The translations under genes and the position numbers were made by a program. Source: Bryobacteraceae bacterium (lineage in GTDB: Bacteria; Acidobacteriota; Terriglobia; Bryobacterales; Bryobacteraceae). From it: DNA of 64,000 nucleotides. Below are positions 1 to 64,000 of the stretch, in pieces. The notes under the pieces were generated by a model. It saw only the letters and a list, made by a program, of their open reading frames with translations, searched no databases and was not told where the DNA came from. Position 1 is the first letter of the stretch; each line of letters starts with the position of its first letter. The stretch covers positions 1 through 64,000 of the forward strand of contig JAIEPW010000016.1 of NCBI GenBank assembly GCA_019748195.1, read 5' to 3'.

Positions 1-344
1 GGCTGGTTTCGAAACTGCCGGTGCACACCTCCAATGAGATCGGATTCTTCGTGCTGGTGCGGACCAGCGGGGCGGCGCAGCGGCTGATTCTTGGCCTTCA
101 TGTTCCTCCTCCCGCTCCTCGCGGAGCCATTATCAACTGGAGAACCTCCGAGCCGGCAACGTGCTTCGTCGCCTATGGAAATGGGGAACCAGGCTGGCGA
201 ACCCGCCCTGCAACCCGAATCAAACATTCTGAAGCGCTGACGCAATTGCAACCCGGCACCCAGTATTCGTTTCGGGTGGAATGCCGGGCGGGGGAGGCGA
301 CCTTCCCCACGGTGACCGGAACGTTCCGGACGGCGCCGCCGTAG
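1..344 (+). CDS. Fibronectin type III-like domain protein, 3' end only
   Basis: The frame is already open at the left edge of the window and stops with TAG at 342-344, so only the C-terminal ~114 residues are seen. The visible part reads like one Fn3/purple-acid-phosphatase-N-type beta-sandwich: an 'INWRTSEPATCFVAYG' strand pair, then 'LQPGTQYSFRVEC' and a final 'TGTFRTAPP'. This is the usual pattern of an Fn3 repeat ending a secreted protein. A GTG at 21 is in frame, but the homology begins before it, so it is probably not the start. The function of the whole protein cannot be judged from this fragment. An extracellular or cell-surface location is inferred from the domain type and from the exosortase genes downstream. 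Confidence 0.6.
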   Translation, partial: LVSKLPVHTSNEIGFFVLVRTSGAAQRLILGLHVPPPAPRGAIINWRTSEPATCFVAYGNGEPGWRTRPATRIKHSEALTQLQPGTQYSFRVECRAGEATFPTVTGTFRTAPP

Positions 345-433
345 CGCGGGTGAACGGGTGGGATCGCCCCCATGATATCCTCGATCCTTGACCGGTTCTG
401 CTGGCTGCCCCTGTTGTTTAATCGACGCTTTCC

Positions 434-1774
434 GTGACTTTGCGCGCGCATATCGGCGATCACCGTGTCTTCAGCGCTCTTGCGAGCGGGCGTGCCGCGT
501 CCCATGGGATCTCCCTTGCGCTGCATCTGCTCGCCGCGTCCGCGGCGCTGATGACGCCGCTACCCCGGCTTGTTGAGAACCGAAGCGCCTCGGACTTGAT
601 TCGGCAACACAAGGCAGTGCGAGTGTTTATTCGGGCGCCGGTGGTGCGGCCGATCCAGCCGGAGCAGGCTTGGTCTTCACTAAAGGCGCCCCGGCCCCGT
701 ATGCGTGCTCCTGTCGAGATTCAGACCGACCGGGCAAAACCGGGTAGGATGCGGATTTGGAAGCCCGAACCTGCGCCGGAAGAAACCAAAGATACGGCTC
801 TGCGAAACATGATCACAGTCGTGCCGAAGAGCGAAATGCACACGACGCCATCGAAAGCGTTCTTGGCGCCTCAACGCCGCCCGGCTGTTCCCCAGCCGGT
901 GGAGGTCTCGATCCAGGATCCGCGAATCGACTCTGTACCGATTGTCGCGATGGGTCCGATTCAGCCGAACATGAGTGCGCTGCCGGGGCCGCCGCCCCGC
1001 CCGTTTGCACCGCCCCGGGCTCGGCCTCGAGCTGGCGCGGATGCCGGTAGCGAGGGTGCGAGTCTAATGGAGCCGCCGCCGGCCGCGGCGGCGGTCGCCA
1101 TGGACACCAGCGCGTTGGCGCCTTCCCTCGTCCCCGGCGCCCGGATTGCAGAGGTGCTGGCCGGGCCGGCGCCAGCCGGAAACACCAGAGGAACCAGCGC
1201 AGCCGCGGGAGAAACGGTTCCAGGATTGTCGGTGCGGGGCGCTCGCGGCGAATTGCGCGAAATCTCCCCACCGCTGCCATTGCGATCCGGGGATGCGATG
1301 CCCCTCAAGGGCGAGCAGCTCCGCACCTTCGAAACCGCCCGCAATCGCATGCTTCTGCCTCTGCGCCCGGGTTCGCGCGTTCTGCCTCGTGCTATTGAGG
1401 AGTTGTTCGCGAACCGGGTTGTTTACAGCTTCGTTCTCCCCATGCCCTACGATCCCGCGTTTAAAGGCGACTGGATCTTCTGGTTCGCCGACTCGTCCGG
1501 TGAGTCCGGGTTTCTCCGCCCCCCCGTTCCGCAGGAGCGATTTGCGCTTTTGCCTTTCGCGGCCGCCGCCCCCGTGCATGCCGCCATTCGACTGATTGCC
1601 AGGCTGAACACCACGGGCGACTTCGGCGATATCCGGTTTCTCGGCGCCGTGGACGAACCCACCGGTCGGCTTGCGCTCGAATCCCTGGTCTGCTGGCGGT
1701 TCCAGGCCGCCACCCGCAATGGAAAACCCGTAGTTCTCGATGCCGTAATCGAGCTTCCGGCGCAGTCCCGCTGA
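434..1774 (+). CDS. Membrane-anchored proline-rich protein of unknown function (TonB-like layout)
   Basis: 446 aa from a GTG start. The layout is a short N-terminus, one hydrophobic segment near residues 24-42, a long Pro/Ala/Arg-rich linker (about residues 60-260), and a C-terminal globular part (about 290-446). This resembles TonB-type energy transducers and other periplasm-spanning proteins, but I see no clear TonB C-terminal signature ('YPxxA...G.V'), so the name is only a structural analogy. The stop at 1774 lies 9 nt before the TTG start of the TPR lipoprotein, so the two are probably co-transcribed. A role in the envelope next to the exosortase locus is inferred from position only. Confidence 0.6.
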   Translation: MTLRAHIGDHRVFSALASGRAASHGISLALHLLAASAALMTPLPRLVENRSASDLIRQHKAVRVFIRAPVVRPIQPEQAWSSLKAPRPRMRAPVEIQTDRAKPGRMRIWKPEPAPEETKDTALRNMITVVPKSEMHTTPSKAFLAPQRRPAVPQPVEVSIQDPRIDSVPIVAMGPIQPNMSALPGPPPRPFAPPRARPRAGADAGSEGASLMEPPPAAAAVAMDTSALAPSLVPGARIAEVLAGPAPAGNTRGTSAAAGETVPGLSVRGARGELREISPPLPLRSGDAMPLKGEQLRTFETARNRMLLPLRPGSRVLPRAIEELFANRVVYSFVLPMPYDPAFKGDWIFWFADSSGESGFLRPPVPQERFALLPFAAAAPVHAAIRLIARLNTTGDFGDIRFLGAVDEPTGRLALESLVCWRFQAATRNGKPVVLDAVIELPAQSR

Positions 1775-1783
1775 GAAACTGAC

Positions 1784-4114
1784 TTGACCCGCTACACAAC
1801 TGCACAAGCCCTCCTGGCTATCTGTCTGATTTTGCTCACGGGATGCCCTTCCCGTGCCCGGGAGGATGCCGCCCGTTACCTGGAAAAGGGAAAGCAGGCC
1901 TTGAAGGAGGGCCGGCTGAACGACGCGTCGGTCGATTTGCGGAAGGCGATCCAGAAGAACGCTGGAATAGCGGAAGCCCATTATCTCTACGGCGTCGTAG
2001 AACAACGGCAGGAGAGCTTCGGTTCTGCCTACCGTGCGCTTTCACGCGCCACGGAATTGGACCCCGGGCTGTTGCCGGCCCGCATCGCGCTCGCGGACGT
2101 GTGCCGCAGACTCTATCTCCTGGATCCGGAGCGTCCCGCCTTTCTGCGTGATCAATGGAAGTCGCAGTTGGATGCCATTACTCGACGGGCTCCCGAGTCG
2201 TTCGACGCCCTCAGGCTGGGCGCATACCTGGCGCTCGCCGACGATGACAGGGCGAAGGCTCTGCGCATGTTCCAGCGGGCGGAAGTAGTGGCGCCCGATC
2301 AACCGGAGGTGGGAATGGCCATCAGCCAGCTTCTGTTCGAAGCGGGAAACGCGGAGGAAGCCGCAGCAAAGGGTTGGGCATTGATTCGGAAGGCACCCAC
2401 ATACGCACCGGTCTACGATGTGCTTTATTTTCAGAAACTAAGCCGGAAGGACTTCGAGGGGGCTGCCGCCGTACTGGACGCCAAGGCACGCAACAACCCC
2501 GCTCGATTGGATTTCGCGATTCAACTAGCCGAACACTTCTGGAATACCGGGGCTTCGCCGCTCGCCGAGACCGCCATTGCAAACGCCTTGACGGCAGCTC
2601 GGGAACGGAAGTCTGACTTCATCCTGATTGGGGATTACTTTCGGCGCACTCGGCAATTCTCAAAGGCTCTCTCCGTTTATCGTGAGGGCGAACAGGCGGC
2701 ATCCGCTTCCGGGGACAGGCTGCTCGCCCGCGACATGGCCAGGAAGTGGATCGAAATGCTGATGGTAACCGGTCAGACCACTCAGGCTTCCACCGAACTT
2801 CGCAATCTCCTCCGCGAGCATCCCCGTTACAAGGAGGCCCAGATACTCGACGCGGGTCTGGCGCTTGCCTCAGCCGATCCGGGCCGGACACAGGCCGCTG
2901 AAAGCCGGATCGAGAAACTTACCTCGGAGCATGGGTCCGATGCCGGCGTCTGGTTTCTGCTAGGCCAGGCCCGGCTTGCACTGAAGGACTTTAACGGAGC
3001 CCGGAAGGCGTTTACCGAAGCTGCCCGCCGCGACAAAACGCAGATGGAACCGCGGCTCAGCCTGCTCTACCTTGCGCTCGAGGAAGGCCGCTTCGCCGAT
3101 GGATTGACCGAGGCCGAGGGAATCCTCAAGTACCACCCGGAAAGGATCAGCGTCCAGGTGCTGCGGGCCGTATGCAATATGGGAGTTGGCGAGCTGGGAC
3201 GCGCCCGCGCCGAATTGGAAGCGATCCTGAGACGCGCCCCTGGACATCGGGACGCGCAACTCCAGATGGCCCTCCTGAAACTAAAGGAAGGAAAAGCGCA
3301 GGAGGCCGAAGCCGCCTTCCGCGACCTTCTGAGCAACAACGATCCCACCGATCTGCGGTCATTGGAAGGGCTGGTACAGGTTCTTCTTCGCACCGGCCGA
3401 TGCGATCCCGCTCTGGAACTTCTGAAGTCCGCGGCGAACCGCACCCCCCAATCCGCTGCGCCAATTCTGCTGGCGGAAACCTCTGTGGCGTGCGGAAGAA
3501 TCGGCGATGGGGTGGAAATCTACCGCAAGCTGGCCGAGGCCATTCCGACCTCGACCGATCTCCGGCGGCGCCTGGCAGAGCTTCTGGTAGTTCAAGGGCA
3601 GCCGAATCTGGCATTGCCGCACCTGGAGCAGGTGATTGCGCGGACCCCGCGCGACATTCGAGCCCGTCTGCAGCGGGCCGTCGCGCTCGAGCAGTTGGAG
3701 AGATCGGAGCCCGCCAAGCAGGAGTATCGCGATCTGCTCGCCTTGCAGCCGGATTATCCCCTGGCGTTGAATAATCTCGCCCACCTGCTCGCCGAAAGCG
3801 GCGGGGACCTGGAAGAGGCTCTGCGAATGGCGCAACGAGCTCTGACACGCTCCCCCGCCAACCCCGTGTTTCAAGTGACCCTGGCGTGCGTCTACACGCG
3901 AAAGGGCTTAAAGGACGCCGCCCTCGGCGTGATGGAGAAGCTGGCAGCCTCCTCGCCCGAAAACGCCAACTATCAGTACCATCTCGCGGCCGTCCACGCG
4001 GCGGGTGGCGAGCGTCGAAAGGCGCAGCAACACATGATGGCCGGGCTGAACTCCAACCCTAACCCGCTGTTACGGCGTAAGATCCTGATGCTTCAGGAGT
4101 CCATGAGCCGATGA
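1784..4114 (+). CDS. TPR-repeat lipoprotein, PEP-CTERM system type (PrsT-like)
   Basis: 776 aa from a TTG start. The N-terminus is a lipoprotein signal peptide with lipobox 'LLTGC' (lipidated Cys at residue 21), which predicts membrane anchoring. The rest is a continuous array of tetratricopeptide repeats up to the C-terminus, for example 'AEAHYLYGVVEQRQ', 'AGVWFLLGQARLAL' and 'PLALNNLAHLLAES'. The length, lipobox and full-length TPR solenoid match the PEP-CTERM-system TPR lipoproteins (PrsT, TIGR02917) found near exosortases, though those are often longer (about 900 aa). Next to it lie a PEP-CTERM substrate gene and, 2 kb on, exosortase and EpsI, which supports the assignment. Its biochemical role is not known; a scaffold for exopolysaccharide or PEP-CTERM protein export is the usual guess. 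Confidence 0.75.
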   Translation: MTRYTTAQALLAICLILLTGCPSRAREDAARYLEKGKQALKEGRLNDASVDLRKAIQKNAGIAEAHYLYGVVEQRQESFGSAYRALSRATELDPGLLPARIALADVCRRLYLLDPERPAFLRDQWKSQLDAITRRAPESFDALRLGAYLALADDDRAKALRMFQRAEVVAPDQPEVGMAISQLLFEAGNAEEAAAKGWALIRKAPTYAPVYDVLYFQKLSRKDFEGAAAVLDAKARNNPARLDFAIQLAEHFWNTGASPLAETAIANALTAARERKSDFILIGDYFRRTRQFSKALSVYREGEQAASASGDRLLARDMARKWIEMLMVTGQTTQASTELRNLLREHPRYKEAQILDAGLALASADPGRTQAAESRIEKLTSEHGSDAGVWFLLGQARLALKDFNGARKAFTEAARRDKTQMEPRLSLLYLALEEGRFADGLTEAEGILKYHPERISVQVLRAVCNMGVGELGRARAELEAILRRAPGHRDAQLQMALLKLKEGKAQEAEAAFRDLLSNNDPTDLRSLEGLVQVLLRTGRCDPALELLKSAANRTPQSAAPILLAETSVACGRIGDGVEIYRKLAEAIPTSTDLRRRLAELLVVQGQPNLALPHLEQVIARTPRDIRARLQRAVALEQLERSEPAKQEYRDLLALQPDYPLALNNLAHLLAESGGDLEEALRMAQRALTRSPANPVFQVTLACVYTRKGLKDAALGVMEKLAASSPENANYQYHLAAVHAAGGERRKAQQHMMAGLNSNPNPLLRRKILMLQESMSR

Positions 4115-4121
4115 ACGGTAC

Positions 4122-4137
4122 TGGTACTTTAAGTGCA
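4122..4137 (+). promoter_or_regulatory. Putative sigma-54 (-24/-12) promoter of the PEP-CTERM gene
   Basis: The sequence TGGTACTTTAAGTGCA has the invariant GG (4123-4124) and GC (4135-4136) separated by exactly 10 nt. The -24 half (TGGTAC) fits TGGYAC; the -12 half (GTGCA) has one mismatch to TTGCA. The start site would be near 4148, giving a leader of about 46 nt. Established knowledge: PEP-CTERM genes in some proteobacteria depend on RpoN with the PrsK/PrsR two-component system, so the site makes sense here. Its use in this organism is inference. Confidence 0.5.
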
Positions 4138-4193
4138 TTGATAAGACTTGCGTCCACGCCCGGAGCACAGTAACATCATTTTGAAAGTTTCTT

Positions 4194-4976
4194 ATGGAAA
4201 GACTCGCCTTCAGCCTTCTCGCGTGCGTTCCGTTGGCGTTCGGTCAATACACGGTTACGGACCCGTTCAACGCGCCCCAGACCAACTGCAACTATAGTTT
4301 GGTTTCCCCGTTCTCCAACTGCGATGTGATCGGGGACAAGAACAAGTACGATATCGAGAAGGTAGATGTCCGGGTCGGATTCGACACCACGACTGTCCGG
4401 GTCTATCTGAACTACGGAGGGGGCAGTACTCTGGCGCCGTTCTCCGATGGGCTTCCCCTGCGGATCGGGGACTTCTTCCTGTATCGCCCGGGCACCAGCA
4501 CCGCGACCAATGTCGGCTCCGGCGCCTACGGCGTCGTTCTGAATACCCACGGCGCGTTTGTAACCGGCGGGGTCTACGCTGTAGGAACGAACGGGATCAA
4601 CACCGCCACTGCCGACCAGCTTTTGAACAACACCGGCTATGTCTACCGCCGAAACGTGGACGTGTTGATGACCGGCGCCGCGCCCGGAAATCCTCTCAGC
4701 CTGGGTACCGTCAATGTCTCCACGGTTGGCAACGGAACTTCCACCGCGCGTTTTCTCGCGACGATTCAGTTCGCGAATCCTGCGAATTTCTTCAACTCGC
4801 TCATCAACGCAAACAATGAGATCGCTTTCTCTTTCTCGTCCGCGATCTGTGCGAATGACTTGATCACGGGCACTGTTTCGGCCGTTCCGGAGCCGGCAGA
4901 GTGGGCAGCTCTAATCGCCGGATTGGGTCTGATTGGCGTATTCGTACGTCGGCGACGCCACGGTCTCTCTTCGTAG
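4194..4976 (+). CDS. PEP-CTERM sorting-signal protein (exosortase substrate)
   Basis: 260 aa. It has a short N-terminal signal peptide ending at 'PLAFG', a secreted beta-rich body of about 200 residues rich in Asn, Thr and Gly, and a textbook PEP-CTERM tail: 'VPEPAEWAALIAGLGLIGVF' followed by 'VRRRRHG', i.e. the Pro-Glu-Pro motif, a hydrophobic segment, and an Arg cluster. The known fate of such proteins is cleavage at the PEP motif by exosortase and release or anchoring at the outer surface. The cognate enzyme is probably the exosortase at 6182-7087. The body domain is not one I can name. It is preceded by a sigma-54-like promoter. Its last 66 nt overlap the 3' end of a convergent gene. Confidence 0.85.
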   Translation: MERLAFSLLACVPLAFGQYTVTDPFNAPQTNCNYSLVSPFSNCDVIGDKNKYDIEKVDVRVGFDTTTVRVYLNYGGGSTLAPFSDGLPLRIGDFFLYRPGTSTATNVGSGAYGVVLNTHGAFVTGGVYAVGTNGINTATADQLLNNTGYVYRRNVDVLMTGAAPGNPLSLGTVNVSTVGNGTSTARFLATIQFANPANFFNSLINANNEIAFSFSSAICANDLITGTVSAVPEPAEWAALIAGLGLIGVFVRRRRHGLSS

Positions 4977-5318
4977 CGGTTCGTCTCCGTCTCCCAATAA
5001 AACGGGTCCCGAACTCAGCGCGTGGATGAGGCTACTGAGACTTCGGCACATGCGGTTGGCCTTCGGGTTTTTTTCCGCTCTTTCCAGAGCGATCGAAAGC
5101 TGGCGCGCATCTTCGCGACGCACCACTTGGCCGCAGGCAGGCGCATAAGCAGCGCTCCAGTCGCGGTCCTGCTGCGGCTCCCGATCGACATCCAGCGTGA
5201 CAGCGGGACGCGATGTGCCGGTGGGCATCCACCCATGCTGCCGGGCCAGATCCAGATACTCTAACCACTCTCCAGCCGTAATCGCGACCGCCGAACCGTC
5301 AGAGCGATAGATCAGCAT
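4911..5318 (-). CDS. Conserved hypothetical protein, 135 aa
   Basis: 135 aa from an ATG with a modest GGTAGG-type ribosome site. It begins 'MLIYRSDGSAVAITAGEWLEYLDLA' in outline: an acidic/aromatic helix, then 'GWMPTGT', and later 'GQVVRREDARQLSIALERA'. This order (a 'GW.P.GT' motif, a short variable loop, then 'G..V...DA..L..ALE.A') resembles a widespread family of small soluble proteins of unknown function that I know only as hypothetical proteins. The C-terminal ~22 residues overlap the PEP-CTERM tail on the other strand, so the true protein may owe its end to drift. No signal peptide or membrane segment. No function is proposed. Confidence 0.65.
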   Translation of the reverse strand: MLIYRSDGSAVAITAGEWLEYLDLARQHGWMPTGTSRPAVTLDVDREPQQDRDWSAAYAPACGQVVRREDARQLSIALERAEKNPKANRMCRSLSSLIHALSSGPVLLGDGDEPLRRETVASPTYEYANQTQSGD

Positions 5319-5390
5319 TTTGAACCTACCCGGAGGGTACCAGAACTACCGGTACAATTCAAGGGGTTCGGCGCATTCCGGCGAGGCGCT

Positions 5391-5801
5391 TCAACGCCGA
5401 TCTTGGTTATTCGAAATGATTTGGAAAATGCGAGTTCCAGGCCCTCCCAATCGTTTTTCCATCCCTGGACACTGGGCGCGCAACGCCATCAGCATCGGGT
5501 CAAGTTCAGGCGTCGCAGTCTTGGAGCCGGCCAGCAGCCGGAGCACTAACGCCGCGGAAAATCCGCAGAGCTCGGGACGGGCTTCCAGGATTCCCAAGGT
5601 CTCGCTCAAAGCGGAGACTTGTGGTGAAATCCGAAGCTCCGGACGGTCTCGAAGCAAGTCGTCCAGACAGAACTTAGCCTCGCGGATTTCCTTCTGAATC
5701 CGCGCTCGCCACGCCTGCTGCCACATCCAGAGCAGAAGACTAAAGAGCCCGAACAGGGTGAACAGCAGATAAACGAGGGAGGCAGCCTGATCCTGACTCA
5801 A
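5391..5801 (-). CDS. Small membrane protein of unknown function
   Basis: 136 aa. One strong transmembrane segment at residues 8-27 ('SLVYLLFTLFGLFSLLLWMW') is followed by a basic helix ('RARIQKEIREAK') and a soluble C-terminal part of about 95 residues with no motif I recognise. It is the second gene of a two-gene unit: its ATG overlaps the stop of the upstream gene (5798-5801), which implies translational coupling. Both genes sit between the PEP-CTERM substrate and exosortase but on the opposite strand. Whether they belong to the exosortase system is unknown. Confidence 0.6.
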   Translation of the reverse strand: MSQDQAASLVYLLFTLFGLFSLLLWMWQQAWRARIQKEIREAKFCLDDLLRDRPELRISPQVSALSETLGILEARPELCGFSAALVLRLLAGSKTATPELDPMLMALRAQCPGMEKRLGGPGTRIFQIISNNQDRR

Positions 5802-6130
5802 GCCGACAAGCCCTCTGAAGAGATGATTCTCTTCTCAAGTTCCTCGATTCGGGCGCGCAATCTCGTCTCCGTCCGGATGCGCAAGGCCCTCTCCCAGAGC
5901 CCATACCAGGCCGCGAACACCCCGAATGCCAGCGCGAATAAGCGGGTTCGCTTCGCCTCGCTCATCAGTGTGATCCACACCTGCGCCTCCGAGGAGGCAT
6001 CCAACGCGGCGAACGCCAGGTCTCGCAGAATCAGCGCCAGCCAAACCGCCAGAGCCAACGGGAGCACGCGCCGCGTCAGAATCGAAAAGACGTATACGAT
6101 CTCGAGTCGCTTGTATTTTTCCGCCGTCAT
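5798..6130 (-). CDS. Small membrane protein of unknown function
   Basis: 110 aa. Two hydrophobic stretches are visible, about residues 23-45 ('LPLALAVWLALILRDLAFAA') and 63-80 ('LFALAFGVFAAWYGLWE'), followed by a basic, heptad-like C-terminal helix ('RTETRLRARIEELEKRI') that could form a coiled coil. It starts 51 nt from the divergently read exosortase gene, so the two may share a promoter region. It overlaps the next gene by 4 nt (ATGA). No family is recognised. The paired arrangement suggests the two products form a small inner-membrane complex, which is inference. Confidence 0.6.
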   Translation of the reverse strand: MTAEKYKRLEIVYVFSILTRRVLPLALAVWLALILRDLAFAALDASSEAQVWITLMSEAKRTRLFALAFGVFAAWYGLWERALRIRTETRLRARIEELEKRIISSEGLSA

Positions 6131-6181
6131 GAAAACCCCTGCCAGCCCAAGCTGCTGATCAGCCGGAAGCCGGGGCTGAAC

Positions 6182-7087
6182 ATGTCGCTTCGATTAGAGG
6201 AAACTACCAGTCAGTATATGCCACCTTCCCACGATATCCTTCGACTGGATGCGGCTCGCGCTCCAGTGTTCGCCGCCCTGTTTGCCGTCCTTCTGATCGC
6301 GGCGTACGCTCCGGTCTGGGTTGCATGGGCCGGGCAACTGGCCACGGACGACGACATGGCACACGGGGCGCTGGCCCTCGCGCTTGCCGGCTACTTCGCG
6401 GTCGCCCGAGTCCGCGCGGCGCCCGCCGCGGAACCGAAGTTTGACTGGCGTGGCGCCACGGCGATCGGCCTGGGCTCGATCCTGGTTGCCGTGGGGGCTC
6501 CAAGCGGATTTCCGCTCTTCGCGCGCCTCGCGTTTGTCGTGACCCTCTGTGGTGGCGTGGTTCTTCTGCTCGGCTGGGCCAACAGCAAGCTCCTCTGGTT
6601 TCCCTTCGTCCTTCTCCTCATGTCGATTCCACCGCCCATGGTCATCCAGAAGGAAATCACGCTGCCGTTGCAGACAATCGCCACCTCCTTATCGGAGAGG
6701 ATTTTCGAACTCCTCGGCTACTCTGCTTTGCGTGAAGGCAATGTCCTGGAGATCGCGGGGCAGCGTTTCTTTGTCGCGGAGGCGTGCAGCGGGATCCGTT
6801 CGCTCCTGTCCCTGCTGTTCCTCACCCTCACTTACGGATATCTTCTCGAATCCCGTCCGGCGGTCCGGCTCCTGTTGCTGATGCTTGCGGTTCCCGCGGC
6901 GATCGTCGCTAACGCTGCCCGGATCGTGGCCACCGGCGTGATCTCGGCCCGCGATCCGGAACTGGGCATCGGCTTCTTCCATGCCTTCTCCGGGTGGGTG
7001 AGCACGATCCTGGCTTTCCTGTTTGTTCTCGCCGCGCACCAGCTTTGGTTGCGTCATTCGGGTGTTGAAAAGCGAGGACCACAGTGA
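6182..7087 (+). CDS. xrt: Exosortase (PEP-CTERM sorting transpeptidase)
   Basis: 301 aa polytopic membrane protein with about eight hydrophobic segments. The conserved exosortase catalytic residues are all present: Cys202 in 'VAEACSGIRSLLSL', Arg247 in 'NAARIVATG', and His267 in 'FFHAFSGW'. The enzyme cleaves PEP-CTERM proteins at the inner membrane and is normally tied to exopolysaccharide production; the likely substrate lies at 4194-4976. The stop codon overlaps the ATG of the EpsI gene (TGATG), so the two are translated together, as is usual for this pair. An alternative start at Met13 is possible. I did not assign an exosortase subtype. Confidence 0.93.
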   Translation: MSLRLEETTSQYMPPSHDILRLDAARAPVFAALFAVLLIAAYAPVWVAWAGQLATDDDMAHGALALALAGYFAVARVRAAPAAEPKFDWRGATAIGLGSILVAVGAPSGFPLFARLAFVVTLCGGVVLLLGWANSKLLWFPFVLLLMSIPPPMVIQKEITLPLQTIATSLSERIFELLGYSALREGNVLEIAGQRFFVAEACSGIRSLLSLLFLTLTYGYLLESRPAVRLLLLMLAVPAAIVANAARIVATGVISARDPELGIGFFHAFSGWVSTILAFLFVLAAHQLWLRHSGVEKRGPQ

Positions 7088-7725
7088 TGAAGGGTGCTGC
7101 TGTCATGCTCCTTCTTGCCGCCGCCGTGATCGGGCACGGCTGGCTGATCCGCGGCCCGGACGGGCGGCCCGCGCCCGCCGGCGTCTCTACCATTGATCGC
7201 CTCCCATCCGCAATCGGACCATGGAATGCGCAAGGGGAAGCTTTCCTGGAACCGGAAGTCCTGCTTGCCCTGGGACCCGACCAGTACATCATCCGCAACT
7301 ATCGTGGCAGCCGGGGCGAGCCGGTCAGTCTCTTCGTGGCCTACTTTGGTTCTCAGGACCGCGACCGCGGTCCGCACTCGCCGCGCGATTGCCTTCCAGC
7401 TTCCGGCTGGAAATCGGTTCATCAGGGGGACGTCGAAATCCCGTCCGGGGGCGGTCAGGTGACCGCCAACCTGTACGAGATCTCCAAGGGTGATGAGCGC
7501 GGCAAGGTGCTCTATTGGTATCAGAACAGCCGGCGCGCCGTCCAACGGGAGTCTGCCGCCCGCTTCTACCTGCTCGCCGATGCCTTCCAGAATCGCGGCA
7601 CCGATATCAGCCTGATTCGCATCATCGCCCCGGTTCTCGAAGACGGTGACCGCGCCGCCCTCGATCGCGCTCGAGCTTTCGCCGCGCACCTGCTGGAACC
7701 CCTGCGGGAACACCTTCCCCGGTGA
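7087..7725 (+). CDS. epsI: EpsI family exosortase-associated protein (DUF3485)
   Basis: 212 aa. It has an N-terminal membrane anchor or signal segment ('AAVMLLLAAAVIGHGWLI'), then the EpsI core with 'IGPWNAQGEAFLEPEVLLALG', 'YIIRNYRG' and the characteristic 'GPHSPRDCLPASGW' and 'LYWYQN' motifs, here given only in part. In known systems EpsI is either fused to the exosortase C-terminus or encoded directly after it, as here (TGATG overlap). Its function is accessory to exopolysaccharide/PEP-CTERM export and is not fully defined. ATG at 7087 was chosen over the GTG one codon upstream. Confidence 0.88.
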   Translation: MKGAAVMLLLAAAVIGHGWLIRGPDGRPAPAGVSTIDRLPSAIGPWNAQGEAFLEPEVLLALGPDQYIIRNYRGSRGEPVSLFVAYFGSQDRDRGPHSPRDCLPASGWKSVHQGDVEIPSGGGQVTANLYEISKGDERGKVLYWYQNSRRAVQRESAARFYLLADAFQNRGTDISLIRIIAPVLEDGDRAALDRARAFAAHLLEPLREHLPR

Positions 7726-7800
7726 GCGGAAAAGCCGTGTCCCTATGCTAAACTGGCAGGGTTCTTCAGCCGAGTACTGTGAGGGTTTACTTGAGGATGT

Positions 7801-8394
7801 ATGGTTAGCCTTGGCCGTTTCGTAGCTGCCGTCCTGGTCCTGCAACTGTCCCCGGCGCCCCTCCTTGCCCAGGCTCGAAGCCAAGCGCTTCGCATCCGGG
7901 TTCTTGCCGGCGAGGGCTCGGTAAACAACGTTTCCACCCGCGGCTTCACGATCCCGGTCATCGAGGTTCGAGACGATAACGATCTTCCCGTGGAGGGTGC
8001 GGACGTGGTCTTCGAAGTTCCCGCCGAGGGACCCGGCGGCAAGTTCGCCGGCGGGCAGTCGTCTTACAAGACCCGTACCAACGTGCAGGGACAGGCCGCG
8101 GCCACCGGCTTCGAACCGGGGACGCAAACAGGGTCGTTCCGATTCCGGGTGACCGCACGCATGGGAGACCGTACCGCCATCGCGGCGATCAACCAAGTCA
8201 ACTCCGCCGACACCTTCGTGCCGGAACCCGAGACCAAGAAGAGCCGCGCCTGGCTGAAATGGGTGATTATTGGAGGCCTCGCCGGCGGGGCCGCAATCGG
8301 CGCCGTGCTGGCGACGAGGGGAGGCGGGGATTCGAGCGGATCACCGCGGCCGGTACTTGTTCCAGGTACGGTAGGCGTGGGAGGTCCGAGGTGA
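7801..8394 (+). CDS. Secreted/membrane Ig-like (Big-1 type) domain protein
   Basis: 197 aa with a signal peptide cleaved near 'PLLAQ'. One bacterial Ig-like domain spans about residues 30-135: 'IRVLAGEGSVNNV', 'PVIEVRDDNDLPVEGADVVFEV', 'TNVQGQAAATGF', the usual pattern of invasin/Big-1 repeats. A C-terminal hydrophobic Gly/Ala segment follows (residues 150-172, 'WVIIGGLAGGAAIGAVL'). In acidobacteria such small proteins with one Ig domain and a glycine-rich tail often precede propeller proteins. It starts 75 nt after EpsI and overlaps the next gene by 4 nt. A surface or periplasmic structural role is inferred. Confidence 0.75.
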   Translation: MVSLGRFVAAVLVLQLSPAPLLAQARSQALRIRVLAGEGSVNNVSTRGFTIPVIEVRDDNDLPVEGADVVFEVPAEGPGGKFAGGQSSYKTRTNVQGQAAATGFEPGTQTGSFRFRVTARMGDRTAIAAINQVNSADTFVPEPETKKSRAWLKWVIIGGLAGGAAIGAVLATRGGGDSSGSPRPVLVPGTVGVGGPR

Positions 8395-9290
8395 TCCGCG
8401 CACTACTCGCCGCGCTGATTGCCGGCGCCGCCGCAAGCGGACAACCCCAGCGAGTGGAACCCCCCCTGCAGAATTTGCTTTTCGACCGCACCGCGGGAAC
8501 CGTGGACACTGTGGGCGGGGTGCCCGGCGGCTGGTATCGGACCGGGTCCGTTCTCGCCGGAATTGACGGCGCGTCTTTCTCCGAGGATGGTAGGCACGCG
8601 ATCCTGGTTCGGGGCATGCACGTTTCCCGGCTGGATTCCGTGCCGTTCCTGCAAGAAACCGCCCTATTCGAGGCCGATGGCCCCATCCTTCTCCACCGGG
8701 ATCAGGGACCCGCGGCGCTCTTGCTGACACCCTCTTCAATCTTTCTTGTTTCGCCGGCGGGCGACTGGCGGCAACTTCCCGCACCGCCACTCCCGGTGGC
8801 GGACCTTGTGGTTTGCGGCGATACCGTCGTATTTTCCGGCTCCGCGGGGGTGTTCCGAATACCCGTGGATGGCGCTCCCGAGCTGCTCCTGGAAGGCGGC
8901 GATTGGTTGATCACAAGCTCCGGAAATACTGTCTTCGCGGCGGAACGGAGTTCCGGAAGAATCGTCCGCCTGTCGGACGTGGCCGGCGCCTGGACGATGA
9001 GTCTCCTGGTGGCTCCCAGTGCCGCCGGGACCGCTGCCTCCGTGGCGGCAATCGTGGCGGACGCCGGGCAGGTTTTTGTGGCGTACGCGTCACGGCTGTT
9101 GCGCGCCAACGATGCAGCCGACGGGCGCCTGCTCGCGGAATGGACGCTGGACTCCCGGCCCTCCGGCTTCGAACGATGGGGCGGGCGTTACTGGCTGTTG
9201 AATGCGGCCCGGTCCGGCGGGGAACCCATCCAGGTCTTTGACCGGCTCACTCGCGCGCCCGGCTTTCTTCCGGCCCGGGAACTACCATGA
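8391..9290 (+). CDS. Secreted beta-propeller-like protein of unknown function
   Basis: 299 aa from GTG at 8391, which overlaps the preceding TGA. A signal peptide ('LLAALIAGAAASGQ') is followed by repeated beta-strand blades of about 40-45 residues: 'GASFSEDGRHAILVRG', 'GPAALLLTPSSIFLV', 'VADLVVCGDTVVFSGS', 'DWLITSSGNTVFAAER', 'VFVAYASRLLRAND'. This looks like a degenerate six- or seven-bladed propeller without a catalytic motif. The 4-nt overlap with the next gene (ATGA) makes this the middle gene of a coupled trio of secreted proteins downstream of exosortase/EpsI. The function is unknown. Confidence 0.75.
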   Translation: MIRALLAALIAGAAASGQPQRVEPPLQNLLFDRTAGTVDTVGGVPGGWYRTGSVLAGIDGASFSEDGRHAILVRGMHVSRLDSVPFLQETALFEADGPILLHRDQGPAALLLTPSSIFLVSPAGDWRQLPAPPLPVADLVVCGDTVVFSGSAGVFRIPVDGAPELLLEGGDWLITSSGNTVFAAERSSGRIVRLSDVAGAWTMSLLVAPSAAGTAASVAAIVADAGQVFVAYASRLLRANDAADGRLLAEWTLDSRPSGFERWGGRYWLLNAARSGGEPIQVFDRLTRAPGFLPARELP

Positions 9291-11464
9291 ATCGTGTTTT
9301 CCGCATTCTTGCGCCGGCCTTGATCGCCGCCGTATCGGCTAAGGCGCAGGTCACGCCCCTTTTCGACATCGAGATTCGATCCGCCGAAACCGCGGTGATC
9401 ATCTCCTCGGGCGGGTCCTTCGAACTCGCGGCCGATGCCCTGAACGCCATCGCCACCGCGACTGTCCGCGTTCGTTATCGCGGTGCGCAGCAGGCGGATC
9501 TCGCCGCGCCCTTCCTTTCGGGCGCCCAGGACTTCTCCCTGCAGACCAGCGGGGATTTCCCGCGCCGGCTTGCACCGGGCGAGATCTTTACCTTCACCAT
9601 TCAGTACCGCGCACGCACTTCGGCGCGGCAGCTCTCGCTGCTATCGATACCGTTTCAGGAGACTGGATCGGGCACCCCGGGTCCAGCCGGCACTCTGTCC
9701 GTCGCCCTCAGCGGCACCGCGCCGGAGTTGGCTGTAGCCTACTTTCTCGCCGCGGACGGAAACGCGATCCCGCTCGGCCCAGGACAGGCGATTGTCTTCC
9801 CGGACACGCTCCTGGGCGCCTCGTCGCAGGCCACTGTCCTCCTCGTCAATCGCGGCTCACGCGCCGGAGTTGTCAGCTCCGCCGCTGTCACCGGCGCCGC
9901 CTTTCGCGCCCAAGGACTTCCGCTGTTTCCGCAAACCATTGAACCGGGCCGTGAATTGCGCTTCGGCCTGGTTTTCAATCCGCAGTCAGCCGCGGTTTCC
10001 ACCGGCGCGCTGACGCTGGGACTGCTGGGGGGCTCCTTTCAGGCCCGACTGGAAGGTTCGGGCATCCGATCTTCGTTCGTTTATGAAGTCGTCTCCGGCG
10101 CCGAGGTCTCGCCCATTGAACCCAACCAGGCCTTTGCCATTCCCGATGCCGACCTCGGAACAAGCTCCAGCCGGACCTTCCGGGTGCGGAACGCCGGTTC
10201 CGCTCCGGGAGTCATCCCTGTGATCTCCGTGTCCGGGCCGCAGTTTTCGCTGACCGACTTGCCCGCTGTCCCGTTGACCCTTGCACCCGGCGCGAGCACC
10301 AGTTTCACGGTGAACTTCGCGCCCACCGCCGTGGGCACGGCCAGCGGACGTCTGCGGGTGGGCGAGGCGACATTCGACATTTCCGCCGCGGGCCTAGGCT
10401 CGCGTTTGACCTATACCTATTCCAGTGGACCAAACTCCTCCATCACGTTGACACAGGGCGGTCCGGTTGTCTTTCCGCCCGTGCCGCTGGGCGGGATCTC
10501 CACGCTTTCCTTCGCCGTGCGGAACACCGGCAACCGGGCCGCCAACGTGCAATCGATTGCCTTGAACAACCCGCTCGGCCGTTTTCGCCTAACCGGCGTT
10601 CCGGCGCTCCCCGTGAGACTGGAGCCCGGCGCGGCTGTTGCCTTCGAACTCCGCTACATCCCGGCGTCCCTCAACGTAAGTACGGATACTCTGCTGCTGG
10701 ACACCGTGGCGTTCACGCTAACCGGCAGCGCCACGCCCCCACCCTCCCTTCCAGCACAACAGATCACAGGTCCGACCGGTGACATTGCACCCCTTCAGCA
10801 GCCTGAGATCAGTTTGGCGTTGAGCAGCGCTTATCCGTTGACATTAACCGGCACCATGACGCTTACCGTCATTCCGTCGGGCTTCACCACCGACCCGGCT
10901 GTCCAGTTCTCCACGGGTGGACGCACGGTCAGTTTCACTATTCCGGCTAACGCGACGCAGGCCCTTTTCAATGGGACATCGCCCTCCATCCGCATTCAGA
11001 CGGGTTCGGTTTCCGGGCGGATTCGAATCGATACGGCGTTCCGCGTGGGTGATGGCGTGGATGTCACGCCCCAGAACCCGTCCCGGTTGGAGATGAATGT
11101 CGCGGCGGCTGCCCCCCAGTTGTTGTCGGCTCGGATCGAGTTGACGAGTACTCAGGCATTCAACGTGGTCCTCACAGGGCTGGCCACCACGCGGGAGATC
11201 GACGCGATCGACATTCAGGTCTCTGCCTCACCCGCGCTTTCGCTCGAGACTTCCTCTTTCGCTCTCCCGGTGGGCGATCTGTTCGCCAACTACTACCGCA
11301 CGTCGGAGTCTCAATCCTTTGGAAGCCTGTTCAGCGCGACCATTCCCTTCACGCTGCAGAATCCGCCCGCAGGTGCGCTTGCGGACCTGATTCCCGCCGT
11401 GCAGGTTCGTCTCCGGAACCGCAACGGGACATCTAACGCGATTACGGTGCAGACGCCCCGATAA
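9287..11464 (+). CDS. Choice-of-anchor D domain secreted protein
   Basis: 725 aa with a signal peptide ('ILAPALIAAVSAKAQ'). Four or five ASPM/SPD-2/Hydin-like Ig repeats follow, recognisable by 'FPDTLLGASSQATVLLVNRGS', 'IPDADLGTSSSRTFRVRNAG' and 'FPPVPLGGISTLSFAVRNTG' (shown in part), together with the paired 'LEPGAAVAFELRYIP' strands. That is the choice-of-anchor D repeat. The last ~230 residues are a different all-beta region ending without an obvious sorting signal. No PEP-CTERM tail is present, so it is probably not an exosortase substrate itself. It closes a run of genes that starts with exosortase. Confidence 0.82.
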   Translation: MNRVFRILAPALIAAVSAKAQVTPLFDIEIRSAETAVIISSGGSFELAADALNAIATATVRVRYRGAQQADLAAPFLSGAQDFSLQTSGDFPRRLAPGEIFTFTIQYRARTSARQLSLLSIPFQETGSGTPGPAGTLSVALSGTAPELAVAYFLAADGNAIPLGPGQAIVFPDTLLGASSQATVLLVNRGSRAGVVSSAAVTGAAFRAQGLPLFPQTIEPGRELRFGLVFNPQSAAVSTGALTLGLLGGSFQARLEGSGIRSSFVYEVVSGAEVSPIEPNQAFAIPDADLGTSSSRTFRVRNAGSAPGVIPVISVSGPQFSLTDLPAVPLTLAPGASTSFTVNFAPTAVGTASGRLRVGEATFDISAAGLGSRLTYTYSSGPNSSITLTQGGPVVFPPVPLGGISTLSFAVRNTGNRAANVQSIALNNPLGRFRLTGVPALPVRLEPGAAVAFELRYIPASLNVSTDTLLLDTVAFTLTGSATPPPSLPAQQITGPTGDIAPLQQPEISLALSSAYPLTLTGTMTLTVIPSGFTTDPAVQFSTGGRTVSFTIPANATQALFNGTSPSIRIQTGSVSGRIRIDTAFRVGDGVDVTPQNPSRLEMNVAAAAPQLLSARIELTSTQAFNVVLTGLATTREIDAIDIQVSASPALSLETSSFALPVGDLFANYYRTSESQSFGSLFSATIPFTLQNPPAGALADLIPAVQVRLRNRNGTSNAITVQTPR

Positions 11465-11491
11465 CCCCCTGGGGCGCGCACCGCACGCTGC

Positions 11492-12961
11492 TCAGCCGCG
11501 GAAGGGGACGCTTCGGCCGGGGCGAAGCGAGTGGGCCAGCCGGTCGCGCAGGGCGCTGAACGAAGCGAGCGTCACCGAGTCCACGGGCGGTCCCAGCTCG
11601 TCGCGATCGAAGTAGATGCAGCCGGCGGGTCCGGAGGGAAGGCACAGCGGGAGCAAGCCGAATACCGCCGGCCGGAGGGCGCGGACCAGCGGAGAGGAAT
11701 CCCAGCGGCCCTCGATGCCACTGGAATAGATATCCTGCTGCCGGTCGAGGCTCAAGCCAAACGGCGCGGCGGCCATCGGGAAGCGGAACGTCGCGATGGC
11801 CTCTTCCACGCCGGCGCCGAAGCCGGTTCGGGCTTGGAGCGTACCCCCCGCGGTGTCCGCGACGGCGAAAAGAACCCGGTCGAAGGGTCCGCCCCGGTAA
11901 ATCGCTTCCAGGACGATCAGCAGCAGTCCGGTGACGTTTTCGGGTTCCGCGGCGGCCAGGTGCTCCACCTCCCGAACCAGCCGCGCCAGGGTCTCGCGCG
12001 GTGACTCGGGGGCGGCTAGCGACGAATCGGGGCCCAGCAGGCCGCGCGCCGACTGTTCCTGCTGCCGCAACCGCAGGTGATCGAGCGGGACGTTCATCAG
12101 AGCGAAGGTGCCCCGCGTTTCCTCCAGGGCTGCTTCCAGGATGCCTCGGACCTCCTCTGGTCCGATTCCGAGCGGCCGCCCGAAGCGGTCCACCACCAGA
12201 TTCAGGCTGGCTCGGGTGACGTTCTCATCGCGCCGGTAAATCGCCTGGGTCAGCCGGTGCGCGAAGCACGTGATCTGCGGCAGCAGGTAATCCGCGGAGC
12301 CGCGCTGGTAGCGGCGCAGCAGCAGCGGTTCCACCTCGCCAATGCAGGCGATTACGCTCGAAGGCATCTTCCAGCGCGAAATCACGGCGCGGGCCAGCTC
12401 TTCGTAGGTGAACCCGGCAACCTCGCGGCACACTTGCGCTTGCGGAATCTTCTGCTGCGAAATACGGATCAGGATTCCGGCGTAGTCGCGCGGCCGGTAG
12501 CATGCCATCAGAACTTCGCCCAGGTTGCGCAGCATTCCGCACAGGTACGCCTCCTCCCGGCTGCGGAAGCCGAGCCGTAGTGCGATCTCGCGCGCATGGT
12601 TGGCGGTAAGCAGCGCGAGCAGGATTAACTCCCGCAATCCTGGAGACTTACGCTGGAAATGTTCAAGTAGCGCGACACTCGATACCACCTGACGCACAGT
12701 GTCCGTTCCCAGCATCGCAATGGCATGCGAAACGCTCAAAATGGGGTTTCCCGACCGGTTGTAGTAGGCCGAATTGGCCGTCCGAAGCACGCGAAGCGTC
12801 AGGCTCAAGTCCCTTAAAATGATGTTAGTGAGGGTCTGAAAGGCGTCCTCCTTCTCGGCGGTGTTCATCACCTGCTGAATCGAGGAAGCCAGCGCCGGAA
12901 AGTCGGAAGCGTCGGCCATCTCATCGAGGAAATGGTCGAGACCGGCGTGAGCTGTGCTCAT
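11492..12961 (-). CDS. HDOD domain protein with C-terminal GAF-like domain
   Basis: 489 aa. Residues ~8-200 are an HDOD domain (an HD-related output domain without metal-dependent hydrolase activity in most members): 'LSLTLRVLRTANSAYYNRSG', 'VSHAIAMLGTDTVRQVV', 'ELILLALLTANHAREIA'. The central part (200-340) is helical. The C-terminal ~150 residues ('FDRVLFAVADTAGGTLQAR' to 'GCIYFDRDEL') look like a GAF-type sensory domain. HDOD proteins act in signalling, biofilm and cell-cycle control, but no specific pathway can be named. Met at 12961 was chosen because the HDOD homology begins just after it; a longer in-frame extension would run into the divergent protease gene. Confidence 0.85.
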   Translation of the reverse strand: MSTAHAGLDHFLDEMADASDFPALASSIQQVMNTAEKEDAFQTLTNIILRDLSLTLRVLRTANSAYYNRSGNPILSVSHAIAMLGTDTVRQVVSSVALLEHFQRKSPGLRELILLALLTANHAREIALRLGFRSREEAYLCGMLRNLGEVLMACYRPRDYAGILIRISQQKIPQAQVCREVAGFTYEELARAVISRWKMPSSVIACIGEVEPLLLRRYQRGSADYLLPQITCFAHRLTQAIYRRDENVTRASLNLVVDRFGRPLGIGPEEVRGILEAALEETRGTFALMNVPLDHLRLRQQEQSARGLLGPDSSLAAPESPRETLARLVREVEHLAAAEPENVTGLLLIVLEAIYRGGPFDRVLFAVADTAGGTLQARTGFGAGVEEAIATFRFPMAAAPFGLSLDRQQDIYSSGIEGRWDSSPLVRALRPAVFGLLPLCLPSGPAGCIYFDRDELGPPVDSVTLASFSALRDRLAHSLRPGRSVPFRG

Positions 12962-13048
12962 GTGATGCTTATCGGTACATCGGGGAAAGTGTGACCAGGG
13001 TTGCCCGGTCGCGGCATTTTCTCGAAACGGAACCCGGAAACGGCAGTC

Positions 13049-13054
13049 TATACT
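13049..13054 (+). promoter_or_regulatory. Candidate -10 element for the S41-like gene
   Basis: TATACT matches the TATAAT consensus at 5 of 6 positions, in the 109-nt gap between two divergent genes. It would give a leader of only about 10 nt before ATG at 13071, consistent with the lack of a ribosome-binding site there. No good -35 is seen. Confidence 0.3.
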
Positions 13055-13070
13055 AGAGATAGCGGTTACT

Positions 13071-14333
13071 ATGCCCAAACGCTTCCAATACGCCGTCGTT
13101 ACGATGTCCACTTGCGTGGTCGCGCTCCTGCTGTTTGGAGCTGTCTACGGACGGAGCCAGTCGAGCGAGCAACCCTATCACCACCTGGGTGTCTTCACCG
13201 AAGTGCTTTCCCGCATCAAGAGCGAATATGTGGAAGAGCCCAACATGAAGAACGTCACCAATGGTGCGATCAGCGGATTGCTGGAATCCGTGGACTCTTT
13301 CGCCAGCTATCTGACATCGGCGCAATACGAGACTTACCTCGCCGACAAGGCCGCAAAGAAGGCGGACGTGGGCCTGATGATCGCCAAACGCTTCGGTTAC
13401 CTGGCGATCGTTTCGAGCGCCCCGAACTCCCCGGCCGCCAAGGAAGGGCTCGGAACCGGAGATGTGATCGAAGCCATCAACAACGTATCCACGCGGGACA
13501 TGCCGCTGGCTTACGCCGAGATCCTGCTGCGTGGAGAGCCGGGCAGCACCGTGGAACTCACGGTCCTGCGGGTGCGCCGTCCGGAGCCGCAAAAGCTTAA
13601 GCTGGTCCGCGAGGCCATCAGCTACAACGGCGTCCGCGGGGAAATGATGGCGGATCAAATCGGACGCGTGGAAGTCGGCAGTCTGAATCCGGGACGGGCC
13701 AAGGAGGTTGCCTCCAAGGTCGCGGAGTTGGAGCAGCAGGGCGCCAAGAAGATGATTTTGGATCTGCGCAATTGCGCCATGGGCAACCCGGAGGAGGGCT
13801 TCCCGCTGGCCAACGTCTTCGTCGACAAGGGTTTGCTCGGCTACCTGCAGGGCCAGACGGTGGCCCGGCAGGATTTCCACGCCGACGCGAGCAAGGCGGT
13901 GTTCAAGCTGCCGATCGCGGTGCTGATCAATCGCGGGACGGCCAACGGATGTGAAGTGGCCGCCGGAGCGCTGCTTGACGGCAAGCGCGGCGCGGTGATC
14001 GGGGAACGGTCCTTCGGCAGCGCGGCGGTGCGCAAGGCGGTCCGCATGGAGGACGGCAGCGCCGTAATCCTGTCCGTGGCCAAGTACTTTTCGCCTTCCG
14101 GAAAGGCGCTGCAGGATACCGGAGTGACGCCGGGAGTCGCCGTGGCCGAAGCGGAGCTGCCGCCGGAGACCGACGATGACGACCAGCCGGATGCGGCTCC
14201 GCAAGCACCTCCCGCCAAGCCCACGGAAGATCCGATCCTGAAGCGCGCGGTGGAAGTGCTCAAGGGATCGCAAAAGGCTTTCGTGGCGCCCGCGCCGGCG
14301 GATGAAGGCCGCGCTCTCCCCGCCGCGCTGTAA
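13071..14333 (+). CDS. S41 family carboxy-terminal-processing protease homologue, predicted inactive
   Basis: 420 aa. N-terminal membrane anchor or signal (residues 7-27), a CTP-type N-terminal helical region with 'YVEEPNMKNVTNGAISGLLESVD' in outline, a PDZ domain (about 95-180, 'AKEGLGTGDVIEAINNV'), and the S41 core (about 190-365). In active CTPs the core has S-A-S-A-S-E, where the middle Ser is catalytic, and a Lys 25 residues later in the 'FGK' motif. Here the equivalent stretch is 'RGTANGCE', with Asn292 in the Ser position, and 'SFGSA', with Ser317 in the Lys position. Both members of the Ser-Lys dyad are therefore missing while the fold is intact. It could act as a PDZ/S41 scaffold or regulator. 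A Pro/Ala/Asp-rich tail ends the protein. Confidence 0.88.
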   Translation: MPKRFQYAVVTMSTCVVALLLFGAVYGRSQSSEQPYHHLGVFTEVLSRIKSEYVEEPNMKNVTNGAISGLLESVDSFASYLTSAQYETYLADKAAKKADVGLMIAKRFGYLAIVSSAPNSPAAKEGLGTGDVIEAINNVSTRDMPLAYAEILLRGEPGSTVELTVLRVRRPEPQKLKLVREAISYNGVRGEMMADQIGRVEVGSLNPGRAKEVASKVAELEQQGAKKMILDLRNCAMGNPEEGFPLANVFVDKGLLGYLQGQTVARQDFHADASKAVFKLPIAVLINRGTANGCEVAAGALLDGKRGAVIGERSFGSAAVRKAVRMEDGSAVILSVAKYFSPSGKALQDTGVTPGVAVAEAELPPETDDDDQPDAAPQAPPAKPTEDPILKRAVEVLKGSQKAFVAPAPADEGRALPAAL

Positions 14334-14374
14334 CCCCGCCGCGCTGGTACACTGGAAGTTCCTGGGGAAAAAGT

Positions 14375-14689
14375 ATGCCTCTGTACGAGTATCGTTGCGA
14401 TCAGTGTGGTTCCACTTTCGAGATCATTCAGAAGTTCTCCGATGAACCCCTGACTGTTCATGAGAACTGCGGCGGCACGGTGCAGCGCCTGATTTCGAGC
14501 CCCGCGTTGCAGTTCAAGGGATCCGGCTGGTACATCACGGATTACGCGAAGTCCGGCTCATCCGGAGCTGCTAAATCCGCGGGTGATGCGGGAAGCTCCG
14601 GCGACAGCAAGTCGTCGGACTCGGATTCGAAGGGTTCGGATGCCCCAGCCGCGCCCGCCGCAAAACCATCCGCCGCAAAATCAGAGTAA
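14375..14689 (+). CDS. FmdB-type zinc-ribbon protein
   Basis: 104 aa. The N-terminal ~55 residues are the FmdB/CxxC-CxxC regulatory zinc ribbon: 'MPLYEYRCDQCG' with Cys8 and Cys11, then 'KFSDEPLTV', 'NCGGTVQRLISSPALQFKG' and 'SGWYITDY'. The second pair is normally CxxC, but here it is His29-x-x-Cys32, so zinc binding would be by Cys3-His. The C-terminal half is a low-complexity Ser/Ala/Asp/Lys tail, common in this family. FmdB proteins are putative regulators; their role is poorly defined. It is followed 9 nt later by the amidase gene, so the two are likely co-transcribed. Confidence 0.87.
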   Translation: MPLYEYRCDQCGSTFEIIQKFSDEPLTVHENCGGTVQRLISSPALQFKGSGWYITDYAKSGSSGAAKSAGDAGSSGDSKSSDSDSKGSDAPAAPAAKPSAAKSE

Positions 14690-14698
14690 GGGGACGGT

Positions 14699-15580
14699 TT
14701 GGCCAAACCAAAATTCACGCTGGGGTTGGTCCAGATGACCTGCTCGACCGACGCCGATGCGAACCTCGTCAAGGCCGCGGATCGCGCGGGCGCGGCGGCG
14801 GATCGCGGGGCGCAAATCGTGTGCCTTCAGGAACTGTTTCGATCCCAGTACTTCTGCCGCGAGGAGAACGCCGAACTGTTCAACCTCGCGGAGTCCATTC
14901 CGGGACCTTCCACCGAAGTGCTTGGCAGGGTGGCTCGCGACAAAGGCGTCACGATAGTGGCCTCGCTATTTGAGCGTCGCGCCGCCGGGCTGTATCACAA
15001 CACCGCGGCGATTCTGAATCCCAAGGGTGAACTGCAGGGGATCTACCGCAAGATGCACATCCCCGACGATCCGCTGTACTACGAGAAGTTCTACTTCACG
15101 CCCGGTGACCTCGGATTCATGAACTTCGACACCGGCGCCGGCCGCATCGGTGTGCTGGTTTGTTGGGATCAGTGGTATCCGGAAGGCGCGCGCGTGTCGG
15201 CGCTCGGCGGAGCGGATGTCCTGTTCTACCCTACCGCCATCGGCTGGCATCCGCATGAGAAGGCCCAATACGGGGCCGCTCAACTCGATGCCTGGAGGAC
15301 GATCCAGCGGGCGCATGCGATCGCCAATGGCGTTTACGTCGCCGCCGTAAACCGGACCGGATATGAAGGCACGCCGGACTCGGGCCTCGAGTTCTGGGGC
15401 AACAGCTTCGTCGCCGACCCTTTCGGGCAGGTCATCGCCGAAGCATCCGCCGATCGCGAAGAGATCCTCGTGGTGGAATGCGATCCCGAGCGGATCGAAG
15501 AGGTCCGGCGGAACTGGCCGTTTTTGCGGGACCGCCGGATTGACGCATATCAGCCCATTCTGAGCCGTTGGATCGGCTAG
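14699..15580 (+). CDS. aguB: Carbon-nitrogen hydrolase, N-carbamoylputrescine amidase-like
   Basis: 293 aa from a TTG start preceded by AAGGGGAC. It is a nitrilase-superfamily enzyme with the Glu-Lys-Cys triad in place: Glu45 in 'CLQELF', Lys118 in 'YRKMHIP', Cys155 in 'VCWDQWYPE'. The 'DDPLYYEKFYFTPGD' and 'WHPHEKAQYG' blocks and the 'EFWGNSFVADPFG' block are typical of the AguB/plant N-carbamoylputrescine amidase branch, which makes putrescine, CO2 and ammonia in the agmatine route. No agmatine deiminase (aguA) gene is next to it, so the substrate is inferred from sequence type only. The upstream FmdB gene ends 9 nt before it. Confidence 0.87.
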   Translation: MAKPKFTLGLVQMTCSTDADANLVKAADRAGAAADRGAQIVCLQELFRSQYFCREENAELFNLAESIPGPSTEVLGRVARDKGVTIVASLFERRAAGLYHNTAAILNPKGELQGIYRKMHIPDDPLYYEKFYFTPGDLGFMNFDTGAGRIGVLVCWDQWYPEGARVSALGGADVLFYPTAIGWHPHEKAQYGAAQLDAWRTIQRAHAIANGVYVAAVNRTGYEGTPDSGLEFWGNSFVADPFGQVIAEASADREEILVVECDPERIEEVRRNWPFLRDRRIDAYQPILSRWIG

Positions 15581-15641
15581 AAATTCGCCCCTGGCACGGC
15601 TGAAATCACCGTGGTAAGGTTTGTTGGCAGAGGCGAGGCGA

Positions 15642-16790
15642 ATGGCGATCAATCCGGATGAATACGGACTTTCCGCCCGGCACGCGCGGCTGCGGGAGAT
15701 AGCGAACGGCGGACGGCCCATGCAGCGCGGCATGCCTGAACCGCTGGACGCGGTCCGGCTGGTGCAAACGGCGCTGGTTCAGATCGGGTACGCGATGCCA
15801 AAGTCCAAAATGCCGAATGGCTTGATGGACGGCAGGTTTGGCTATGAAACCGAGGGAGCCGTTCGCAGCTTCCAGACCCGTCAGTTTCCAACGCAGAAGC
15901 AATTCTGGAGCGGGAAGGTCGACATGGCGACGCTGCTCGGGCTGCAGTCGCTGTTGTTGGGAAACGTGGTGAATCTCGGCTCTTACGTGTGGCTGCCGAT
16001 GCGCGGGCCCATCATCCTCAAACAGCAAAAAGACGTACCCACCAGCCAGGACCTGGAGAACACTCCCCAAACGAGGCCCGCGGCAACGATTGCCCGGGCG
16101 AAGGTGACGCTCACCGAGCATGGCCAATTGACTGAAGATTATTGCAAGAAGCGCATCGAGCAAACGATCTCGAAAGGCGGATCCCTCGCCACCGACAATG
16201 CGAAGTACTTCTTCTCGAACCGGCTTTCTCCCTCATCCGGTCACGTCCGGACTCTCAGTTCGGATTGGACGGCGCTAGTGAAGAAAGACTCCAGTTTCAC
16301 CGGCAACCACACCGACCTGACGATCGCCATCGAAGAGACGATCAACAAGATGGCGCTGGCTGCCGGATCGTCACCCGCGACGATGGACATCAACCGGCTG
16401 GCCGACGGTCCGAATCAGCCGCAGCCGTTGAAGAACTTCGCAACCAACATCAGCTTCAGCTTCACGCAGAACATCTTCCGTTACATTCTGGGAGACACCC
16501 TCGCGTTTGGAATCGGCGACATCCAGGGCATCACGGTCACCATGACCAGCTTCCAGGGGAAACCGGACGGCGATTACGAGTACAAGCTGACCTATGAGCT
16601 CTTCGATCACTTTGGCGCGGATGATGGGGACCTGTACGATCCGGCGCAGGCCTGCCTTTGGCTGCTGCAGCGGCACATGATTCCCAACCAGGACAAGATT
16701 GCGTTCCAGCCCTATCGCCTGCGGGTGGTAGTTCCGGACATGGTCGAGAAGGGCAGCGTGGAATTACGATTCGCGGCGGGTGTCCGCTGA
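15642..16790 (+). CDS. Peptidoglycan-binding domain protein with DUF3289-like C-terminus
   Basis: 382 aa starting at ATG 15642 ('MAINPDEYG'). Residues ~35-105 resemble a PG_binding_1 domain ('LVQTALVQIGYAMPKS', 'DGRFGYETEGAVRSFQ'). Residues ~160-365 carry an aromatic/acidic module: 'FSFTQNIFRYILGDTLAFG', 'ITVTMTSFQG', 'YEYKLTYELFDHFGADDGDL'. This resembles the DUF3289 family, members of which I associate with secreted or contact-dependent proteins. There is no signal peptide, so if it acts outside the cytoplasm it would need a dedicated system; none is encoded nearby. Its stop abuts the stop of the convergent PQQ-propeller gene. Confidence 0.7.
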   Translation: MAINPDEYGLSARHARLREIANGGRPMQRGMPEPLDAVRLVQTALVQIGYAMPKSKMPNGLMDGRFGYETEGAVRSFQTRQFPTQKQFWSGKVDMATLLGLQSLLLGNVVNLGSYVWLPMRGPIILKQQKDVPTSQDLENTPQTRPAATIARAKVTLTEHGQLTEDYCKKRIEQTISKGGSLATDNAKYFFSNRLSPSSGHVRTLSSDWTALVKKDSSFTGNHTDLTIAIEETINKMALAAGSSPATMDINRLADGPNQPQPLKNFATNISFSFTQNIFRYILGDTLAFGIGDIQGITVTMTSFQGKPDGDYEYKLTYELFDHFGADDGDLYDPAQACLWLLQRHMIPNQDKIAFQPYRLRVVVPDMVEKGSVELRFAAGVR

Positions 16791-18083
16791 TCACTTTCCC
16801 GCGCGGATCCGATACAGCGCGTGGTACGAGCGGATGTAGATCGAATCACCCGCCAGCGCCAGCGAAGCCACCACCGGTTCGCTCAACGAGCCCGTCGATA
16901 GCACCTCAAATTCAGGTCCAGCCTTGATGAAGTACGTGTCGCCCTCTTCGCTGGTCATCAGCACCTTGCCGTCAAACGCGACCATGGTCGAGTTGAACTT
17001 GCCCGGCTTGGGAACCCGCCTGCCCTCATACCTCGGTTCGCCGGTACGGGCGTCCAGACACGTGAGCATTCCGGAATCCGACATCAGGTACAGCAGGCCG
17101 CCATACAGAAGAGGCGAAGGGATGTAGCTGGTTCCCTTGGCGTAGCTCCAGGCGACGCGTTCCTCGCCGGCCGCCGGGTTCAGGCGGATGGCGACCGTTT
17201 TCTTCACCGGATAGCCGGCCGATGCGAAAACCATCCCGTCGCCGGCCACCAGCGTATGCACGATGAACCCGCCCGGACCGGGTGCGCGCCAGTTTTCCTT
17301 GCCCGTCCTGGGGTCGTAGGACACGACGAAATCACTGGCATTGACGAGCAGTTGGCCGCCGACGATCACCGGCGTGGTCCAGGTGTTGGCCATGGTCCGC
17401 GGCGTCTTCCACGCAACCTTCCCGTCGGCGGCCGAAAGGGCGGCGATAAACGACTTCTCCCCGCTGTCCTGATCGGCGAGGACAATCACCCTGTCTTCAT
17501 GCAGCACCGGCGACGGTCCGTACCCGAGCCCGACGGTGTCGATCTTGCCGAGGTCGGCCTTCCACAGGATCTTGCCGGTGCGAAAGTCGAGCTTGAAGAA
17601 GCCCTCGGCGCCAAACGAGGCGTAAACGGCTTTGCCGTCGGTAAAGGGTGTCGCCGATGCGTAGTTCGACCAGGAATGGACCTCGTCGTACACCTCGCCG
17701 TCATGGACTACGGTCTCCCACAACTGCTTGCCGTTCACGGCGTCGAAGCAATGGACCTTCAGCGTGTGCTTCACATCGGCGCCGCGGCTGTCCGGATTGC
17801 GGAAGGGGCGGCCCATGGCGGTGTGCTTGGGAACTACCTTGCCCGGCACGGGCTCGCCTTCTGTATCCGTGGTCAGAAATATGCGGTTCCCGGCCACGGC
17901 GGGGGAGGAATGCCCCTTGCCGGGCAAAGGCGTCCGCCAGGCGACGTTCTGGTCCTTGGACCAGGTTGCCGGCAGGCCCTTCAGAGTAGAGATCCCATTC
18001 CCGTCCGGTCCGCGCCAGCCGGGCCAATCGTTGGCGCCGGCGAAAACAGAGAAGCAAAGCAGCACTGCGATGGAAAGACGCAT
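16791..18083 (-). CDS. PQQ-binding-like beta-propeller protein
   Basis: 430 aa with a signal peptide ('SIAVLLCFSVFAGA'), then 'DWPGWRGPDGNGIS', the standard opening of acidobacterial/planctomycetal outer-membrane-assembly-like PQQ propellers. Blades with 'GKQLWETVV', 'GKILWKADLG', 'GKVAWKTP' and 'GKENWRAPG' follow (PQQ/BamB-like repeats). No catalytic dehydrogenase residues can be assigned, so an enzymatic role is not claimed; export to the periplasm is likely. The start at 18083 is supported by the signal peptide directly after it. The first ~380 nt are also covered, in another frame, by the run-on of the upstream glycosyltransferase frame. Confidence 0.85.
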   Translation of the reverse strand: MRLSIAVLLCFSVFAGANDWPGWRGPDGNGISTLKGLPATWSKDQNVAWRTPLPGKGHSSPAVAGNRIFLTTDTEGEPVPGKVVPKHTAMGRPFRNPDSRGADVKHTLKVHCFDAVNGKQLWETVVHDGEVYDEVHSWSNYASATPFTDGKAVYASFGAEGFFKLDFRTGKILWKADLGKIDTVGLGYGPSPVLHEDRVIVLADQDSGEKSFIAALSAADGKVAWKTPRTMANTWTTPVIVGGQLLVNASDFVVSYDPRTGKENWRAPGPGGFIVHTLVAGDGMVFASAGYPVKKTVAIRLNPAAGEERVAWSYAKGTSYIPSPLLYGGLLYLMSDSGMLTCLDARTGEPRYEGRRVPKPGKFNSTMVAFDGKVLMTSEEGDTYFIKAGPEFEVLSTGSLSEPVVASLALAGDSIYIRSYHALYRIRAGK

Positions 18084-19107
18084 ATCCCTCTACATTACCG
18101 TGAGTGGCGATTCGCCACGGCAACGTCGAGCGCGTCCTTATCCATTGATAGTACCGGGCCCCGGAGAATCGCTGGCTGAACTCTCGCGCGTTCTCCCCCG
18201 CCGCGGCCACTTGAGCGGGATTCCGCAGCAGATCTTCAATCTGCCGGCGAAGAGCGGCGGCATCGGAGGGCGGGACCAGGAATCCGGAAACGCCAGGTTC
18301 GAAGTAGCTGGTCGCCCCCACGGGATCGTTAATCACCAGGCACTTGCCCAAGCGCAAGGCGCCCGCATAAGTGATCACGCCGGAACGGCGCAACACGCCC
18401 GGGTCGATCGACATCACCACCATGCGCGCGGCTGCCAGCGTCCGCCAGTATTCCGCGGTTTTCAGGTAGCCGAGGAAGCGAACGTTCGGCGGAACTCGCA
18501 GACCGGCGAACTCCGATACCGGAGCAACGACTCGGAGCTCCACCTCCAGGTCCTTGATGGCGGCGAAAAGCGTCGCGTAATCACGCTGATGGACACCGCT
18601 GGTGAACAAGTAATCGTCTGGCGGAATGGGCGGAAGCGCCGGCGGGTCAACGCAGTAGGGAATCCACTGGAACTTGCCGGCGTCCAACTGGAACCGTTCC
18701 GCGTAGCGCGCCGCTTCACCGTGGCAGAAGACTGCCAGACGGTCGGCGCCGCGAACGGTAAGCTGCTTCAGGGCTCGGTTGACCGCTCGCCGGAGAGGGT
18801 TCTCGTGGATGTCGCGCCACTCGATATCGAGCAGCACCAGAGGCTTGCGCCCGAAGGGCCAGAGTGCCTGCAGCGGAGCGAAGAATTCGCCGCAGCGGCC
18901 CACGGCGATCGCGTCGTAATCACCCCGCTTTCGCAGGAGTTTCCACGCCAGCCACAACCTCAGCAGCAGGCTCGCCCAGCGCTTAGAAAAACGGAAGCGG
19001 GATTCGAATCGCTGGATCAGGCGCGATTCGTCCTCCAAGAGAACGAAGTGGGACGGCGCCGGCTGATCCAGGGGCGCGGTCAGAGGTCGCGTGAACAGCA
19101 CCTTCAT
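17701..19107 (-). CDS. Glycosyltransferase (GT4-like); 3' end reads through into the next gene
   Basis: 468 codons from ATG 19107 ('MKVLFTRP'), chosen because upstream codons do not look coding. The first ~325 residues are a GT-B family-4-like enzyme: donor-site region 'RRSGVITYAGALRLGKCLVI' and 'EPGVSGFLVPPSDAAAL' are typical. The fold appears to end at 'ARYYQWI' (near 18141). From there the frame continues 126 codons with no homology, antiparallel to nothing but lying inside the PQQ gene in another frame. A stop in a neighbouring frame (TAA at 18138-18140) falls exactly where the glycosyltransferase should end, so a one-base indel or assembly error near 18141-18150 is a simple explanation. 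Donor and acceptor sugars are unknown. Confidence 0.7.
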   Translation of the reverse strand: MKVLFTRPLTAPLDQPAPSHFVLLEDESRLIQRFESRFRFSKRWASLLLRLWLAWKLLRKRGDYDAIAVGRCGEFFAPLQALWPFGRKPLVLLDIEWRDIHENPLRRAVNRALKQLTVRGADRLAVFCHGEAARYAERFQLDAGKFQWIPYCVDPPALPPIPPDDYLFTSGVHQRDYATLFAAIKDLEVELRVVAPVSEFAGLRVPPNVRFLGYLKTAEYWRTLAAARMVVMSIDPGVLRRSGVITYAGALRLGKCLVINDPVGATSYFEPGVSGFLVPPSDAAALRRQIEDLLRNPAQVAAAGENAREFSQRFSGARYYQWIRTRSTLPWRIATHGNVEGYASFHRSAALLLCFRRRQRLARLARTGREWDLYSEGPAGNLVQGPERRLADAFARQGAFLPRRGREPHISDHGYRRRARAGQGSSQAHRHGPPLPQSGQPRRRCEAHAEGPLLRRRERQAVVGDRSP

Positions 19108-19195
19108 CAGTGCGAGCGACCGCCATGCCTGCAATTGTCCACCGACGGAACCATCGTGCCATAAGCAGTGTAGCAACTCCGCCGCGGTCGGGCGG

Positions 19196-19954
19196 CTAGG
19201 AGGCGCGCAGCCTCAGGTTGCCACGCTCGCTCTTCAGCACGAGTTCGGGACCGCCGCCGTTTACGGTGGAACGGATCTCCTGTTCGCGATCCCGGCGCAT
19301 CCGCGAGGGGGCAGGGAAATCGCTCACCAGATCCGCGCGGCGTCCCATGTCGGCGCGCAGGGTGAAGGCGGCGGACTTGGGCAGCGTCAGTTCGATTTCG
19401 CCCTTGTACGTTTCCACCCGGGTGTTGCCAAGGGTGTTCAACGCGGCCCGGATATCGCCCTTGTAGGTCTTGGCCCGGAGCGGTCCCTGAAGGTTGCGGA
19501 TACGGACCTCGCCTTTGTACGTGTCGATAGTCAGTCCGGCGCGCAAGCCGTCGATATCGGTGATCGATTTATAGTCCTTAATCTCGAGGTGCGCCGACCT
19601 TGGCATCCGGATCTGGTACCGCACCAGCGGGTTGGAGCAGGCTCCCACGCAGAACGGGCCGTTGCGGACGCGGGAGTAATCGGTACGGATGCGGACGGTT
19701 CCGGCGGTGACCACTACTTCGATGTTGGTGTTGTTCACGGCATCCCGGTCCGCGCCCAAGCCGAAGTTGCCGTCGTCCTCAATGCGGGCGCCGATCTCCA
19801 CCTCAGCGCGGTCCCACGTGGAGACGCGGATCTCCCCCTTGTAGGTGTCGATGGTGAGCCTGCCGTTCGCATCGAGCGGCGCCGTTTTCTGAAACTCCTT
19901 GGATTGCGCGAGCAGTCCGGGAACCAGGGCAACAAGCAGAATCAAAGGTCGCAT
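19196..19954 (-). CDS. Secreted DUF4097-type (adhesin-like repeat) protein
   Basis: 252 aa from ATG 19954. A signal peptide ('LILLVALVPGLLAQ') is followed by repeated short beta strands with the recurring unit 'IDTYKGEIRVSTWDR', 'IDTYKGEVRIRNL', 'AKTYKGDIRAAL' and 'VETYKGEIELTLP'. This is the right-handed beta-helix/solenoid pattern of DUF4097 and related putative adhesins, common and often multi-copy in acidobacteria. The four Y-K-G repeats are unusually alike. It is read away from glcE, which starts close by on the other strand (the two N-terminal regions are 68 nt apart). The function is unknown; it is probably periplasmic or on the cell surface. Confidence 0.82.
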   Translation of the reverse strand: MRPLILLVALVPGLLAQSKEFQKTAPLDANGRLTIDTYKGEIRVSTWDRAEVEIGARIEDDGNFGLGADRDAVNNTNIEVVVTAGTVRIRTDYSRVRNGPFCVGACSNPLVRYQIRMPRSAHLEIKDYKSITDIDGLRAGLTIDTYKGEVRIRNLQGPLRAKTYKGDIRAALNTLGNTRVETYKGEIELTLPKSAAFTLRADMGRRADLVSDFPAPSRMRRDREQEIRSTVNGGGPELVLKSERGNLRLRAS

Positions 19955-20022
19955 CGACAGGGATACGCAATCCAGCGCCCGGAAGTTCGCGCAAAAGCCG
20001 CACAACGCGGTATCATCGCGGG

Positions 20023-21063
20023 TTGATCTGCCCGGACACACCGCCGCTTCTGGCTCAGAGCCTCGCCGACCTCCGGTCGGCGAGGACCACGATTCGCCTG
20101 GGCGGGCAATTCACCAAGGATCGGATTGGCGGACGCCTCGTAGGCGAAGGCACGCCGGTGTCCACTCGCAATCTGAGCCGCATTCTGCGCTACCGCCCCA
20201 ACGATTTGACGATTTCCGTGGAAAGCGGCGTGCGGTGGAGCGACCTGCAGCAGGAGCTTGGCCGCAACGGCCAGATGATTCCGCTCGACCCGCCGTGGAG
20301 CGGCGGTTGCACGGTAGGAGGCGTCGTGGCCGCGAATCAAAGCGGGCCGCGGCGCAGGCTCTTCGGCACCGCGCGCGACTGCGTCATCGGCATGACCTTC
20401 GCCACGCTCGAAGGCAAGCTGGTGCAGGCCGGCGGCATGGTGGTGAAGAACGTCGCCGGGCTCGATTTCGGCAAACTCATGATCGGATCCTGGGGCACCC
20501 TGGCGGCGCTCGCAATCGTGAACTTCAAGGTGTTCCCGATCGCCCGGGGAACGCGAACGTTCTTGTTCGAGTCCGCATCTCTCGCCGCCGCCATCGAATG
20601 CCGCGATGGCGTGCTGAAGAGCGTATTGCAGCCTTTGTCCGTGGATCTCTTGAATCCTGAAGCATCTGCCGCGTTGGGGTGGAACGGATTCGCCCTCGCG
20701 GTGCAAGCCGCGGGCGCCCCCCCGGTGCTGGACCGCTACCAGGCCGCGCTGGCGGGCTTTCGCGTGATCGACTGCGCCGTTTGGGATCGCATTCGCGAGT
20801 TCACGCCGGACTTCCTCGCTCGCCATCCGGACGGCGTAGTGGTCAGCAAGTCCTCGACGTTGACCGGGGTCGCGGATGCAGTGCGCGAACTCCCTGGTCC
20901 GGTGGTGTCCCGCGCCGGTTCGGGTGTCAGCTACGGCCATGCGACACATGACGTTGCGCCGAACATGGAAAAACCGGGCGGATTTGAGATCATGGAGCGA
21001 ATCAAGCGCATGATGGATCCCGACGCGCTGCTCAATCCCGGCCGGCTGCATGGTCTACTCTGA
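20023..21063 (+). CDS. glcE: Glycolate oxidase FAD-binding subunit GlcE
   Basis: 346 aa from a TTG start. It is an FAD_binding_4 (PCMH-type) protein: 'TRNLSRILRYRPNDLTISV', 'PLDPPWSGGCTVGGVVAANQ' (the flavin phosphate loop), 'GPRRRLFGTARDCVIGMTFA', and 'KNVAGLDFGKLMIGSWGTL'. The length and motifs match GlcE rather than the larger GlcD. GlcE works with GlcD and GlcF to oxidise glycolate to glyoxylate. The gene overlaps the next (glcF) by 14 nt. No glcD is present in the window, so it must lie elsewhere, or this pair belongs to a related 2-hydroxyacid dehydrogenase. Confidence 0.88.
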   Translation: MICPDTPPLLAQSLADLRSARTTIRLGGQFTKDRIGGRLVGEGTPVSTRNLSRILRYRPNDLTISVESGVRWSDLQQELGRNGQMIPLDPPWSGGCTVGGVVAANQSGPRRRLFGTARDCVIGMTFATLEGKLVQAGGMVVKNVAGLDFGKLMIGSWGTLAALAIVNFKVFPIARGTRTFLFESASLAAAIECRDGVLKSVLQPLSVDLLNPEASAALGWNGFALAVQAAGAPPVLDRYQAALAGFRVIDCAVWDRIREFTPDFLARHPDGVVVSKSSTLTGVADAVRELPGPVVSRAGSGVSYGHATHDVAPNMEKPGGFEIMERIKRMMDPDALLNPGRLHGLL

Positions 21064-22342
21064 ACACGATCGCCCGCAACAGAAGGACCTGGACCGTTGT
21101 GTCCACTGCGGCCTTTGCCTGAACTCCTGTCCCACTTATCGAGAGCTGGGCTTGGAGATGGACTCACCCCGTGGCCGCATCTACCAGATGGTGCAGATCG
21201 CAAGCGGGGAGACGGCGATCAACGATTCCTATCGCGAGCATATCGGCTTGTGCCTGGCCTGCCGCGGCTGCGAAACCGCCTGTCCATCGGGGGTGGAGTA
21301 CGGAAAGCTTGTGGAGGCGGCGCGCGCGGAAATCGAAGCGGCGACGCACCGGCCTTGGCGCGAGCGCGTGCTGCGATCGCTGGTGTTCGATCACCTGCTT
21401 CCGAAGCGGGGCAATTTGAAACTCGCCGGCGCCCTGCTGCGGTTCTATCAAGAATCGGGTCTGCGGACGGTCGTCCGCGGCAGCGGCATCCTGCGCTGGC
21501 TCGGCAAAGCGGGGAAAGCAGAGAGCTTGGCGCCGGCGGTCGACGCCCCGATGTTCTTCCGCGACATCGGCAAGGTATTTCCCGCCGAAGGCGAGCGCCG
21601 CTTCCGGATCGCCCTGCTGGCCGGCTGCATTCAGAATATCGCCTTCGCCGGGCTGCATCGCGCCACCATCCGGGTACTGCGGCGCAACGGATGCGAGGTC
21701 CACGTGCCGGCGTCGCAGACCTGTTGCGGCGCGCTGCACGTTCACGCCGGGTTGCGCGAGAAGGGCAGGGAACTCGCACGCCGGAACATCGACGCGCTGG
21801 TGGACGGCGGGTTTGACGCCATACTTACCAACACCGCCGGATGCGGATCCACGTTGAAGGAATACGGGCACCTGCTGGAGCACGATGCTGCGTACGCGGC
21901 GAAAGCGGCCAGGTTCGCGGGCCTGATGAAGGACGCAACCGAGTTTCTTGCCGCCGCGGGATGGGATCGCGCGCTCGGGCCGGTGAACCTTACGGTTACT
22001 TACCAGGATTCCTGCCACCTGGCGCACGGGCAGAAGATCCGGAGCGCTCCGCGCGAGCTCCTCCGCTCGATTCCAGGGCTCACTTTGAAGGAGATGCAGA
22101 ACGCCGATCTGTGCTGCGGCAGCGCTGGCATTTACAACGTAGTCCAGCCGGAGATGGCGTCGGCACTCCTCGAAAGGAAGATGGAATGGGCGAACCGGAC
22201 GTCCGCCGCCGTCATCGCGACCGCGAATCCCGGCTGCATCCTGCAGTTGCGCGCGGGCGTCGCCGGCCACGGAACCGGACAACGGGTCCTTCACGTCCTC
22301 GAACTACTCGATCAATCCTATGCTGCATATCACCAACGGTAA
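21050..22342 (+). CDS. glcF: Glycolate oxidase iron-sulfur subunit GlcF
   Basis: 430 aa. Two [4Fe-4S] ferredoxin motifs near the N-terminus: 'CVHCGLCLNSCP' and 'CLACRGCETACPSG'. Two CCG (cysteine-rich) domains follow: 'CIQNIAFAG', 'TCCGALHVHAGL', 'DSCHLAHGQ', 'LCCGSAGIYNV' with 'NPGCILQL'. This order is that of GlcF and related electron-transfer subunits. It overlaps glcE by 14 nt and the following DUF1835 gene by 23 nt, so all three form one operon. It would pass electrons from the flavin subunit to the respiratory chain at the inner membrane. Confidence 0.92.
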   Translation: MVYSEHDRPQQKDLDRCVHCGLCLNSCPTYRELGLEMDSPRGRIYQMVQIASGETAINDSYREHIGLCLACRGCETACPSGVEYGKLVEAARAEIEAATHRPWRERVLRSLVFDHLLPKRGNLKLAGALLRFYQESGLRTVVRGSGILRWLGKAGKAESLAPAVDAPMFFRDIGKVFPAEGERRFRIALLAGCIQNIAFAGLHRATIRVLRRNGCEVHVPASQTCCGALHVHAGLREKGRELARRNIDALVDGGFDAILTNTAGCGSTLKEYGHLLEHDAAYAAKAARFAGLMKDATEFLAAAGWDRALGPVNLTVTYQDSCHLAHGQKIRSAPRELLRSIPGLTLKEMQNADLCCGSAGIYNVVQPEMASALLERKMEWANRTSAAVIATANPGCILQLRAGVAGHGTGQRVLHVLELLDQSYAAYHQR

Positions 22343-23228
22343 CTCAGTCGAACTGAATCGCACACACATACCGGGCGATGTCATTTTCTGGGCGGATGTC
22401 CTGCACGAAGGGCCGCTCGACGCGGGCATGACGCTGGAACAGCTCTCTGAAACGCGGGCTGCCTATCTCGCGAAGTTCTCCGATCAGAGCCTGGAGCGGA
22501 TTCGGGAGGAACTCGGACGGCGGGATCGGGCGATCGCCGATTTCGGATGGCATAGCGAAGTGGTGCTCTGGTTCGAGCATGATCTCTTTGACCAGCTCCA
22601 ACTGATTCAGGTGCTCGACTGGTTCTCCCGCCGCGATCGAGGCCGGTCCACGGTGTTCCTGATCCAGGCGAACCACTACCTGGGAAACATGGGCGAGGAC
22701 GAACTCGAGCACATTTTCGCATCGCGCGTACCCGTGACGGCCGCGCAGTTCGATCTCGCCGCGCGGGCCTGGGCGGCTGTCTGCTCCAGCGATCCCAGCG
22801 CAATTGTGGGGCTGAACGAGGCGGGAACCGCCGAATTGCCTTACTTGGGGCCCGCGTTGATCCGGCTTTTGCGGCAATATCCGTCGGCGGCCAACGGGCT
22901 CAGCCGGACGGAGTCGGTGATCCTGGAGCTGGCCGCGCGGGGACCGTCCACGCCCCAGACGATGTTCGCTGACTACGGTCCGCTGGACGAGCCGCGTTTT
23001 CTCGGCGACTCGGTGTTCTTCTGGTACCTCGAGCAGTTGCGGAGCTGCCGCGAGCCGCTGCTTTCGCCGGACCTCACGTTAACCGATGTGGGGCGCCAGG
23101 TTGCCGCGGGCTCCTCCGATCATGTAGAGCGCAACGGGATTGATCGCTGGATCGGCGGCGTGCATCTGAAGGGCAATCGCGTGGCGTGGCGCTGGGACGC
23201 GGCCGCGCAAAAACTCGTGCGCGGGTAA
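22320..23228 (+). CDS. DUF1835 domain-containing protein
   Basis: 302 aa starting inside glcF (23-nt overlap). It opens 'MLHITNGNSV' and has 'IFWADVLHEGPLDAG', 'EVVLWFEHDLFDQLQLIQVL' and a later 'FFWYLEQLRS', which match the DUF1835 family as I know it (often followed by DUF3658). No enzymatic motif is evident. Overlap with glcF suggests co-translation but not a shared pathway. A short gap of 110 nt with no recognisable site separates it from the next gene. Confidence 0.8.
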   Translation: MLHITNGNSVELNRTHIPGDVIFWADVLHEGPLDAGMTLEQLSETRAAYLAKFSDQSLERIREELGRRDRAIADFGWHSEVVLWFEHDLFDQLQLIQVLDWFSRRDRGRSTVFLIQANHYLGNMGEDELEHIFASRVPVTAAQFDLAARAWAAVCSSDPSAIVGLNEAGTAELPYLGPALIRLLRQYPSAANGLSRTESVILELAARGPSTPQTMFADYGPLDEPRFLGDSVFFWYLEQLRSCREPLLSPDLTLTDVGRQVAAGSSDHVERNGIDRWIGGVHLKGNRVAWRWDAAAQKLVRG

Positions 23229-23338
23229 GACGGCTGGCGCGACGGGTATGATCCCATACTCGCGGGCAGACGCCCCGCGAAACCGGTTCCGCCCCGGCCG
23301 TCTCTACCCAGTGATTCCGAGCACTTTAGGATTCACTC

Positions 23339-24193
23339 ATGCCCACCAAAACCAGGCCGCCCCAGACCCAGGATTCCCAACCGGGTATCGAAACGGAGAT
23401 GCACCCGAAACCCGATTCCGGGCAGCACACCTACCGGGGCTCCGGGAAGCTGGAGGGCAAGCGAGCCCTGATCACCGGCGGCGACAGTGGGATCGGGCGC
23501 GCGGTCGCGATTGCTTTCGCCCGCGAGGGCGCCGACGTCGCTGTCGCTTACCTGAATGAGCACCACGACGCGGAAGAAACGAAGCGTCTGGTGGAGGAAT
23601 CCGGATCGCGCTGTATCACCGTAGCCGGCGATATCGGCGATCCGCGGTTCTGTTCCCGGCTGGTGGAGCAGACCGTATCGGAACTCGGCGGACTCGACAT
23701 TCTGGTGAACAACGCCGCGGAGCAGCATCCGCAGGACAGTCTCGAAAAGATCACGCCGGAACAATTGGAGCGAACCTTCCGCACTAACATCTTCTCCATG
23801 TTCTATCTGACGCAGGCAGCGCTCGAACACCTGGGGGAAGGCGGCGCGATCATCAACACCACTTCGGTTACCGCTTACCGCGGCAGCGCCCACCTGCTGG
23901 ATTATTCCTCAACCAAGGGCGCCATCGTATCGTTCACGCGATCCCTGGCGCAGTTACTGGCGGAGAAAAAGATCCGCGTGAACGCGGTGGCGCCGGGTCC
24001 CATCTGGACGCCGTTGATTCCGTCGACGTTCGACGAGAAGAAGGTGGAGTCGTTCGGCGCCAATGTGCCTCTGGAGCGGCCAGGCGAGCCCGCTGAGGTC
24101 GCGCCGAGTTACGTGTTCCTGGCGTCCACAGACTCCTCCTACATGACCGGGCAGGTATTGCACCCGAATGGTGGAGAGATCATCAATGGTTGA
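23339..24193 (+). CDS. SDR family oxidoreductase (YghA / general stress dehydrogenase type)
   Basis: 284 aa. An N-terminal extension of about 40 residues rich in Pro, Thr and Gln ('MPTKTRPPQTQDSQPGIETE') precedes a classical short-chain dehydrogenase: 'ALITGGDSGIGRAVAIAFA' (NAD(P) loop), 'NNAAEQHPQ', the Ser-Tyr-Lys triad in 'NTTSVTAYRGS' and 'LLDYSSTKGAI', and 'RVNAVAPGPIWTPLIPS'. The N-terminal extension is typical of the YghA/GsiB-neighbour/stress dehydrogenase branch, which uses NADP and short-chain or sugar alcohols. Substrate is not predictable. The gene converges on a sigma factor gene only 10 nt away. Confidence 0.9.
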   Translation: MPTKTRPPQTQDSQPGIETEMHPKPDSGQHTYRGSGKLEGKRALITGGDSGIGRAVAIAFAREGADVAVAYLNEHHDAEETKRLVEESGSRCITVAGDIGDPRFCSRLVEQTVSELGGLDILVNNAAEQHPQDSLEKITPEQLERTFRTNIFSMFYLTQAALEHLGEGGAIINTTSVTAYRGSAHLLDYSSTKGAIVSFTRSLAQLLAEKKIRVNAVAPGPIWTPLIPSTFDEKKVESFGANVPLERPGEPAEVAPSYVFLASTDSSYMTGQVLHPNGGEIING

Positions 24194-24203
24194 ACACGCC
24201 CGC

Positions 24204-24743
24204 TCAAGCGGCGGTTTTCAACAGTTTGGAACGCAAGCCACGGCGGATGCGAAGCAGGCGGACGCGTACGGTGACGGGAGTGAGGCCCACGCGATCGGCG
24301 ATTTCCTTGGTGGTGTACCCTTCCAGGTAATAACCGCTCAGGATGGTGGAATCGCGGCGCTCGCACTTCGTCAGGATGCGATTCACGTCCATGCCGCTGA
24401 GAGGCAGCGCGCCGGCTCTGGCCGTTTCCGTCAGCCGTTCCAACTTCTGCTCCGATCGCAGGCGGTTCTTCAGCATGTTCTTGGCAATGCTGTTCACCCA
24501 AGCTCCCACAGTATCGGGACGCTGCAGTTGTCCCCGGCATTCCCATCCCTTCGCCCAGGCTGCCTGAGCCACTTCCTCGGCGGTGTCGCCGGGAGCCCCG
24601 CGAGAGAGGAGAAAGCGCAGAGTCAGGTTGTAGCCGCTCCGGTAGGCTTTGCCGAATTCTTCCTGAGTCAGGGGCCGGGACTCCGGCCAGGCCGGACCTT
24701 CCATGGGGCTGAGCCACGGATCTGATGTCTGCTGAAGTTGCAT
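24204..24743 (-). CDS. ECF-type RNA polymerase sigma factor
   Basis: 179 aa from ATG 24743. Sigma region 2 is in 'AEEVAQAAWAKGWECRGQ' and 'VGAWVNSIAKNMLKNRLRSE'; region 4 is in 'LSGYYLEGYTTKEIADRVGL' and 'VTVRVRLLRIRRGLRSKL' (helix-turn-helix). These are the marks of an ECF sigma factor that I cannot place in a numbered group. No anti-sigma factor gene is adjacent. Its neighbours are the SDR stress dehydrogenase and the DUF883/DUF3618-like membrane proteins, so it may direct a stress regulon. The long upstream open frame is not coding in appearance and was not used. Confidence 0.85.
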   Translation of the reverse strand: MQLQQTSDPWLSPMEGPAWPESRPLTQEEFGKAYRSGYNLTLRFLLSRGAPGDTAEEVAQAAWAKGWECRGQLQRPDTVGAWVNSIAKNMLKNRLRSEQKLERLTETARAGALPLSGMDVNRILTKCERRDSTILSGYYLEGYTTKEIADRVGLTPVTVRVRLLRIRRGLRSKLLKTAA

Positions 24744-25151
24744 AGGTGCTCGGGCATTCGAACCAGCAATTCCGGGGCCAGCGCAAAAACCTGCGTCCTC
24801 AAGAGCTAAGTGGTTGCAATGATTAGGAGGAGGCGCGCTCCATTCAACCTCGGGGCCCAATCTCAGTAGGTATTTTCTTCCGCCTGCGTGATGGCAATTC
24901 AAGCTGGGTGGCCGCACGCCTGACTCGTTGCGCGGATTCGACTGCGCCCTGGCCCCAGGCCGGGGATGTCGCGAAGCGGTGCTGCGAGGAGCGCTACGCC
25001 ATACCGACTGATTCAACGTCCGGCCCTGCGCCAGGCCGTATCGCGCTTCACTCGGGACAAAACTTCTTCCCTGGAACGACAGCGATTCCGCGTCGCCGGC
25101 GGATCGCGGGGAAGTCAAATTGCTTCATACAGAAGAGCCGAAGGAGGCTGA
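24744..25151. other. Intergenic region, 408 nt, between divergent sigma-factor and DUF883-like genes
   Basis: No gene-like frame is convincing here. The region should hold the promoters of both divergent genes. A strong ribosome-binding site, AAGGAGG, lies just before ATG 25152. No clear -35/-10, GG-N10-GC, or ECF GGAAC/GTC pair at proper spacing could be identified. A poor match around 25074 (GGAAC) has a 14-nt spacer to a GTC, which is too short. Confidence 0.5.
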
Positions 25152-25466
25152 ATGAATCCTACAAACACCCGCAACGAGATCGAAGAACGTGTGGAGGCCG
25201 GGCGCGAGCGCGCCGCCTCCCGCATACGCGATGTCGCCGATACCCTTCGTGAAAAAACTCACAGCACGCAAGATCGTGTCGTGGAAATCGCCGATCGGGC
25301 CGCCGATCGCATGACGCAGGCTGCCGATTATATGAGCACTCACGATTTTCGTGCCATGTGCCGCGACGCTGAAGGGTTTCTTCGCAAGTATCCAACCCAG
25401 TCCGTGGCCGCGGCCCTGGTGCTCGGCATCCTTGCGGGCAAGGCGCTGCGACACCGGGAGGCTTAA
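25152..25466 (+). CDS. Small DUF883/ElaB-like membrane protein
   Basis: 104 aa with a strong AAGGAGG ribosome site. The N-terminal ~75 residues are a charged amphipathic helix ('RNEIEERVEAGRERAASRI', 'RVVEIADRAADRMTQA'); the C-terminus is a short hydrophobic, glycine-zipper-like segment ('QSVAAALVLGILAGKALR'). This is the layout of ElaB/YqjD/DUF883 proteins, inner-membrane-anchored and ribosome-associated stress proteins in enterobacteria. It is followed 228 nt later by another small membrane protein. A stress-related envelope role is inferred from type and context. Confidence 0.75.
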   Translation: MNPTNTRNEIEERVEAGRERAASRIRDVADTLREKTHSTQDRVVEIADRAADRMTQAADYMSTHDFRAMCRDAEGFLRKYPTQSVAAALVLGILAGKALRHREA

Positions 25467-25694
25467 GGTGTGCGTAGCGCCCGGCCGGCGTCCCAAGTCC
25501 TCGCCGCGTTCCGGACAATTCTCTGGATCTGGCCGGCTGAAGTCAACCCGGGTGCGCGCCGAATAGCGGGAGGACGCGCGGATGCTGTTGGCCAGTGCTG
25601 CCGTCTCAGGGGTCCGGACCGGTGGCGGGGGGGTACGTCGCCGGGCCGGACCTCGCAGTCAATCAGTTCGTAAATCGTAAAGGAGAATACGAAA

Positions 25695-26141
25695 TTGGAA
25701 CAGGAATCTGAACGCATTGAAAAACACATCGAGGAGCGGCGCGAGCAGTTGGGCCGCAACCTGGAAGAGCTCGAGTCGAGGGTGAAATCAAACTTCGACT
25801 GGAAGACTCACTACGCGAAGAACCCCTGGCTGGTTCTGGCAATCGCCTTTACCGGCGGTGCGGCGGTTGGCGCCATGGCCTCCGGCGGCAGCCGCCCGGG
25901 TGCTTATGGCAGGCGCTCTTACGTGGGAAGCGGCGGAATGGAGTCCAGCTCAGGCTTGAGTTCGCAAGCCGGCTCCCGGCTAGCCAGCACCTGGGGGAAC
26001 ATCCAGGGCGCGGTGCTTACGGCCGCCACCCGCAAGGTTGAAGATTTTCTGGACGAGCTTCTACCGGGTTTCCGGGACGAGTATCGCAGCCAAAGCGGTC
26101 AACAGCGCGGCGGCGAGTCCAGTTCCCCTAGCATTCAATAA
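25695..26141 (+). CDS. Small DUF3618-like membrane protein
   Basis: 148 aa from TTG 25695, preceded by AAAGGAG. The N-terminal helix ('IEKHIEERREQLGRNLEELE') has the 'I...I...R..L...L..LE' pattern of DUF3618. A transmembrane segment follows ('PWLVLAIAFTGGAAVGAMA', residues 48-66), then a Ser/Gly-rich region and a C-terminal amphipathic helix ('AATRKVEDFLDELLPG'). The gap upstream (25467-25694) does not contain a convincing gene; in many genomes a phage-holin-like protein is found in such clusters, and here none is visible. A stem-loop directly follows the stop. Confidence 0.75.
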   Translation: MEQESERIEKHIEERREQLGRNLEELESRVKSNFDWKTHYAKNPWLVLAIAFTGGAAVGAMASGGSRPGAYGRRSYVGSGGMESSSGLSSQAGSRLASTWGNIQGAVLTAATRKVEDFLDELLPGFRDEYRSQSGQQRGGESSSPSIQ

Positions 26142-26145
26142 AACA

Positions 26146-26169
26146 AGGGCGATCCGAAAGGATCGCCCT
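26146..26169. terminator. Intrinsic terminator hairpin, likely bidirectional
   Basis: AGGGCGATCC and GGATCGCCCT form a perfect 10-bp stem with a GAAA loop on the plus strand. The plus-strand tail (CATTCTCC) is a weak T-run; the minus-strand tail reads TGTTTTATT, a better one. It lies between the DUF3618-like gene (+) and the minus-strand carbohydrate operon ending at 26223, and probably stops both. Confidence 0.8.
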
Positions 26170-26222
26170 CATTCTCCTCCGACAAGCAGAAATCTCCTCT
26201 AGCGGTAAATTTCTACCCAGCG

Positions 26223-26456
26223 TTACTTCACCAGCACGATAATTGTCCACTTGGTGGATCCGTCGTTAACTTCTCTCCATCCGCTGCAACTTCGGCGTTC
26301 CAAGACCGCAGCCACGTTATCGGTAAAGGACCTGCCGCCAAAGGTATCTCCGACGATCACCCCGCAAGGCAAAGATTTGGCGATACTTGGGTCAGTGACG
26401 CCGGTGATGACCTGCTGCACGTCAAACGTGGGATTCGTGACTGTGGTCGTACGCAT
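26223..26456 (-). CDS. Small protein of unknown function, last gene of the glycan operon
   Basis: 77 aa with a very good ribosome site (TAGGAGGT, 12 nt before ATG). It begins 'MRTTTVTNPTFDVQQVITG' and continues with Ser/Gly/Val-rich strands and two Cys; there is no signal peptide or membrane helix. It starts 17 nt after the stop of the glycosyltransferase-flavoprotein fusion and is followed by a terminator with a good minus-strand tail, so it is the last gene of that operon. The strong translation signal and position make it likely to be a real protein. I recognise no family. Confidence 0.6.
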   Translation of the reverse strand: MRTTTVTNPTFDVQQVITGVTDPSIAKSLPCGVIVGDTFGGRSFTDNVAAVLERRSCSGWREVNDGSTKWTIIVLVK

Positions 26457-26473
26457 TGTGGGTTTCGTACCTC

Positions 26474-29224
26474 CTACCCTTTATCGAGAACCGCGGAAGC
26501 CAGCGGCATGGTTTGCCGCAGCGTCGTTTCGTTCTGCAACCTGCGGTCCATTTCCAGGGCCGTCTCCGCCGCCTTACGGCCGGCAATGAATGCATGATCC
26601 GAGTTGTAATACTCCCATTCGCTGTACCGTCCCGCCAGTATGATGTCGTGATCGGCGAGCCATTCTCGAATCATCTCCACCGCCTGCTTCCGGTTATGGT
26701 CGTATACGACGTAGGCGTAGGGTAGGTCCACCTGGGTGGCGACCCAGACGGGATCGTTCTCGTCGATGATCCCTACCTTCCGGCAGTCCGCGATGCAGCG
26801 GTCGATCAAAGCCTGCCCGTCGGCCGGAAGCGGCTTGTGCTCCGAATAGGTGATCTCGCAGGTCAGCCCGAACCCGCCGGGCGGATTGCAATGAGGGCTT
26901 GCGTTCCCCTGGACGAAGATGCGGTGAAACACGGTGTCCTCCGGGTAGTAGATCCAGTGCTTTTCGGTCACGTTTTCGCGCCCGATGCCCAGGTGTACAC
27001 ACCGTACCGACACATGCCGCAGCAGGTCCACGGCTTCGCGAATGTTGGCCGGCGCGCTGTTGCCCATTGCCCGGATCAGAGCCGGGAGCGGCATGGTGCT
27101 GATCAACTGCCGGTAGCGAATCTCCTGCCCGTCGCTGAGCGTCACCGAATGACGTAGCGGAGAGACGCGTTCCACGCGGGTGTTCAGCCGCAATTCGCCT
27201 TTCAGATGCGGGAGGAAGCCGCTCATTAAGGCCTGAAAGCCGCCCCGCAGCGGATATCCGAAGCGCGCGTTCGGCCCCATCGGTTTCGGCGTCGGCTTTA
27301 ACGCGCCGTCGATCATCTCCTCGAGGTCGGGCATGGGGACACGGCCGCCGAGCCACGATGTTTCCATCTCACTCAGCGGGACGGCCCATAGCTTTTTGTT
27401 GTATGGAATCGCGAAATGCTTGGCGATGCCCGCGCCCCAAACCTTGTAAATGAACTCCTCGAAGTTCCGCGGTTCCGCCTTCTCACCAGGCGTAACCCGT
27501 TCCTTGCTCAGCGGGGCGGAACTCTCCAGAATGCCGTCCCCGCAGCAATCCGCCACTCCATCCCGCGCGCACTCCTTGGAATGGACCGCGTTTCCATTCT
27601 CGTGCAGATTTCCCTTCAGCGAACCGTTCGCGCGCCCGTTGGCGGCGGCGCCGTTCGCTGGCGATCCGTTGCCGGCGCCATTTGCCTGCTGCGGGCGAGG
27701 CGGCTTGGATGGGCCGAAGCGCGCCTCAATGGCGCCCACGATACATTCCTTCACCACATCGGCAGGCAGGCCATACAGCGAGCCCTGGAAGGGATATCGC
27801 GTGTATACGTTCTTGCTGTACACCCACGCTTCACGATCCTGCCAGTGGACGTTGTCGCCGAGCAGCAAATTGTACATCTGGTGCACATACGGATCGGCGG
27901 AAAACATAATATGGCCGGCGTAGTCGAAGGTAAAGCCCTCTTGCTCGATGGAGCGGCACCAGCCGCCGACCTCGGAGTTGGACTCGATAAGCATGGCGTT
28001 CTCGCCCAGGTGGTAGGCCGCGCTCAAGCCCGTGGGTCCCGCGCCGGCAACCAGTATGGGGGCTGATGCGGGCAGCGTGGAGTTGGAGCTCAGATCCACG
28101 GTCGCCGAGCGGCGGCCGCCGATCGCATCTTCGATCAACGCCTGCATGCTCTCCACGGTGCGGCTCCAGGAAGTGCGGGCGATGACCCGCGAGCCTTCCT
28201 CGATCCGCGCGCGGCGCTCGGCGTCGCCGCAGCTCAGCGCGTCCTCACAAGCCTTGAGGAAAGCGGCGGGAGTGTCGCCGATGAACACGAAACGGCCGAA
28301 GGGCTCCACCACGTCCTGAATCGGCGTGCTTACGATCAGCTTCCGCGCCGCCATGTATTCCAGCGTCTTGGTGGGGCTGATGAAGCGCGTCGCCTCATTG
28401 CGCGCGAACGGCAGAAGGCAAACATCCCAGCCGCGGAGGTACGAAGGAAGCTGAGCGTATTCCCGCTGGCCCAGGTAGGTGATGTTGTCGCGCCGCGGCA
28501 GAGTGGCGGGATCGATCTTCACCACCGGACCTACCATCACCAGGTTCCACTCCGGATGGGCCGCCGCGATCGCGTCCAGAATACCGAGATCAATGCGCTC
28601 GTCGATGACTCCGTAGTAGCCGAACTTGGGTCCCTTGAGATGGCGCTGATCGCCGGCCTCCTCCTGCTCCACGACGCCGCGCGAGAAGTGCTCCGCGTCC
28701 ACACTGCTCGGGAAGCAGTGCACATTCGCGTGCATTTTCCGTTTCGCGTTATACAAGCTGCGGCCTCCCGTGAAAACGAGATCCGACATCGCGAACAACT
28801 GCCGCTCCCGCTCCACCAATTGCGGCGGCGCGTGCAGAAAGCCCGAGAGCTCATCCATGCAGTCATAGATCACTGCCTTGGGACGAAGCAGGTCCACCAA
28901 GGGAAGCGCCATTGGCGTGTAAAACCATGCGATATGATCATCAGCCTGGCCGGTCTTCAGGAAATCCGACAAGAGCAACCGCAGCAGGGGAAGTTGCTCG
29001 TCATGAAATCCGCTGTGCGCAACCGGCGTATGGGGGCGGAGAACGGTCACGTTCGGCGCCGGGCTTGTGATCTCCCAGCGCGCCTGCGAGGAATCGAACA
29101 CGGGCTCTTCGATGAAGAATACCTTTCTGTCTTGTGCCAGCCGCGAAAGCAAATGCTGCGGGCGCTGGTGGACGAAATTCCATCGAAGATGAGAGAAAGT
29201 GATGATTGCCGCGCTGTCGCGCAT
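26474..29224 (-). CDS. Fusion: GT4-like glycosyltransferase + UDP-galactopyranose mutase-like flavoprotein
   Basis: 916 aa from ATG 29224, with AAGGAG upstream. Residues ~1-370 are a GT-B glycosyltransferase: 'HLRWNFVHQRPQHLLSRLA' opens it, 'FGYYGVIDERIDLGIL' and 'FISPTKTLEYMAARKLIVST' are the donor-domain motifs. After a Ser-rich linker, residues ~388-916 are an FAD-dependent amine-oxidase/UDP-galactopyranose-mutase-like domain: 'ILVAGAGPTGLSAAYHLG' (Rossmann), 'EVGGWCRS', 'GHIMFSADPYVHQMYN', 'FEEFIYKVWGAGIAKHF', and a late 'GRYSEWEYYNSDHAF' FAD motif. Between residues ~505 and 585 sits an Asn/Gly/Ala-rich low-complexity insert. The enzyme could interconvert a nucleotide sugar or oxidise one and transfer it, but the sugar is unknown. 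Separate genes for these two activities are the norm. Confidence 0.85.
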   Translation of the reverse strand: MRDSAAIITFSHLRWNFVHQRPQHLLSRLAQDRKVFFIEEPVFDSSQARWEITSPAPNVTVLRPHTPVAHSGFHDEQLPLLRLLLSDFLKTGQADDHIAWFYTPMALPLVDLLRPKAVIYDCMDELSGFLHAPPQLVERERQLFAMSDLVFTGGRSLYNAKRKMHANVHCFPSSVDAEHFSRGVVEQEEAGDQRHLKGPKFGYYGVIDERIDLGILDAIAAAHPEWNLVMVGPVVKIDPATLPRRDNITYLGQREYAQLPSYLRGWDVCLLPFARNEATRFISPTKTLEYMAARKLIVSTPIQDVVEPFGRFVFIGDTPAAFLKACEDALSCGDAERRARIEEGSRVIARTSWSRTVESMQALIEDAIGGRRSATVDLSSNSTLPASAPILVAGAGPTGLSAAYHLGENAMLIESNSEVGGWCRSIEQEGFTFDYAGHIMFSADPYVHQMYNLLLGDNVHWQDREAWVYSKNVYTRYPFQGSLYGLPADVVKECIVGAIEARFGPSKPPRPQQANGAGNGSPANGAAANGRANGSLKGNLHENGNAVHSKECARDGVADCCGDGILESSAPLSKERVTPGEKAEPRNFEEFIYKVWGAGIAKHFAIPYNKKLWAVPLSEMETSWLGGRVPMPDLEEMIDGALKPTPKPMGPNARFGYPLRGGFQALMSGFLPHLKGELRLNTRVERVSPLRHSVTLSDGQEIRYRQLISTMPLPALIRAMGNSAPANIREAVDLLRHVSVRCVHLGIGRENVTEKHWIYYPEDTVFHRIFVQGNASPHCNPPGGFGLTCEITYSEHKPLPADGQALIDRCIADCRKVGIIDENDPVWVATQVDLPYAYVVYDHNRKQAVEMIREWLADHDIILAGRYSEWEYYNSDHAFIAGRKAAETALEMDRRLQNETTLRQTMPLASAVLDKG

Positions 29225-29322
29225 GTTTTGGCTCCTTGCGAACGAAAAAAGTCCGTTAGTCCCCACGCAAGGGTGGAACATGGCGCGGGGGCACACTGCT
29301 ATGTGCAACTGTTCTGCCAAAG

Positions 29323-30489
29323 CTACCCGAGCCCGGCCTCTTTGACGATCTGCTGGCTTTGCTGTAGGGCAGCCGCATATTCCGCGTTCAACACTCGCCG
29401 CAGATCGCCTGACTCATCCCGTACGTCCCACAGCCCGCTGTTGTGCCAATGATTGGGGTTCTCCCAGTCATACCGATCCAGAATCGGATACAGACAAACG
29501 CCCTCCACGCAGGCGCCGCGGCGGCACGCCTCCGCCACTTCGCGCGCGATCTCCAGAATCCACTTGCCGCGGCCGACGCCGAAATGGCTCGTTTCCGAAA
29601 CACACACCGGCCGCTCGTAGCGGTGCGCCGCCTCGAGAATGATCTGATGGAAGGGCACCCAGCGCGGATCGCGAGGCTCGTCCTCCCACCGCAGCCGGTC
29701 CAGCGTGTGTTCCCACTGGTTGGCGTGATAGTAATTGAGACCGACAATATCGAGGTACTTCGCGGCGCCGCCGAGTTCCGGCTCCAGTCGCCCCGCGATC
29801 ATGTCCCAGGCCTCGTATTGGGCGCGGTTGTACGACTCAGCCTCGGCGGCCAGGTCCGGCCGGGAGCGCGGCGGAAATACGCGCACTACCGGCTCTGGAT
29901 ATAGAAAGCGGGCGCCGGGGTTGACATCCAGAATGGCATCGCAGGCCGCGATGGTCGCCCGCACCAGTTGCCGCTTCAGTTCCTGGTCCCGCCCCGTTGC
30001 GAACGGATACATGAAGTCCCGGCACGCGGCCCAACACAAGAAAGAGATCTCATTGACAGGCGTAAAGCAGGGGATCTCGTCCGAGCTTTCCGTCAACACC
30101 CGGGCGGCGGTTCGGGCAAGCGCCGCCAGCCGGTCGACAAACGCGGCCGAGAACACGTCGAGATCGTCCGGCCAGCCGTAATGACAGAGCGTCCAGATGA
30201 CCTGCACGCCTGCCTGGCGCGCCGCCTTCACCATCGGAAGCCAGGAGCTTAGATCGTGGCTTCCGCCCCGGTCTACCAGCGGCCAGCGAATTCCGTCGCG
30301 CGCGCAGCGGATGCCCAGGGGCGGCAAGCCGGCATAGTCCTCCGCCGCCTTGCGATCATGCTGGACGCCCGCCAGCAGGTCCACCCGGTGGCCGTGCCGG
30401 TTGCGGTGATCGGCGGATTCAAAACCCGCCATCCAGAAAGAACGAAAGAGGCGGTTCTGTCGCGTAGCCGGATTCCAGTCTGACATCAT
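29323..30489 (-). CDS. Glycoside hydrolase, clan A (GH1-like)
   Basis: 388 aa. The start is taken at ATG 30489 (ACAGGTAAA precedes it); 30486 and 30504 are alternatives. A (beta/alpha)8-barrel enzyme of clan GH-A is suggested by the two acidic residues in the expected strands: Glu147 in 'FTPVNEISF' (acid/base, after strand 4) and Glu299 in 'VCVSETSHFG' (nucleophile, after strand 7). 'LGIRCARDGIRWP', 'WTLCHYGWPDDLD' and 'LNYYHANQWEH' also fit GH1-related enzymes. The substrate is unknown. It lies 98 nt upstream of the glycosyltransferase-flavoprotein gene, on the same strand, so it is probably in the same unit. Confidence 0.82.
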   Translation of the reverse strand: MMSDWNPATRQNRLFRSFWMAGFESADHRNRHGHRVDLLAGVQHDRKAAEDYAGLPPLGIRCARDGIRWPLVDRGGSHDLSSWLPMVKAARQAGVQVIWTLCHYGWPDDLDVFSAAFVDRLAALARTAARVLTESSDEIPCFTPVNEISFLCWAACRDFMYPFATGRDQELKRQLVRATIAACDAILDVNPGARFLYPEPVVRVFPPRSRPDLAAEAESYNRAQYEAWDMIAGRLEPELGGAAKYLDIVGLNYYHANQWEHTLDRLRWEDEPRDPRWVPFHQIILEAAHRYERPVCVSETSHFGVGRGKWILEIAREVAEACRRGACVEGVCLYPILDRYDWENPNHWHNSGLWDVRDESGDLRRVLNAEYAAALQQSQQIVKEAGLG

Positions 30490-30584
30490 TTTACCTGTTT
30501 GCATGTGAAGAGCCCGCCCGTTTAGGGGGGCGCGCAGGCGGAAACTACCTCGGAAGGAAGATTCGGTGCCCGCCGCCGCCCCGC

Positions 30585-31106
30585 TCAATCGGCCGGAATG
30601 TGTATTTTTAACTGATCCGCCAGGGAATCCACGGCGGTGTTCTGGCTCATATCCCGCGCTTCTTCGTCATGCGCCGCCTCGCGAATACCCAGCCGGTCGC
30701 ATATCATCCGCTGCAGTTGCAGCAGCTTGGTGATCTCCTTCTCCGCCAGCAGGTCGATCTGCAGGTTCAGGTGCGCCCGCCGGTCGCTGCCGGCGCTCAT
30801 GCGGTTCTGCTTCATCAATACAAAGGAGGAGAGAAGCACCGCCTCGCAGGAGACGATCAAGGCGAGAAACACGAATGGAAATGGATCGAATGGCCGGAGA
30901 AACGGCGCCCATCCCGAGTTGACCAGGATGTACAGCGCGAATCCGCAGACGTGGAGCAGCGAGAAGAAGAAGCTGCCGGTGAACGCTGCAATCGCGTCCG
31001 CGATGCGCTCCGGAGTCGTCCTCTGCCTTCGGAACTCCTGCTCGAGCTCCGCGATGACACGAATGTTCTCCTCGGCCGCCAGCGGCGGGCTCAGTCCAGG
31101 CTGCAT
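30585..31106 (-). CDS. DUF1003 domain membrane protein
   Basis: 173 aa from ATG 31106. The core matches DUF1003: 'ERIADAIAAFTGSFFFSLLH' then 'FALYILVNSGWAPFLRPFDPFP' and 'FLALIVSCEAVLLSSFVLMKQNRM', two transmembrane segments with the conserved 'FDPFP..L..I.S.EA....F.L..QNR' pattern, followed by a soluble C-terminal helix. The function of DUF1003 is unknown. It is divergent from the GlsB-like gene with a shared upstream region of 88 nt containing a sigma-54 promoter facing the other way. The upstream open frame to 31301 is not coding-like. Confidence 0.85.
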   Translation of the reverse strand: MQPGLSPPLAAEENIRVIAELEQEFRRQRTTPERIADAIAAFTGSFFFSLLHVCGFALYILVNSGWAPFLRPFDPFPFVFLALIVSCEAVLLSSFVLMKQNRMSAGSDRRAHLNLQIDLLAEKEITKLLQLQRMICDRLGIREAAHDEEARDMSQNTAVDSLADQLKIHIPAD

Positions 31107-31134
31107 GCCGGAAGAAAAGCAAGTACCTCTCCAT

Positions 31135-31160
31135 GGGATTTGGCACGGGGATTTGGCACG
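31135..31160. repeat. 13-bp tandem duplication of the -24 promoter half
   Basis: GGGATTTGGCACG occurs twice without a gap (31135-31147 and 31148-31160). Each copy contains the TTGGCACG core of a sigma-54 -24 element, but only the second is followed by a correctly spaced -12 element. Confidence 0.9.
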
Positions 31161-31169
31161 AGGTTTGCT
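31154..31169 (+). promoter_or_regulatory. Sigma-54 (-24/-12) promoter of the GlsB-family gene
   Basis: TGGCACG-AGGT-TTGCT is an exact match to the RpoN consensus (TGGCACG-N4-TTGCW), with GG (31155-31156) and GC (31167-31168) 10 nt apart. The start site is expected near 31180, leaving a leader of about 15 nt with the ribosome site GGGAGAG before ATG 31195. Confidence 0.85.
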
Positions 31170-31194
31170 GATAGTTAGAGTGGGAGAGAACACA

Positions 31195-31455
31195 ATGCCC
31201 GAAATTCTGACTTGGATCATCTTTGGGTTGATCGTGGGTGTTATCGCGAAGTTCCTGATGCCGGGACGAGATCCCGGCGGGATCATCGTGACGATACTCA
31301 TCGGTATCGCTGGTTCACTGCTCGGGGGGTGGCTGGGTCGCGCATTCGGACTCTATACGCCAGGACAACCCGCCGGGTGGATCATGTCCATCCTAGGTGC
31401 GCTGGTATTGCTCATGATCTACCATGCTGTTCGTGGTAGGACGAGGACGGCGTAA
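31195..31455 (+). CDS. GlsB/YeaQ/YmgE family stress-response membrane protein
   Basis: 86 aa from ATG 31195, preceded by GGGAGAG. Three glycine-rich transmembrane segments: 'ILTWIIFGLIVGVIAKFLMP', 'GGIIVTILIGIAGSLLGGWL', and 'AGWIMSILGALVLLMIYHAV'. The 'GLIVG.IA..L.PG.DPGG...T...GI.G...G' pattern is that of the transglycosylase-associated/GlsB family, linked in other bacteria to general stress response. The promoter is a sigma-54 type (31154-31169), so expression needs RpoN and an activator. A perfect terminator follows. The three features together make a compact, self-contained unit. Confidence 0.9.
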   Translation: MPEILTWIIFGLIVGVIAKFLMPGRDPGGIIVTILIGIAGSLLGGWLGRAFGLYTPGQPAGWIMSILGALVLLMIYHAVRGRTRTA

Positions 31456-31483
31456 CCGCAGCCGGGATGACCGGCGTTGATGA

Positions 31484-31519
31484 AAATGCCGGCGGGATCT
31501 TCGGATCCCGCCGGCATTT
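31484..31519. terminator. Bidirectional intrinsic terminator, 16-bp stem
   Basis: AAATGCCGGCGGGATC and GATCCCGCCGGCATTT pair perfectly (16 bp) around a TTCG loop. It lies between the GlsB-like gene (+) and the convergent response-regulator gene (-). The AAA/TTT ends give U-tracts in both directions. Confidence 0.9.
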
Positions 31520-31544
31520 GCTTTTCGAGCGCCGCGAAAAAAGA

Positions 31545-31943
31545 CTAGGCGTGCGCGAGCTGCAGTTCTTCCTTGATCAGCTCTCCGATCTTCATAAACT
31601 CCTTCAGGCGCATCGGTTTCACGATGTAATGCCGCACTCCCAGCCGGGAGATCCACTCCTTCTCGCCAGGCGCATCGGAGGACGTCAGCACCGCCACGGG
31701 CACGTCTAGATCGGTTCGGGCGCGCAATGCCTTCAGGATTTCCATTCCGCCCACGGTGGGAAGATTCAGGTCCAGAAGCACCAGGTCCGGCAGAGGCTCG
31801 CTACCCCAGCCCCGAATGCGGTTCAAGGCTTCCTGCCCGTCTTGAATGACGGTGAGCTCGCATTCGACATCCGCGCCGGACAACGCCTCACGCATCAGAA
31901 ATACATCCGCTGGGTTGTCCTCAATGAGCATGACGTGTTTCAT
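31545..31943 (-). CDS. Single-domain response regulator (CheY/Rcp1-like)
   Basis: 132 aa with one receiver domain only. The acidic pocket and switch residues are present: Glu8-Asp9 ('LIEDNP'), phosphoacceptor Asp58 ('LVLLDLNLP'), Thr87 ('VLTSSD') and Lys109 ('IVKPM'). The longer loop after strand 3 and the 'NPADVFLMREAL' helix are typical of the Rcp1-like group that works with bacteriophytochrome or hybrid kinases. No kinase gene is adjacent, so its partner is unknown. It would act by protein-protein contact, not by DNA binding. Confidence 0.9.
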   Translation of the reverse strand: MKHVMLIEDNPADVFLMREALSGADVECELTVIQDGQEALNRIRGWGSEPLPDLVLLDLNLPTVGGMEILKALRARTDLDVPVAVLTSSDAPGEKEWISRLGVRHYIVKPMRLKEFMKIGELIKEELQLAHA

Positions 31944-32007
31944 AAGTCCGCAACTCCCTATTTCTCTCCAGAATCCGTAGAACCAGTTCGCAGCGAAAAT
32001 GTTTCAA

Positions 32008-32808
32008 TCAGGCTCCACGAGCCTCATGCGAGCCCGCGGCGCGGACCCACGCCTTCCTTAGAACATCGGCCGAGTACCGCAAATACTCGCGATCAGGGGT
32101 AAAAACCTCGAGGGTAACAGTACTATCGTACTGGGCCGCCTGCAAGATTCGTACTGTCCAATCCAAGTCGATCGTTCCCGCCCCGAGCGGCAGATGGAGG
32201 TCCGCGCTGCCCCCCTTGTTGTCGTGCAGGTGAACGTGGCGCAAACGGGAGCCAAACCGCTTCAGGATCGCCTCCGCCGAATTGGCCGGAACCAGCAGGT
32301 TCGCATGCCCGATGTCGAGATGCAAGCCGAGTTCCGGAACCGGGTCGAGCAGTTCTCCCAGTTGCTCGGGCGTGTTGAATTCTCCCGGCAGGTTCTCGAT
32401 CATCAGCCCGACGCCGCAGGCGCGCGCGGTGGTCAGTAGTTCCTCGATCGTGGCTCGATTGCGCTCGATGATGAAGCTTCGCGGGTGGAACGGCGTATGC
32501 CGGTCGGGATGCAGGTTGACCCAGCTAACGCCCAGTTCGGCGAACACTTCGATGCAGCGTTCCAACTCACTTACCGCCGCGCGCCGGACCTTCTCGAACG
32601 GGCTCGCCAGCGGCAGGTAATACGCGGTATGGCCGACCGCCTTGAGGCCGCTGTTGCGAAGCATGGTCCGCACCTCCGCTACCGGCACGCGATCGGCCGT
32701 GTTGGGGGGCTCTATGGTCAGGTCGACGAAGTCCAGGTTCATCGCGGCCATCCACGCGATCTCCTTGAGGATATCCGCGGAGGGATGGTTCATCGCGCCG
32801 ATCAGCAT
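32008..32808 (-). CDS. Sugar phosphate isomerase/epimerase (xylose isomerase-like TIM barrel)
   Basis: 266 aa. AP endonuclease-2/xylose-isomerase-like TIM barrel: 'VDLTIEPPNT', 'VGHTAYYLPLASPFEKVRR', 'VNLHPDRHTP', 'LMIENLPGEFNTPEQLG', 'LHLDIGHANLL', 'HVHLHDNKGGSADLHLPLG' and 'VTLEVF' supply the metal-binding Glu/Asp/His set. The substrate cannot be read from sequence. It is the last gene of a four-gene minus-strand operon (pfkB - GH4 - nucleotidyltransferase - isomerase), and its ATG follows the previous stop directly. A role in breakdown of a sugar or cyclitol released by the GH4 enzyme is inferred. Confidence 0.85.
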   Translation of the reverse strand: MLIGAMNHPSADILKEIAWMAAMNLDFVDLTIEPPNTADRVPVAEVRTMLRNSGLKAVGHTAYYLPLASPFEKVRRAAVSELERCIEVFAELGVSWVNLHPDRHTPFHPRSFIIERNRATIEELLTTARACGVGLMIENLPGEFNTPEQLGELLDPVPELGLHLDIGHANLLVPANSAEAILKRFGSRLRHVHLHDNKGGSADLHLPLGAGTIDLDWTVRILQAAQYDSTVTLEVFTPDREYLRYSADVLRKAWVRAAGSHEARGA

Positions 32809-33534
32809 TCAATCACCTTCCTTGCCGGCGGGATGAAGCCATGGCCGGGAATCGAGGAGGCGCGCCCGCAACTCGCTCGAATCGCCCATGCAATTGGCAA
32901 CCGGCCCGGCAAGCATGCCGAGGACCGCCGGTGGAAACTCGGTTTCGCGATCGCAGTGCATCCAACGATAGATGTTGAGCACCGAGGCGAGCAGCAACGT
33001 ATCGGGTCCGGTGCGGCGCGCCAGGCGCTGCCAGTCGATCGCGCCTCCGACGGAGTGAATCATGTTCAAGATGTCGGGCCAATCGCAGCGGTCCTTCTGC
33101 AGCACATAGAGCTTACTCCAGATCATCTCTTCGATTGGGATCAGCCGGTGGGTCTCGCCCGCGAACTCTACTTCCTTGCCCACGGTCAGCCACTCCTCAT
33201 CCACGGTGGCCCGCGAGTTGGCCATGCTCCAGATGATGTCAATAATGGTGTCGCCGTTGAAGCCCCGATAGATCCAGTTTCGATCGTAGGGGAGTTGCTT
33301 GTAGTAGTCCCAAAAACCGAGTTCCGCCAGCAGTCCGATCATCGCCTCCCGGCTTTCCGGGACGATATAGAGGTCCAGGTCCTTGGTGGAACGGGGGCCG
33401 GCGCCAAGGTAGTGGAGCATCGCCAGGGACCCTCCGATGGCAAAGGAAATCTTCCGCTCGGCCGCGGCGCGCATCACCGTGCGGTAGACGGCCATCTGGT
33501 TTTCCGCGGCGGTGGGAGGGGCTGGCAGGCTCAT
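32809..33534 (-). CDS. Nucleotidyltransferase-fold protein in a sugar operon
   Basis: 241 aa from ATG 33534, which overlaps the GH4 stop. The N-terminal ~100 residues have the minimal nucleotidyltransferase pattern: 'FAIGGSLAMLHYLG' (GG/GS motif) and 'RSTKDLDLYI' with Asp52 and Asp54 as candidate metal ligands, then 'IIDIIWS'. The middle ('EEMIWSKLYVLQKDRCDWPD') is the type of helix seen in AbiEii-like/minimal nucleotidyltransferases. The rest is helical. Such proteins are found as toxins or resistance enzymes, but here the gene is embedded, with overlapping or abutting codons, between sugar-catabolism genes. Its role there is unclear. Confidence 0.75.
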   Translation of the reverse strand: MSLPAPPTAAENQMAVYRTVMRAAAERKISFAIGGSLAMLHYLGAGPRSTKDLDLYIVPESREAMIGLLAELGFWDYYKQLPYDRNWIYRGFNGDTIIDIIWSMANSRATVDEEWLTVGKEVEFAGETHRLIPIEEMIWSKLYVLQKDRCDWPDILNMIHSVGGAIDWQRLARRTGPDTLLLASVLNIYRWMHCDRETEFPPAVLGMLAGPVANCMGDSSELRARLLDSRPWLHPAGKEGD

Positions 33535-34934
33535 GGCATACCTCTCAGCGGCTCTATTGCAGTTTGCATGCCAGCCGCTGACTCCAGGTAACCCAAGTAA
33601 GTTGAGTCGTTTCGAATCAGCGCGGACAGGATTTCCTGTGCCGGCGCCCACTCGCCGACAATCGGATTCGCGACCAGCGAGAGCGCCGCCGTGTCGCGCG
33701 ACCGCGACACCGCCGCCTCGATCGCCAGGCGCTCCGCCGCTTTCACCGAGATCACCAGCCCGCGTACGGTTTCGGGCAGCGGTCCGGCGGCCACCGGCGA
33801 AGGTCCGAAGCGATTCACCAGGCACGGGACCTCCACCACGTCATCAGCCGCGAGGTCCGGGATCGCTCCGCGGTTGACCACGTTCAGTACGACCCGCAGC
33901 GGCTGCGCGCCCGAAAGGCCGCGCATCGCCTCCACGGCGATGCGGTGATAACCCGTGGCGCCTTCGAACGGATCCCAGTCGTGATCGGGCGCCGCATCCG
34001 CGCCCTCGGCTTCCGCTTCCAGCCGGAGATAGCTGGCGTTCCGGCGATTCAGGTACAAGCGATAGGTATGCAGCGCCGCCGCCGGCTCGCCATCGGCCAC
34101 CTGGCGTTCCATCCGGTGGAGCAGTATCTGATTGAGACGCAACAATTCTTCTCCGCGCGTCGCTCCGGCGCGACGTTGATTGGCGACCGCCGCCCGCTGG
34201 CTGTAGTAGAAGAAAAGATACTCAGTGGGCAGCATTCCCAGCGCTCGGATCAGCGATGGATCGAAAAGCGCGGCGGGGTACAACCGCCGTAGCATGGCGT
34301 CGTCCTGCAGCAGAAACGGCAGGACTTCGGCGCCCAGCAGACTTACCGAGTTCACCCATCCCAGGTGATTCAGCCCGACGTAGCCGCACTCAACATTGGC
34401 GGGCCGTTCGTTCAGCGCCATGGCGACGCGGTGGAACAGTTCCGCCGGCGTATCGCAAATACCGGCTACGCGAACCCCGGTGTGGGTGGCGATCGCCTGG
34501 GTGATCAGGCCGGCAGGATTGGTGAAGTTGAGCAGCCAGGCACGCGGCGCCAGACGTTCCACCAGCCGCGCGTGCTCCAGCGCGATCGGAATAGTGCGAA
34601 GAGCCATCGCAAGCCCACCCGGCCCCGTGGTTTCCTGGCCGGCGTAGCCATGCTCCAGGGTGAGGCGCTCGTCGCGGGCGCGCGCCTCCATTCCGCCGGC
34701 GCGGATGCTGCTGACGGCGAAGTCCGCGTCCTCGATGGCGGCTTCGATTCGAGGCTCGGCCTGTATCTCGATCGCCGAACCGCTGGCGATCTCCCTGCCC
34801 AACGCCGCCATCAGAGCCGCGCGGCCGCGATCCACATCGTGCAGCGCAATCCGCGAAAAGTTCAGGCCGGAATGGACAACGCCGTGCAGCAGCAGAGGGG
34901 TTCGCAGGCCGCATCCGATGACGCACAGCTTCAT
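33531..34934 (-). CDS. Family 4 glycoside hydrolase (6-phospho-beta-glucosidase/alpha-galactosidase type)
   Basis: 467 aa. GH4 enzymes use NAD+ and a divalent metal in an oxidation-elimination mechanism. The features present are the Rossmann start 'KLCVIGCGLRTP', the 'AGGMEARARDERL' region, 'NFTNPAGLITQA', the metal ligand Cys160 in 'GICDTP' and His190 in 'LNHLGW'. The substrate is not readable from sequence; family members act on 6-phospho-glucosides or alpha-galactosides/glucuronides. It overlaps the upstream pfkB-type gene by 4 nt (34931-34934) and the downstream nucleotidyltransferase by 4 nt, so the three are translationally coupled. Cytoplasmic. Confidence 0.9.
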   Translation of the reverse strand: MKLCVIGCGLRTPLLLHGVVHSGLNFSRIALHDVDRGRAALMAALGREIASGSAIEIQAEPRIEAAIEDADFAVSSIRAGGMEARARDERLTLEHGYAGQETTGPGGLAMALRTIPIALEHARLVERLAPRAWLLNFTNPAGLITQAIATHTGVRVAGICDTPAELFHRVAMALNERPANVECGYVGLNHLGWVNSVSLLGAEVLPFLLQDDAMLRRLYPAALFDPSLIRALGMLPTEYLFFYYSQRAAVANQRRAGATRGEELLRLNQILLHRMERQVADGEPAAALHTYRLYLNRRNASYLRLEAEAEGADAAPDHDWDPFEGATGYHRIAVEAMRGLSGAQPLRVVLNVVNRGAIPDLAADDVVEVPCLVNRFGPSPVAAGPLPETVRGLVISVKAAERLAIEAAVSRSRDTAALSLVANPIVGEWAPAQEILSALIRNDSTYLGYLESAAGMQTAIEPLRGMP

Positions 34935-35878
34935 GCCGCGCCGCCTTCCGCGGCTGCGCGCAGCCGGCGAAGTTCTTCGGCGCTCGGGAACCCCGCGATG
35001 CCGCCGAGTTCTCGCGTCGACAACGCGCCGCAGGCGTTAGCGGTTTGCAGGCATTGCTCCGGCCCGTCGCCCCGCAGCCACGCATAGAGGAACCCGGCGT
35101 TGAACGAATCGCCCGCTCCGGTGGTATCGACGCACTCCACCGGGAAGGGATCGGCCAGGTATTCCCTCCGCCTCCACAGCAGCGCCGCTCCCTGGCCGCC
35201 GAGCTTCAGTCCCACCCCGCGAATCCCGCGGTTGCGAAGGGCGCGCAGAATCCGATGCGGACCAACTTCGCCCGAGATCCACTCGCCTTCCTGCTGGTTA
35301 GGGAAGAACATGTCGCAATGCCGCAGCAGGTCGATGGTGTCCGGCCGGGTGAGCCAGCTCATATGCGATTGCACGTCGATGGACACGCGGCACTTTCGCT
35401 CCTTAAGTCTGGCAATCAGGCTGTGATCCAGTTCCGGATCGGGTGCGCAGGCGAAGTGCACATGGCGCGCCGAAGCCAGAATCTCCAGGGACTCCGGACG
35501 CCGCAGCAATCCGGGCAGCCGCTGATTTGCGCCGTAGTAGGTAAAAAAGGCGCGATCCTCCCGCGTCGACACGCTAACCGTCAGCCCGGTGGGCTCCTCC
35601 GGGTCGAATTCGATATGCGCGTTATGAACTCCGCAGCCGCTCAACTTCTCCATCACCCAGCTTCCATCCTGCTGTCCGAGCAGGCCGAGCGCCGTGACGC
35701 GCAACCCCAGCTTGGCCAGCCCGCATGCCGTGATCGCCGCCCCGCCGCCCACATCCCGCCGGAACTTGCGGGCAAACGCCTCCTCACCCAGCTTCGGCAG
35801 TACGTGGAATCCGCTCAGAATCTCGTCGATGAAGAACTCGCCCACAACGGCCACGTCCCGCGTCTTGGTGAGCTTCAT
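34931..35878 (-). CDS. PfkB-family carbohydrate kinase
   Basis: 315 aa. Both PfkB signatures are seen: 'GGGAAITACGLAKLG' near the N-terminus and 'DTTGAGDSFNAGF' near the C-terminus, with the catalytic base Asp257 in GAGDSF. The 'FFPNQQEGEWISG' segment fits a ribokinase-like sugar kinase. First gene of the operon pfkB - GH4 - nucleotidyltransferase - isomerase; it overlaps the GH4 gene by 4 nt. It likely phosphorylates the sugar or its derivative released by, or fed to, the pathway. The 91-nt gap to the divergent glycosyltransferase should hold the operon promoter; no clear consensus is seen. Confidence 0.9.
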   Translation of the reverse strand: MKLTKTRDVAVVGEFFIDEILSGFHVLPKLGEEAFARKFRRDVGGGAAITACGLAKLGLRVTALGLLGQQDGSWVMEKLSGCGVHNAHIEFDPEEPTGLTVSVSTREDRAFFTYYGANQRLPGLLRRPESLEILASARHVHFACAPDPELDHSLIARLKERKCRVSIDVQSHMSWLTRPDTIDLLRHCDMFFPNQQEGEWISGEVGPHRILRALRNRGIRGVGLKLGGQGAALLWRRREYLADPFPVECVDTTGAGDSFNAGFLYAWLRGDGPEQCLQTANACGALSTRELGGIAGFPSAEELRRLRAAAEGGAA

Positions 35879-35969
35879 CCGTGCGATCCGACAGACAAAG
35901 CACGTGCGTCGCCAGACCGCGGAGGCAGCGAAATTGCATTCAGCTTCAGTCCGTAATCAATAACCTCCC

Positions 35970-37070
35970 ATGCAACACACAGTCTTGAGCGTGGCCTACC
36001 CCCTTACGTCTGTAGGTCCGGATGCCGTCGGCGGATCAGAACAAGTGCTGTCGCTCCTGGATCGGGCGTTGAAGGAAGCAGGCCATCGCTCCCTGGTGCT
36101 CGCGGCCGAGGGCTCCCAGGTGTTTGGAGAGCACCTCCCGTCTCCCGCGGCGGCAGGCCATCTGGACGACAAAATCCGGGCGTGGGGGCGGCGCGTTCAT
36201 GGGGAGTTGATCCGGGACACGCTCCAGCGCTATCCGGTCGACCTCATCCACATGCATAGCCTGGACTTTCATGCCTATGTGCCCGGAGGATCGCTGCCGG
36301 TTCTGTCCACGCTGCATCTTCCGCCTGACTGGTACCCGCCACAGATCTTTCAATGGAAACGGGAGCGTTTGTACTTGAACTGCGTCAGCGACTCGCAACG
36401 CAGCCAGTGTCCGCCCAGTTCGCTGCTCTTGCCCACGATCTCGAATGGCATTGAAGTACAGAAATTCACAGTTTGCGAGAAGAAGAAGAATTTCGCGCTC
36501 GCGCTGGGAAGAATCTGCCCGGAAAAAGCATTCGAGCGCGCCCTGCGCGCGTCGAGGAGGGCGCGGGTGGAGGCGATCCTGGCCGGTGAACTCTTCCCGT
36601 ATCCCAAGCACCGCGAATACTTCCGCCGCGAGATTACCCCGCTGTTGGATGCCCGGCGCCGCTTCATTGGGCCGCTGACCTTTTCACGCAAACGCAAGCT
36701 GCTCAGCGAGGCTCGCTGCCTGCTCGTTTCGAGCACGGTGGCGGAAACCAGCTCGCTGGTGGCGATGGAGGCGCTGGCCTCCGGAACTCCAGTTGTGGCG
36801 TTCCGCGCCGGGGCGCTTGGTGAGATCGTCGAACATGGCCGCACCGGCTTCCTGGTGGACAGCATCGAGGAAATGGCGGAGGCAATCCGCGATGTCCGCC
36901 AGCTAAATCCCGTGGAATGCCGCCGTTCCGCGGAGCAGCGGTTCAACGCCGCGAACATGATCCGCTCCTATCTGGATCTCTACGATCAGTTGATTCGCGG
37001 GTCGCGGCATGGCGACTTCAGTCCGCAGCGCAGGAGCGTGTCCGGCGCGTCCTTCCTGGTGGCGCGATGA
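35970..37070 (+). CDS. Glycosyltransferase family 4 protein
   Basis: 366 aa GT-B enzyme. N-terminal domain: 'VAYPLTSVGPDAVGGSEQVL' (donor/acceptor-site loop) and 'LIHMHSLDFHAYVPG'. C-terminal nucleotide-sugar domain: 'NFALALGRICPEKAFERAL', 'RFIGPLTFSRKRKLLSEARC', 'ETSSLVAMEALASGTPVVAF', 'EIVEHGRTGFLV' with the E-x7-E pair. It probably adds a hexose to an exopolysaccharide, lipopolysaccharide or glycolipid; sugars unknown. The stop overlaps the start of the topoisomerase IB gene (ATGA at 37067-37070), which is an unexpected pairing. Confidence 0.88.
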   Translation: MQHTVLSVAYPLTSVGPDAVGGSEQVLSLLDRALKEAGHRSLVLAAEGSQVFGEHLPSPAAAGHLDDKIRAWGRRVHGELIRDTLQRYPVDLIHMHSLDFHAYVPGGSLPVLSTLHLPPDWYPPQIFQWKRERLYLNCVSDSQRSQCPPSSLLLPTISNGIEVQKFTVCEKKKNFALALGRICPEKAFERALRASRRARVEAILAGELFPYPKHREYFRREITPLLDARRRFIGPLTFSRKRKLLSEARCLLVSSTVAETSSLVAMEALASGTPVVAFRAGALGEIVEHGRTGFLVDSIEEMAEAIRDVRQLNPVECRRSAEQRFNAANMIRSYLDLYDQLIRGSRHGDFSPQRRSVSGASFLVAR

Positions 37071-38179
37071 CGTCTGGCGCGATAGAACTGCCGCTCGACC
37101 CCCAGGTATCCGCCGAATTGGTGGGGCTGCGCTATGTCTCCTCCGGCGAGCCCGGCATCACTCGCCGGCGCTCCGGACGGGGCTGGTTGTATCGCAAACC
37201 GGATGGGACGCCGGTGCGCGAGCCGGCGGAACTGGAGCGAATCCGGTCCCTGGTGATTCCGCCCGCCTGGAAAAGCGTTTGGATCTGTGCCCGTGCCAAC
37301 GGGCATCTGCAGGCCGTGGGCATCGATGCCCGGGGACGGCGCCAGTATCGCTACCACGCCCGCTATCGCGAGGTCCGCGACTCCACCAAATTCAATCGCA
37401 TGGCTGCTTTCGGGCGGGTGTTGCCGAAGATCCGCGCGCAAGTGGAGCAGGACTTGAAACTCGGCGGACTTCCGCGGCGCAAGGTGGTGGCGACCGTGGT
37501 CCGGCTGCTGGAAGCGACATCGGTGCGAATCGGAAATGAGGAGTATGCCAAGTCCAATGAGTCGTTCGGGCTGACCACTCTGCGCGACCACCATGTGGAG
37601 ATTGAAGGCCACCGGTTGCGATTCTCGTTTCGCGGCAAGAGCGGCCAGCCCCATGAAGTGGAGATCACCGACCGCCAGCTCGGCAGAATAGTCGCCGCCT
37701 GTCAGGATCTCCCCGGTCAGGAACTGTTCCAGTTCGTGGAAGAAGGCCAGGTCTGCCGCATCTGCTCCGAAGACGTAAACGCTTATTTGAAAGAGGTTAC
37801 GGGCGAGGACTTCACCGCCAAGGACTTCCGGACATGGAATGGAAGCCGGGAAGCGCTCGCCGCTTTCGCCAGGCTGGAGGCGCCCGCAAACCCTACGCAG
37901 CGGAAGAGGTCGATCGCGGCCGTGGTGCGATGCACCGCCGAAGTGTTGCGCAATCGTCCCGCCACCTGCCGGGCCTATTACATTCATCCCGCTGTGTTCG
38001 CGGCTTTTGAAGCCGGGACGATCCAGGAATTTGCGAATTTCCCCGCAGGGTCTTCCGGTCTGAGCGGCGTCGAAGCCGGGTTGATGCAATTGATCGACCG
38101 GCATGTGCCTGCGCTTCCTCTCAAGCCACGCCGCGGGCAGCGCCCTCGCGTGCCAGCGCCACAACGCAAGGCATCCTGA
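37067..38179 (+). CDS. DNA topoisomerase IB (poxvirus-like)
   Basis: 370 aa from ATG 37067. Bacterial/poxviral type IB topoisomerase: 'GWLYRKPDGTPVREP', 'IPPAWKSVWICARANGHLQA', 'RRQYRYHARY' (active-site Arg/Lys region), 'SVRIGNEEYAKSN', 'FTAKDFRTWNGS', and the catalytic tyrosine in 'TCRAYYIHPAVF' (most likely Tyr305). It relaxes supercoils by single-strand cleavage through a 3'-phosphotyrosine. Translationally coupled to the upstream glycosyltransferase by a 4-nt overlap. The C-terminus is basic and Pro-rich. Confidence 0.93.
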   Translation: MTSGAIELPLDPQVSAELVGLRYVSSGEPGITRRRSGRGWLYRKPDGTPVREPAELERIRSLVIPPAWKSVWICARANGHLQAVGIDARGRRQYRYHARYREVRDSTKFNRMAAFGRVLPKIRAQVEQDLKLGGLPRRKVVATVVRLLEATSVRIGNEEYAKSNESFGLTTLRDHHVEIEGHRLRFSFRGKSGQPHEVEITDRQLGRIVAACQDLPGQELFQFVEEGQVCRICSEDVNAYLKEVTGEDFTAKDFRTWNGSREALAAFARLEAPANPTQRKRSIAAVVRCTAEVLRNRPATCRAYYIHPAVFAAFEAGTIQEFANFPAGSSGLSGVEAGLMQLIDRHVPALPLKPRRGQRPRVPAPQRKAS

Positions 38180-38265
38180 TCTCCTGGGACGAAAAATTCT
38201 CCGCCGGACGCGGCACGGCCGCCAATGGACAATCACCTGCTGTAAAGATCGCGGAGGTACCCTGA

Positions 38266-38664
38266 ATGAAAGTCATCGCGACCAGCGTTCACGGGGTGCT
38301 CGACTATTTGGTTGGAATCGCACTCATACTCGCACCGTATCTGTTCGGATTTGAGGACGATCCCGCGTCGGCGAGCGTTGCCCGCATGGTGGGCATCGCC
38401 ATTGTGTCATACAGCCTGTTCAGCCGTTACGAGTGGGGCGTCGTGAAGCTGATTCCCATGAACGTCCACCTGATGCTGGACATGGCGGGCGGCGCCTTCC
38501 TGGCCGTTTCGCCCTGGCTGTTCGGATTCAATAACGCTCCGGCCAATGTTTGGGTCCCGCACGTAGTCGTGGGACTGGCCGCTGTCGTAATCGCTCTTCT
38601 TTCCAGTTCCTCGCCTCGTGACGTTCGCACCCATAGTGCCGGCGTCAGACCGCATGTGAGCTGA
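38266..38664 (+). CDS. SPW-repeat membrane protein
   Basis: 132 aa with about four hydrophobic segments. Two copies of an 'SPW/APYLFGF'-type repeat are visible: 'LGALILAPYLFGFEDDP' (approximate) and 'FLAVSPWLFGFNNAP', matching the SPW repeat family (PF03779). The second copy has the canonical Ser-Pro-Trp. Function unknown; often found near stress and envelope genes. It has a good ribosome site (GGAGGT). It is followed 40 nt later by the MCDYSLH protein pair. Confidence 0.85.
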   Translation: MKVIATSVHGVLDYLVGIALILAPYLFGFEDDPASASVARMVGIAIVSYSLFSRYEWGVVKLIPMNVHLMLDMAGGAFLAVSPWLFGFNNAPANVWVPHVVVGLAAVVIALLSSSSPRDVRTHSAGVRPHVS

Positions 38665-38703
38665 AAGATGTACGTCAGTGAAGTGTTCGAGAGGAGAAGT
38701 TGT

Positions 38704-39138
38704 ATGTGTGACTATTCCTTGCATCTGAATCCGAATCGTTTGGCGACCGAGGGCGAGGTCCTGATCGCGACGCGGTTCCCCGGTGGCTCCATTGGCTTTG
38801 CGTCCGAATCCGAACGCGCGGCCTGGGACGGTGGAGATCGCCGCCCCCTCACCGCCGTCTGCATCCCTCCCGGCGCCCGCCTGAAACTGGATAACATCCC
38901 GTTCATGCTGCAATGGGAGCTCTGTGTTTCCGAATCCGAGGAAGTGACTTTCACCCAGCGCGGCATGGACGCCTGGGCCTATCGCGATTCCATCCGCTTC
39001 ACCAACGGGAAGGAAATTCTGCTGCAGAGGCTGAGCATCGACCAGAAGGCCACCGTTCTGGCGATGTCCAGCGAGCACCTGCACGAGGATCATCACGAGC
39101 ACGCCGAAGCGATTCCAGTGCGGCAGTCCGTCGAGTAA
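38704..39138 (+). CDS. Conserved 'MCDYSLH' protein of unknown function, copy 1
   Basis: 144 aa from ATG 38704, with AGAGGAGA upstream. It begins 'MCDYSLHLNPNRLATEGE' and has 'TRFPGGSIGFAS', 'TAVCIPPGARLKLDNIP', 'EEVTFTQRGMDAWAYRDSI' and 'LLQRLSIDQKATVL'. The same framework recurs in the next gene. I recall this family as conserved in Bradyrhizobium-type and other soil bacteria without a known role. It is probably soluble and cytoplasmic (no signal or membrane segment). The tail is rich in His and Glu ('EHLHEDHHEHAEA'), a possible metal-binding tail that the second copy lacks. Confidence 0.8.
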   Translation: MCDYSLHLNPNRLATEGEVLIATRFPGGSIGFASESERAAWDGGDRRPLTAVCIPPGARLKLDNIPFMLQWELCVSESEEVTFTQRGMDAWAYRDSIRFTNGKEILLQRLSIDQKATVLAMSSEHLHEDHHEHAEAIPVRQSVE

Positions 39139-39156
39139 GGAGAGGAGCCTTCAGCG

Positions 39157-39645
39157 ATGTGCGATTACTCCTTGCATGCGTTTCAAAATCGCCTGGCTAA
39201 AGAAGGCGAAGACCTGGTGCTGACGAGATTCCCGGGCGGTTCGCTCGGATTCGCTTCGCCGGACCAGGTCTCGCCCAGCTCCATCGGAACCTGGTGGGGA
39301 CGCCTGATGACGGCGGCGCGGAACTGGTCCACCAAGGCCCTTCCCGCCACGCGTCGTATGACCGCGGTATGCCTGCCTCCAGGCGCTCGCCTGACTGTAC
39401 ATGAGATCCCCAAGGGACTGCAGCAAGTCCTCGGCGTCGGCAAAACCGAGGAAGTGGTGTTCGCCCAGTTGGGTTGCGAGGCATATACGTATCGCGATGC
39501 CCTTCAGTTCCCGGTGGGGCGTCCGGTGCTCCTGCAGCGTCTGCCCGAACGCCTGCGGGTTACTGTAGTGAGTCTGACGATGCCGGAGCCTCAGGCCCAG
39601 CCGGAAACCGCCGGTGTGGAAATGCCCGAGTGCGAACAGGCTTGA
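39157..39645 (+). CDS. Conserved 'MCDYSLH' protein of unknown function, copy 2
   Basis: 162 aa, starting 18 nt after copy 1 with its own ribosome site (AAGGAGAGG). It is clearly paralogous: 'MCDYSLHAFQNRLAKEGED', 'TRFPGGSLGFAS', 'TAVCLPPGARLTVHEIP', 'EEVVFAQLG', 'YTYRDALQFPVGRPVLLQRL'. It differs by an extra ~28-residue insert around residues 36-65 with 'IGTWWGRLMTAARNWSTK', and by a Pro/Glu-rich tail instead of the His-rich one. The two genes form a tandem pair in one transcript, ended by a hairpin at 39667-39699. Confidence 0.8.
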   Translation: MCDYSLHAFQNRLAKEGEDLVLTRFPGGSLGFASPDQVSPSSIGTWWGRLMTAARNWSTKALPATRRMTAVCLPPGARLTVHEIPKGLQQVLGVGKTEEVVFAQLGCEAYTYRDALQFPVGRPVLLQRLPERLRVTVVSLTMPEPQAQPETAGVEMPECEQA

Positions 39646-39666
39646 TCGGCATGTGGCGCGTGAAGC

Positions 39667-39699
39667 CGCGCCGGCGTCCGAGTCGGGCACGCCGGCGCG
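39667..39699. terminator. Hairpin between convergent genes
   Basis: CGCGCCGGCGT and ACGCCGGCGCG form an 11-bp GC-rich stem around an 11-nt loop, followed by ACTTTCCTC. It sits between the MCDYSLH pair (+) and the acetyltransferase (-), so it may serve both. Confidence 0.6.
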
Positions 39700-39706
39700 A
39701 CTTTCC

Positions 39707-40294
39707 TCAACGGTTTGCCAGCATTTCCTGAAGCCGCGCTTTCACGGCGGGCCAATCCTCGTCCGTGATGCTGAACCATACGGAATCGCGGACACGTCCG
39801 CTGGCCGTGATCATGTGCTTCCGGAAAATCCCTTCCTCCTTGGCGCCCAGGCGGGCGATCGCCTTCCGGCTGCGTTCGTTCAGGACGTCCGTCTTGAACT
39901 CTACCCGCAAGCACCCCAAAGCCTCGAAGGCGTGCCGCAGCAGCAAATACTTGGATTCGGTGTTCACCGCGGTGCGCTGCCAGGGCAGGCCGTACCAGGT
40001 GCTGCCGATCTCCAGCCGCCGGTGTGCCCTGGCGATGGACATGTAGCGGCTGCATCCTGCCACCTTGCCGCCGGCCAGATCGATCACCGCGAACGGGATC
40101 GACTCTCCCGCCTCCTGCTCGCGCAGAGCGGCGGCAATGTAGTTCGCCATTCCCGCCGCGTCCGCCACCTGCGAGGCAGTCCACTTCCAGATATCGGGCT
40201 CCAGGCCGATCTCCAGCAACCCGCCTTCGTGAGCCGGAGACAATGGTTCCAGCCGCACGTGCCTGCCGGTGAGAGTTACGGGTGTCCAGTCCAT
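39707..40294 (-). CDS. GNAT family N-acetyltransferase (RimJ/RimL-like)
   Basis: 195 aa. The RimJ/RimL branch of GNAT is shown by 'GRHVRLEPLSPAHEGGL', 'IPFAVIDLAGGKVAGCSRYM', 'RLEIGSTWYGLPWQRTAVN', 'ESKYLLLRHAFEALGCLRVEFK', and 'NERSRKAIARLGAKEEGIFR'. The acceptor is unknown (ribosomal protein N-terminus, antibiotic or small amine). It is divergent from the next gene, with 44 nt between the starts. Confidence 0.9.
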   Translation of the reverse strand: MDWTPVTLTGRHVRLEPLSPAHEGGLLEIGLEPDIWKWTASQVADAAGMANYIAAALREQEAGESIPFAVIDLAGGKVAGCSRYMSIARAHRRLEIGSTWYGLPWQRTAVNTESKYLLLRHAFEALGCLRVEFKTDVLNERSRKAIARLGAKEEGIFRKHMITASGRVRDSVWFSITDEDWPAVKARLQEMLANR

Positions 40295-40338
40295 TCCGTC
40301 ATTATCCCAGGCGGCGCGCGGTTGGTATTCTCAAAAAG

Positions 40339-41094
40339 ATGCGATTCGCCCCAGCGCTGCTCGGAGTTCTTTTGTCCGCCTCCGAGGCGCCTCCGGAAGA
40401 TGCCGTTCGCCGTTCCGCCGAGGCCTTCTCGCGCAACCGCCAGGCAGCGCGAGACTACGTTTACCGGGAGGACATCCGCATCGGCCTGCGCGATCCCGCC
40501 GCCGGCTTCGTCCCGCTCGATGTCCGCGCCTACGAGGTGACTCTGGTGAAAGGTGCGCCTTTCTTCCGGCTCGTCGAAGCCGGCGGAACCGCTGTTCCGG
40601 AAGCGGTGGCCCGCAAGGAACAATCGCGGCTGGAGCAGTTCTCGCGGGATCGCCGCCGCGGGGAGCCCGGCCGAGGCCGCCGCTTCGTGCTGGACTACTC
40701 CACCATCGCCGAAACACACGACACCGTATTTGTGGGCAGCCACGAATCCGGCGGTCGCCCCTGTTGGGTTTTCGACGCCGTGCCCATGCCCGGCACACGC
40801 GCCCGGAGCGAGCATTCGCAATGGCTACGCGTTAACCGGCTCCGAGCGTGCATTGATCGCGCCACCCTGCATCCCGTCCGTATAGACACCTGGCAGGGCG
40901 GCTCCTGGAAGGGAGCGCCTCACGGCACCGAATCTTCTCGCGTCTACCACCTGGTCGGCGCGGTGTGGCTACCCGAATGGATGGAACTGCGCCAGCCGCG
41001 CTCGCCCGGCGCCTGGAACGTCACCGAGCAGCGCTACTCAAACTATCGCAAGTTCGCCGCCGAATCGGCCGTCCGGTTCGCTCCGCCTCGCTGA
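40339..41094 (+). CDS. Predicted secreted protein of unknown function
   Basis: 251 aa from ATG 40339. A short signal peptide ('FAPALLGVLLSASEA') is followed by a region reminiscent of outer-membrane lipoprotein-sorting-like or 'DUF1571-like' soluble proteins: 'RQAARDYVYREDIRIGLRD', 'AYEVTLVKGAPFFRLVEAGG', 'CWVFDAVPMPG', 'LRACIDRATLHPVRIDTWQG', 'VWLPEWMELRQP'. The alternating strand pattern (curved sheet) is suggestive of a LolA/LolB-type fold, but I do not claim it. It overlaps the following glycosyltransferase gene by one base (TGATG). Confidence 0.7.
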   Translation: MRFAPALLGVLLSASEAPPEDAVRRSAEAFSRNRQAARDYVYREDIRIGLRDPAAGFVPLDVRAYEVTLVKGAPFFRLVEAGGTAVPEAVARKEQSRLEQFSRDRRRGEPGRGRRFVLDYSTIAETHDTVFVGSHESGGRPCWVFDAVPMPGTRARSEHSQWLRVNRLRACIDRATLHPVRIDTWQGGSWKGAPHGTESSRVYHLVGAVWLPEWMELRQPRSPGAWNVTEQRYSNYRKFAAESAVRFAPPR

Positions 41095-42317
41095 TGGTCC
41101 GCAAGGTGATCTACACGGCCGCGCACGGGGGATTCGGCGGGCAGCCCTTACCGCTGGGCGGCGGCGCCGCCATCTTCGAGCAACTTGTCGAGGAATGGAC
41201 CCGTACATGTCCGTTTACCCTCGAAACAATCACGCCCGCGATCCTGGGCGCCGGGGCGCCCGCCGGCCGCGATCTCCTCGGCTACTCCGAGTCCGCCTAC
41301 GCCGCCTTCTGCCGGGAGTTCGAAGCCGCCGCCACCGCCCGCATCCTGGGCGAGAATCCCGCGGATACCGTGGTTCTGTCCAACGATGTCTCCGAAGGCC
41401 CCGATTTTGCGCGCCTGCGGAAGTTCGGATTCGGCATTTACACCATCTATCACGTGGATGTGGTGGACTACGTCGCGTCCATCTACGCGCGAGGCTGGTT
41501 TCGCCCGGAGACGCTGGTCCGCTGGTATCAGCGGCTGGAGTGGGCCGCGCCGGGGATCCTGCAGCTCATCTTTCGCAAGCAAAGGGACTCCGTACTCCAT
41601 TCCCAGGGCTTGATCGTCCCCTCGGAGCGAATGCGCGCGACGTTGGAACGCTGTTACTCCGAAGTCCCGCCGGTCCATGTGCTGCCTTGGGGTACCTGGG
41701 CGTGGGAGGCAGCCGGCGGGGAGCAATTGCGCGCCGGGCTTGGGATTCCACGCGAGGCGTTCGTACTGCTCACGCTGAGCCGCCTGTCGCCCGAGAAGGG
41801 CCAGGATCTGCTTCTCGAAGCTCTACTGCGGTGGGAACGCTCCGCGCCGCTGCCGGATCGGCCGGTGTGGCTGCTGATCTGCGGCGGCGCCGCGTTCATG
41901 CACGGCCGCGCCTTCGAACTCAAACTCCGGCGGCTGGCTTCGCGCCTGAAACGAATTCAGGTCCACTTCGCGGGTCACGTTACGGGGGCGGAGAAAAGGA
42001 AATACTTTTCGGCTGCCGACCTCTATGTTTTCCCCTCGCGGCACGAAAGCTACGGCTTAACTCTGGTGGAGGCGCTGCACGCCGGACTTCCCGCCGTCTG
42101 CCTGGATCACCATGGCGCTCGCGAGGTTATGCGCGATGACTTCGGCTGTGTCGTCCCGCAAACACATCTCGGCGCGGCCATCCGTGACCTGCTCGGCGAC
42201 CCCGCGGCGCGGCAGCGAATGTCAGATAACGCGCGCTCTTGGGCTCGTACCCAGCGGTTTTCCGATCGCGCCGCGCAGTTGGCGGTATTGTTGAAAAACT
42301 CCAGTGCCCGAGTTTGA
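41094..42317 (+). CDS. Glycosyltransferase family 4 protein
   Basis: 407 aa from ATG 41094. N-terminal acceptor domain starts 'VIYTAAHGGFGGQPLPLGGG'; the C-terminal donor domain has 'FVLLTLSRLSPEKGQDLLLE', 'IQVHFAGHVTGAEKRKYFSA', 'DLYVFPSRHESYGLTLVEAL' and 'HAGLPAVCLDHHGAREVM', the standard GT4 E-x7-E region. Probably makes part of an extracellular or surface glycan; sugars unknown. Coupled by a 1-nt overlap to the secreted protein upstream. The gene is followed by 413 nt without a convincing gene. Confidence 0.88.
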   Translation: MVRKVIYTAAHGGFGGQPLPLGGGAAIFEQLVEEWTRTCPFTLETITPAILGAGAPAGRDLLGYSESAYAAFCREFEAAATARILGENPADTVVLSNDVSEGPDFARLRKFGFGIYTIYHVDVVDYVASIYARGWFRPETLVRWYQRLEWAAPGILQLIFRKQRDSVLHSQGLIVPSERMRATLERCYSEVPPVHVLPWGTWAWEAAGGEQLRAGLGIPREAFVLLTLSRLSPEKGQDLLLEALLRWERSAPLPDRPVWLLICGGAAFMHGRAFELKLRRLASRLKRIQVHFAGHVTGAEKRKYFSAADLYVFPSRHESYGLTLVEALHAGLPAVCLDHHGAREVMRDDFGCVVPQTHLGAAIRDLLGDPAARQRMSDNARSWARTQRFSDRAAQLAVLLKNSSARV

Positions 42318-42730
42318 TATTTCGATCCCTCCGCCGTGACCGTTTCGCACTGGTTTCAGGTTTAGGAGGCGAACTGGCCCGCTCATGGTTCCATGCCGCT
42401 GTGATCGTAACCGCCCTCCCCGCTGCTTCCGTGGGGACAAACTAATCAGAAGGCATGATCCGCGAGGCGTTGACGGTGGAAGCGATCATCGATGGCAAGC
42501 CGCGCCCCTTGGAGGAAGTCCGCAAGGAGCACCAGGAGCGCCAGGAGCGCCAGGAAGCTCTGCTCCGCGACTACCCTGATAACTTCTGGTGTGGCGGCTC
42601 TACATGTCGCCTCCCGGGCCGTCAGTCCCGGCCGGATTACAACCGCCTTCAGGCGCGGCGGCCTCATCGCGTGTGACCCGGCTGACCCGTCCTCGCACCG
42701 GGATCTCATATAATCACTGCACTTCCCCGA
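42318..42730. other. Intergenic region, 413 nt, with one doubtful small frame
   Basis: The only candidate is a 73-codon frame (42455-42676, +). It starts 'MIREALTVEAIIDGKPRPLEE', has two copies of a 9-bp unit (GAGCGCCAG, near 42535-42556) that give Gln-Glu-Arg repeats, and loses coding character after about residue 40. It may be a decayed or chance frame. No promoter, terminator or RNA could be identified with confidence. Confidence 0.4.
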
Positions 42731-44110
42731 ATGATAACTCCGGCCGCCGCACCCTCCCCTCCGCACGACCCCTACCGGTACTACGAGGAGGACATCGAAG
42801 CTCCGCCGCGCGGCTTGGCGCGGATCGTGCGCCGGATCGGTCCCGGAATGATTCTCGCCGCCACCATCGTGGGCTCCGGCGAACTGGTGGCCACCACCAC
42901 CCTCGGCGCCGAAACCGGCTACGCCGCACTGTGGATCGTGGTGTTCAGTTGCTTCATCAAGCCGGCCCTGCAGGCTGCCATGGGACGCCACGCCATCGCC
43001 ACCGGGCAGACGTCCTTCGCCATGTTCAACGCCCTTCCCGGCCCGCGGTGGCGGGTGAATTGGGTGGTGTGGGCTTCCGTGCTGATGATCGCCGGAACCA
43101 TGGCGCTTTTCGCCGCCATGCTCGGCGGTGTGGCGCAAACCCTGAACCAGATGCTACCTGCCCTCCCGGTTCCGTTCTGGGTGCTGCTGCTGGCGGCGCT
43201 CACGCTGGTCCTGCTGATAGGTGGCGGGTACAGCCGGATTGAAGGAATCGCCACCCTGAAGGTCGCGTTGTTCACGCTTCTCACCGCGCTGTGCGCGGTC
43301 CTCCTGACGCTGCGCAGTGATCTCTTCTCCTGGTCCGATCTGCGTCAGGGCTTCACGTTCGATCTGCCTCGGGGCGGTCTTCCCACGGCCATCGCGGTCT
43401 TTGGAATCACGGGTGTCGGCGCGGCCGAGCTGCTGGTTTATCCGTACTGGTGTATCGAGAAAGGCTACTCGCGATTCACCGGGCCGCGCGAGAATTCCGA
43501 TGCCTGGAGGAGCCGGGCTCGAGGCTGGATTCAGGTAATGAACTTCGACATCCTCGCCACGATGGCGATCTACACGCTGGCTACGGTGGCTTTCTATCTG
43601 CTCGGCGCTGGGATTCTCCATCGCCAGGGAATGGTGCCCTCGGCCCAGGATATGATTCCGGTGCTCTCCCACATTTACACGGAGACGCTGGGAGGGTGGT
43701 CTCTGGGCCTGTTCTATGCCGGGGTCGTCGCCACTTTGTACGGAACGGTATTCGCGGGAACGGCGTCGCTCAGCCGGCTGCTGGCCGATTTCTGTCGCCT
43801 GGCCGGCTGGTATCCGGCCGGCGATCTGCGAGCGTGGTATCGATGGCGGGATTTCTTTACTGTCCTTCAGGTGGTCATTTCCGTCATTCTGTTCCTGGCC
43901 TTCGCCTCACCGGTTCAATTGATTCGGATTGGCGGGACAGGCCAGGCGCTCCTGCTGCCGGTTCTGGCCGTGTCTGTTCTGTATGTGCACCAGAAACGCA
44001 CGCCGCGGGAGGTGCGGCCTTCCGGATGGCAGGTCGCGGGGCTTTGGTTCGCGTCCTTGGCGATCGTCGCGCTGATGAGCTTCTACGCGTTTCTGCTTTG
44101 GCGGGGCTGA
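42731..44110 (+). CDS. Divergent Nramp-family transporter lacking the metal-binding motif
   Basis: 459 aa with about 11 transmembrane segments and an Nramp-type opening 'IGPGMILAATIVGSGELVAT' (residues 37-56). In canonical Nramp transporters this helix carries Asp-Pro-Gly-Asn, which binds Mn2+/Fe2+; here the place is taken by 'VGSGELVATTT'. The helix-6 Met-Pro-His motif is likewise replaced ('FGITGVGAAELLVYPYW', about 224-240). The 'YSRFTGPRENSDAWRSRARGW' loop and overall length fit a divergent subgroup of Nramp relatives seen in soil bacteria. The substrate is therefore uncertain and may not be a transition metal. The next feature is a tRNA on the other strand. Confidence 0.82.
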   Translation: MITPAAAPSPPHDPYRYYEEDIEAPPRGLARIVRRIGPGMILAATIVGSGELVATTTLGAETGYAALWIVVFSCFIKPALQAAMGRHAIATGQTSFAMFNALPGPRWRVNWVVWASVLMIAGTMALFAAMLGGVAQTLNQMLPALPVPFWVLLLAALTLVLLIGGGYSRIEGIATLKVALFTLLTALCAVLLTLRSDLFSWSDLRQGFTFDLPRGGLPTAIAVFGITGVGAAELLVYPYWCIEKGYSRFTGPRENSDAWRSRARGWIQVMNFDILATMAIYTLATVAFYLLGAGILHRQGMVPSAQDMIPVLSHIYTETLGGWSLGLFYAGVVATLYGTVFAGTASLSRLLADFCRLAGWYPAGDLRAWYRWRDFFTVLQVVISVILFLAFASPVQLIRIGGTGQALLLPVLAVSVLYVHQKRTPREVRPSGWQVAGLWFASLAIVALMSFYAFLLWRG

Positions 44111-44144
44111 AGTATGAGGCGACGCGAGCACTTGGCCTTATAGT

Positions 44145-44219
44145 TGGTGAGCCGGGTAGGGATCGAACCTACGACCACCTGATTAAAAGTCAGATGCTCT
44201 ACCACTGAGCTACCGGCCC
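44145..44219 (-). tRNA. tRNA-Lys (anticodon UUU)
   Basis: On the minus strand the sequence folds as a full cloverleaf: acceptor GGGCCGG pairing with CCGGCTC (one G-U), D-arm AGCTCAGTGGTAGAGC, anticodon stem CTGAC/... with loop CTTTTAA (anticodon TTT), T-arm GTAGG-TTCGATC-CCTAC, discriminator A and encoded CCA. Length 75 nt including CCA. Confidence 0.97.
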
Positions 44220-44255
44220 ATCCCTCGGGTGGACTTCACCAGAATAACATGTGCC

Positions 44256-44864
44256 CTATTCCGGAAGGTCGAAATCAGCCGCCCGGAACGCCCGCGATCC
44301 GCCATAAACGAAGCCCCGGATACCCAACTCCTCAGCCCCGCGCACGTTGTCCTCCCGGTCATCCAGAAACAGCGCGCGCGCCGGTTCCACGCCCAACCCC
44401 TCCAGGCAATGGCGGTAGATGGAGGCTTCCGGCTTCACCGCCCCCACTTCGTAGGAGTACGTGACTCGATCGAAGCGTCGGAGAAAGTCCCCCACGCCGC
44501 GTAAATGCTCACCCAGGTCCTGAGGGAGATTCGACAGCAACGCGATCTTCCGGCCGGACGCCCGCGTCCGATCCGCCCAGCCGATCATGGCCGTGTCGAA
44601 ATCGGACCAGAAGCCGACATCGATGCGCCGGAACTCCTCCACCTGCTCCCGCGTGAACTCGCGGCCGGTGTCGCGCCCGATGGCCGCCCAGTACTCGGCC
44701 GGAGTCATCTCGCCGCGATCGTACGGGATGCGATGGCCCCAGAAAGTACGAATGAACAGTTCCGGTTCCACGCCCGCCTTGCGCCCCAGTTCGACGAAAG
44801 CGGAGCGTGGCGGAAAGCGGCACAGAACTCCGCCGAAATCGAAAATCACAGCCTGAATGGTCAT
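44256..44864 (-). CDS. HAD superfamily hydrolase (IA)
   Basis: 202 aa. HAD motif I is 'VIFDFGGVLC', motif II 'LLSNLPQ', Lys in 'VGAVKPEASIY' and motif IV 'LFLDDREDNVRGA'. The 'RIPYDRGEMTPAEYW' cap region is of the small helical subfamily IA type seen in putative haloacid dehalogenase/epoxide hydrolase N-domain-like phosphatases. A phosphatase on a small phosphorylated metabolite is likely; the substrate is unknown. It is followed closely (15 nt) by the glycosyltransferase gene on the same strand, which is transcribed first. Confidence 0.88.
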   Translation of the reverse strand: MTIQAVIFDFGGVLCRFPPRSAFVELGRKAGVEPELFIRTFWGHRIPYDRGEMTPAEYWAAIGRDTGREFTREQVEEFRRIDVGFWSDFDTAMIGWADRTRASGRKIALLSNLPQDLGEHLRGVGDFLRRFDRVTYSYEVGAVKPEASIYRHCLEGLGVEPARALFLDDREDNVRGAEELGIRGFVYGGSRAFRAADFDLPE

Positions 44865-44879
44865 GAAAGGGAAGGGAAG

Positions 44880-45809
44880 TTAACGCTGTCCGTCGGCCAC
44901 CTGCGGATCCTTGCGGCTGCGGACATCACGCACGGAGTAGGCGCGGCGCCCCGGCGTCTCGAAGTAGGATCGCATCAGCGTTTCGCCCAGCAGCCCTGTC
45001 GCGAACAGCACGATTCCGCCGATCAGAAGCGCCCCCGCGCTCACCGTCCACAAGCTCTGCTTCGGCAGCGGCGGCAATAGCGCGAACGCCAGGATCATCG
45101 CTACGCCCATCGCGAAACACAGAAAACCGGCCGGTCCGAAAGTCCGCATCGGGCGCGAGAACGAATCCAGCAGAAACCGTACCGCCACCACGTCGCAGAT
45201 GAACTCCAGCGTCTTGCGCAACCCCGGACCGCTTCGGGCGTGACTGCGCACTGGGACCTCCGCCACTCGAGCCCCGTAGCGCGACACCAGAGCCGGAAGA
45301 AACCGCTGCAATTCGCCCTGCAGGGCCACATCCTTCAGCGAATCGGCCCGGTAGGCGCGAAGCGAGGAAGTGAAGTCGTGCAGATCCAAGCCGGAAAGTT
45401 TCGACATCAGCCAGCCGGCGGCCGTCTGGCGCACCGGATAGCCGTTGGACCTGGTCCGCCAGCCCACGGCGATATCGTGGCCTTCCTCCAGCTTCTGCAG
45501 CAGCATCGGCAGGTCGTCGGCGTCGTTGGCCGGATCTTCAATCGCGATCAGGATGTCGCCCTGCGCCTCATCGAAGCCCGCCGACACCGCCGCTTCCACC
45601 CCAAACCGGCGCCGCAGCCGCATCACCTTCAACCGCGAATCGGTTTCCACCAAATTCGACAGCAGATCGAAGCTCAGATCGGTGGATGCGTCGTCGATGA
45701 ACAGGATTTCGTAGGGTTTGCGGAGGCGCTCCAGCACGGCGGAAATACGATCGTAGAGCCGGAGTACCGACGGCTCCTGGTTATGAATCGGAATCACAAC
45801 CGAGATCAT
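44880..45809 (-). CDS. Family 2 glycosyltransferase, DPM1/ArnC type
   Basis: 309 aa from ATG 45809. GT-A fold with 'ISVVIPIHNQEPSVLRLYD', 'YEILFIDDASTD', 'RRRFGVEAAVSAGFDEAQGD', 'IAIEDPANDADDLPMLLQK' (catalytic acidic motif; the usual DAD/DxD is 'EDPAND' here), 'SGLDLHDFTSSLRAYRA', and two C-terminal transmembrane helices ('AGFLCFAMGVAMILAFALLP', 'SAGALLIGGIVLFATGLLG'). This arrangement is that of polyprenyl-phosphate glycosyltransferases (ArnC, GtrB, DPM1), which load a sugar on undecaprenyl phosphate at the inner membrane. A start at 45833 is possible. Upstream the divergent gene is DUF2752. Confidence 0.9.
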   Translation of the reverse strand: MISVVIPIHNQEPSVLRLYDRISAVLERLRKPYEILFIDDASTDLSFDLLSNLVETDSRLKVMRLRRRFGVEAAVSAGFDEAQGDILIAIEDPANDADDLPMLLQKLEEGHDIAVGWRTRSNGYPVRQTAAGWLMSKLSGLDLHDFTSSLRAYRADSLKDVALQGELQRFLPALVSRYGARVAEVPVRSHARSGPGLRKTLEFICDVVAVRFLLDSFSRPMRTFGPAGFLCFAMGVAMILAFALLPPLPKQSLWTVSAGALLIGGIVLFATGLLGETLMRSYFETPGRRAYSVRDVRSRKDPQVADGQR

Positions 45810-45878
45810 TCCCACAAGCTCCCAGTGTATCATTCGTTCTGAACCTTGCCGGGGCTTCCCCCGTACATAGTGCTGGAT

Positions 45879-46193
45879 ATGGTCGCCGACGTCAAAAAAG
45901 CCCTGCGCCTCGTATGGCTCGGAATCAGCCTGGCGGTACTCGCCGTGGTGGCTGCGCCGTTCGCGCTGCCCCACTCCTGGATCTCCAGGCTGGCCCCGGT
46001 GTGCGAGCGCAAGGCCTCCACCGGACGCGAATGCCCGGCGTGCGGCTTGACCACCGCCTTTCTCGCGATCTCCCACGGCGACCTCGGGGCCGCCTCCCGG
46101 AGCCACCGCGCCGCTGTTCCACTGTTCGGCTTGTTGCTGGTGAATGAAGCGGTGTTCGCGCTCAGCGTCGCTCGCCGCGGAAAAGGATCGTGA
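45879..46193 (+). CDS. DUF2752 domain membrane protein
   Basis: 104 aa from ATG 45879 (a TTG 33 nt upstream is an alternative). Two transmembrane segments flank the DUF2752 signature 'GRECPACGLTTAFLAISHGDL', which has the conserved C-P-x-C-G-x-T-x-x-F pattern, here shown in part. The two Cys could bind metal or form a disulfide. Function unknown. The stop overlaps the start of the next small membrane protein (TGATG), so they are coupled. Confidence 0.85.
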   Translation: MVADVKKALRLVWLGISLAVLAVVAAPFALPHSWISRLAPVCERKASTGRECPACGLTTAFLAISHGDLGAASRSHRAAVPLFGLLLVNEAVFALSVARRGKGS

Positions 46194-46441
46194 TGCAAGC
46201 TCTTAGTCTCGCTCTAGGAATTCTGTCCATGCTCGGGTTGTTCATCGGCTTCGTGCCGTGCCTGGGTGCTCTGAATTGGATCAACATCCCGTTCGCCGTG
46301 GTCGGCGCCATTGTAAGCCTGGTCGCGCTCAACCAGGCCCCACCCAATAAGAAAGGCCTGGCCATCGCCGGCCTGGTGATGTGCGTGATCGCGATCCTGC
46401 TAGGAGCCAAGCGGCTGATGTGGGGCGGCGGCATCCTCTGA
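46193..46441 (+). CDS. Small membrane protein of unknown function
   Basis: 82 aa from ATG 46193. Two to three hydrophobic segments: 'ALSLALGILSMLGLFIGFVP', 'FAVVGAIVSLVALNQ', '[18 protein letters not shown]'. The pattern 'LGILSMLG.FIGFVPCLG.LNW' followed by 'NKKGLAIAGLVM' matches DUF4190-like/phage-holin-like small membrane proteins. The last 42 nt overlap the 3' end of trpD on the other strand. Coupled with the DUF2752 gene by TGATG. Confidence 0.75.
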   Translation: MQALSLALGILSMLGLFIGFVPCLGALNWINIPFAVVGAIVSLVALNQAPPNKKGLAIAGLVMCVIAILLGAKRLMWGGGIL

Positions 46442-47455
46442 CGCCCCACGCGTGTAAAGCCCCAGTAATCGAAGCTTCTCCCCGGCCCGGCCGGAATCAA
46501 TGGAATCGGCGGCCAGCCGGACGGCTTTTCGCGGCGCATCCGCCAGGCCCGCCGCAAGCAGCCCGGCGGCCGAGTTCGCCAAAACCAGGTCCCGCCGGGG
46601 ACCCGGCCTGCCCGCCAGGATCTCGCGCGCGATCTCCGCGTTTCGGGCGCGGTCCCCGCCGGCCAGATCACTCAGCATTGCCCGCTTCAAGCCGAAATCC
46701 TCCGGTGTCCATACGGCCTTGGTAATCGAACTCCCGCGAACCTCGAACACCAGAGTCGGTCCTGTGGTGGACACTTCGTCCAGTCCGTCCAACCCGTGGA
46801 CCACGAATGCATGCTCCGCGCCCAGCGACGCAAGCGAGCCTGCCATCAGCTCCGCCGCCTCCGGGGAAACCGTGCCGATCACCTGATATCGCGCCCCGGC
46901 CGGATTCGCCAGCGGTCCCAGCAGGTTGAACACCGTCCGCAGCTTCAAGTCCACCCGGGCCGGCTGCGCGTGACGCATGGCAGGATGAAATCGCGGCGCG
47001 AAAAAGAACGCGATGCCCAACTCGCGCAGGCAGCGCGAAGCCTCCCCGGCGTCGACGTCAATGCGCACGCCCATTTCCTCCAGCACGTCCGCGCTGCCGC
47101 AGCGGCTCGAAATCGACCGGTTGCCGTGCTTCGCCACCACCGCGCCCGCGCCGGCCATCACAAAAGCCGCCACCGTGGAGACGTTGAACGTGTCCAGACC
47201 GTCGCCGCCGGTGCCGCAGGTGTCCACCACCGGCGCGCCGTTGCTGTCGACACGCTCCGACTTCTCGCGCATGGCCCGCGCGAACCCCGCGATCTCCCCC
47301 GCGGTCTCGCCCTTCATCTTCAACGCCACCAGAAAGGCCGCGATTTGCGCCGTGCTCGCCCCGCCGCTCAGCAGCTCCAGCATGGCCTCCCGCGCGCTGT
47401 CCTGCGTTAGTTCCTTGCCCGAAATCACGGTGTGCAGGTGTGTCAGGAAGGACAT
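46400..47455 (-). CDS. trpD: Anthranilate phosphoribosyltransferase
   Basis: 351 aa from ATG 47455. Catalyses the transfer of the phosphoribosyl group of PRPP to anthranilate in tryptophan biosynthesis. Conserved segments: '[19 protein letters not shown]' (PRPP loop), '[20 protein letters not shown]', '[18 protein letters not shown]' and '[20 protein letters not shown]'. Usual length for TrpD. No other trp gene is near, so it stands alone. Its start is 46 nt from the sucC ATG (divergent), and they probably share a promoter region. A long open frame continues antisense through sucC and is not coding. Confidence 0.95.
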
Positions 47456-47457
47456 GA

Positions 47458-47489
47458 TATAGTGAGAGATCCTGGTTCCTCTCCAGGAT
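47458..47489 (+). promoter_or_regulatory. Candidate -10 and 5' stem-loop of the sucCD-ndk transcript
   Basis: TATAGT (47458-47463) matches TATAAT at 5 of 6 positions; no good -35 is seen. A start near 47470 would put a 7-bp stem (ATCCTGG/CCAGGAT, 47469-47489, loop TTCCTCT) at the very 5' end of the mRNA. The only ribosome-site-like bases (AGGA, 47485-47488) lie inside the stem. Confidence 0.35.
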
Positions 47490-47500
47490 ATTACACAGAC

Positions 47501-48655
47501 ATGAAAATCCATGAGTATCAGGCCAAGGGTCTGCTGGCCAAATACGGAGTTCCTGTGCCCAGGGGCGAGGTCGCGCTCACCGTGGACGAAGCGGAAGCGG
47601 CGGCTAAGAAGATCGGCGGCAGCGTCGTCGTTAAGGCTCAGATCCATGCCGGCGGACGCGGCAAGGGCGGCGGCGTCAAGGTGGTCAAGGACCTCGACTC
47701 CGCCATCGAAGCCTCCCGGAAGATCCTCGGAATGCGCCTGATCACCCATCAAACCGGACCGGAGGGCCGCATCGTGCAGCGCCTTCTGATCGAGGAAACG
47801 CTGCCCATCGAACGCGAGCTCTACCTCGGCATCGTTCTCGATCGCGCCTCCGGCAAGCCCGTGTTCATGGCCTCCGCCGAAGGCGGCATGGAAATCGAGG
47901 AAGTGGCCGCGCATTCGCCGGAAAAGATCCTGAAGGAAACGTTCGGGCTCGACGGCCTGCAACCGTATCAGGCACGCAAGCTGGCGTTCGGGATCGGCGT
48001 CCCGGCCGCCGCCGTGAACGCCGCCGCCGCGACCATGATCGCGCTCTCGAAAGCCTACCTCGGCCTCGATTGCTCGCTCGCCGAGATCAATCCCTTCATC
48101 CTGACCACGGACGGCCGCGCGATCGCGCTCGACGCCAAGATCGGCCTGGACGACAACGCGATGTTCCGGCACAAGGACCTGATGGAACTCCGCGATTTGA
48201 ACGAAGAGGATCCGCTGGAGGTGGAAGCCTCGCGCTTCGGCCTGAACTACATCAAGCTCGATGGCAATGTCGCCTGCATGGTGAACGGCGCGGGCCTGGC
48301 CATGGCCACCATGGACATCATCAAATACGCCGGCGGATCGCCCGCGAACTTCCTTGACGTCGGCGGCGGCGCCAGCGCCGATCAGGTGCGCAACGCGTTC
48401 CGCATCCTGTTGGCCGACCCGCATGTGAAAGCCATCCTGATCAACATCTTCGGCGGCATTCTGCGCTGCGATACGCTGGCTACGGGCGTCGTGGCCGCCG
48501 CGCGTGAACTCGATGTGAAGGTCCCCATCGTGATCCGCATGGAAGGCACCAACGTCGAAGAAGGACGCCGCATTCTGGCTGAATCCGGCCTGAACTTTAC
48601 AGTCGCCGAGGGCATGAAGGACGCGGCTGAGAAGGTGGTCAAACTCGCGCAATGA
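47501..48655 (+). CDS. sucC: Succinyl-CoA synthetase, beta subunit (ADP-forming)
   Basis: 384 aa from ATG 47501. ATP-grasp N-terminal part: '[20 protein letters not shown]' and '[20 protein letters not shown]'; then 'LAEINPF', '[19 protein letters not shown]', '[20 protein letters not shown]' and '[14 protein letters not shown]', all typical of SucC. With SucD it makes succinate plus ATP from succinyl-CoA in the TCA cycle. The stop overlaps the sucD start (ATGA). Starts divergently from trpD. Confidence 0.97.
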
Positions 48656-49527
48656 GTGTACTCGTCGATAAAAACACCCGCCTGATCGTTCAAGGCTTCA
48701 CCGGAAAAGAAGGAACGTTTCACGCCACCCAGGCGATCGCCTACGGCACCAACGTGGTAGGCGGGGTCACACCGGGAAAGGGCGGCGGTAAGCACCTGGA
48801 CCGCCCCATTTTCGATACCGTCGCCGATGCCGTGCGGTCCACCGGCGCGAACGCCACCGTGATCTTCGTGCCCCCGCCGTTTGCCGCGGACGCGATCATG
48901 GAGGCCGCCGACGCCGGCGTCGCGCTGATCGTCTGTATCACCGAAGGCATTCCCGCCAACGACATGGTTCGCGCCTGGCGGTTCCTGAAGGAGAAGGGAA
49001 CTCCCCGCCTGATCGGTCCCAACTGCCCTGGCGTCATTTCCCCCGGCAAGTGCAAGATCGGCATCATGCCCGGCCACATCCACAAGGAAGGCCGCGTGGG
49101 TGTCGTTTCCCGATCCGGAACGCTGACGTACGAAGCCGTGGGCCAGTTGACCGGCCTGGGTATCGGCCAATCCACCTGCATCGGCATCGGCGGCGATCCG
49201 ATTATCGGAACCACGCACCTGGACGCCATGAAGCTTTTCAACGAGGACCCGGAAACCGACGCCATCGTCATGATCGGCGAAATCGGCGGCAACAACGAGG
49301 AAATCGCCGCGGACTACGTCAAGGCCCACGTGAAGAAGCCTGTCGTGGGCTTCATCGCCGGGCAAACCGCGCCTCCCGGACGCCGCATGGGCCATGCCGG
49401 AGCGATCATTTCCGGGGGCTCCGGCAAGGCCTCCGACAAGATGGCCGCCATGGAGGAAGCCGGCATCCACGTCTGCAAATCGCCGGCCGAAATGGGCGCG
49501 AGGATCAAAGCCGCGCTGAAGCTGTAA
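48652..49527 (+). CDS. sucD: Succinyl-CoA synthetase, alpha subunit
   Basis: 291 aa, overlapping sucC by 4 nt. CoA-binding N-terminus ('[20 protein letters not shown]', '[10 protein letters not shown]'), '[20 protein letters not shown]', '[12 protein letters not shown]', and the phosphohistidine loop '[12 protein letters not shown]' with His248, phosphorylated during catalysis. The length is normal. It is followed 14 nt later by ndk, which could use the NTP made by this step. Confidence 0.97.
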
Positions 49528-49541
49528 ACAAGGAAATCACC

Positions 49542-49951
<410 letters not shown>

Positions 49952-49955
<4 letters not shown>

Positions 49956-51649
49956 CGCAGCCGGATGTTGTATGTGTTCAGCGTGACGCCCGTCGCCTGA
50001 TCCAGGCGCGATACCGCGCGGTTGTAGTCCAACTGCGCCAGCACAGCTCTCAGGCGCGCCTCCAGGTAGTCGTTCTGGCGGGTCAGGACCAGGAAATTCG
50101 TGGATTCGCCGGTCTGGAACAGCCGATTCTCGCTCTCCAGCCGTTCCCGCGCGGCGGCTTCCGCGGCGCGCGCCGCCAGGATTCGCTGCCGCGTGGATTG
50201 CAGAAACTGGATCGAGTTGCGGACCTGCGCCTCGATGGCCTGCTCCAGGCGCGCCCGCTCCACCCCGATCCTCTTCTCCGCGATCGCCGTCTGCGCCAGG
50301 TTCGCCCGCGCCGTTCGATTCCGCGGGTTGATGTCGAACGCCACGCCCCCGCTCAGCGATTGAAACGATCCGTTGAAGGTCTGGCGCAGCGCGTCCGCCG
50401 CCCCGCCGATGAACTCCGGCGGAATGCTGCCGAAATCCGGTGGGAGAATCGGCGGCAGTCCCGCGAGCATCGACAACTGGTTCAGCCGCGTGAACTGCGC
50501 CGCCGAAGACGCCGTGAACGGATTTTCCCCGCGGCGGATCGCCCCGCCCAGCCCCGCATTTACGTAGCTCAGTACCAGATCGATCTGCGGCTTGATCTCC
50601 TCCTGCGCCAGCCGCCGCTGCAACTCATTGGTCTCCTGCCGCAGATTCAGTTGTTGGAGCTCCGGCCGCGATTTCAACGCTGACGCCATCCGCTCCGCCA
50701 GGTCCTCTCCGCCCGGCGGCTCCGGTCCGGTCACATCCACCGGAACGATCTGCTCGTTCCACAACGGATCGGTCCGGCGCGGCGTCAGCAGGACCTTCAG
50801 CGCGTTCTCGCTTTCCGTCACCTGCGCCACCGCCGCGAAGAACGCGTCGCGCCGCCGTTCGAGCTCCGCCCGCGAAGCCGACAACTCCACCGGCGCAAGT
50901 GTCCCGGAAGCGATCATGCGTTCGTTGCGCGCCAGTTGCTCCGCCGCCAGGCGCTCGGCCTCGCGAGCCACCTCCACGCTCTGCCGCGCCGCCACCAGAT
51001 TCCAGTACTGCTGCTCCGCCCGGCTGACGACGTCGATCGTTCGCAGCCGCAGATCTGTCTCCGCGATGTTCGCCGACCGCCGCCGCACCTCGATCTCCGT
51101 ACGGAAGAAATCCGTCTTGCGATAACGCCAGAGCGGTTGGTTGAAGTTCAACGCCAGCCTGGAGTTGATAAAGGGATTCAGCACGGCGAACGCGTTGTTG
51201 TTCGAAAAGCGGCCGATATCCCAGACGACATTCACATTCCCGCCGGTTCGCTGAATCGGCTGCAGGTAAGCGAAACGGTTGGGGAAATTGCGTTCCTGGA
51301 AGTTGCCGCTGGGCGCCTGCAGCACGTTGGGCGTAGGCGTGTTCAGCCGCTGGTAATCCGGCCGGGCCTGCAAACGGAAGTCGAACGCGCCCTGCGCCGC
51401 CCGGATCGCCGTCTCCGCGCTCGCGACATTCAGCTTTTCCACCTCTACTTCCAGATTGTTTTGCACCGCCATGGCGATCGCGTCCGTCAGCGACAGGCGC
51501 CGCTCCACGGCCGATACGCCCACCCGCGGCAGGTCGGTCGGAGTCGGCGGAGGCTGGGGTTCGGACGGCGTCTGCGCGCCCAGCGATCCCGCGAGCATCA
51601 GCACGGAAAGCGCCCGCGCCGCGGGCCTTTCCCAATTCCAGTTCGTCAT
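49952..51649 (-). CDS. TolC-family outer membrane efflux protein
   Basis: 565 aa from ATG 51649, with a signal peptide ending near 'AGSLGAQ'. Contains two outer-membrane efflux (OEP) repeats: first '[20 protein letters not shown]' and second '[20 protein letters not shown]' with '[20 protein letters not shown]' and '[20 protein letters not shown]' (the TolC lock helix). It forms the exit duct of the RND pump encoded upstream. It is the last gene of the operon tetR-hlyD-acrB-tolC, 11 nt after the acrB stop. The N-terminal linker is Pro-rich. Confidence 0.9.
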
Positions 51650-51660
51650 GAGATTGTCCT

Positions 51661-54600
51661 TCAGTCCCCCGTGGCTCCGGTGCGCGCGCGCCGCGGCGCG
51701 GGAATCGGTATCCACTTCCGCAGCCGTGAAAACACCCGAAGATTCGCCAGATCGTCGAACAGCGAATACGCCACCGGCGTCACCAGCAGCGTCAACAGCA
51801 GGCACAAGGTCTGTCCGCCGATCACCACGATCGCCACCGTGCGCCGCGTCCCCGATCCCGCGCCCGTGCCCAGCGCCAGCGGGATCATGCCCGCCACCAG
51901 CGCCGCCGTGGTCATCAGGATGGGACGCAAGCGGTCCTCGCACCCCTGATAAATCGCCTCCAGCCGCGCCAGACCCTGCCGCCGCAGATTCTTGATGTGG
52001 TCAATCTGCAGAATCGAGTTTTTCTTCACGATTCCGAACAGCACCAGAATTCCCAGCGACGTGTAAATAATCGAGAAATTCTCCCGTGCCAGGATCAGCG
52101 AGAGGAGCGCGAACGGCACGCTCAGCGGCAGGCTGAGCAGAATCGTGATCGGATCCACGAAGCTTTCAAACTGCGCCGCCAGAATCATGTACATGAAGAT
52201 GATGGAGAGCACCAGCGCGAACCCGAAGTTCGCCGCCGCCCGCCCCAGCTCCTTGGACGGCCCCGTCAGTCCGGTGGTGTATTCGATCGGCATGTTCATG
52301 TCCCGCACCACGCGATTCAGCACGTTGATCACGTTCGATAGCGACTGTCCCTCCACCACGTTCGCGCTGATCAGCACCTGCCTTTGCCGGTTGAACCGCT
52401 CGATCTGCGTCGGACCGCTGGCCGGCTCCAGTTTCGCCACGTTCGCCACCGCCACGTTGCCGATCGACGACGAGGGAACGTACAGGCGTTCCAGGGATCG
52501 CGGCGAATCGCGGAACTCCTTGTCTACCCGAAGCTGCACGTCGTAACGGTCGTCGCCTTCGCGATACGTGGTCACCTGCGGATCGCCGCCCACCAGCGTA
52601 CGTAACGCCGTCGCAATCGAGGAAACGTTCACGTTGAGATCCGCCGCCTTGTCGCGATTCACCACCACCCGCAATTCGGGCTTGCCCTCCTCATACGAAC
52701 TTTCGATGTCCACCACGCCCTGCAGTTTCTGCAGCTCCGCGATGATCTGCGCCGCGTAGCGATTCAGTTGCGCCAGATCCGGCCCCTGCACGAAGAACAG
52801 CAGATTCTTGTTCGGACCGGTTCCCGAAATCACCGAGGGATCCTGCACGCCGATGATCAGGTCCCGATATTTGGCCATGCGCTCGCGAACGATCGCCATC
52901 AGCTCGCGCTGGCTTTCCTTCCGCTGATCCGCCGGCACGAGCGACACCAGGATCGAGCCCCGGTCCACCTGCTGGCGGACATCGGCGCCCACCGTCGTCA
53001 GGATATGCTCCAGCCCCGGCAGCGTCTTCACTTCTTCTTCCAACTGCGTCATCACGCCCGCGCTACCCTCCAGCGAGGATCCGGCGGGCAGCTTCACCGT
53101 CACCTCGAACTGGCTTTGGTCGTCCACCGGCAGGAAGTCCACGCCGATCCGCCGCGACAACGGCACTACGGAGAACATCACCGTGAGAGCCAGAATCACG
53201 ATCGCCCAGCGATGATTCATGGACCACCGCAGCATGGCCCGGTACGGCTTCACCGTGGCCCGGAACAGAAGGCCTTCCTTCGTGTCCCGGTGGTCGCCCG
53301 GCGCCGCCTTCTTCAGAAAACGCGAGGACAGCATCGGCGTCAGCGTGAAGCTCACCAGCAGGCTCACCATGATGGCGAACGCCGCTGTGTAGCCGAAACT
53401 GGACATGAACTTGCCCACGATGCCGGTCATCAGCGCCACCGGGATGAAGATGATGGCCAGGCTGAGCGTCGTCGCCAGAACCGCCAGGCCGATCTCGCGC
53501 GTGCCCTCGATGGCCGCGTGGAAGGGATCCAGCTTCTTTTCCTCTATGAACCGGAAGATGTTCTCCAGCACCACGATCGCGTCGTCGATCACGATTCCGA
53601 CCATCAGCACCAGCGCCAGCATGGTGATCTGGTTCAGCGTGAATCCCATCAGGTTCATCAGCGTGTAGGTGGAAATGATGGAGGTGGGAATCGCCACCGC
53701 CGCGATCAAGGTGGAGCGCCAGCTTCGGATGAACAGCAGCACCACCAGCGCCGCTAGAATGCCGCCCAGGATCAGGTGTTCCTGAACCGCGTGAAATGCC
53801 TCGCTGATGAAGCCCGACTGGTCGCGCGTGTAGGTGATCTGAAAATCGCCCGGAAGTCCGGCCTTCAAGTCGGCGATCCGGGATTTCACCGCCTGGATCA
53901 CCTCCAGCGTGTTCGTGCCCGCCTGCTTGCGCACCTCCAGGACCACCGCGTCACGGCCGTCCAGCCGCGCCAGGGATCGCGGCTCTTCGTAGCCGTCCAC
54001 CACCCGGCCGACATCGCTGATCCGCACCGTTCCGGCCGGAGTGCTGGAGAGAACCACGCGGTTGAAGTCCGCCGGCTTTTCCACGCGGCCCAACGTCCGC
54101 AGCGAAACCTCCCGCGACCCTTCATCCACGCGCCCGCCCGGAATCTCAACGTTCTGCAAGCTCAACGCGGATCGCACCTGATCCACGTTCAGGTTGTAGG
54201 AATACAGCTTGTCGCCGTCCAGCCAGACCTGAACCTGCCGCTCGCGATCGCCCACGAACCGCACCTGGCCCACCCCCGCGATCGTCTCCAGGTTCTTCTT
54301 GATCCGGTCGTCCACCAGCTTGGTGATCTCGCGCAGGTCGCGATTGGCCGACACCGCAACGTTCAGAATCGGAGAAGCGTCCGTCGCCACCTTATCGATC
54401 ACCGGCGGATCCGCATCCTTCGGCAGCAGGCTGAGCACGGTCGAGACCTTGTCACGAACCTCCTGCGCCGCGATGTCCGGGTCCTTCTCCAGCACGAACT
54501 GCAGGAAAACGATCGACACGCCCTCCAGCGAGGTCGAGCGCAATTCGTCGATTCCGCTGACTGTGTTGACCGCCTCCTCGATCCGCTTGGTGACCTGCGA

Positions 54601-54783
54601 CTCCACTTCCTCCGGCGATGCGCCCTTCAACGTCGTCGTGATCGTTACGAACGGAAATTCGACCTTGGGAAAGAAGTCGACCCCCAGCTTCAGGTACGAC
54701 GCAAGGCCGGTCACCGTCAGCGCCAGCACCAGCATCGTGGCGAACACCGGGCGCTTAATGCAGAGTTCCGCTAAGCGTTGCAT
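51661..54783 (-). CDS. RND multidrug efflux transporter permease (AcrB/HAE1 type)
   Basis: 1040 aa, normal for HAE1 RND pumps. Twelve transmembrane segments in two halves. N-terminal 'RPVFATMLVLALTVTGLASY', 'LGVDFFPKVEFPFVTI' and the 'GASPEEVESQVTKRIEEAV' porter loop are diagnostic. The proton-relay residues Asp400 and Asp401 are in 'MVGIVIDDAIVVLENIFRF'. 'LALTVMFSVVPLSRRIGVDF' opens the second half. It pumps hydrophobic compounds from the inner membrane or periplasm through the TolC-like partner. It lies between the HlyD-type fusion protein and the TolC gene. Confidence 0.95.
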   Translation of the reverse strand: MQRLAELCIKRPVFATMLVLALTVTGLASYLKLGVDFFPKVEFPFVTITTTLKGASPEEVESQVTKRIEEAVNTVSGIDELRSTSLEGVSIVFLQFVLEKDPDIAAQEVRDKVSTVLSLLPKDADPPVIDKVATDASPILNVAVSANRDLREITKLVDDRIKKNLETIAGVGQVRFVGDRERQVQVWLDGDKLYSYNLNVDQVRSALSLQNVEIPGGRVDEGSREVSLRTLGRVEKPADFNRVVLSSTPAGTVRISDVGRVVDGYEEPRSLARLDGRDAVVLEVRKQAGTNTLEVIQAVKSRIADLKAGLPGDFQITYTRDQSGFISEAFHAVQEHLILGGILAALVVLLFIRSWRSTLIAAVAIPTSIISTYTLMNLMGFTLNQITMLALVLMVGIVIDDAIVVLENIFRFIEEKKLDPFHAAIEGTREIGLAVLATTLSLAIIFIPVALMTGIVGKFMSSFGYTAAFAIMVSLLVSFTLTPMLSSRFLKKAAPGDHRDTKEGLLFRATVKPYRAMLRWSMNHRWAIVILALTVMFSVVPLSRRIGVDFLPVDDQSQFEVTVKLPAGSSLEGSAGVMTQLEEEVKTLPGLEHILTTVGADVRQQVDRGSILVSLVPADQRKESQRELMAIVRERMAKYRDLIIGVQDPSVISGTGPNKNLLFFVQGPDLAQLNRYAAQIIAELQKLQGVVDIESSYEEGKPELRVVVNRDKAADLNVNVSSIATALRTLVGGDPQVTTYREGDDRYDVQLRVDKEFRDSPRSLERLYVPSSSIGNVAVANVAKLEPASGPTQIERFNRQRQVLISANVVEGQSLSNVINVLNRVVRDMNMPIEYTTGLTGPSKELGRAAANFGFALVLSIIFMYMILAAQFESFVDPITILLSLPLSVPFALLSLILARENFSIIYTSLGILVLFGIVKKNSILQIDHIKNLRRQGLARLEAIYQGCEDRLRPILMTTAALVAGMIPLALGTGAGSGTRRTVAIVVIGGQTLCLLLTLLVTPVAYSLFDDLANLRVFSRLRKWIPIPAPRRARTGATGD

Positions 54784-54787
54784 CGCG

Positions 54788-55987
54788 TCAGCCCTTTCCG
54801 CTCACCGGCATGCCGTCGAACAGCACGCCCAGCTTGTCCACCGCCACCCGGTCTCCGGCCTTCACCTGATTCGGCGGAACCTCGATGAAGTCGCCCAGCA
54901 CGCGTCCCGGAGGAATCCGCAGCTCAGCCGCCTTGCTGTCGCGAATCACGAACAGCTTGGTCAGTCCCGCTACCGTATAAATGGCGTTCTTGGGGACCAC
55001 CACAACAGGAACGTCGCGCTCCAGCATCAGGTCCACCTGCACGAACAGCCCCGGCCGTAGTCGGGCATCCGTCTGCGTCAGTCGCGCTTCCACCAGCAAC
55101 TGCCGGGACCGCGTATCGAGCGAAGGATTCAACTCCCGAACCACCGCCTGGAAACGCTCGCCCGGCACCGCGTCCGTGCGAAACGAAATCGAAGTGCCCG
55201 GCTTCACCAGCGCGCTGTCGGATTCCGGAACCTCCAGCCGTAGCCGTAGCGGGTTGGTCTTGACGATCGTGAACACAGCGACGTTGCGATCCACATATTG
55301 CCCCGGCGATACCTGTTTTTGCGTCACCGCGCCATCGAAAGGCGCTCGCAGCGTGGTATCGTTCAGCCGCTTCTCCGCCAGGCGAACTTCCGCCCGCAAG
55401 CCTTCCATGTTGGACCACAATGTCCGCAGCTCATCCCGAGCGGCTTCCACTGCCGCCTGCCGGCTGCGGAACGCCTTTTCCAGCTCCGTGAAGCGCTCTT
55501 GAGAAATATCGCCGGTCTTGACCAGCTTGGCCGCATTCTCATACTTGAAGCGGGCATCCTCCATCTGCGCTTCCGCCTGCCGGACGCCGGGTGTGGAGGT
55601 GGGCGGCTGGTTCTCCTGCCCCGGCGACAACCCGAGCCGCGCCAGCGCCTGCGCCAGCGCCGCCTTCGCGCGGTCCAGTTGAATCTCATACTCGCGGCGG
55701 TCCAATTGCGCCACTACCTCGCCGCGCTTCACCATCTGCCCGAAATCCGCGTTCATCGCCACCACGCGTCCCGCCACTTCGCTGGAAACGGTCACGGTCT
55801 CGTCCGGAACCAGTGATCCCGTCACGCTTACCGTCCGGTCCACGCGGCGCGTTTCCGCCGCGGCCGTCCGCACTACCAGCGGCTCGGCGGCCTTCGATGC
55901 CGCCTGAACGTTTTCTTTCGATCCCCGGCTGCAGCCCGCCGCCAGAATCGCCATTGCCAATAGGATTGCCTTAGGAATGCGTTTCAT
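54788..55987 (-). CDS. RND efflux membrane fusion protein (HlyD/AcrA type)
   Basis: 399 aa. Lipoprotein signal with lipobox 'AILAAGCSRG' (lipidated Cys19), biotinyl-lipoyl-like motif 'SEVAGRVVAMNADFGQMVKR', a long alpha-helical hairpin (about 95-205) and the beta-barrel 'VSPGQYVDRNVAVFTIV' and 'LRPGLFVQVDLMLERDVP'. It bridges the RND permease and the outer membrane protein. Start overlaps the tetR stop (ATGA 55984-55987), so regulator and pump are translationally linked. Confidence 0.93.
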   Translation of the reverse strand: MKRIPKAILLAMAILAAGCSRGSKENVQAASKAAEPLVVRTAAAETRRVDRTVSVTGSLVPDETVTVSSEVAGRVVAMNADFGQMVKRGEVVAQLDRREYEIQLDRAKAALAQALARLGLSPGQENQPPTSTPGVRQAEAQMEDARFKYENAAKLVKTGDISQERFTELEKAFRSRQAAVEAARDELRTLWSNMEGLRAEVRLAEKRLNDTTLRAPFDGAVTQKQVSPGQYVDRNVAVFTIVKTNPLRLRLEVPESDSALVKPGTSISFRTDAVPGERFQAVVRELNPSLDTRSRQLLVEARLTQTDARLRPGLFVQVDLMLERDVPVVVVPKNAIYTVAGLTKLFVIRDSKAAELRIPPGRVLGDFIEVPPNQVKAGDRVAVDKLGVLFDGMPVSGKG

Positions 55988-56598
55988 TGCTTTCTCAGCC
56001 CAGCCAGAAAGATGTCCACCATCGTTTCCATCACTTCCGCTCGCGGCTCTGGCGGCAGCGCCTTCGGGAATACCGCCGCGTCCATCCCATAGCTGCCCAC
56101 CATGCCGGCGAACGCGCGCGCCGCAAGCCCCGGATGCATCTCCCGGAAAGCCCCGGCCTTCATCCGCTTTTCCAGGTACCCGGTGATCAGTCCGAAAAAC
56201 TGATCCTTGTTCCGGTCAAAGAACAGATCCGCAAGCTCGTACCCCTCCAGCCCGCTGAACAGCAGCAGCCGTGTGAGCGACGTGTCCTTGGTGTACCAGT
56301 CCACAATCACCCGGGCGAGCTCCTGGAAGAACCTGCGATCATCCTCCCCTTCGGCCATCGGCCGCATTTCCTCCTCGAAGGCTTCCACCGTGTACTGCAG
56401 ACGCGATTCGAGGATCGCCGAAAACAGCTCTCGCTTCGTTTCAAAGTGTTGATAAAGAACAGGTTCCGTAACCCCTACCGCGGCCGCCAACTCGCGCGTC
56501 GTGGTGCCCCGAAACCCCTTCTCCGAAAAAAGCCGGATGGCCGCGTCGATAATCGCCTGCCGCCGCTCCTGACCGGTCATTCGCTGCATCATGGGCAT
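55984..56598 (-). CDS. TetR/AcrR family transcriptional repressor of the efflux operon
   Basis: 204 aa. N-terminal helix-turn-helix: 'RRQAIIDAAIRLFSEKGFRG', 'TTRELAAAVGVTEPVLYQHF', 'ETKRELFSAILES'. The remaining ~140 residues form the ligand-binding helical domain. It is the first gene of the operon and overlaps the hlyD gene. Several start codons are possible (56598, 56592, 56589, 56580). It most likely represses its own operon by binding the palindrome at 56614-56639; the inducer is unknown. Confidence 0.92.
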   Translation of the reverse strand: MPMMQRMTGQERRQAIIDAAIRLFSEKGFRGTTTRELAAAVGVTEPVLYQHFETKRELFSAILESRLQYTVEAFEEEMRPMAEGEDDRRFFQELARVIVDWYTKDTSLTRLLLFSGLEGYELADLFFDRNKDQFFGLITGYLEKRMKAGAFREMHPGLAARAFAGMVGSYGMDAAVFPKALPPEPRAEVMETMVDIFLAGLRKQ

Positions 56599-56613
56599 GG
56601 TTAGTTAACAAAC

Positions 56614-56639
56614 ACTAACTTAGTATACGCTAAGCTAGT
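56614..56639. promoter_or_regulatory. Likely TetR operator (26-bp palindrome)
   Basis: ACTAACTTAG-TATACG-CTAAGCTAGT reads the same on both strands at 20 of 26 positions. It covers a minus-strand TATACT (complement of 56622-56627) that can serve as the -10 of the tetR operon. A further inverted repeat (GTTAGT/ACTAAC, 56600-56619) and an extra CTAAG at 56645-56649 lie next to it. Confidence 0.7.
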
Positions 56640-56715
56640 GACTGCTAAGTGTCAGATGACTGCGAACCTGAAGAAAGTTCTAGAAAAAATGACGAACGGC
56701 GTAGCAAAATACGGA

Positions 56716-58770
56716 ATGATCAAAAGGCAAGTCTGTTGGACCCTCGCCCTGGCGAGCTTCGCCCTCCCCGCCTTCCCGCAGGCAGCTTCCCCTAAGCTGC
56801 TGGATAAAGAGACGTTCTACCAGATGGAGAACCTCTCGAACCCCGATATCTCCCCGGACGGTTCGCAGATCGTTTTCTCGCGCGGCTACGTGGACATCGC
56901 CCGCGACCAAAACGCGCAGAACCTGTGGATTATCGATGCTCGCGGCGAACGCCTGCGCGAGCTGACGCAGGGCGCCTGGCGTGACTCCTCGCCCGTCTGG
57001 TCCCCGGATGGCAAACGTATCGCCTTTCTTTCCAACCGTTCCGGCACTAACCAGGTGCACGTGATGTGGGTGGATACGCGCGAAGTAGCGCAATTGACAC
57101 GCCTGGAACAGTCGCCCGGCAACCTGAAATGGTCAACCGACGGCAAGCACATCGCGTTCACGATGTTTCTGCAAGACGAAACCCCACTTCTGCCCATCAA
57201 GATGCCCAAGGCGCCCCGCGGCGCGCAGCTCGCGCGCGGCGCCTTTATCGTGGATCGCACCTCTTGGGGGTCGGACGGCGTCGGCCAGACTCAGAAGGGC
57301 TACACGCACGTTTTCGTGGTCGATTCGACGACGGGCGGCGTTCCTAAGCAGATCACGTCCGGCAACTATAGCCATCAGTTGGGAAGCTGGGCGGCGGACG
57401 GCAAGACCATCTTCATTTCCGGCATCCGCAAGCCTGACGCCGAGTACCTGCGGCAGGACAGCGAAGTCTACGCGGTGAATCTCGACACCCTCGAGGTAAA
57501 AACGCTCACCGATCGCAGGGGTCCGGACTCGAACCCCCAAGCCTCCCCGGACGGCCGCTGGATCGCTTATACCGGCTACGACCAGAAGAACTATACGTCG
57601 CACCTTTCGAGCATCCACCTGATGCACGTCTCAGGCGACAACAAGCGCGTCTGGGCCACTAACCTGCCCAGTTCGCCCGCCGAAATCACCTGGAGCGAGG
57701 ATGCGAGCGGCGTATTCTACTCCATGCAGGAGAAGGGCGAGCAGAACACATACTTCATCAGCGTGAAGGATCCGGCCGCGCCGCCCAAGCGAATCACCAG
57801 CGGCGCGCACGTGCTCAGCCAGATCTCCATTTCCAGGATCGGCACCGCCGCGGCGATCCGCTCCAGCTATAAACAGCCGGGCCAGGTGGTCTACTTCGCG
57901 CTGAACCGCCCCACGGAAATGCGTGTGCTCGTGGACGTCAACAAGGACGTCGTGGACGGCCGTAAGCTCGCCGACGCCGAAGAACTTTGGTACACGGCTC
58001 CGGACGGCCTCAAGGTACAGGGCTGGCTGATGAAGCCCGCCAACTTCGATCCCGCCAAGAAGTACCCCATGGTCCTATGGATTCATGGCGGCCCCTGGAG
58101 CATGTACACGGTGGGCTGGAACTGGGCCTATCAGAATTTTGCCGCCAACGGCTACGCCGTCCTTTGGACCAATCCGCGCGGTTCCACCGGCTACGGCCAG
58201 GAGTTTGTGAACGGCATCCAATACAGCTATCCCGGCAAGGATTATGACGACCTGATGGCCGGCGTCGATGCCGCGCTCGCCAAGGGATTCGTTGACAAAG
58301 ACAACCTTTTTGTGTGCGGCGGCTCCGGGGGCGGCGTGCTCACGGCCTGGATCGTCGGCCACAACAACCGTTTCCGCGCCGCCGTTTCCATGCGCCCGGT
58401 GATCAACTGGCACAGCTTCGTCGGCACCACCGACGGCAGCAGTTGGTATTACCAGTTCGAGAAGTTCCCGTGGGAGGACCCGAGCGATCACTTCAAGCGG
58501 TCCCCGCTTACCTATGCCGCCAACGTCACCACCCCCACCATGGTGATGACCGGCGAGGCCGACCTCCGCACGCCCATGACCCAGAGCGAGGAGTTCTACC
58601 GCGCTTTGAAAATGGTTCGCAAGGCCGACACCCTGCTGGTCCGCATGCCGGAGGAGTTCCACGGCTGGCGCCGGCCCTCGCACCAGATCGCCCAGCAGTT
58701 GTATCTGCTGGCGTGGTTCGAGAAGTACCGCACCAAGCAGAGCAAGGACGCCATTCCCTCGGGCGAGTAG
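56716..58770 (+). CDS. S9 family peptidase (prolyl oligopeptidase/acylaminoacyl type)
   Basis: 684 aa from ATG 56716, directly before a signal peptide ('TLALASFALPAFPQA'). The N-terminal ~400 residues are a TolB/WD40-like propeller with 'NPDISPDGSQIVFSRGYVD', 'SSPVWSPDGKRIAFLSNRSG' and 'NPQASPDGRWIAYTGYD'. The C-terminal alpha/beta-hydrolase has the Ser-Asp-His triad: Ser537 in 'CGGSGGGVLT', Asp616 in 'TGEADLRTPM', His649 in 'EEFHGWRRP'. Exported exopeptidase, probably periplasmic. It is divergent from the tetR efflux operon; a role of the TetR operator in its control is possible but not shown. Ends at a hairpin. Confidence 0.92.
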   Translation: MIKRQVCWTLALASFALPAFPQAASPKLLDKETFYQMENLSNPDISPDGSQIVFSRGYVDIARDQNAQNLWIIDARGERLRELTQGAWRDSSPVWSPDGKRIAFLSNRSGTNQVHVMWVDTREVAQLTRLEQSPGNLKWSTDGKHIAFTMFLQDETPLLPIKMPKAPRGAQLARGAFIVDRTSWGSDGVGQTQKGYTHVFVVDSTTGGVPKQITSGNYSHQLGSWAADGKTIFISGIRKPDAEYLRQDSEVYAVNLDTLEVKTLTDRRGPDSNPQASPDGRWIAYTGYDQKNYTSHLSSIHLMHVSGDNKRVWATNLPSSPAEITWSEDASGVFYSMQEKGEQNTYFISVKDPAAPPKRITSGAHVLSQISISRIGTAAAIRSSYKQPGQVVYFALNRPTEMRVLVDVNKDVVDGRKLADAEELWYTAPDGLKVQGWLMKPANFDPAKKYPMVLWIHGGPWSMYTVGWNWAYQNFAANGYAVLWTNPRGSTGYGQEFVNGIQYSYPGKDYDDLMAGVDAALAKGFVDKDNLFVCGGSGGGVLTAWIVGHNNRFRAAVSMRPVINWHSFVGTTDGSSWYYQFEKFPWEDPSDHFKRSPLTYAANVTTPTMVMTGEADLRTPMTQSEEFYRALKMVRKADTLLVRMPEEFHGWRRPSHQIAQQLYLLAWFEKYRTKQSKDAIPSGE

Positions 58771-58779
58771 CTCCACTGG

Positions 58780-58812
58780 GAGCGTAGTGACGTTGAACGC
58801 GGCACTACGCTC
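58780..58812. terminator. Hairpin between convergent S9 peptidase and sigma factor genes
   Basis: GAGCGTAGTG and CACTACGCTC form a 10-bp stem around a 13-nt loop (58790-58802). There is no good T-run on either side, so termination could be inefficient or Rho-linked. Confidence 0.55.
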
Positions 58813-58825
58813 ACGGCGCATCGGC

Positions 58826-59395
58826 TCAAGGCCGGCGCGACAGCTCGCGGAACAGCCAGGTCTTGGCCACTTTCCAGTCGCGGGTCACCGTCTCTTCGGA
58901 GATCTCCAGGACCTCGGCGGTTTCGGCAACGCTGAGGCCGCCGAAAAAACGAAGCTCCACGATGCGGCTCTTGCGCGGGTCGACCTTCTGCAATGCCGTG
59001 AGCGCTTCATCCAAGGCTTTCACGTCCACTCCCCGAGCCTTGCTCCCGACCATGGCTTCATCCAGGGGAACCTGCAACCCTCCGCCACGTTTCTCCGAAC
59101 CCTGCCTGCGGGCATGATCCACTAGAATCCGCCGGACCATTTGAGAGCACAATGCAAAGAAGTGCGCCCGGTTGTTGCAGCGAATGGCGCAAGTTTGGGA
59201 CAGCCGGATGTAGACTTCGTGTATCAGGGTTCCCGACTGAACCAGATGTCCCGCCGCCTGACGGCGCAGATGGGCTCGCGCGATGCCCCGAATGTCGTCA
59301 TAAACCAGCCCAACCAACTCCTTGAGCGCCGCCTCGTCGCCATGATTCCAGGCGGCCAAAAGCTCGGTAATGTCCGCCGGTTTCGTGGTCGGCAT
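58826..59395 (-). CDS. ECF RNA polymerase sigma factor (TIGR02999/Sig-70_X6 type)
   Basis: 189 aa from ATG 59395 ('MPTTKPADITELLAAW'). Region 2: 'LVGLVYDDIRGIARAHLRRQ', 'GTLIHEVYIRLSQ', 'RAHFFALCSQMVRRILVDHA'; region 4: 'SRIVELRFFGGLSVAETAEV', 'LEISEETVTRDWKVAKTWLF'. This 'ECF subfamily X6' type is common in acidobacteria and planctomycetes and often accompanies Ser/Thr kinase-propeller genes, as here 2.4 kb away. No anti-sigma gene is adjacent; regulation by a kinase is known in related systems. It is divergent from the TIGR03437 gene at 59500, and the 104 nt between them likely hold both promoters. Confidence 0.9.
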   Translation of the reverse strand: MPTTKPADITELLAAWNHGDEAALKELVGLVYDDIRGIARAHLRRQAAGHLVQSGTLIHEVYIRLSQTCAIRCNNRAHFFALCSQMVRRILVDHARRQGSEKRGGGLQVPLDEAMVGSKARGVDVKALDEALTALQKVDPRKSRIVELRFFGGLSVAETAEVLEISEETVTRDWKVAKTWLFRELSRRP

Positions 59396-59499
59396 CGAGA
59401 CATTTAGCTTATCAAAATAAATTTCTCCCGTTTTGACGGTTTTGCCCCTGAGTTTACGGTATTGGAACTGAGCGCTCTTGCACGAGAGAGAGGAGAAAT

Positions 59500-60429
59500 A
59501 TGAGGCCCCTACTAATCTTTCTTCCCGCACTGGTGATGTGCCAGGTCACTCCGGATGTCACGACAAGCATCCGGCTGGAGAACTTCGTGTTCTACATGGA
59601 CCAGCATGGCGACGCCACAAAGTTCGGAACCCTGCCGGGCCCGGTTCCCATTGACCCGCAGCTTGGGACCGCGCTGCGCAGGTACGCGATCGTTGCCGAC
59701 ATCGTATCGGTCGGCGGGAAGCCCGCGGCCGGAACGTTCTTCGCGCAAGGCACCGTAGTCGGGTCTGTCAATGCGGACTTTGCCCGCAACCAGATGCACC
59801 CGATGACGCTCGAAATCATGACCCCGAACAGAGCTCAGGTGGGTGCTTTATATGGGTTCTGGATGGGCGCCGGCGCCTCGGCTCCCGGCGCTCCCGCCGG
59901 TTCTGGGGTGCTGGCGGTGCTTGGGGGGACGGGCGCTTACGCCGGGGTGCACGGGCAGGGATCGAATGTCAGCGCCAGTAATCTTCGGATCGCCTCCATG
60001 CAGGAAAATCCCTCCCTGCGGCGGGTGAATGGCGGCGGAACGATGACGATGGGAATCAATCTGTCGGGCGCCCTGCTGCCAAACGTCATCTCGGCCTTTC
60101 ACTCTGACTTCACGCCGGTGACCGCGGAGAAGCCGGCGCAATCCGGCGAAACCCTGATTTTGCAGGTCCGAGCCGGATGGCCGGTGCAGCCTCCGTTGGC
60201 CGCGGAGCAGGTCTTCCCGCAGGATCCGCTCCGGCCCGTGTCGATCCCGGTCGAGGCTGCGGTGAATGGCGCTGCGGCAGAAGTCGTAAATGCGATCGGA
60301 TGGCCGGGTTCCGTGGACCACTACCGCGTCGACATCCGAGTGCCTTCGGGTGTCGCACCGGGCACGGCCAAACTGCAGGTGAACGGCGCCTATCTTCCAG
60401 GCGTGGCTTTCCCTCTTCTGGTGCGGTAG
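59500..60429 (+). CDS. Secreted protein with Solibacter-type C-terminal domain (TIGR03437), copy 1
   Basis: 309 aa with a good ribosome site (AGAGGAGA) and a short signal peptide ('LLIFLPALVMCQ'). N-terminal domain (about 20-180) has a Gly-rich turn 'AVLGGTGAYAGVHGQGS', reminiscent of the allene-oxide-cyclase/dirigent-like barrel 'GGTG.YAG..G'. The C-terminal ~90 residues carry the TIGR03437 pattern: 'EAAVNGAAAEVVNAIGWPG', 'VDHYRVDIRVPSGVAPGTAK'. The function of this domain is unknown. It is in tandem with a paralogue 34 nt downstream. Confidence 0.85.
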   Translation: MRPLLIFLPALVMCQVTPDVTTSIRLENFVFYMDQHGDATKFGTLPGPVPIDPQLGTALRRYAIVADIVSVGGKPAAGTFFAQGTVVGSVNADFARNQMHPMTLEIMTPNRAQVGALYGFWMGAGASAPGAPAGSGVLAVLGGTGAYAGVHGQGSNVSASNLRIASMQENPSLRRVNGGGTMTMGINLSGALLPNVISAFHSDFTPVTAEKPAQSGETLILQVRAGWPVQPPLAAEQVFPQDPLRPVSIPVEAAVNGAAAEVVNAIGWPGSVDHYRVDIRVPSGVAPGTAKLQVNGAYLPGVAFPLLVR

Positions 60430-60462
60430 TTCCACTGTTCAGAACGTCTAAGGAGAACATGT

Positions 60463-61416
60463 ATGAAATCCGTTTTGCTTTGCTGCCTGATGGGCGTTTC
60501 TTGCGCCACCGCATTCGCCCAGGGCGAAAATCGCGTGACCTTGGTCGTCGATGTGGACAACGCGGTCACCTACCGTTCCGATGTGATCGATCCGGCGGGA
60601 CGCGGCACGACGCAAACGCAGACTGCCGCCCCCCCGAACCGGCCTTTCACCGATGCCCTGATCGTAGGCGACATCGTCGCCGTCAATGGCGCCCCGGCGC
60701 GCGGTCTTTGGACCAGCAGGGTTTTTGCAATGGGCTTCAGCCCGACTCCGGCGCCCAACTTCGGAGTGGCGGACCGGGCCAGCGGAAACCTGGCCGACTG
60801 TAAGTGGGAGTTCCTGGACGCCGACGGACGCCTGATCGGCGCTCTTTACGACAGCGGTTACTTCCCGCACGGGGTTACCGCGGGGACCGGCGCTTTCTAC
60901 GGCTTCCGGGGTCAGATGGGAAGCCCGGCGCCGCGAAACGCACCCCCGCTGCCGCCGCAGCGTCCGATTCGCGTTGCCTCCATGTCGGAAGACCCCGGAC
61001 GCCGCCGGGCCCTGGGCGGAGGAACAAGCCGGATCGTGTTTACCCTGATTCCCGCGGAGCGGCCGGAGGTCACCCATGCCTATCACGAGGATCATTCGCC
61101 CGTTACCGCCGCCCGGCCGGCGCGCCCCGGCGAAGTGATCGTGCTCCGCGTGACCGGCTTAGGCTCGCTTGTTCCCGGCAATCTCCCTTCCGGTACGGAG
61201 CCATTTCCGGATCCGCCGGTTGAAGTGAACTCCCCGGTGTCGGCCACGGTCGCGGGTCAAAACGCGCAGGTGATCAACAAAATCGGATGGCCTGGGATGA
61301 TGGGTACTTATCGCGTGGACATCCGGGTCCCTGCGATCAGTCCGGGAGAGGCAAGTCTCCAACTGACTGCCGCGTGGGTTCCCGGGCTGGTGTTTCAACT
61401 GCCGGTCGGTAACTGA
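60463..61416 (+). CDS. Secreted protein with Solibacter-type C-terminal domain (TIGR03437), copy 2
   Basis: 317 aa with AAGGAGA before ATG and a signal peptide ('LLCCLMGVSCATAFAQ'). It is paralogous to copy 1: shared 'RIASM/RVASM...GGG', 'FTPVTAEKPAQ/HSPVTAARPAR' and the TIGR03437 C-terminus ('QVINKIGWPGMMGTYRVDIR', 'SLQLTAAWVPGLVFQLPV'). The first domain has drifted, without the GGTGAYAG turn. The function is unknown; both are probably exported. A chimeric remnant carrying the same C-terminal motif follows. Confidence 0.85.
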   Translation: MKSVLLCCLMGVSCATAFAQGENRVTLVVDVDNAVTYRSDVIDPAGRGTTQTQTAAPPNRPFTDALIVGDIVAVNGAPARGLWTSRVFAMGFSPTPAPNFGVADRASGNLADCKWEFLDADGRLIGALYDSGYFPHGVTAGTGAFYGFRGQMGSPAPRNAPPLPPQRPIRVASMSEDPGRRRALGGGTSRIVFTLIPAERPEVTHAYHEDHSPVTAARPARPGEVIVLRVTGLGSLVPGNLPSGTEPFPDPPVEVNSPVSATVAGQNAQVINKIGWPGMMGTYRVDIRVPAISPGEASLQLTAAWVPGLVFQLPVGN

Positions 61417-61489
61417 GCCACGTGCGACTTGCCGGGTGGAATATCAGGCGCTTCCGGCCCGGCACGGGAATGCGCAGCGAGGTTGCCGG

Positions 61490-61696
61490 ATGCTCGTAGA
61501 GCGATGGCGCTGGATCAAAACGTCGTTCTGGAGGCTCTTGCCAGTGAATTCGCCGGTCGGGGTCACGGTCTATGGGGTTGATGCTGAAGTGATCAATCGG
61601 ATTGGATGGCCTGGCACTATGGACCACTATCGTGTCGACTTCCGAGTCCCCGACGGGCTCACCGGTATCGCTACCATCCAGTTGACTGCGGCGTGA
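61490..61696 (+). pseudogene. Chimeric gene remnant: kinase 5' end joined to a TIGR03437 3' end
   Basis: The 61490 ATG starts 'MLVERWRWIKTSFWRLL', nearly the same as the start of the downstream kinase ('[17 protein letters not shown]'), including the bases before the ATG. After 17-18 codons it switches to 'VNSPVGVTVYGVDAEVINRI' and 'GWPGTMDHYRVDFRVPDG', the TIGR03437 motif, and ends with TGA after 'IQLTAA'. There is no room for the kinase or for the body of a TIGR03437 protein. It looks like the scar of a deletion between two repeated genes. An in-frame extension to 61436 is not homologous to anything. Confidence 0.75.
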
Positions 61697-61768
61697 ATCC
61701 CTGTAGAACTTCTCCTGGCTGTGCAATGATAAAACGCCTGTGATCGGAACGCTCAGGGAGGGTGCTGG

Positions 61769-63118
61769 ATGCTGGCAGAACGATGGCGCCGGATCGAGAG
61801 TTCGTTTCTGGAGGCGCTGGCCATGACTCCGGAGGCGCGAGCGGAATTTCTCGATTGCCTCTCCGCCGAGGACCGCCGGGAGATCGAATCCCTCCTCCAG
61901 CATGAGCATCTGGCGCGCAACTTCCTCGAATCGGATAGCGCCCATCCTTCTCCTGACAGCGGCGCGCCGGAAGCGGTTCCAGCGGGTGAGACCATTGGCC
62001 CCTATACAATCCTGGAACTGGTGGGCGCGGGCGGCATGGGCGAGGTTTATAAAGCCCATGACCAGCGCCTGGATCGCCACGTCGCCATCAAGTTCTTTCC
62101 CCGCTCCAGGCCCGGCGACGTGGCATCCCTGCGGCGCTTCGAGCGGGAAGCGCGAGCCGCCTCGGCGCTGAACCACCCCAACATCTGCACCGTGCATGAT
62201 GCCGGCGAATACCAGGGACGTCCATTCCTGGTGATGGAGCTGCTGGAAGGGCAGTCGCTGAAGGATCGCATTGCCGGCGGTCCGGTCAGCACCCGGGAAC
62301 TCGCATTCATTGCCCGGCAGGTATGCGCGGCGCTGGCAGAGGCGCACGAGAAGGGCATCGTGCATGGCGATATCAAGCCGGCAAACATTTTCGTGACTAG
62401 CGGCGGGCAAGTCAAAGTCCTGGACTTCGGCCTGGCGAGGCGAGTCAAGGAACTCGCCCCGCCCCAGCGCCCGCAGAAGCGGGAGCACTCACAGCTCCTT
62501 AGTACCATCACCGGGGCGATCATGGGAACCCTGGCATATATGTCCCCGGAGCAGGCCGCGGGTCAGCAGACCGACCTCCGCAGCGACATCTTCTCGCTTG
62601 GCGTCGTTCTCTACGAGATGGCCACCGGGCGCCGTCCTTTCCGTGGCCATACGCCCGCGGGCATGCTGGGGTCGATTCTGACGGAATTGCCAATGAAACC
62701 GTCGGCCGCGAATCCCAGTGTCCCGGCCAAACTGGATCGGGTGATTCTGAAGGCGCTGGAAAAGGATAAGGAGACCCGGTACGCCTCCGCGGTCGCATTG
62801 TCCGCGGACTTGGCTCCGTGGTTGCCCCCCGCGCGCGCCCATCATGTTACCCCGATAGCCGTGGCCGTCGCGGCGATCCTGATCGTGGCGGGAGGCTTCG
62901 CCGCGGCCAAGTCCGGCTGGTTTTCGGCCGGATCGCGCGGGGAGCTGACGCCTCGCCAGGTCACCGCCAATCCACCGGAAGATCCGGTCATGCAGGCTTC
63001 GCTGTCACCCGATGGGAAGACGGTCGCCTACGGGGACTTCGCCGGCTTGCATCTGCGCCGAATCGATACCGGGGAGACTCGCCTCATCCCCCCTCCCAAC
63101 GACTATTGCTTCCGGTGA
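61769..63118 (+). CDS. Ser/Thr protein kinase with periplasmic propeller, cut short by an in-frame TGA
   Basis: 449 aa to a TGA at 63116-63118. Residues 1-75 are an N-terminal helical region found in acidobacterial kinases. The kinase domain (about 79-345) is complete: glycine loop '[13 protein letters not shown]', Lys108 in 'VAIKFF', catalytic '[11 protein letters not shown]' (Asp201; His-Gly-Asp instead of His-Arg-Asp), 'VLDFGLA' (Asp219), '[14 protein letters not shown]'. A transmembrane helix follows (residues 362-380), then '[20 protein letters not shown]', the first blade of a TolB/WD40-like propeller. The same frame stays open after the TGA to the end of the window with clear propeller sequence, so the full gene is longer than this ORF. 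Phosphorylation targets unknown. Confidence 0.85.
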
Positions 63119-64000
63119 ACGCCCTTTGTCTGGTTCCAGGATGGAACCAAATTGCTGGTAAGCGGTCCTGCCGGCCCGAAGGATCGATCCGGCATCTGGA
63201 TTCTCACGCTGTCCACGGGAGTACTGAATAAGCTTGTGGATGACGCTCTCGGCGGGGCGGCGCTGTCGCCCGACGAGTCCCACATCGTGTTTCGGCGAAC
63301 CTCCGTTCCGGAGATCTGGATCATGAAGACCACGGGCGAGGAGCCGCGAAAACTCCTGAGCGTTTCCGCCGACAGCGTCCATGACGCCCGGTTGGCATGG
63401 TTTCCCGACGGCCGCCGCATCGCGTTCGCCAGCGCCAGCCGTGCCGGCGAGACCTTCTCCATCCAAGCCTACGACCTGGAGAGCGGCCGAACCAGCGTAA
63501 TTCTTTCCGATCCCAAAGCCGGCGAGTTTTGCCTGACCCCGGATGGCCGGATGATCTATTCCCGGCTTGAAGAGGCTCCGAATGAGAAGTCGGCCAATCT
63601 CTGGGAAGCGGAAATCGATTTTCGGACGGCCCAGATCCGCGGCGCCAGCCGGCGGCTGACCAATTGGCCCGGATCTTTGTTCTCCGCCCTGGGCAGCACG
63701 CGGGATGGCAGTCAACTCTTCTTCATCCGGCTCCGCAATCAAAACAGCGTTTACGTGGGCCAACTGGCGGACAGCAACACGCGACTGAAGAACCCCAGAC
63801 GCTTCTCATTCGAGCAGTGGACCAACTGGCCAACGGGTTGGACTCTCGACAGTCAGGCTGTGTTTTTCAATTCGGATTCCCGCGGCCGGCCGGATATCTT
63901 CCAGCAGCCCATCGCGGGTCGAGCGGTTATGGCGCTGGCCCAGGGGAACGGCGAACGAAAAGACGCGCGGCGCAGCCCCGATGGCAAGTGGCTTCTGTAC
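63119..64000 (+). pseudogene. Continuation of the kinase propeller beyond the in-frame TGA (3' end outside window)
   Basis: In the same frame as the kinase, 294 codons follow without a stop to the window edge. They read as TolB-like blades: 'TPFVWFQDGTKLLVSGPAG', 'AALSPDESHIVFRR', 'LAWFPDGRRIAFASASRAGE', 'FCLTPDGRMIYSR', 'FFNSDSRGRPDIFQQPIAG', 'RRSPDGKWLLY'. This is the standard extracytoplasmic part of such kinases. With no start or ribosome site after the TGA, it can be made only if the TGA is read through, or else it is dead sequence or the TGA is an error. The lack of other stops argues that any damage is recent. Confidence 0.75.

What the first reader, a model, noticed from the sequence alone, without database searches (positions are those of the whole stretch)
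26474..29224. Glycosyltransferase fused to a mutase-like flavoprotein, with an Asn/Gly-rich insert in the flavin domain
A complete GT-B glycosyltransferase (residues ~1-370) is joined to a UDP-galactopyranose-mutase/amine-oxidase-like domain (~388-916). These are usually separate genes. In addition, residues ~505-585 are a low-complexity insert rich in Asn, Gly and Ala placed between the substrate-domain segments of the flavoprotein. The fusion suggests channelling of an altered sugar (for example a furanose form) straight to transfer.
Basis: partly seen in the sequence, partly recalled or inferred. Interest (0 to 1): 0.6.

Follow-up and report, generated by a model that had tools for sequence, protein, structure and literature searches.

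The report
Fused galactofuranose-making and galactofuranose-transferring enzyme
A soil bacterium joins, in one protein, an enzyme that probably reshapes activated galactose into its rare five-membered-ring form and an enzyme that probably attaches it to something, and the same pairing recurs in many other bacteria with either of two different versions of the first enzyme.

Summary
Window 26474-29224 (-) is one uninterrupted 916-aa gene: a GT-B glycosyltransferase (about 1-370), a linker, then a UDP-galactopyranose mutase (UGM) domain (about 387-895) interrupted by a disordered Asn/Gly/Ala-rich loop. The UGM is of the eukaryotic type, not bacterial Glf; all 13 substrate-contact residues listed for the fungal enzyme are kept here and in the 46 fusion relatives aligned. 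The fusion recurs in Acidobacteriota, Planctomycetota and Pseudomonadota. In a phylum sample, all 21 other loci with a strong match to this GT have it fused or next to a UGM: bacterial Glf in 20, eukaryotic-type in one. Partner class changed at least twice on the GT tree. Galactokinase, GalT, a GH2 and GH1-like proteins recur nearby. Best reading: a bifunctional UDP-Galf-forming and Galf-transferring protein. Activities, acceptor and channelling are untested. New detail: the loop carries a near-invariant DCC(A/G)DG motif, not seen in the few UGMs examined that have no GT beside them; its role is unknown. New variant of a known kind, moderate interest.

The parts
28115..29224 (-). GT-B glycosyltransferase domain, residues 1-370
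   Evidence: Pfam PF13692 35.7 bits (cut-off 27); GT-B fold, Z 32.4 to sucrose-phosphate synthase 6kih and 31.4 to MshA 3c4q; pLDDT mostly 80-97
28067..28114 (-). interdomain linker, residues 371-386
   Evidence: pLDDT under 50 at 375-385; variable in length among relatives
27713..28066 (-). UGM domain, first part (FAD-binding GAGPTG, AGH loop, RYPFQ), residues 387-504
27467..27712 (-). disordered Asn/Gly/Ala-rich insert, residues 505-586
   Evidence: pLDDT about 30 over most of it; composition test; length and sequence highly variable in relatives
27533..27550 (-). conserved DCC(A/G)DG motif inside the insert, residues 559-564
   Evidence: DCC in 76 of 90 distinct UGM sequences parsed; 45 of 47 rows of A3; in 69 inserts with DCC, 1000 rounds of shuffling each insert gave DCC in at most 4 of them
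26540..27466 (-). UGM domain, second part (substrate-binding residues), residues 587-895
29323..30588 (-). GH1-like glycosidase gene directly upstream, same strand, 98 bp before the fusion; true start uncertain (conserved part begins near 30453)
   Evidence: AF2 pLDDT 88.6; GH1 beta-glucosidase fold Z 37; a homologous domain is N-terminally fused to GT-UGM in 22 of 80 loci

Best explanation
The protein is a bifunctional enzyme of galactofuranose (Galf) metabolism. Its C-terminal, eukaryotic-type UGM domain, with reduced FAD, converts UDP-galactopyranose to UDP-galactofuranose; its N-terminal GT-B domain takes UDP-Galf and transfers Galf to an acceptor not yet known. Shown by sequence and model: both folds, intact UGM substrate-contact residues, recurrent coupling of this GT family with UGMs of two distant classes, galactose genes nearby in some relatives. 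Inferred: the reaction direction, the Galf donor of the GT, and the acceptor. Not shown: channelling. The disordered loop with DCC(A/G)DG may serve the partnership with the GT or control the flavin's redox state; this last step is a guess.
For: UGM fold: Z 41.4 (2.6 A, 430 residues) to 4dsh (T. cruzi UGM; the organism is recalled), 37-39 to A. fumigatus UGM, 28-31 to bacterial UGMs; phmmer E 6e-50 to the fungal enzyme. All 13 UDP-Galp contacts of AfUGM in Table 3 of PMC3624792 (passages read) are identical in the window and in the other 46 aligned fusions (related sequences, not independent events); of six relatives outside the fusion set four keep 16 of 16 checked sites, two keep 14 and 12. 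No PF03275 (Glf) match in the genome. GT coupling: of 396 genomes of the phylum 22 have a GT hit at E<=1e-60; the 21 besides the window all have it fused or next to Glf (20) or an eukaryotic-type UGM (1); none of 7 distant GT loci, with about 1.5 kb flanks, has one. GT tree: parsimony minimum 2 changes of UGM class; the Comamonas GT beside Glf sits within the UGM-fused clade (99 SH-aLRT). Within up to 6 kb, galT and/or galK in 10 of 80 loci, GH2 in 26, some GH (fused ones counted) in 58; Methylomagnum has fusion-GH2-galT-galK-GH1-like in a row. Own genome has galE and galK overlapping.
Against: No activity is measured. The GT has no close characterised relative; TuaH (NCBIfam) is matched far below cut-off (70 of 550 bits). 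The AGH loop differs from the GGH that the review calls unique to eukaryotic UGMs, and some FAD contacts differ. UGM residues alone do not prove UDP-Gal over, say, UDP-arabinose or UDP-GalNAc. galT/galK lie near in only 10 of 80 loci; I saw none near the window's fusion, and galT was not found in the 19 kb around the genome's galK (not sought genome-wide). The fusion is patchy: full length in 4 of 37 same-family genomes searched. Domain orientation in the model is not trustworthy (pTM 0.54), so no channel can be inferred. Fused and split versions both occur.
Confidence: 0.75

Rival explanations
1. The UGM domain works, but on another nucleotide sugar (UDP-arabinopyranose, UDP-GalNAc or the like), so the module makes a different furanoside.
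For: Specificity is not fixed by the residues tested; galK/galT are near in only 10 of 80 loci; some relatives carry GH1-RmlD fusions beside it.
Against: The contacts to Galp in AfUGM (R182, N207, N457) are invariant in 47 of 47; GT partners also include Glf, and the two Glf partners scanned pass the UDP-galactopyranose mutase equivalog cut-off; galT/galK were the sugar-activating genes I looked for and found recurrently, others were not systematically sought.
Confidence: 0.12
2. The two domains are fused only for co-expression; both work on separate pools, with no channelling and no special role for the loop. (Compatible with the best explanation, a rival only to its coupling part.)
For: Same pair occurs as neighbouring genes (L043-L046; 17 of 21 phylum loci have GT and Glf as separate ORFs); linker and loop are disordered in the model; six fusions lack the motif.
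Against: Fusion exists with both UGM classes (6 Glf-fused and 50 UGM-fused rows in the tree), and the DCC motif is conserved within an otherwise free-running loop.
Confidence: 0.5
3. The C-terminal part is an amine-oxidase-like redox enzyme (PRK07208 type), not a mutase.
For: Pfam names it Amino_oxidase, several records call relatives FAD-dependent oxidoreductase; its best NCBIfam matches are PRK07208 hypothetical proteins, below cut-off, and bacterial Glf models miss it (TIGR00031 16 of 303.75 bits).
Against: Fold and listed substrate contacts match UGM better than the other amine-oxidase-like enzymes seen; related GTs have true Glf in its place.
Confidence: 0.05
4. The fusion is an assembly or frameshift artefact.
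For: Draft genome of 154 contigs.
Against: Colinear fusions in isolates and complete plasmids of many genera.
Confidence: 0.01

Closest known systems
Eukaryotic UDP-galactopyranose mutase (A. fumigatus UGM, T. cruzi UGM)
   Same: Fold, FAD motif, all 13 listed substrate contacts
   Different: Bacterial host, fused to a GT, AGH instead of GGH loop, disordered insert with DCC(A/G)DG
Bacterial Glf (TIGR00031, PF03275)
   Same: Partner of the same GT family in other bacteria, sometimes fused
   Different: Window domain misses both models
TuaH-like and GT4-like GT-B glycosyltransferases (MshA, BshA, PglA)
   Same: GT-B fold; weak TuaH match
   Different: Low identity (10-15% in the structural alignments); linked to a UGM in all 21 phylum loci examined
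Bacterial galactan loci with separate mutase and GT genes (e.g. Kingella pam, PMC12269835, passages read)
   Same: UGM and Galf transferases act in one pathway
   Different: There the Galf transferases are of families GT2 and GT111 and separate from the mutase

Membership tests
UDP-galactopyranose mutase (any class) | GxGxxG FAD motif | tested here: met
   GAGPTG 394-399; G394, G396 and G399 invariant in A3
UDP-galactopyranose mutase, eukaryotic type | Substrate-contact residues Y104 F106 Q107 F158 N163 W167 R182 N207 Y317 R327 Y419 Y453 N457 | tested here: met
   13 of 13 identical in window and in 47 of 47 rows, list from PMC3624792 Table 3
UDP-galactopyranose mutase, eukaryotic type | Overall fold closer to eukaryotic than bacterial UGM | tested here: met
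   Z 37-41 against 28-31
UDP-galactopyranose mutase, eukaryotic type | Two-glycine histidine loop (GGH) | tested here: not met
   A436-G437-H438, Ala in 47 of 47; I therefore say eukaryotic-type UGM relative, not a plain member
[quoted passage not shown]
   needs assay
Bacterial Glf | TIGR00031 / PF03275 above cut-off | tested here: not met
   TIGR00031 16 bits of 303.75; PF03275 not listed
GT-B glycosyltransferase | Pfam glycosyltransferase group 1 domain and GT-B fold | tested here: met
   PF13692 35.7 of 27 bits; Z 27-32 to GT-B enzymes (that these are GT-B is recalled)
TuaH | NF047676 equivalog cut-off | tested here: not met
   70.2 of 550 bits
Galactofuranosyltransferase | Uses UDP-Galf as donor | not testable with these tools
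   inferred from UGM linkage only
GH1 (upstream gene) | GH1 fold | tested here: met
   Z 37 to 3zjk and 1ug6
GH1 (upstream gene) | GH1 family model above cut-off | tested here: not met
   TIGR03356 21.5 of 478.5 bits; no Pfam GH1 hit
GH1 (upstream gene) | Two catalytic glutamates | tested here: inconclusive
   N179-E180 at least 90% and E332 invariant in 23 rows; their roles are assigned from recalled GH-A patterns

The most novel reading that the evidence does not exclude
The GH1-like protein, the GT and the UGM are one assembly line, in some bacteria a single chain of about 1250 residues, that makes an undescribed Galf glycoconjugate, and the disordered DCC(A/G)DG loop is a redox- or metal-sensing tether that couples the flavin state of the mutase to the transferase.
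Probability: 0.12. Interest if true: 0.8.

Novelty: new variant of a known kind. Interest (0 to 1): 0.5.

Why it matters
It gives a bacterial eukaryotic-type UGM in a natural fusion with its probable transferase, and a family of GTs whose donor can be predicted from their partner. It would make a direct test of furanose channelling possible, points to Galf chemistry in soil and nitrifying bacteria where records often name only an FAD-dependent oxidoreductase, and exposes a conserved Cys-Cys motif with no assigned role in a mutase type that, by the review read, works only with reduced flavin.

Tried and rejected
Assembly or frameshift artefact: rejected by colinear homologues. Amine oxidase reading: rejected by fold and residues. 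DCC(A/G)DG as a motif shared with other proteins: a DNA pattern for it gave 16 places in 13 of 61 genomes (the reversed control pattern gave 7); 4 are fusion genes. The other 12 lie in ORFs of 31-578 codons that I only looked at by eye and did not test as genes; I saw no second family with the motif, but this is not a proper search. Neighbouring genes as a guide to the acceptor: 20 ORFs scanned, of 134 selected from 24 loci, showed no O-antigen polymerase or flippase family; an amidohydrolase and a second GT follow the fusion in L047 and L057. A candidate exporter was not excluded: an ABC transporter follows the module in Azospirillum, Skermanella and Chimaeribacter and 5 of 80 loci have an ABC hit. 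Literature: nine searches of the held library gave, among the top rows shown, no paper that I recognised from listings as describing a GT-UGM fusion or this motif; several had more hits than were listed, and subscription journals and preprints are not held, so this is weak.

Limits on counts: the 80 loci are the best of 314 relatives, found by patterns in the UGM domain and ranked on the full-length query, so fusions are favoured. The GT tree used 91 of 119 rows; 28 rows were dropped by hand, chosen by name as kin of rows kept and not by a computed cut-off, and 10 loci had been left out as duplicates or cut sequences; three partner labels (L021, L124, L127) were set by hand from the ORF positions. 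The UGM tree left out 39 named loci, and two of its five outgroup rows have very long branches. Both are quick trees with SH-aLRT support only. In one search, 7 of 93 ORFs were not parsed (three of the seven print a DCC); one search repeats the count with another rule, with 1 ORF (L014) not parsed.

Full report
What is there. The gene at 26474-29224 on the minus strand is a single open frame of 916 codons with an ATG start and AAGGAG before it. It is the only full-length match in its genome; two other contigs hold only distant GT matches. Pfam places a group 1 glycosyltransferase domain in the first part and an NAD(P)-binding/amine-oxidase pair in the second. A model built on 47 fusion sequences shows two confident domains, a soft linker at 375-385 and a disordered stretch at 511-581; the relative orientation of the domains is not determined (mean pLDDT 82.8, pTM 0.54).

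The second domain is a UGM of the eukaryotic type. The best solved relatives by sequence are eukaryotic UGMs (E about 1e-50 to 1e-47): A. fumigatus, and 4dsg/4dsh, which I recall to be T. cruzi. By structure they score Z 37-39 and 41.4 (2.6 A over 430 residues), bacterial UGMs 28-31. The bacterial models TIGR00031 and PF03275 do not accept it, and the genome has no PF03275 match at E<=0.001. A review gives the UDP-Galp contacts of the fungal enzyme in its Table 3 (PMC3624792, passages read). Mapped through the alignment, all 13 are identical in the window and invariant in the 47 rows of alignment A3, as are the FAD contacts H63, T18 and R447. D38, L46 and S461 differ, S39 is kept in the window but in no other row, G456 could not be mapped and V242 was not checked. 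The loop that is GGH in eukaryotic UGMs is AGH here, in 47 of 47. As a check on how telling the residues are, 16 sites (the 13, H63, R447 and W315, the last from recall) were read in six relatives outside the fusion set: L007, L012, L014 and L127 keep 16 of 16, L009 14 and L015 12.

The first domain is a GT-B glycosyltransferase, nearest in fold to sucrose-phosphate synthase, MshA, BshA and PglA (Z 27-32, 10-15% identity). Its closest named family, TuaH, is matched far below its cut-off.

The fusion is widespread but patchy. Among 61 genomes (the window's and 60 relatives) the full-length fusion is in the window's genome, G006, G022 and G027 (4 of 61; 4 of the 37 of the same family). On plasmids, 17 of 72,556 records hold a match over at least 80% of it. 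In GTDB species genomes the scan found 314 relatives; in the best 80, 54 are GT-UGM fusions, 22 carry in addition an N-terminal GH1-like domain in the same chain, and 4 have GT and UGM as neighbouring genes. By record title these 80 are Pseudomonadota 56, Acidobacteriota 10, Planctomycetota 9, Gemmatimonadota 3, Chloroflexota 1 and one unplaced; in Gemmatimonadota and Chloroflexota only the split form was seen. The ranking favours fusions.

The GT is tied to UGM, whatever its class. Of 396 genomes sampled from the phylum, 22 hold a GT match at E<=1e-60. The 21 besides the window all have a UGM fused (3) or next to it (18): Glf in 20, an eukaryotic-type UGM in one (L127). Seven loci of distant GTs picked up in earlier searches, with flanks of about 1.5 kb, have none. 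On plasmids the same GT is fused to Glf in Azospirillum, Gloeothece and Sinorhizobium, and stands beside Glf in Deinococcus radiodurans, Caballeronia, Skermanella and Comamonas; these are 7 of the 11 plasmid regions that I opened, the other four carrying the eukaryotic-type UGM. On the GT tree, 27 rows with Glf form one clade (97 SH-aLRT) and the rows with the eukaryotic-type UGM another (95), with L127 at the base; the least number of changes of partner class is 2, the second being Comamonas endophytica, whose GT is fused to the GH1-like domain and followed by Glf although it groups with UGM-fused GTs (99 SH-aLRT). A close relative of the window, G032, has GH1-like+GT in one chain followed by Glf. 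The review puts identity between the two UGM classes at 14-18%. Use of either by one GT family is good evidence that the GT needs the product of a mutase.

Galactose genes and glycosidases accompany it in part. Methylomagnum has fusion, GH2, galT, galK and the GH1-like gene in a row. In the 80 loci, a GH2 occurs in 26, galT and/or galK in 10, some GH (fused domains counted) in 58, though flanks were at most 6 kb and many contigs short. In the window's genome galE and galK overlap on another contig, and a GH2 59% identical to the Methylomagnum one lies about 8 kb further on; no galT was found in those 19 kb and galT was not sought genome-wide. In the window itself a GH1-like gene lies 98 bp upstream on the same strand; its model has the GH1 fold (Z 37) with a conserved N-E and a second invariant Glu, although no GH1 family model accepts it. 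An ABC transporter follows the module in Azospirillum, Skermanella and Chimaeribacter; 5 of 80 loci have an ABC hit.

The insert. Four UGMs with no GT found beside them (L007, L009, L012, L015), and L127, which is beside a GT but far from the fused clade, have only 48-51 residues between the YPFQ (or YPFE) and PYN motifs. Fusions carry a longer, disordered and very variable segment. Yet DCC is present in it in 76 of 90 distinct UGM sequences; the 14 without are three Gemmatimonadales with split genes, six fusions (five Polaromonas and Novimethylophilus), L007, L009, L012, L015 and L127. Of 69 parsed inserts with DCC, 64 read DCCADG or DCCGDG, and 1000 rounds of shuffling each insert gave DCC in at most 4. 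G014's solo UGM (L007), 75% identical to the window in its main stretch, lacks GT and insert but branches within the fused clade beside L036 (99 SH-aLRT), so both were probably lost together. This suggests, and does not show, that the insert serves the partnership. Against it: six fusions lack the motif, and so do three split pairs.

How it most likely works. UDP-Galp, from galactose salvage or from GalE, is converted to UDP-Galf by the reduced-flavin UGM domain; the GT domain moves Galf to an acceptor. Shown here: fold, residues, linkage. Inferred: donor, direction, acceptor. Channelling is possible but not shown, and split versions show that fusion is not required. The chance that the two domains simply travel together is substantial (rival 2).

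What is known. Nine searches of the open-access library showed, in the rows listed, nothing that I recognised as describing this fusion. Papers looked at beyond listings: PMC3624792, PMC12269835, PMC11658790 and PMC8092308, passages only. The families are known; the fusion, the class swap and the motif are, as far as these searches go, undescribed. I rate it a new variant of a known kind.

Noticed in passing
L044, L045, L046 (Gemmatimonadales), insert of the UGM: The split-gene UGMs carry a different shared insert, DYTGP(D/E)RRGMFEPL followed by a second YxGx(D/E)RR, in place of the DCC motif.
   Followed up: no
L024 7811-11756 (Ewingella plasmid): The GH1-like, GT and UGM parts lie in three successive ORFs, unlike the single chain on the Pantoea and Chimaeribacter plasmids looked at.
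   Followed up: no
window 23339-31301: Genes around the fusion look like a stress-type cluster: SDR, sigma-70-like factor, a weak DUF3618 match (below cut-off), DUF1003; a DUF1003 gene also lies near the GT-glf pair of Deinococcus radiodurans. The stress reading is my own.
   Followed up: partly
L036: A contig labelled Nevskia soli (isolate BOG_genome_mining) groups with genomes of the window's family on both trees and may be misbinned or transferred.
   Followed up: no
L012 (G019) and L014 (G015): Bacterial eukaryotic-type UGMs with all 16 checked AfUGM residues and no GT found in the short flanks held.
   Followed up: no
L135 12518-14797 (Sinorhizobium sp. C101): A gene annotated as glycosyltransferase, near the GT-Glf fusion, has a GH1-like domain as its C-terminal half; its N-terminal half was not identified here.
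   Followed up: no
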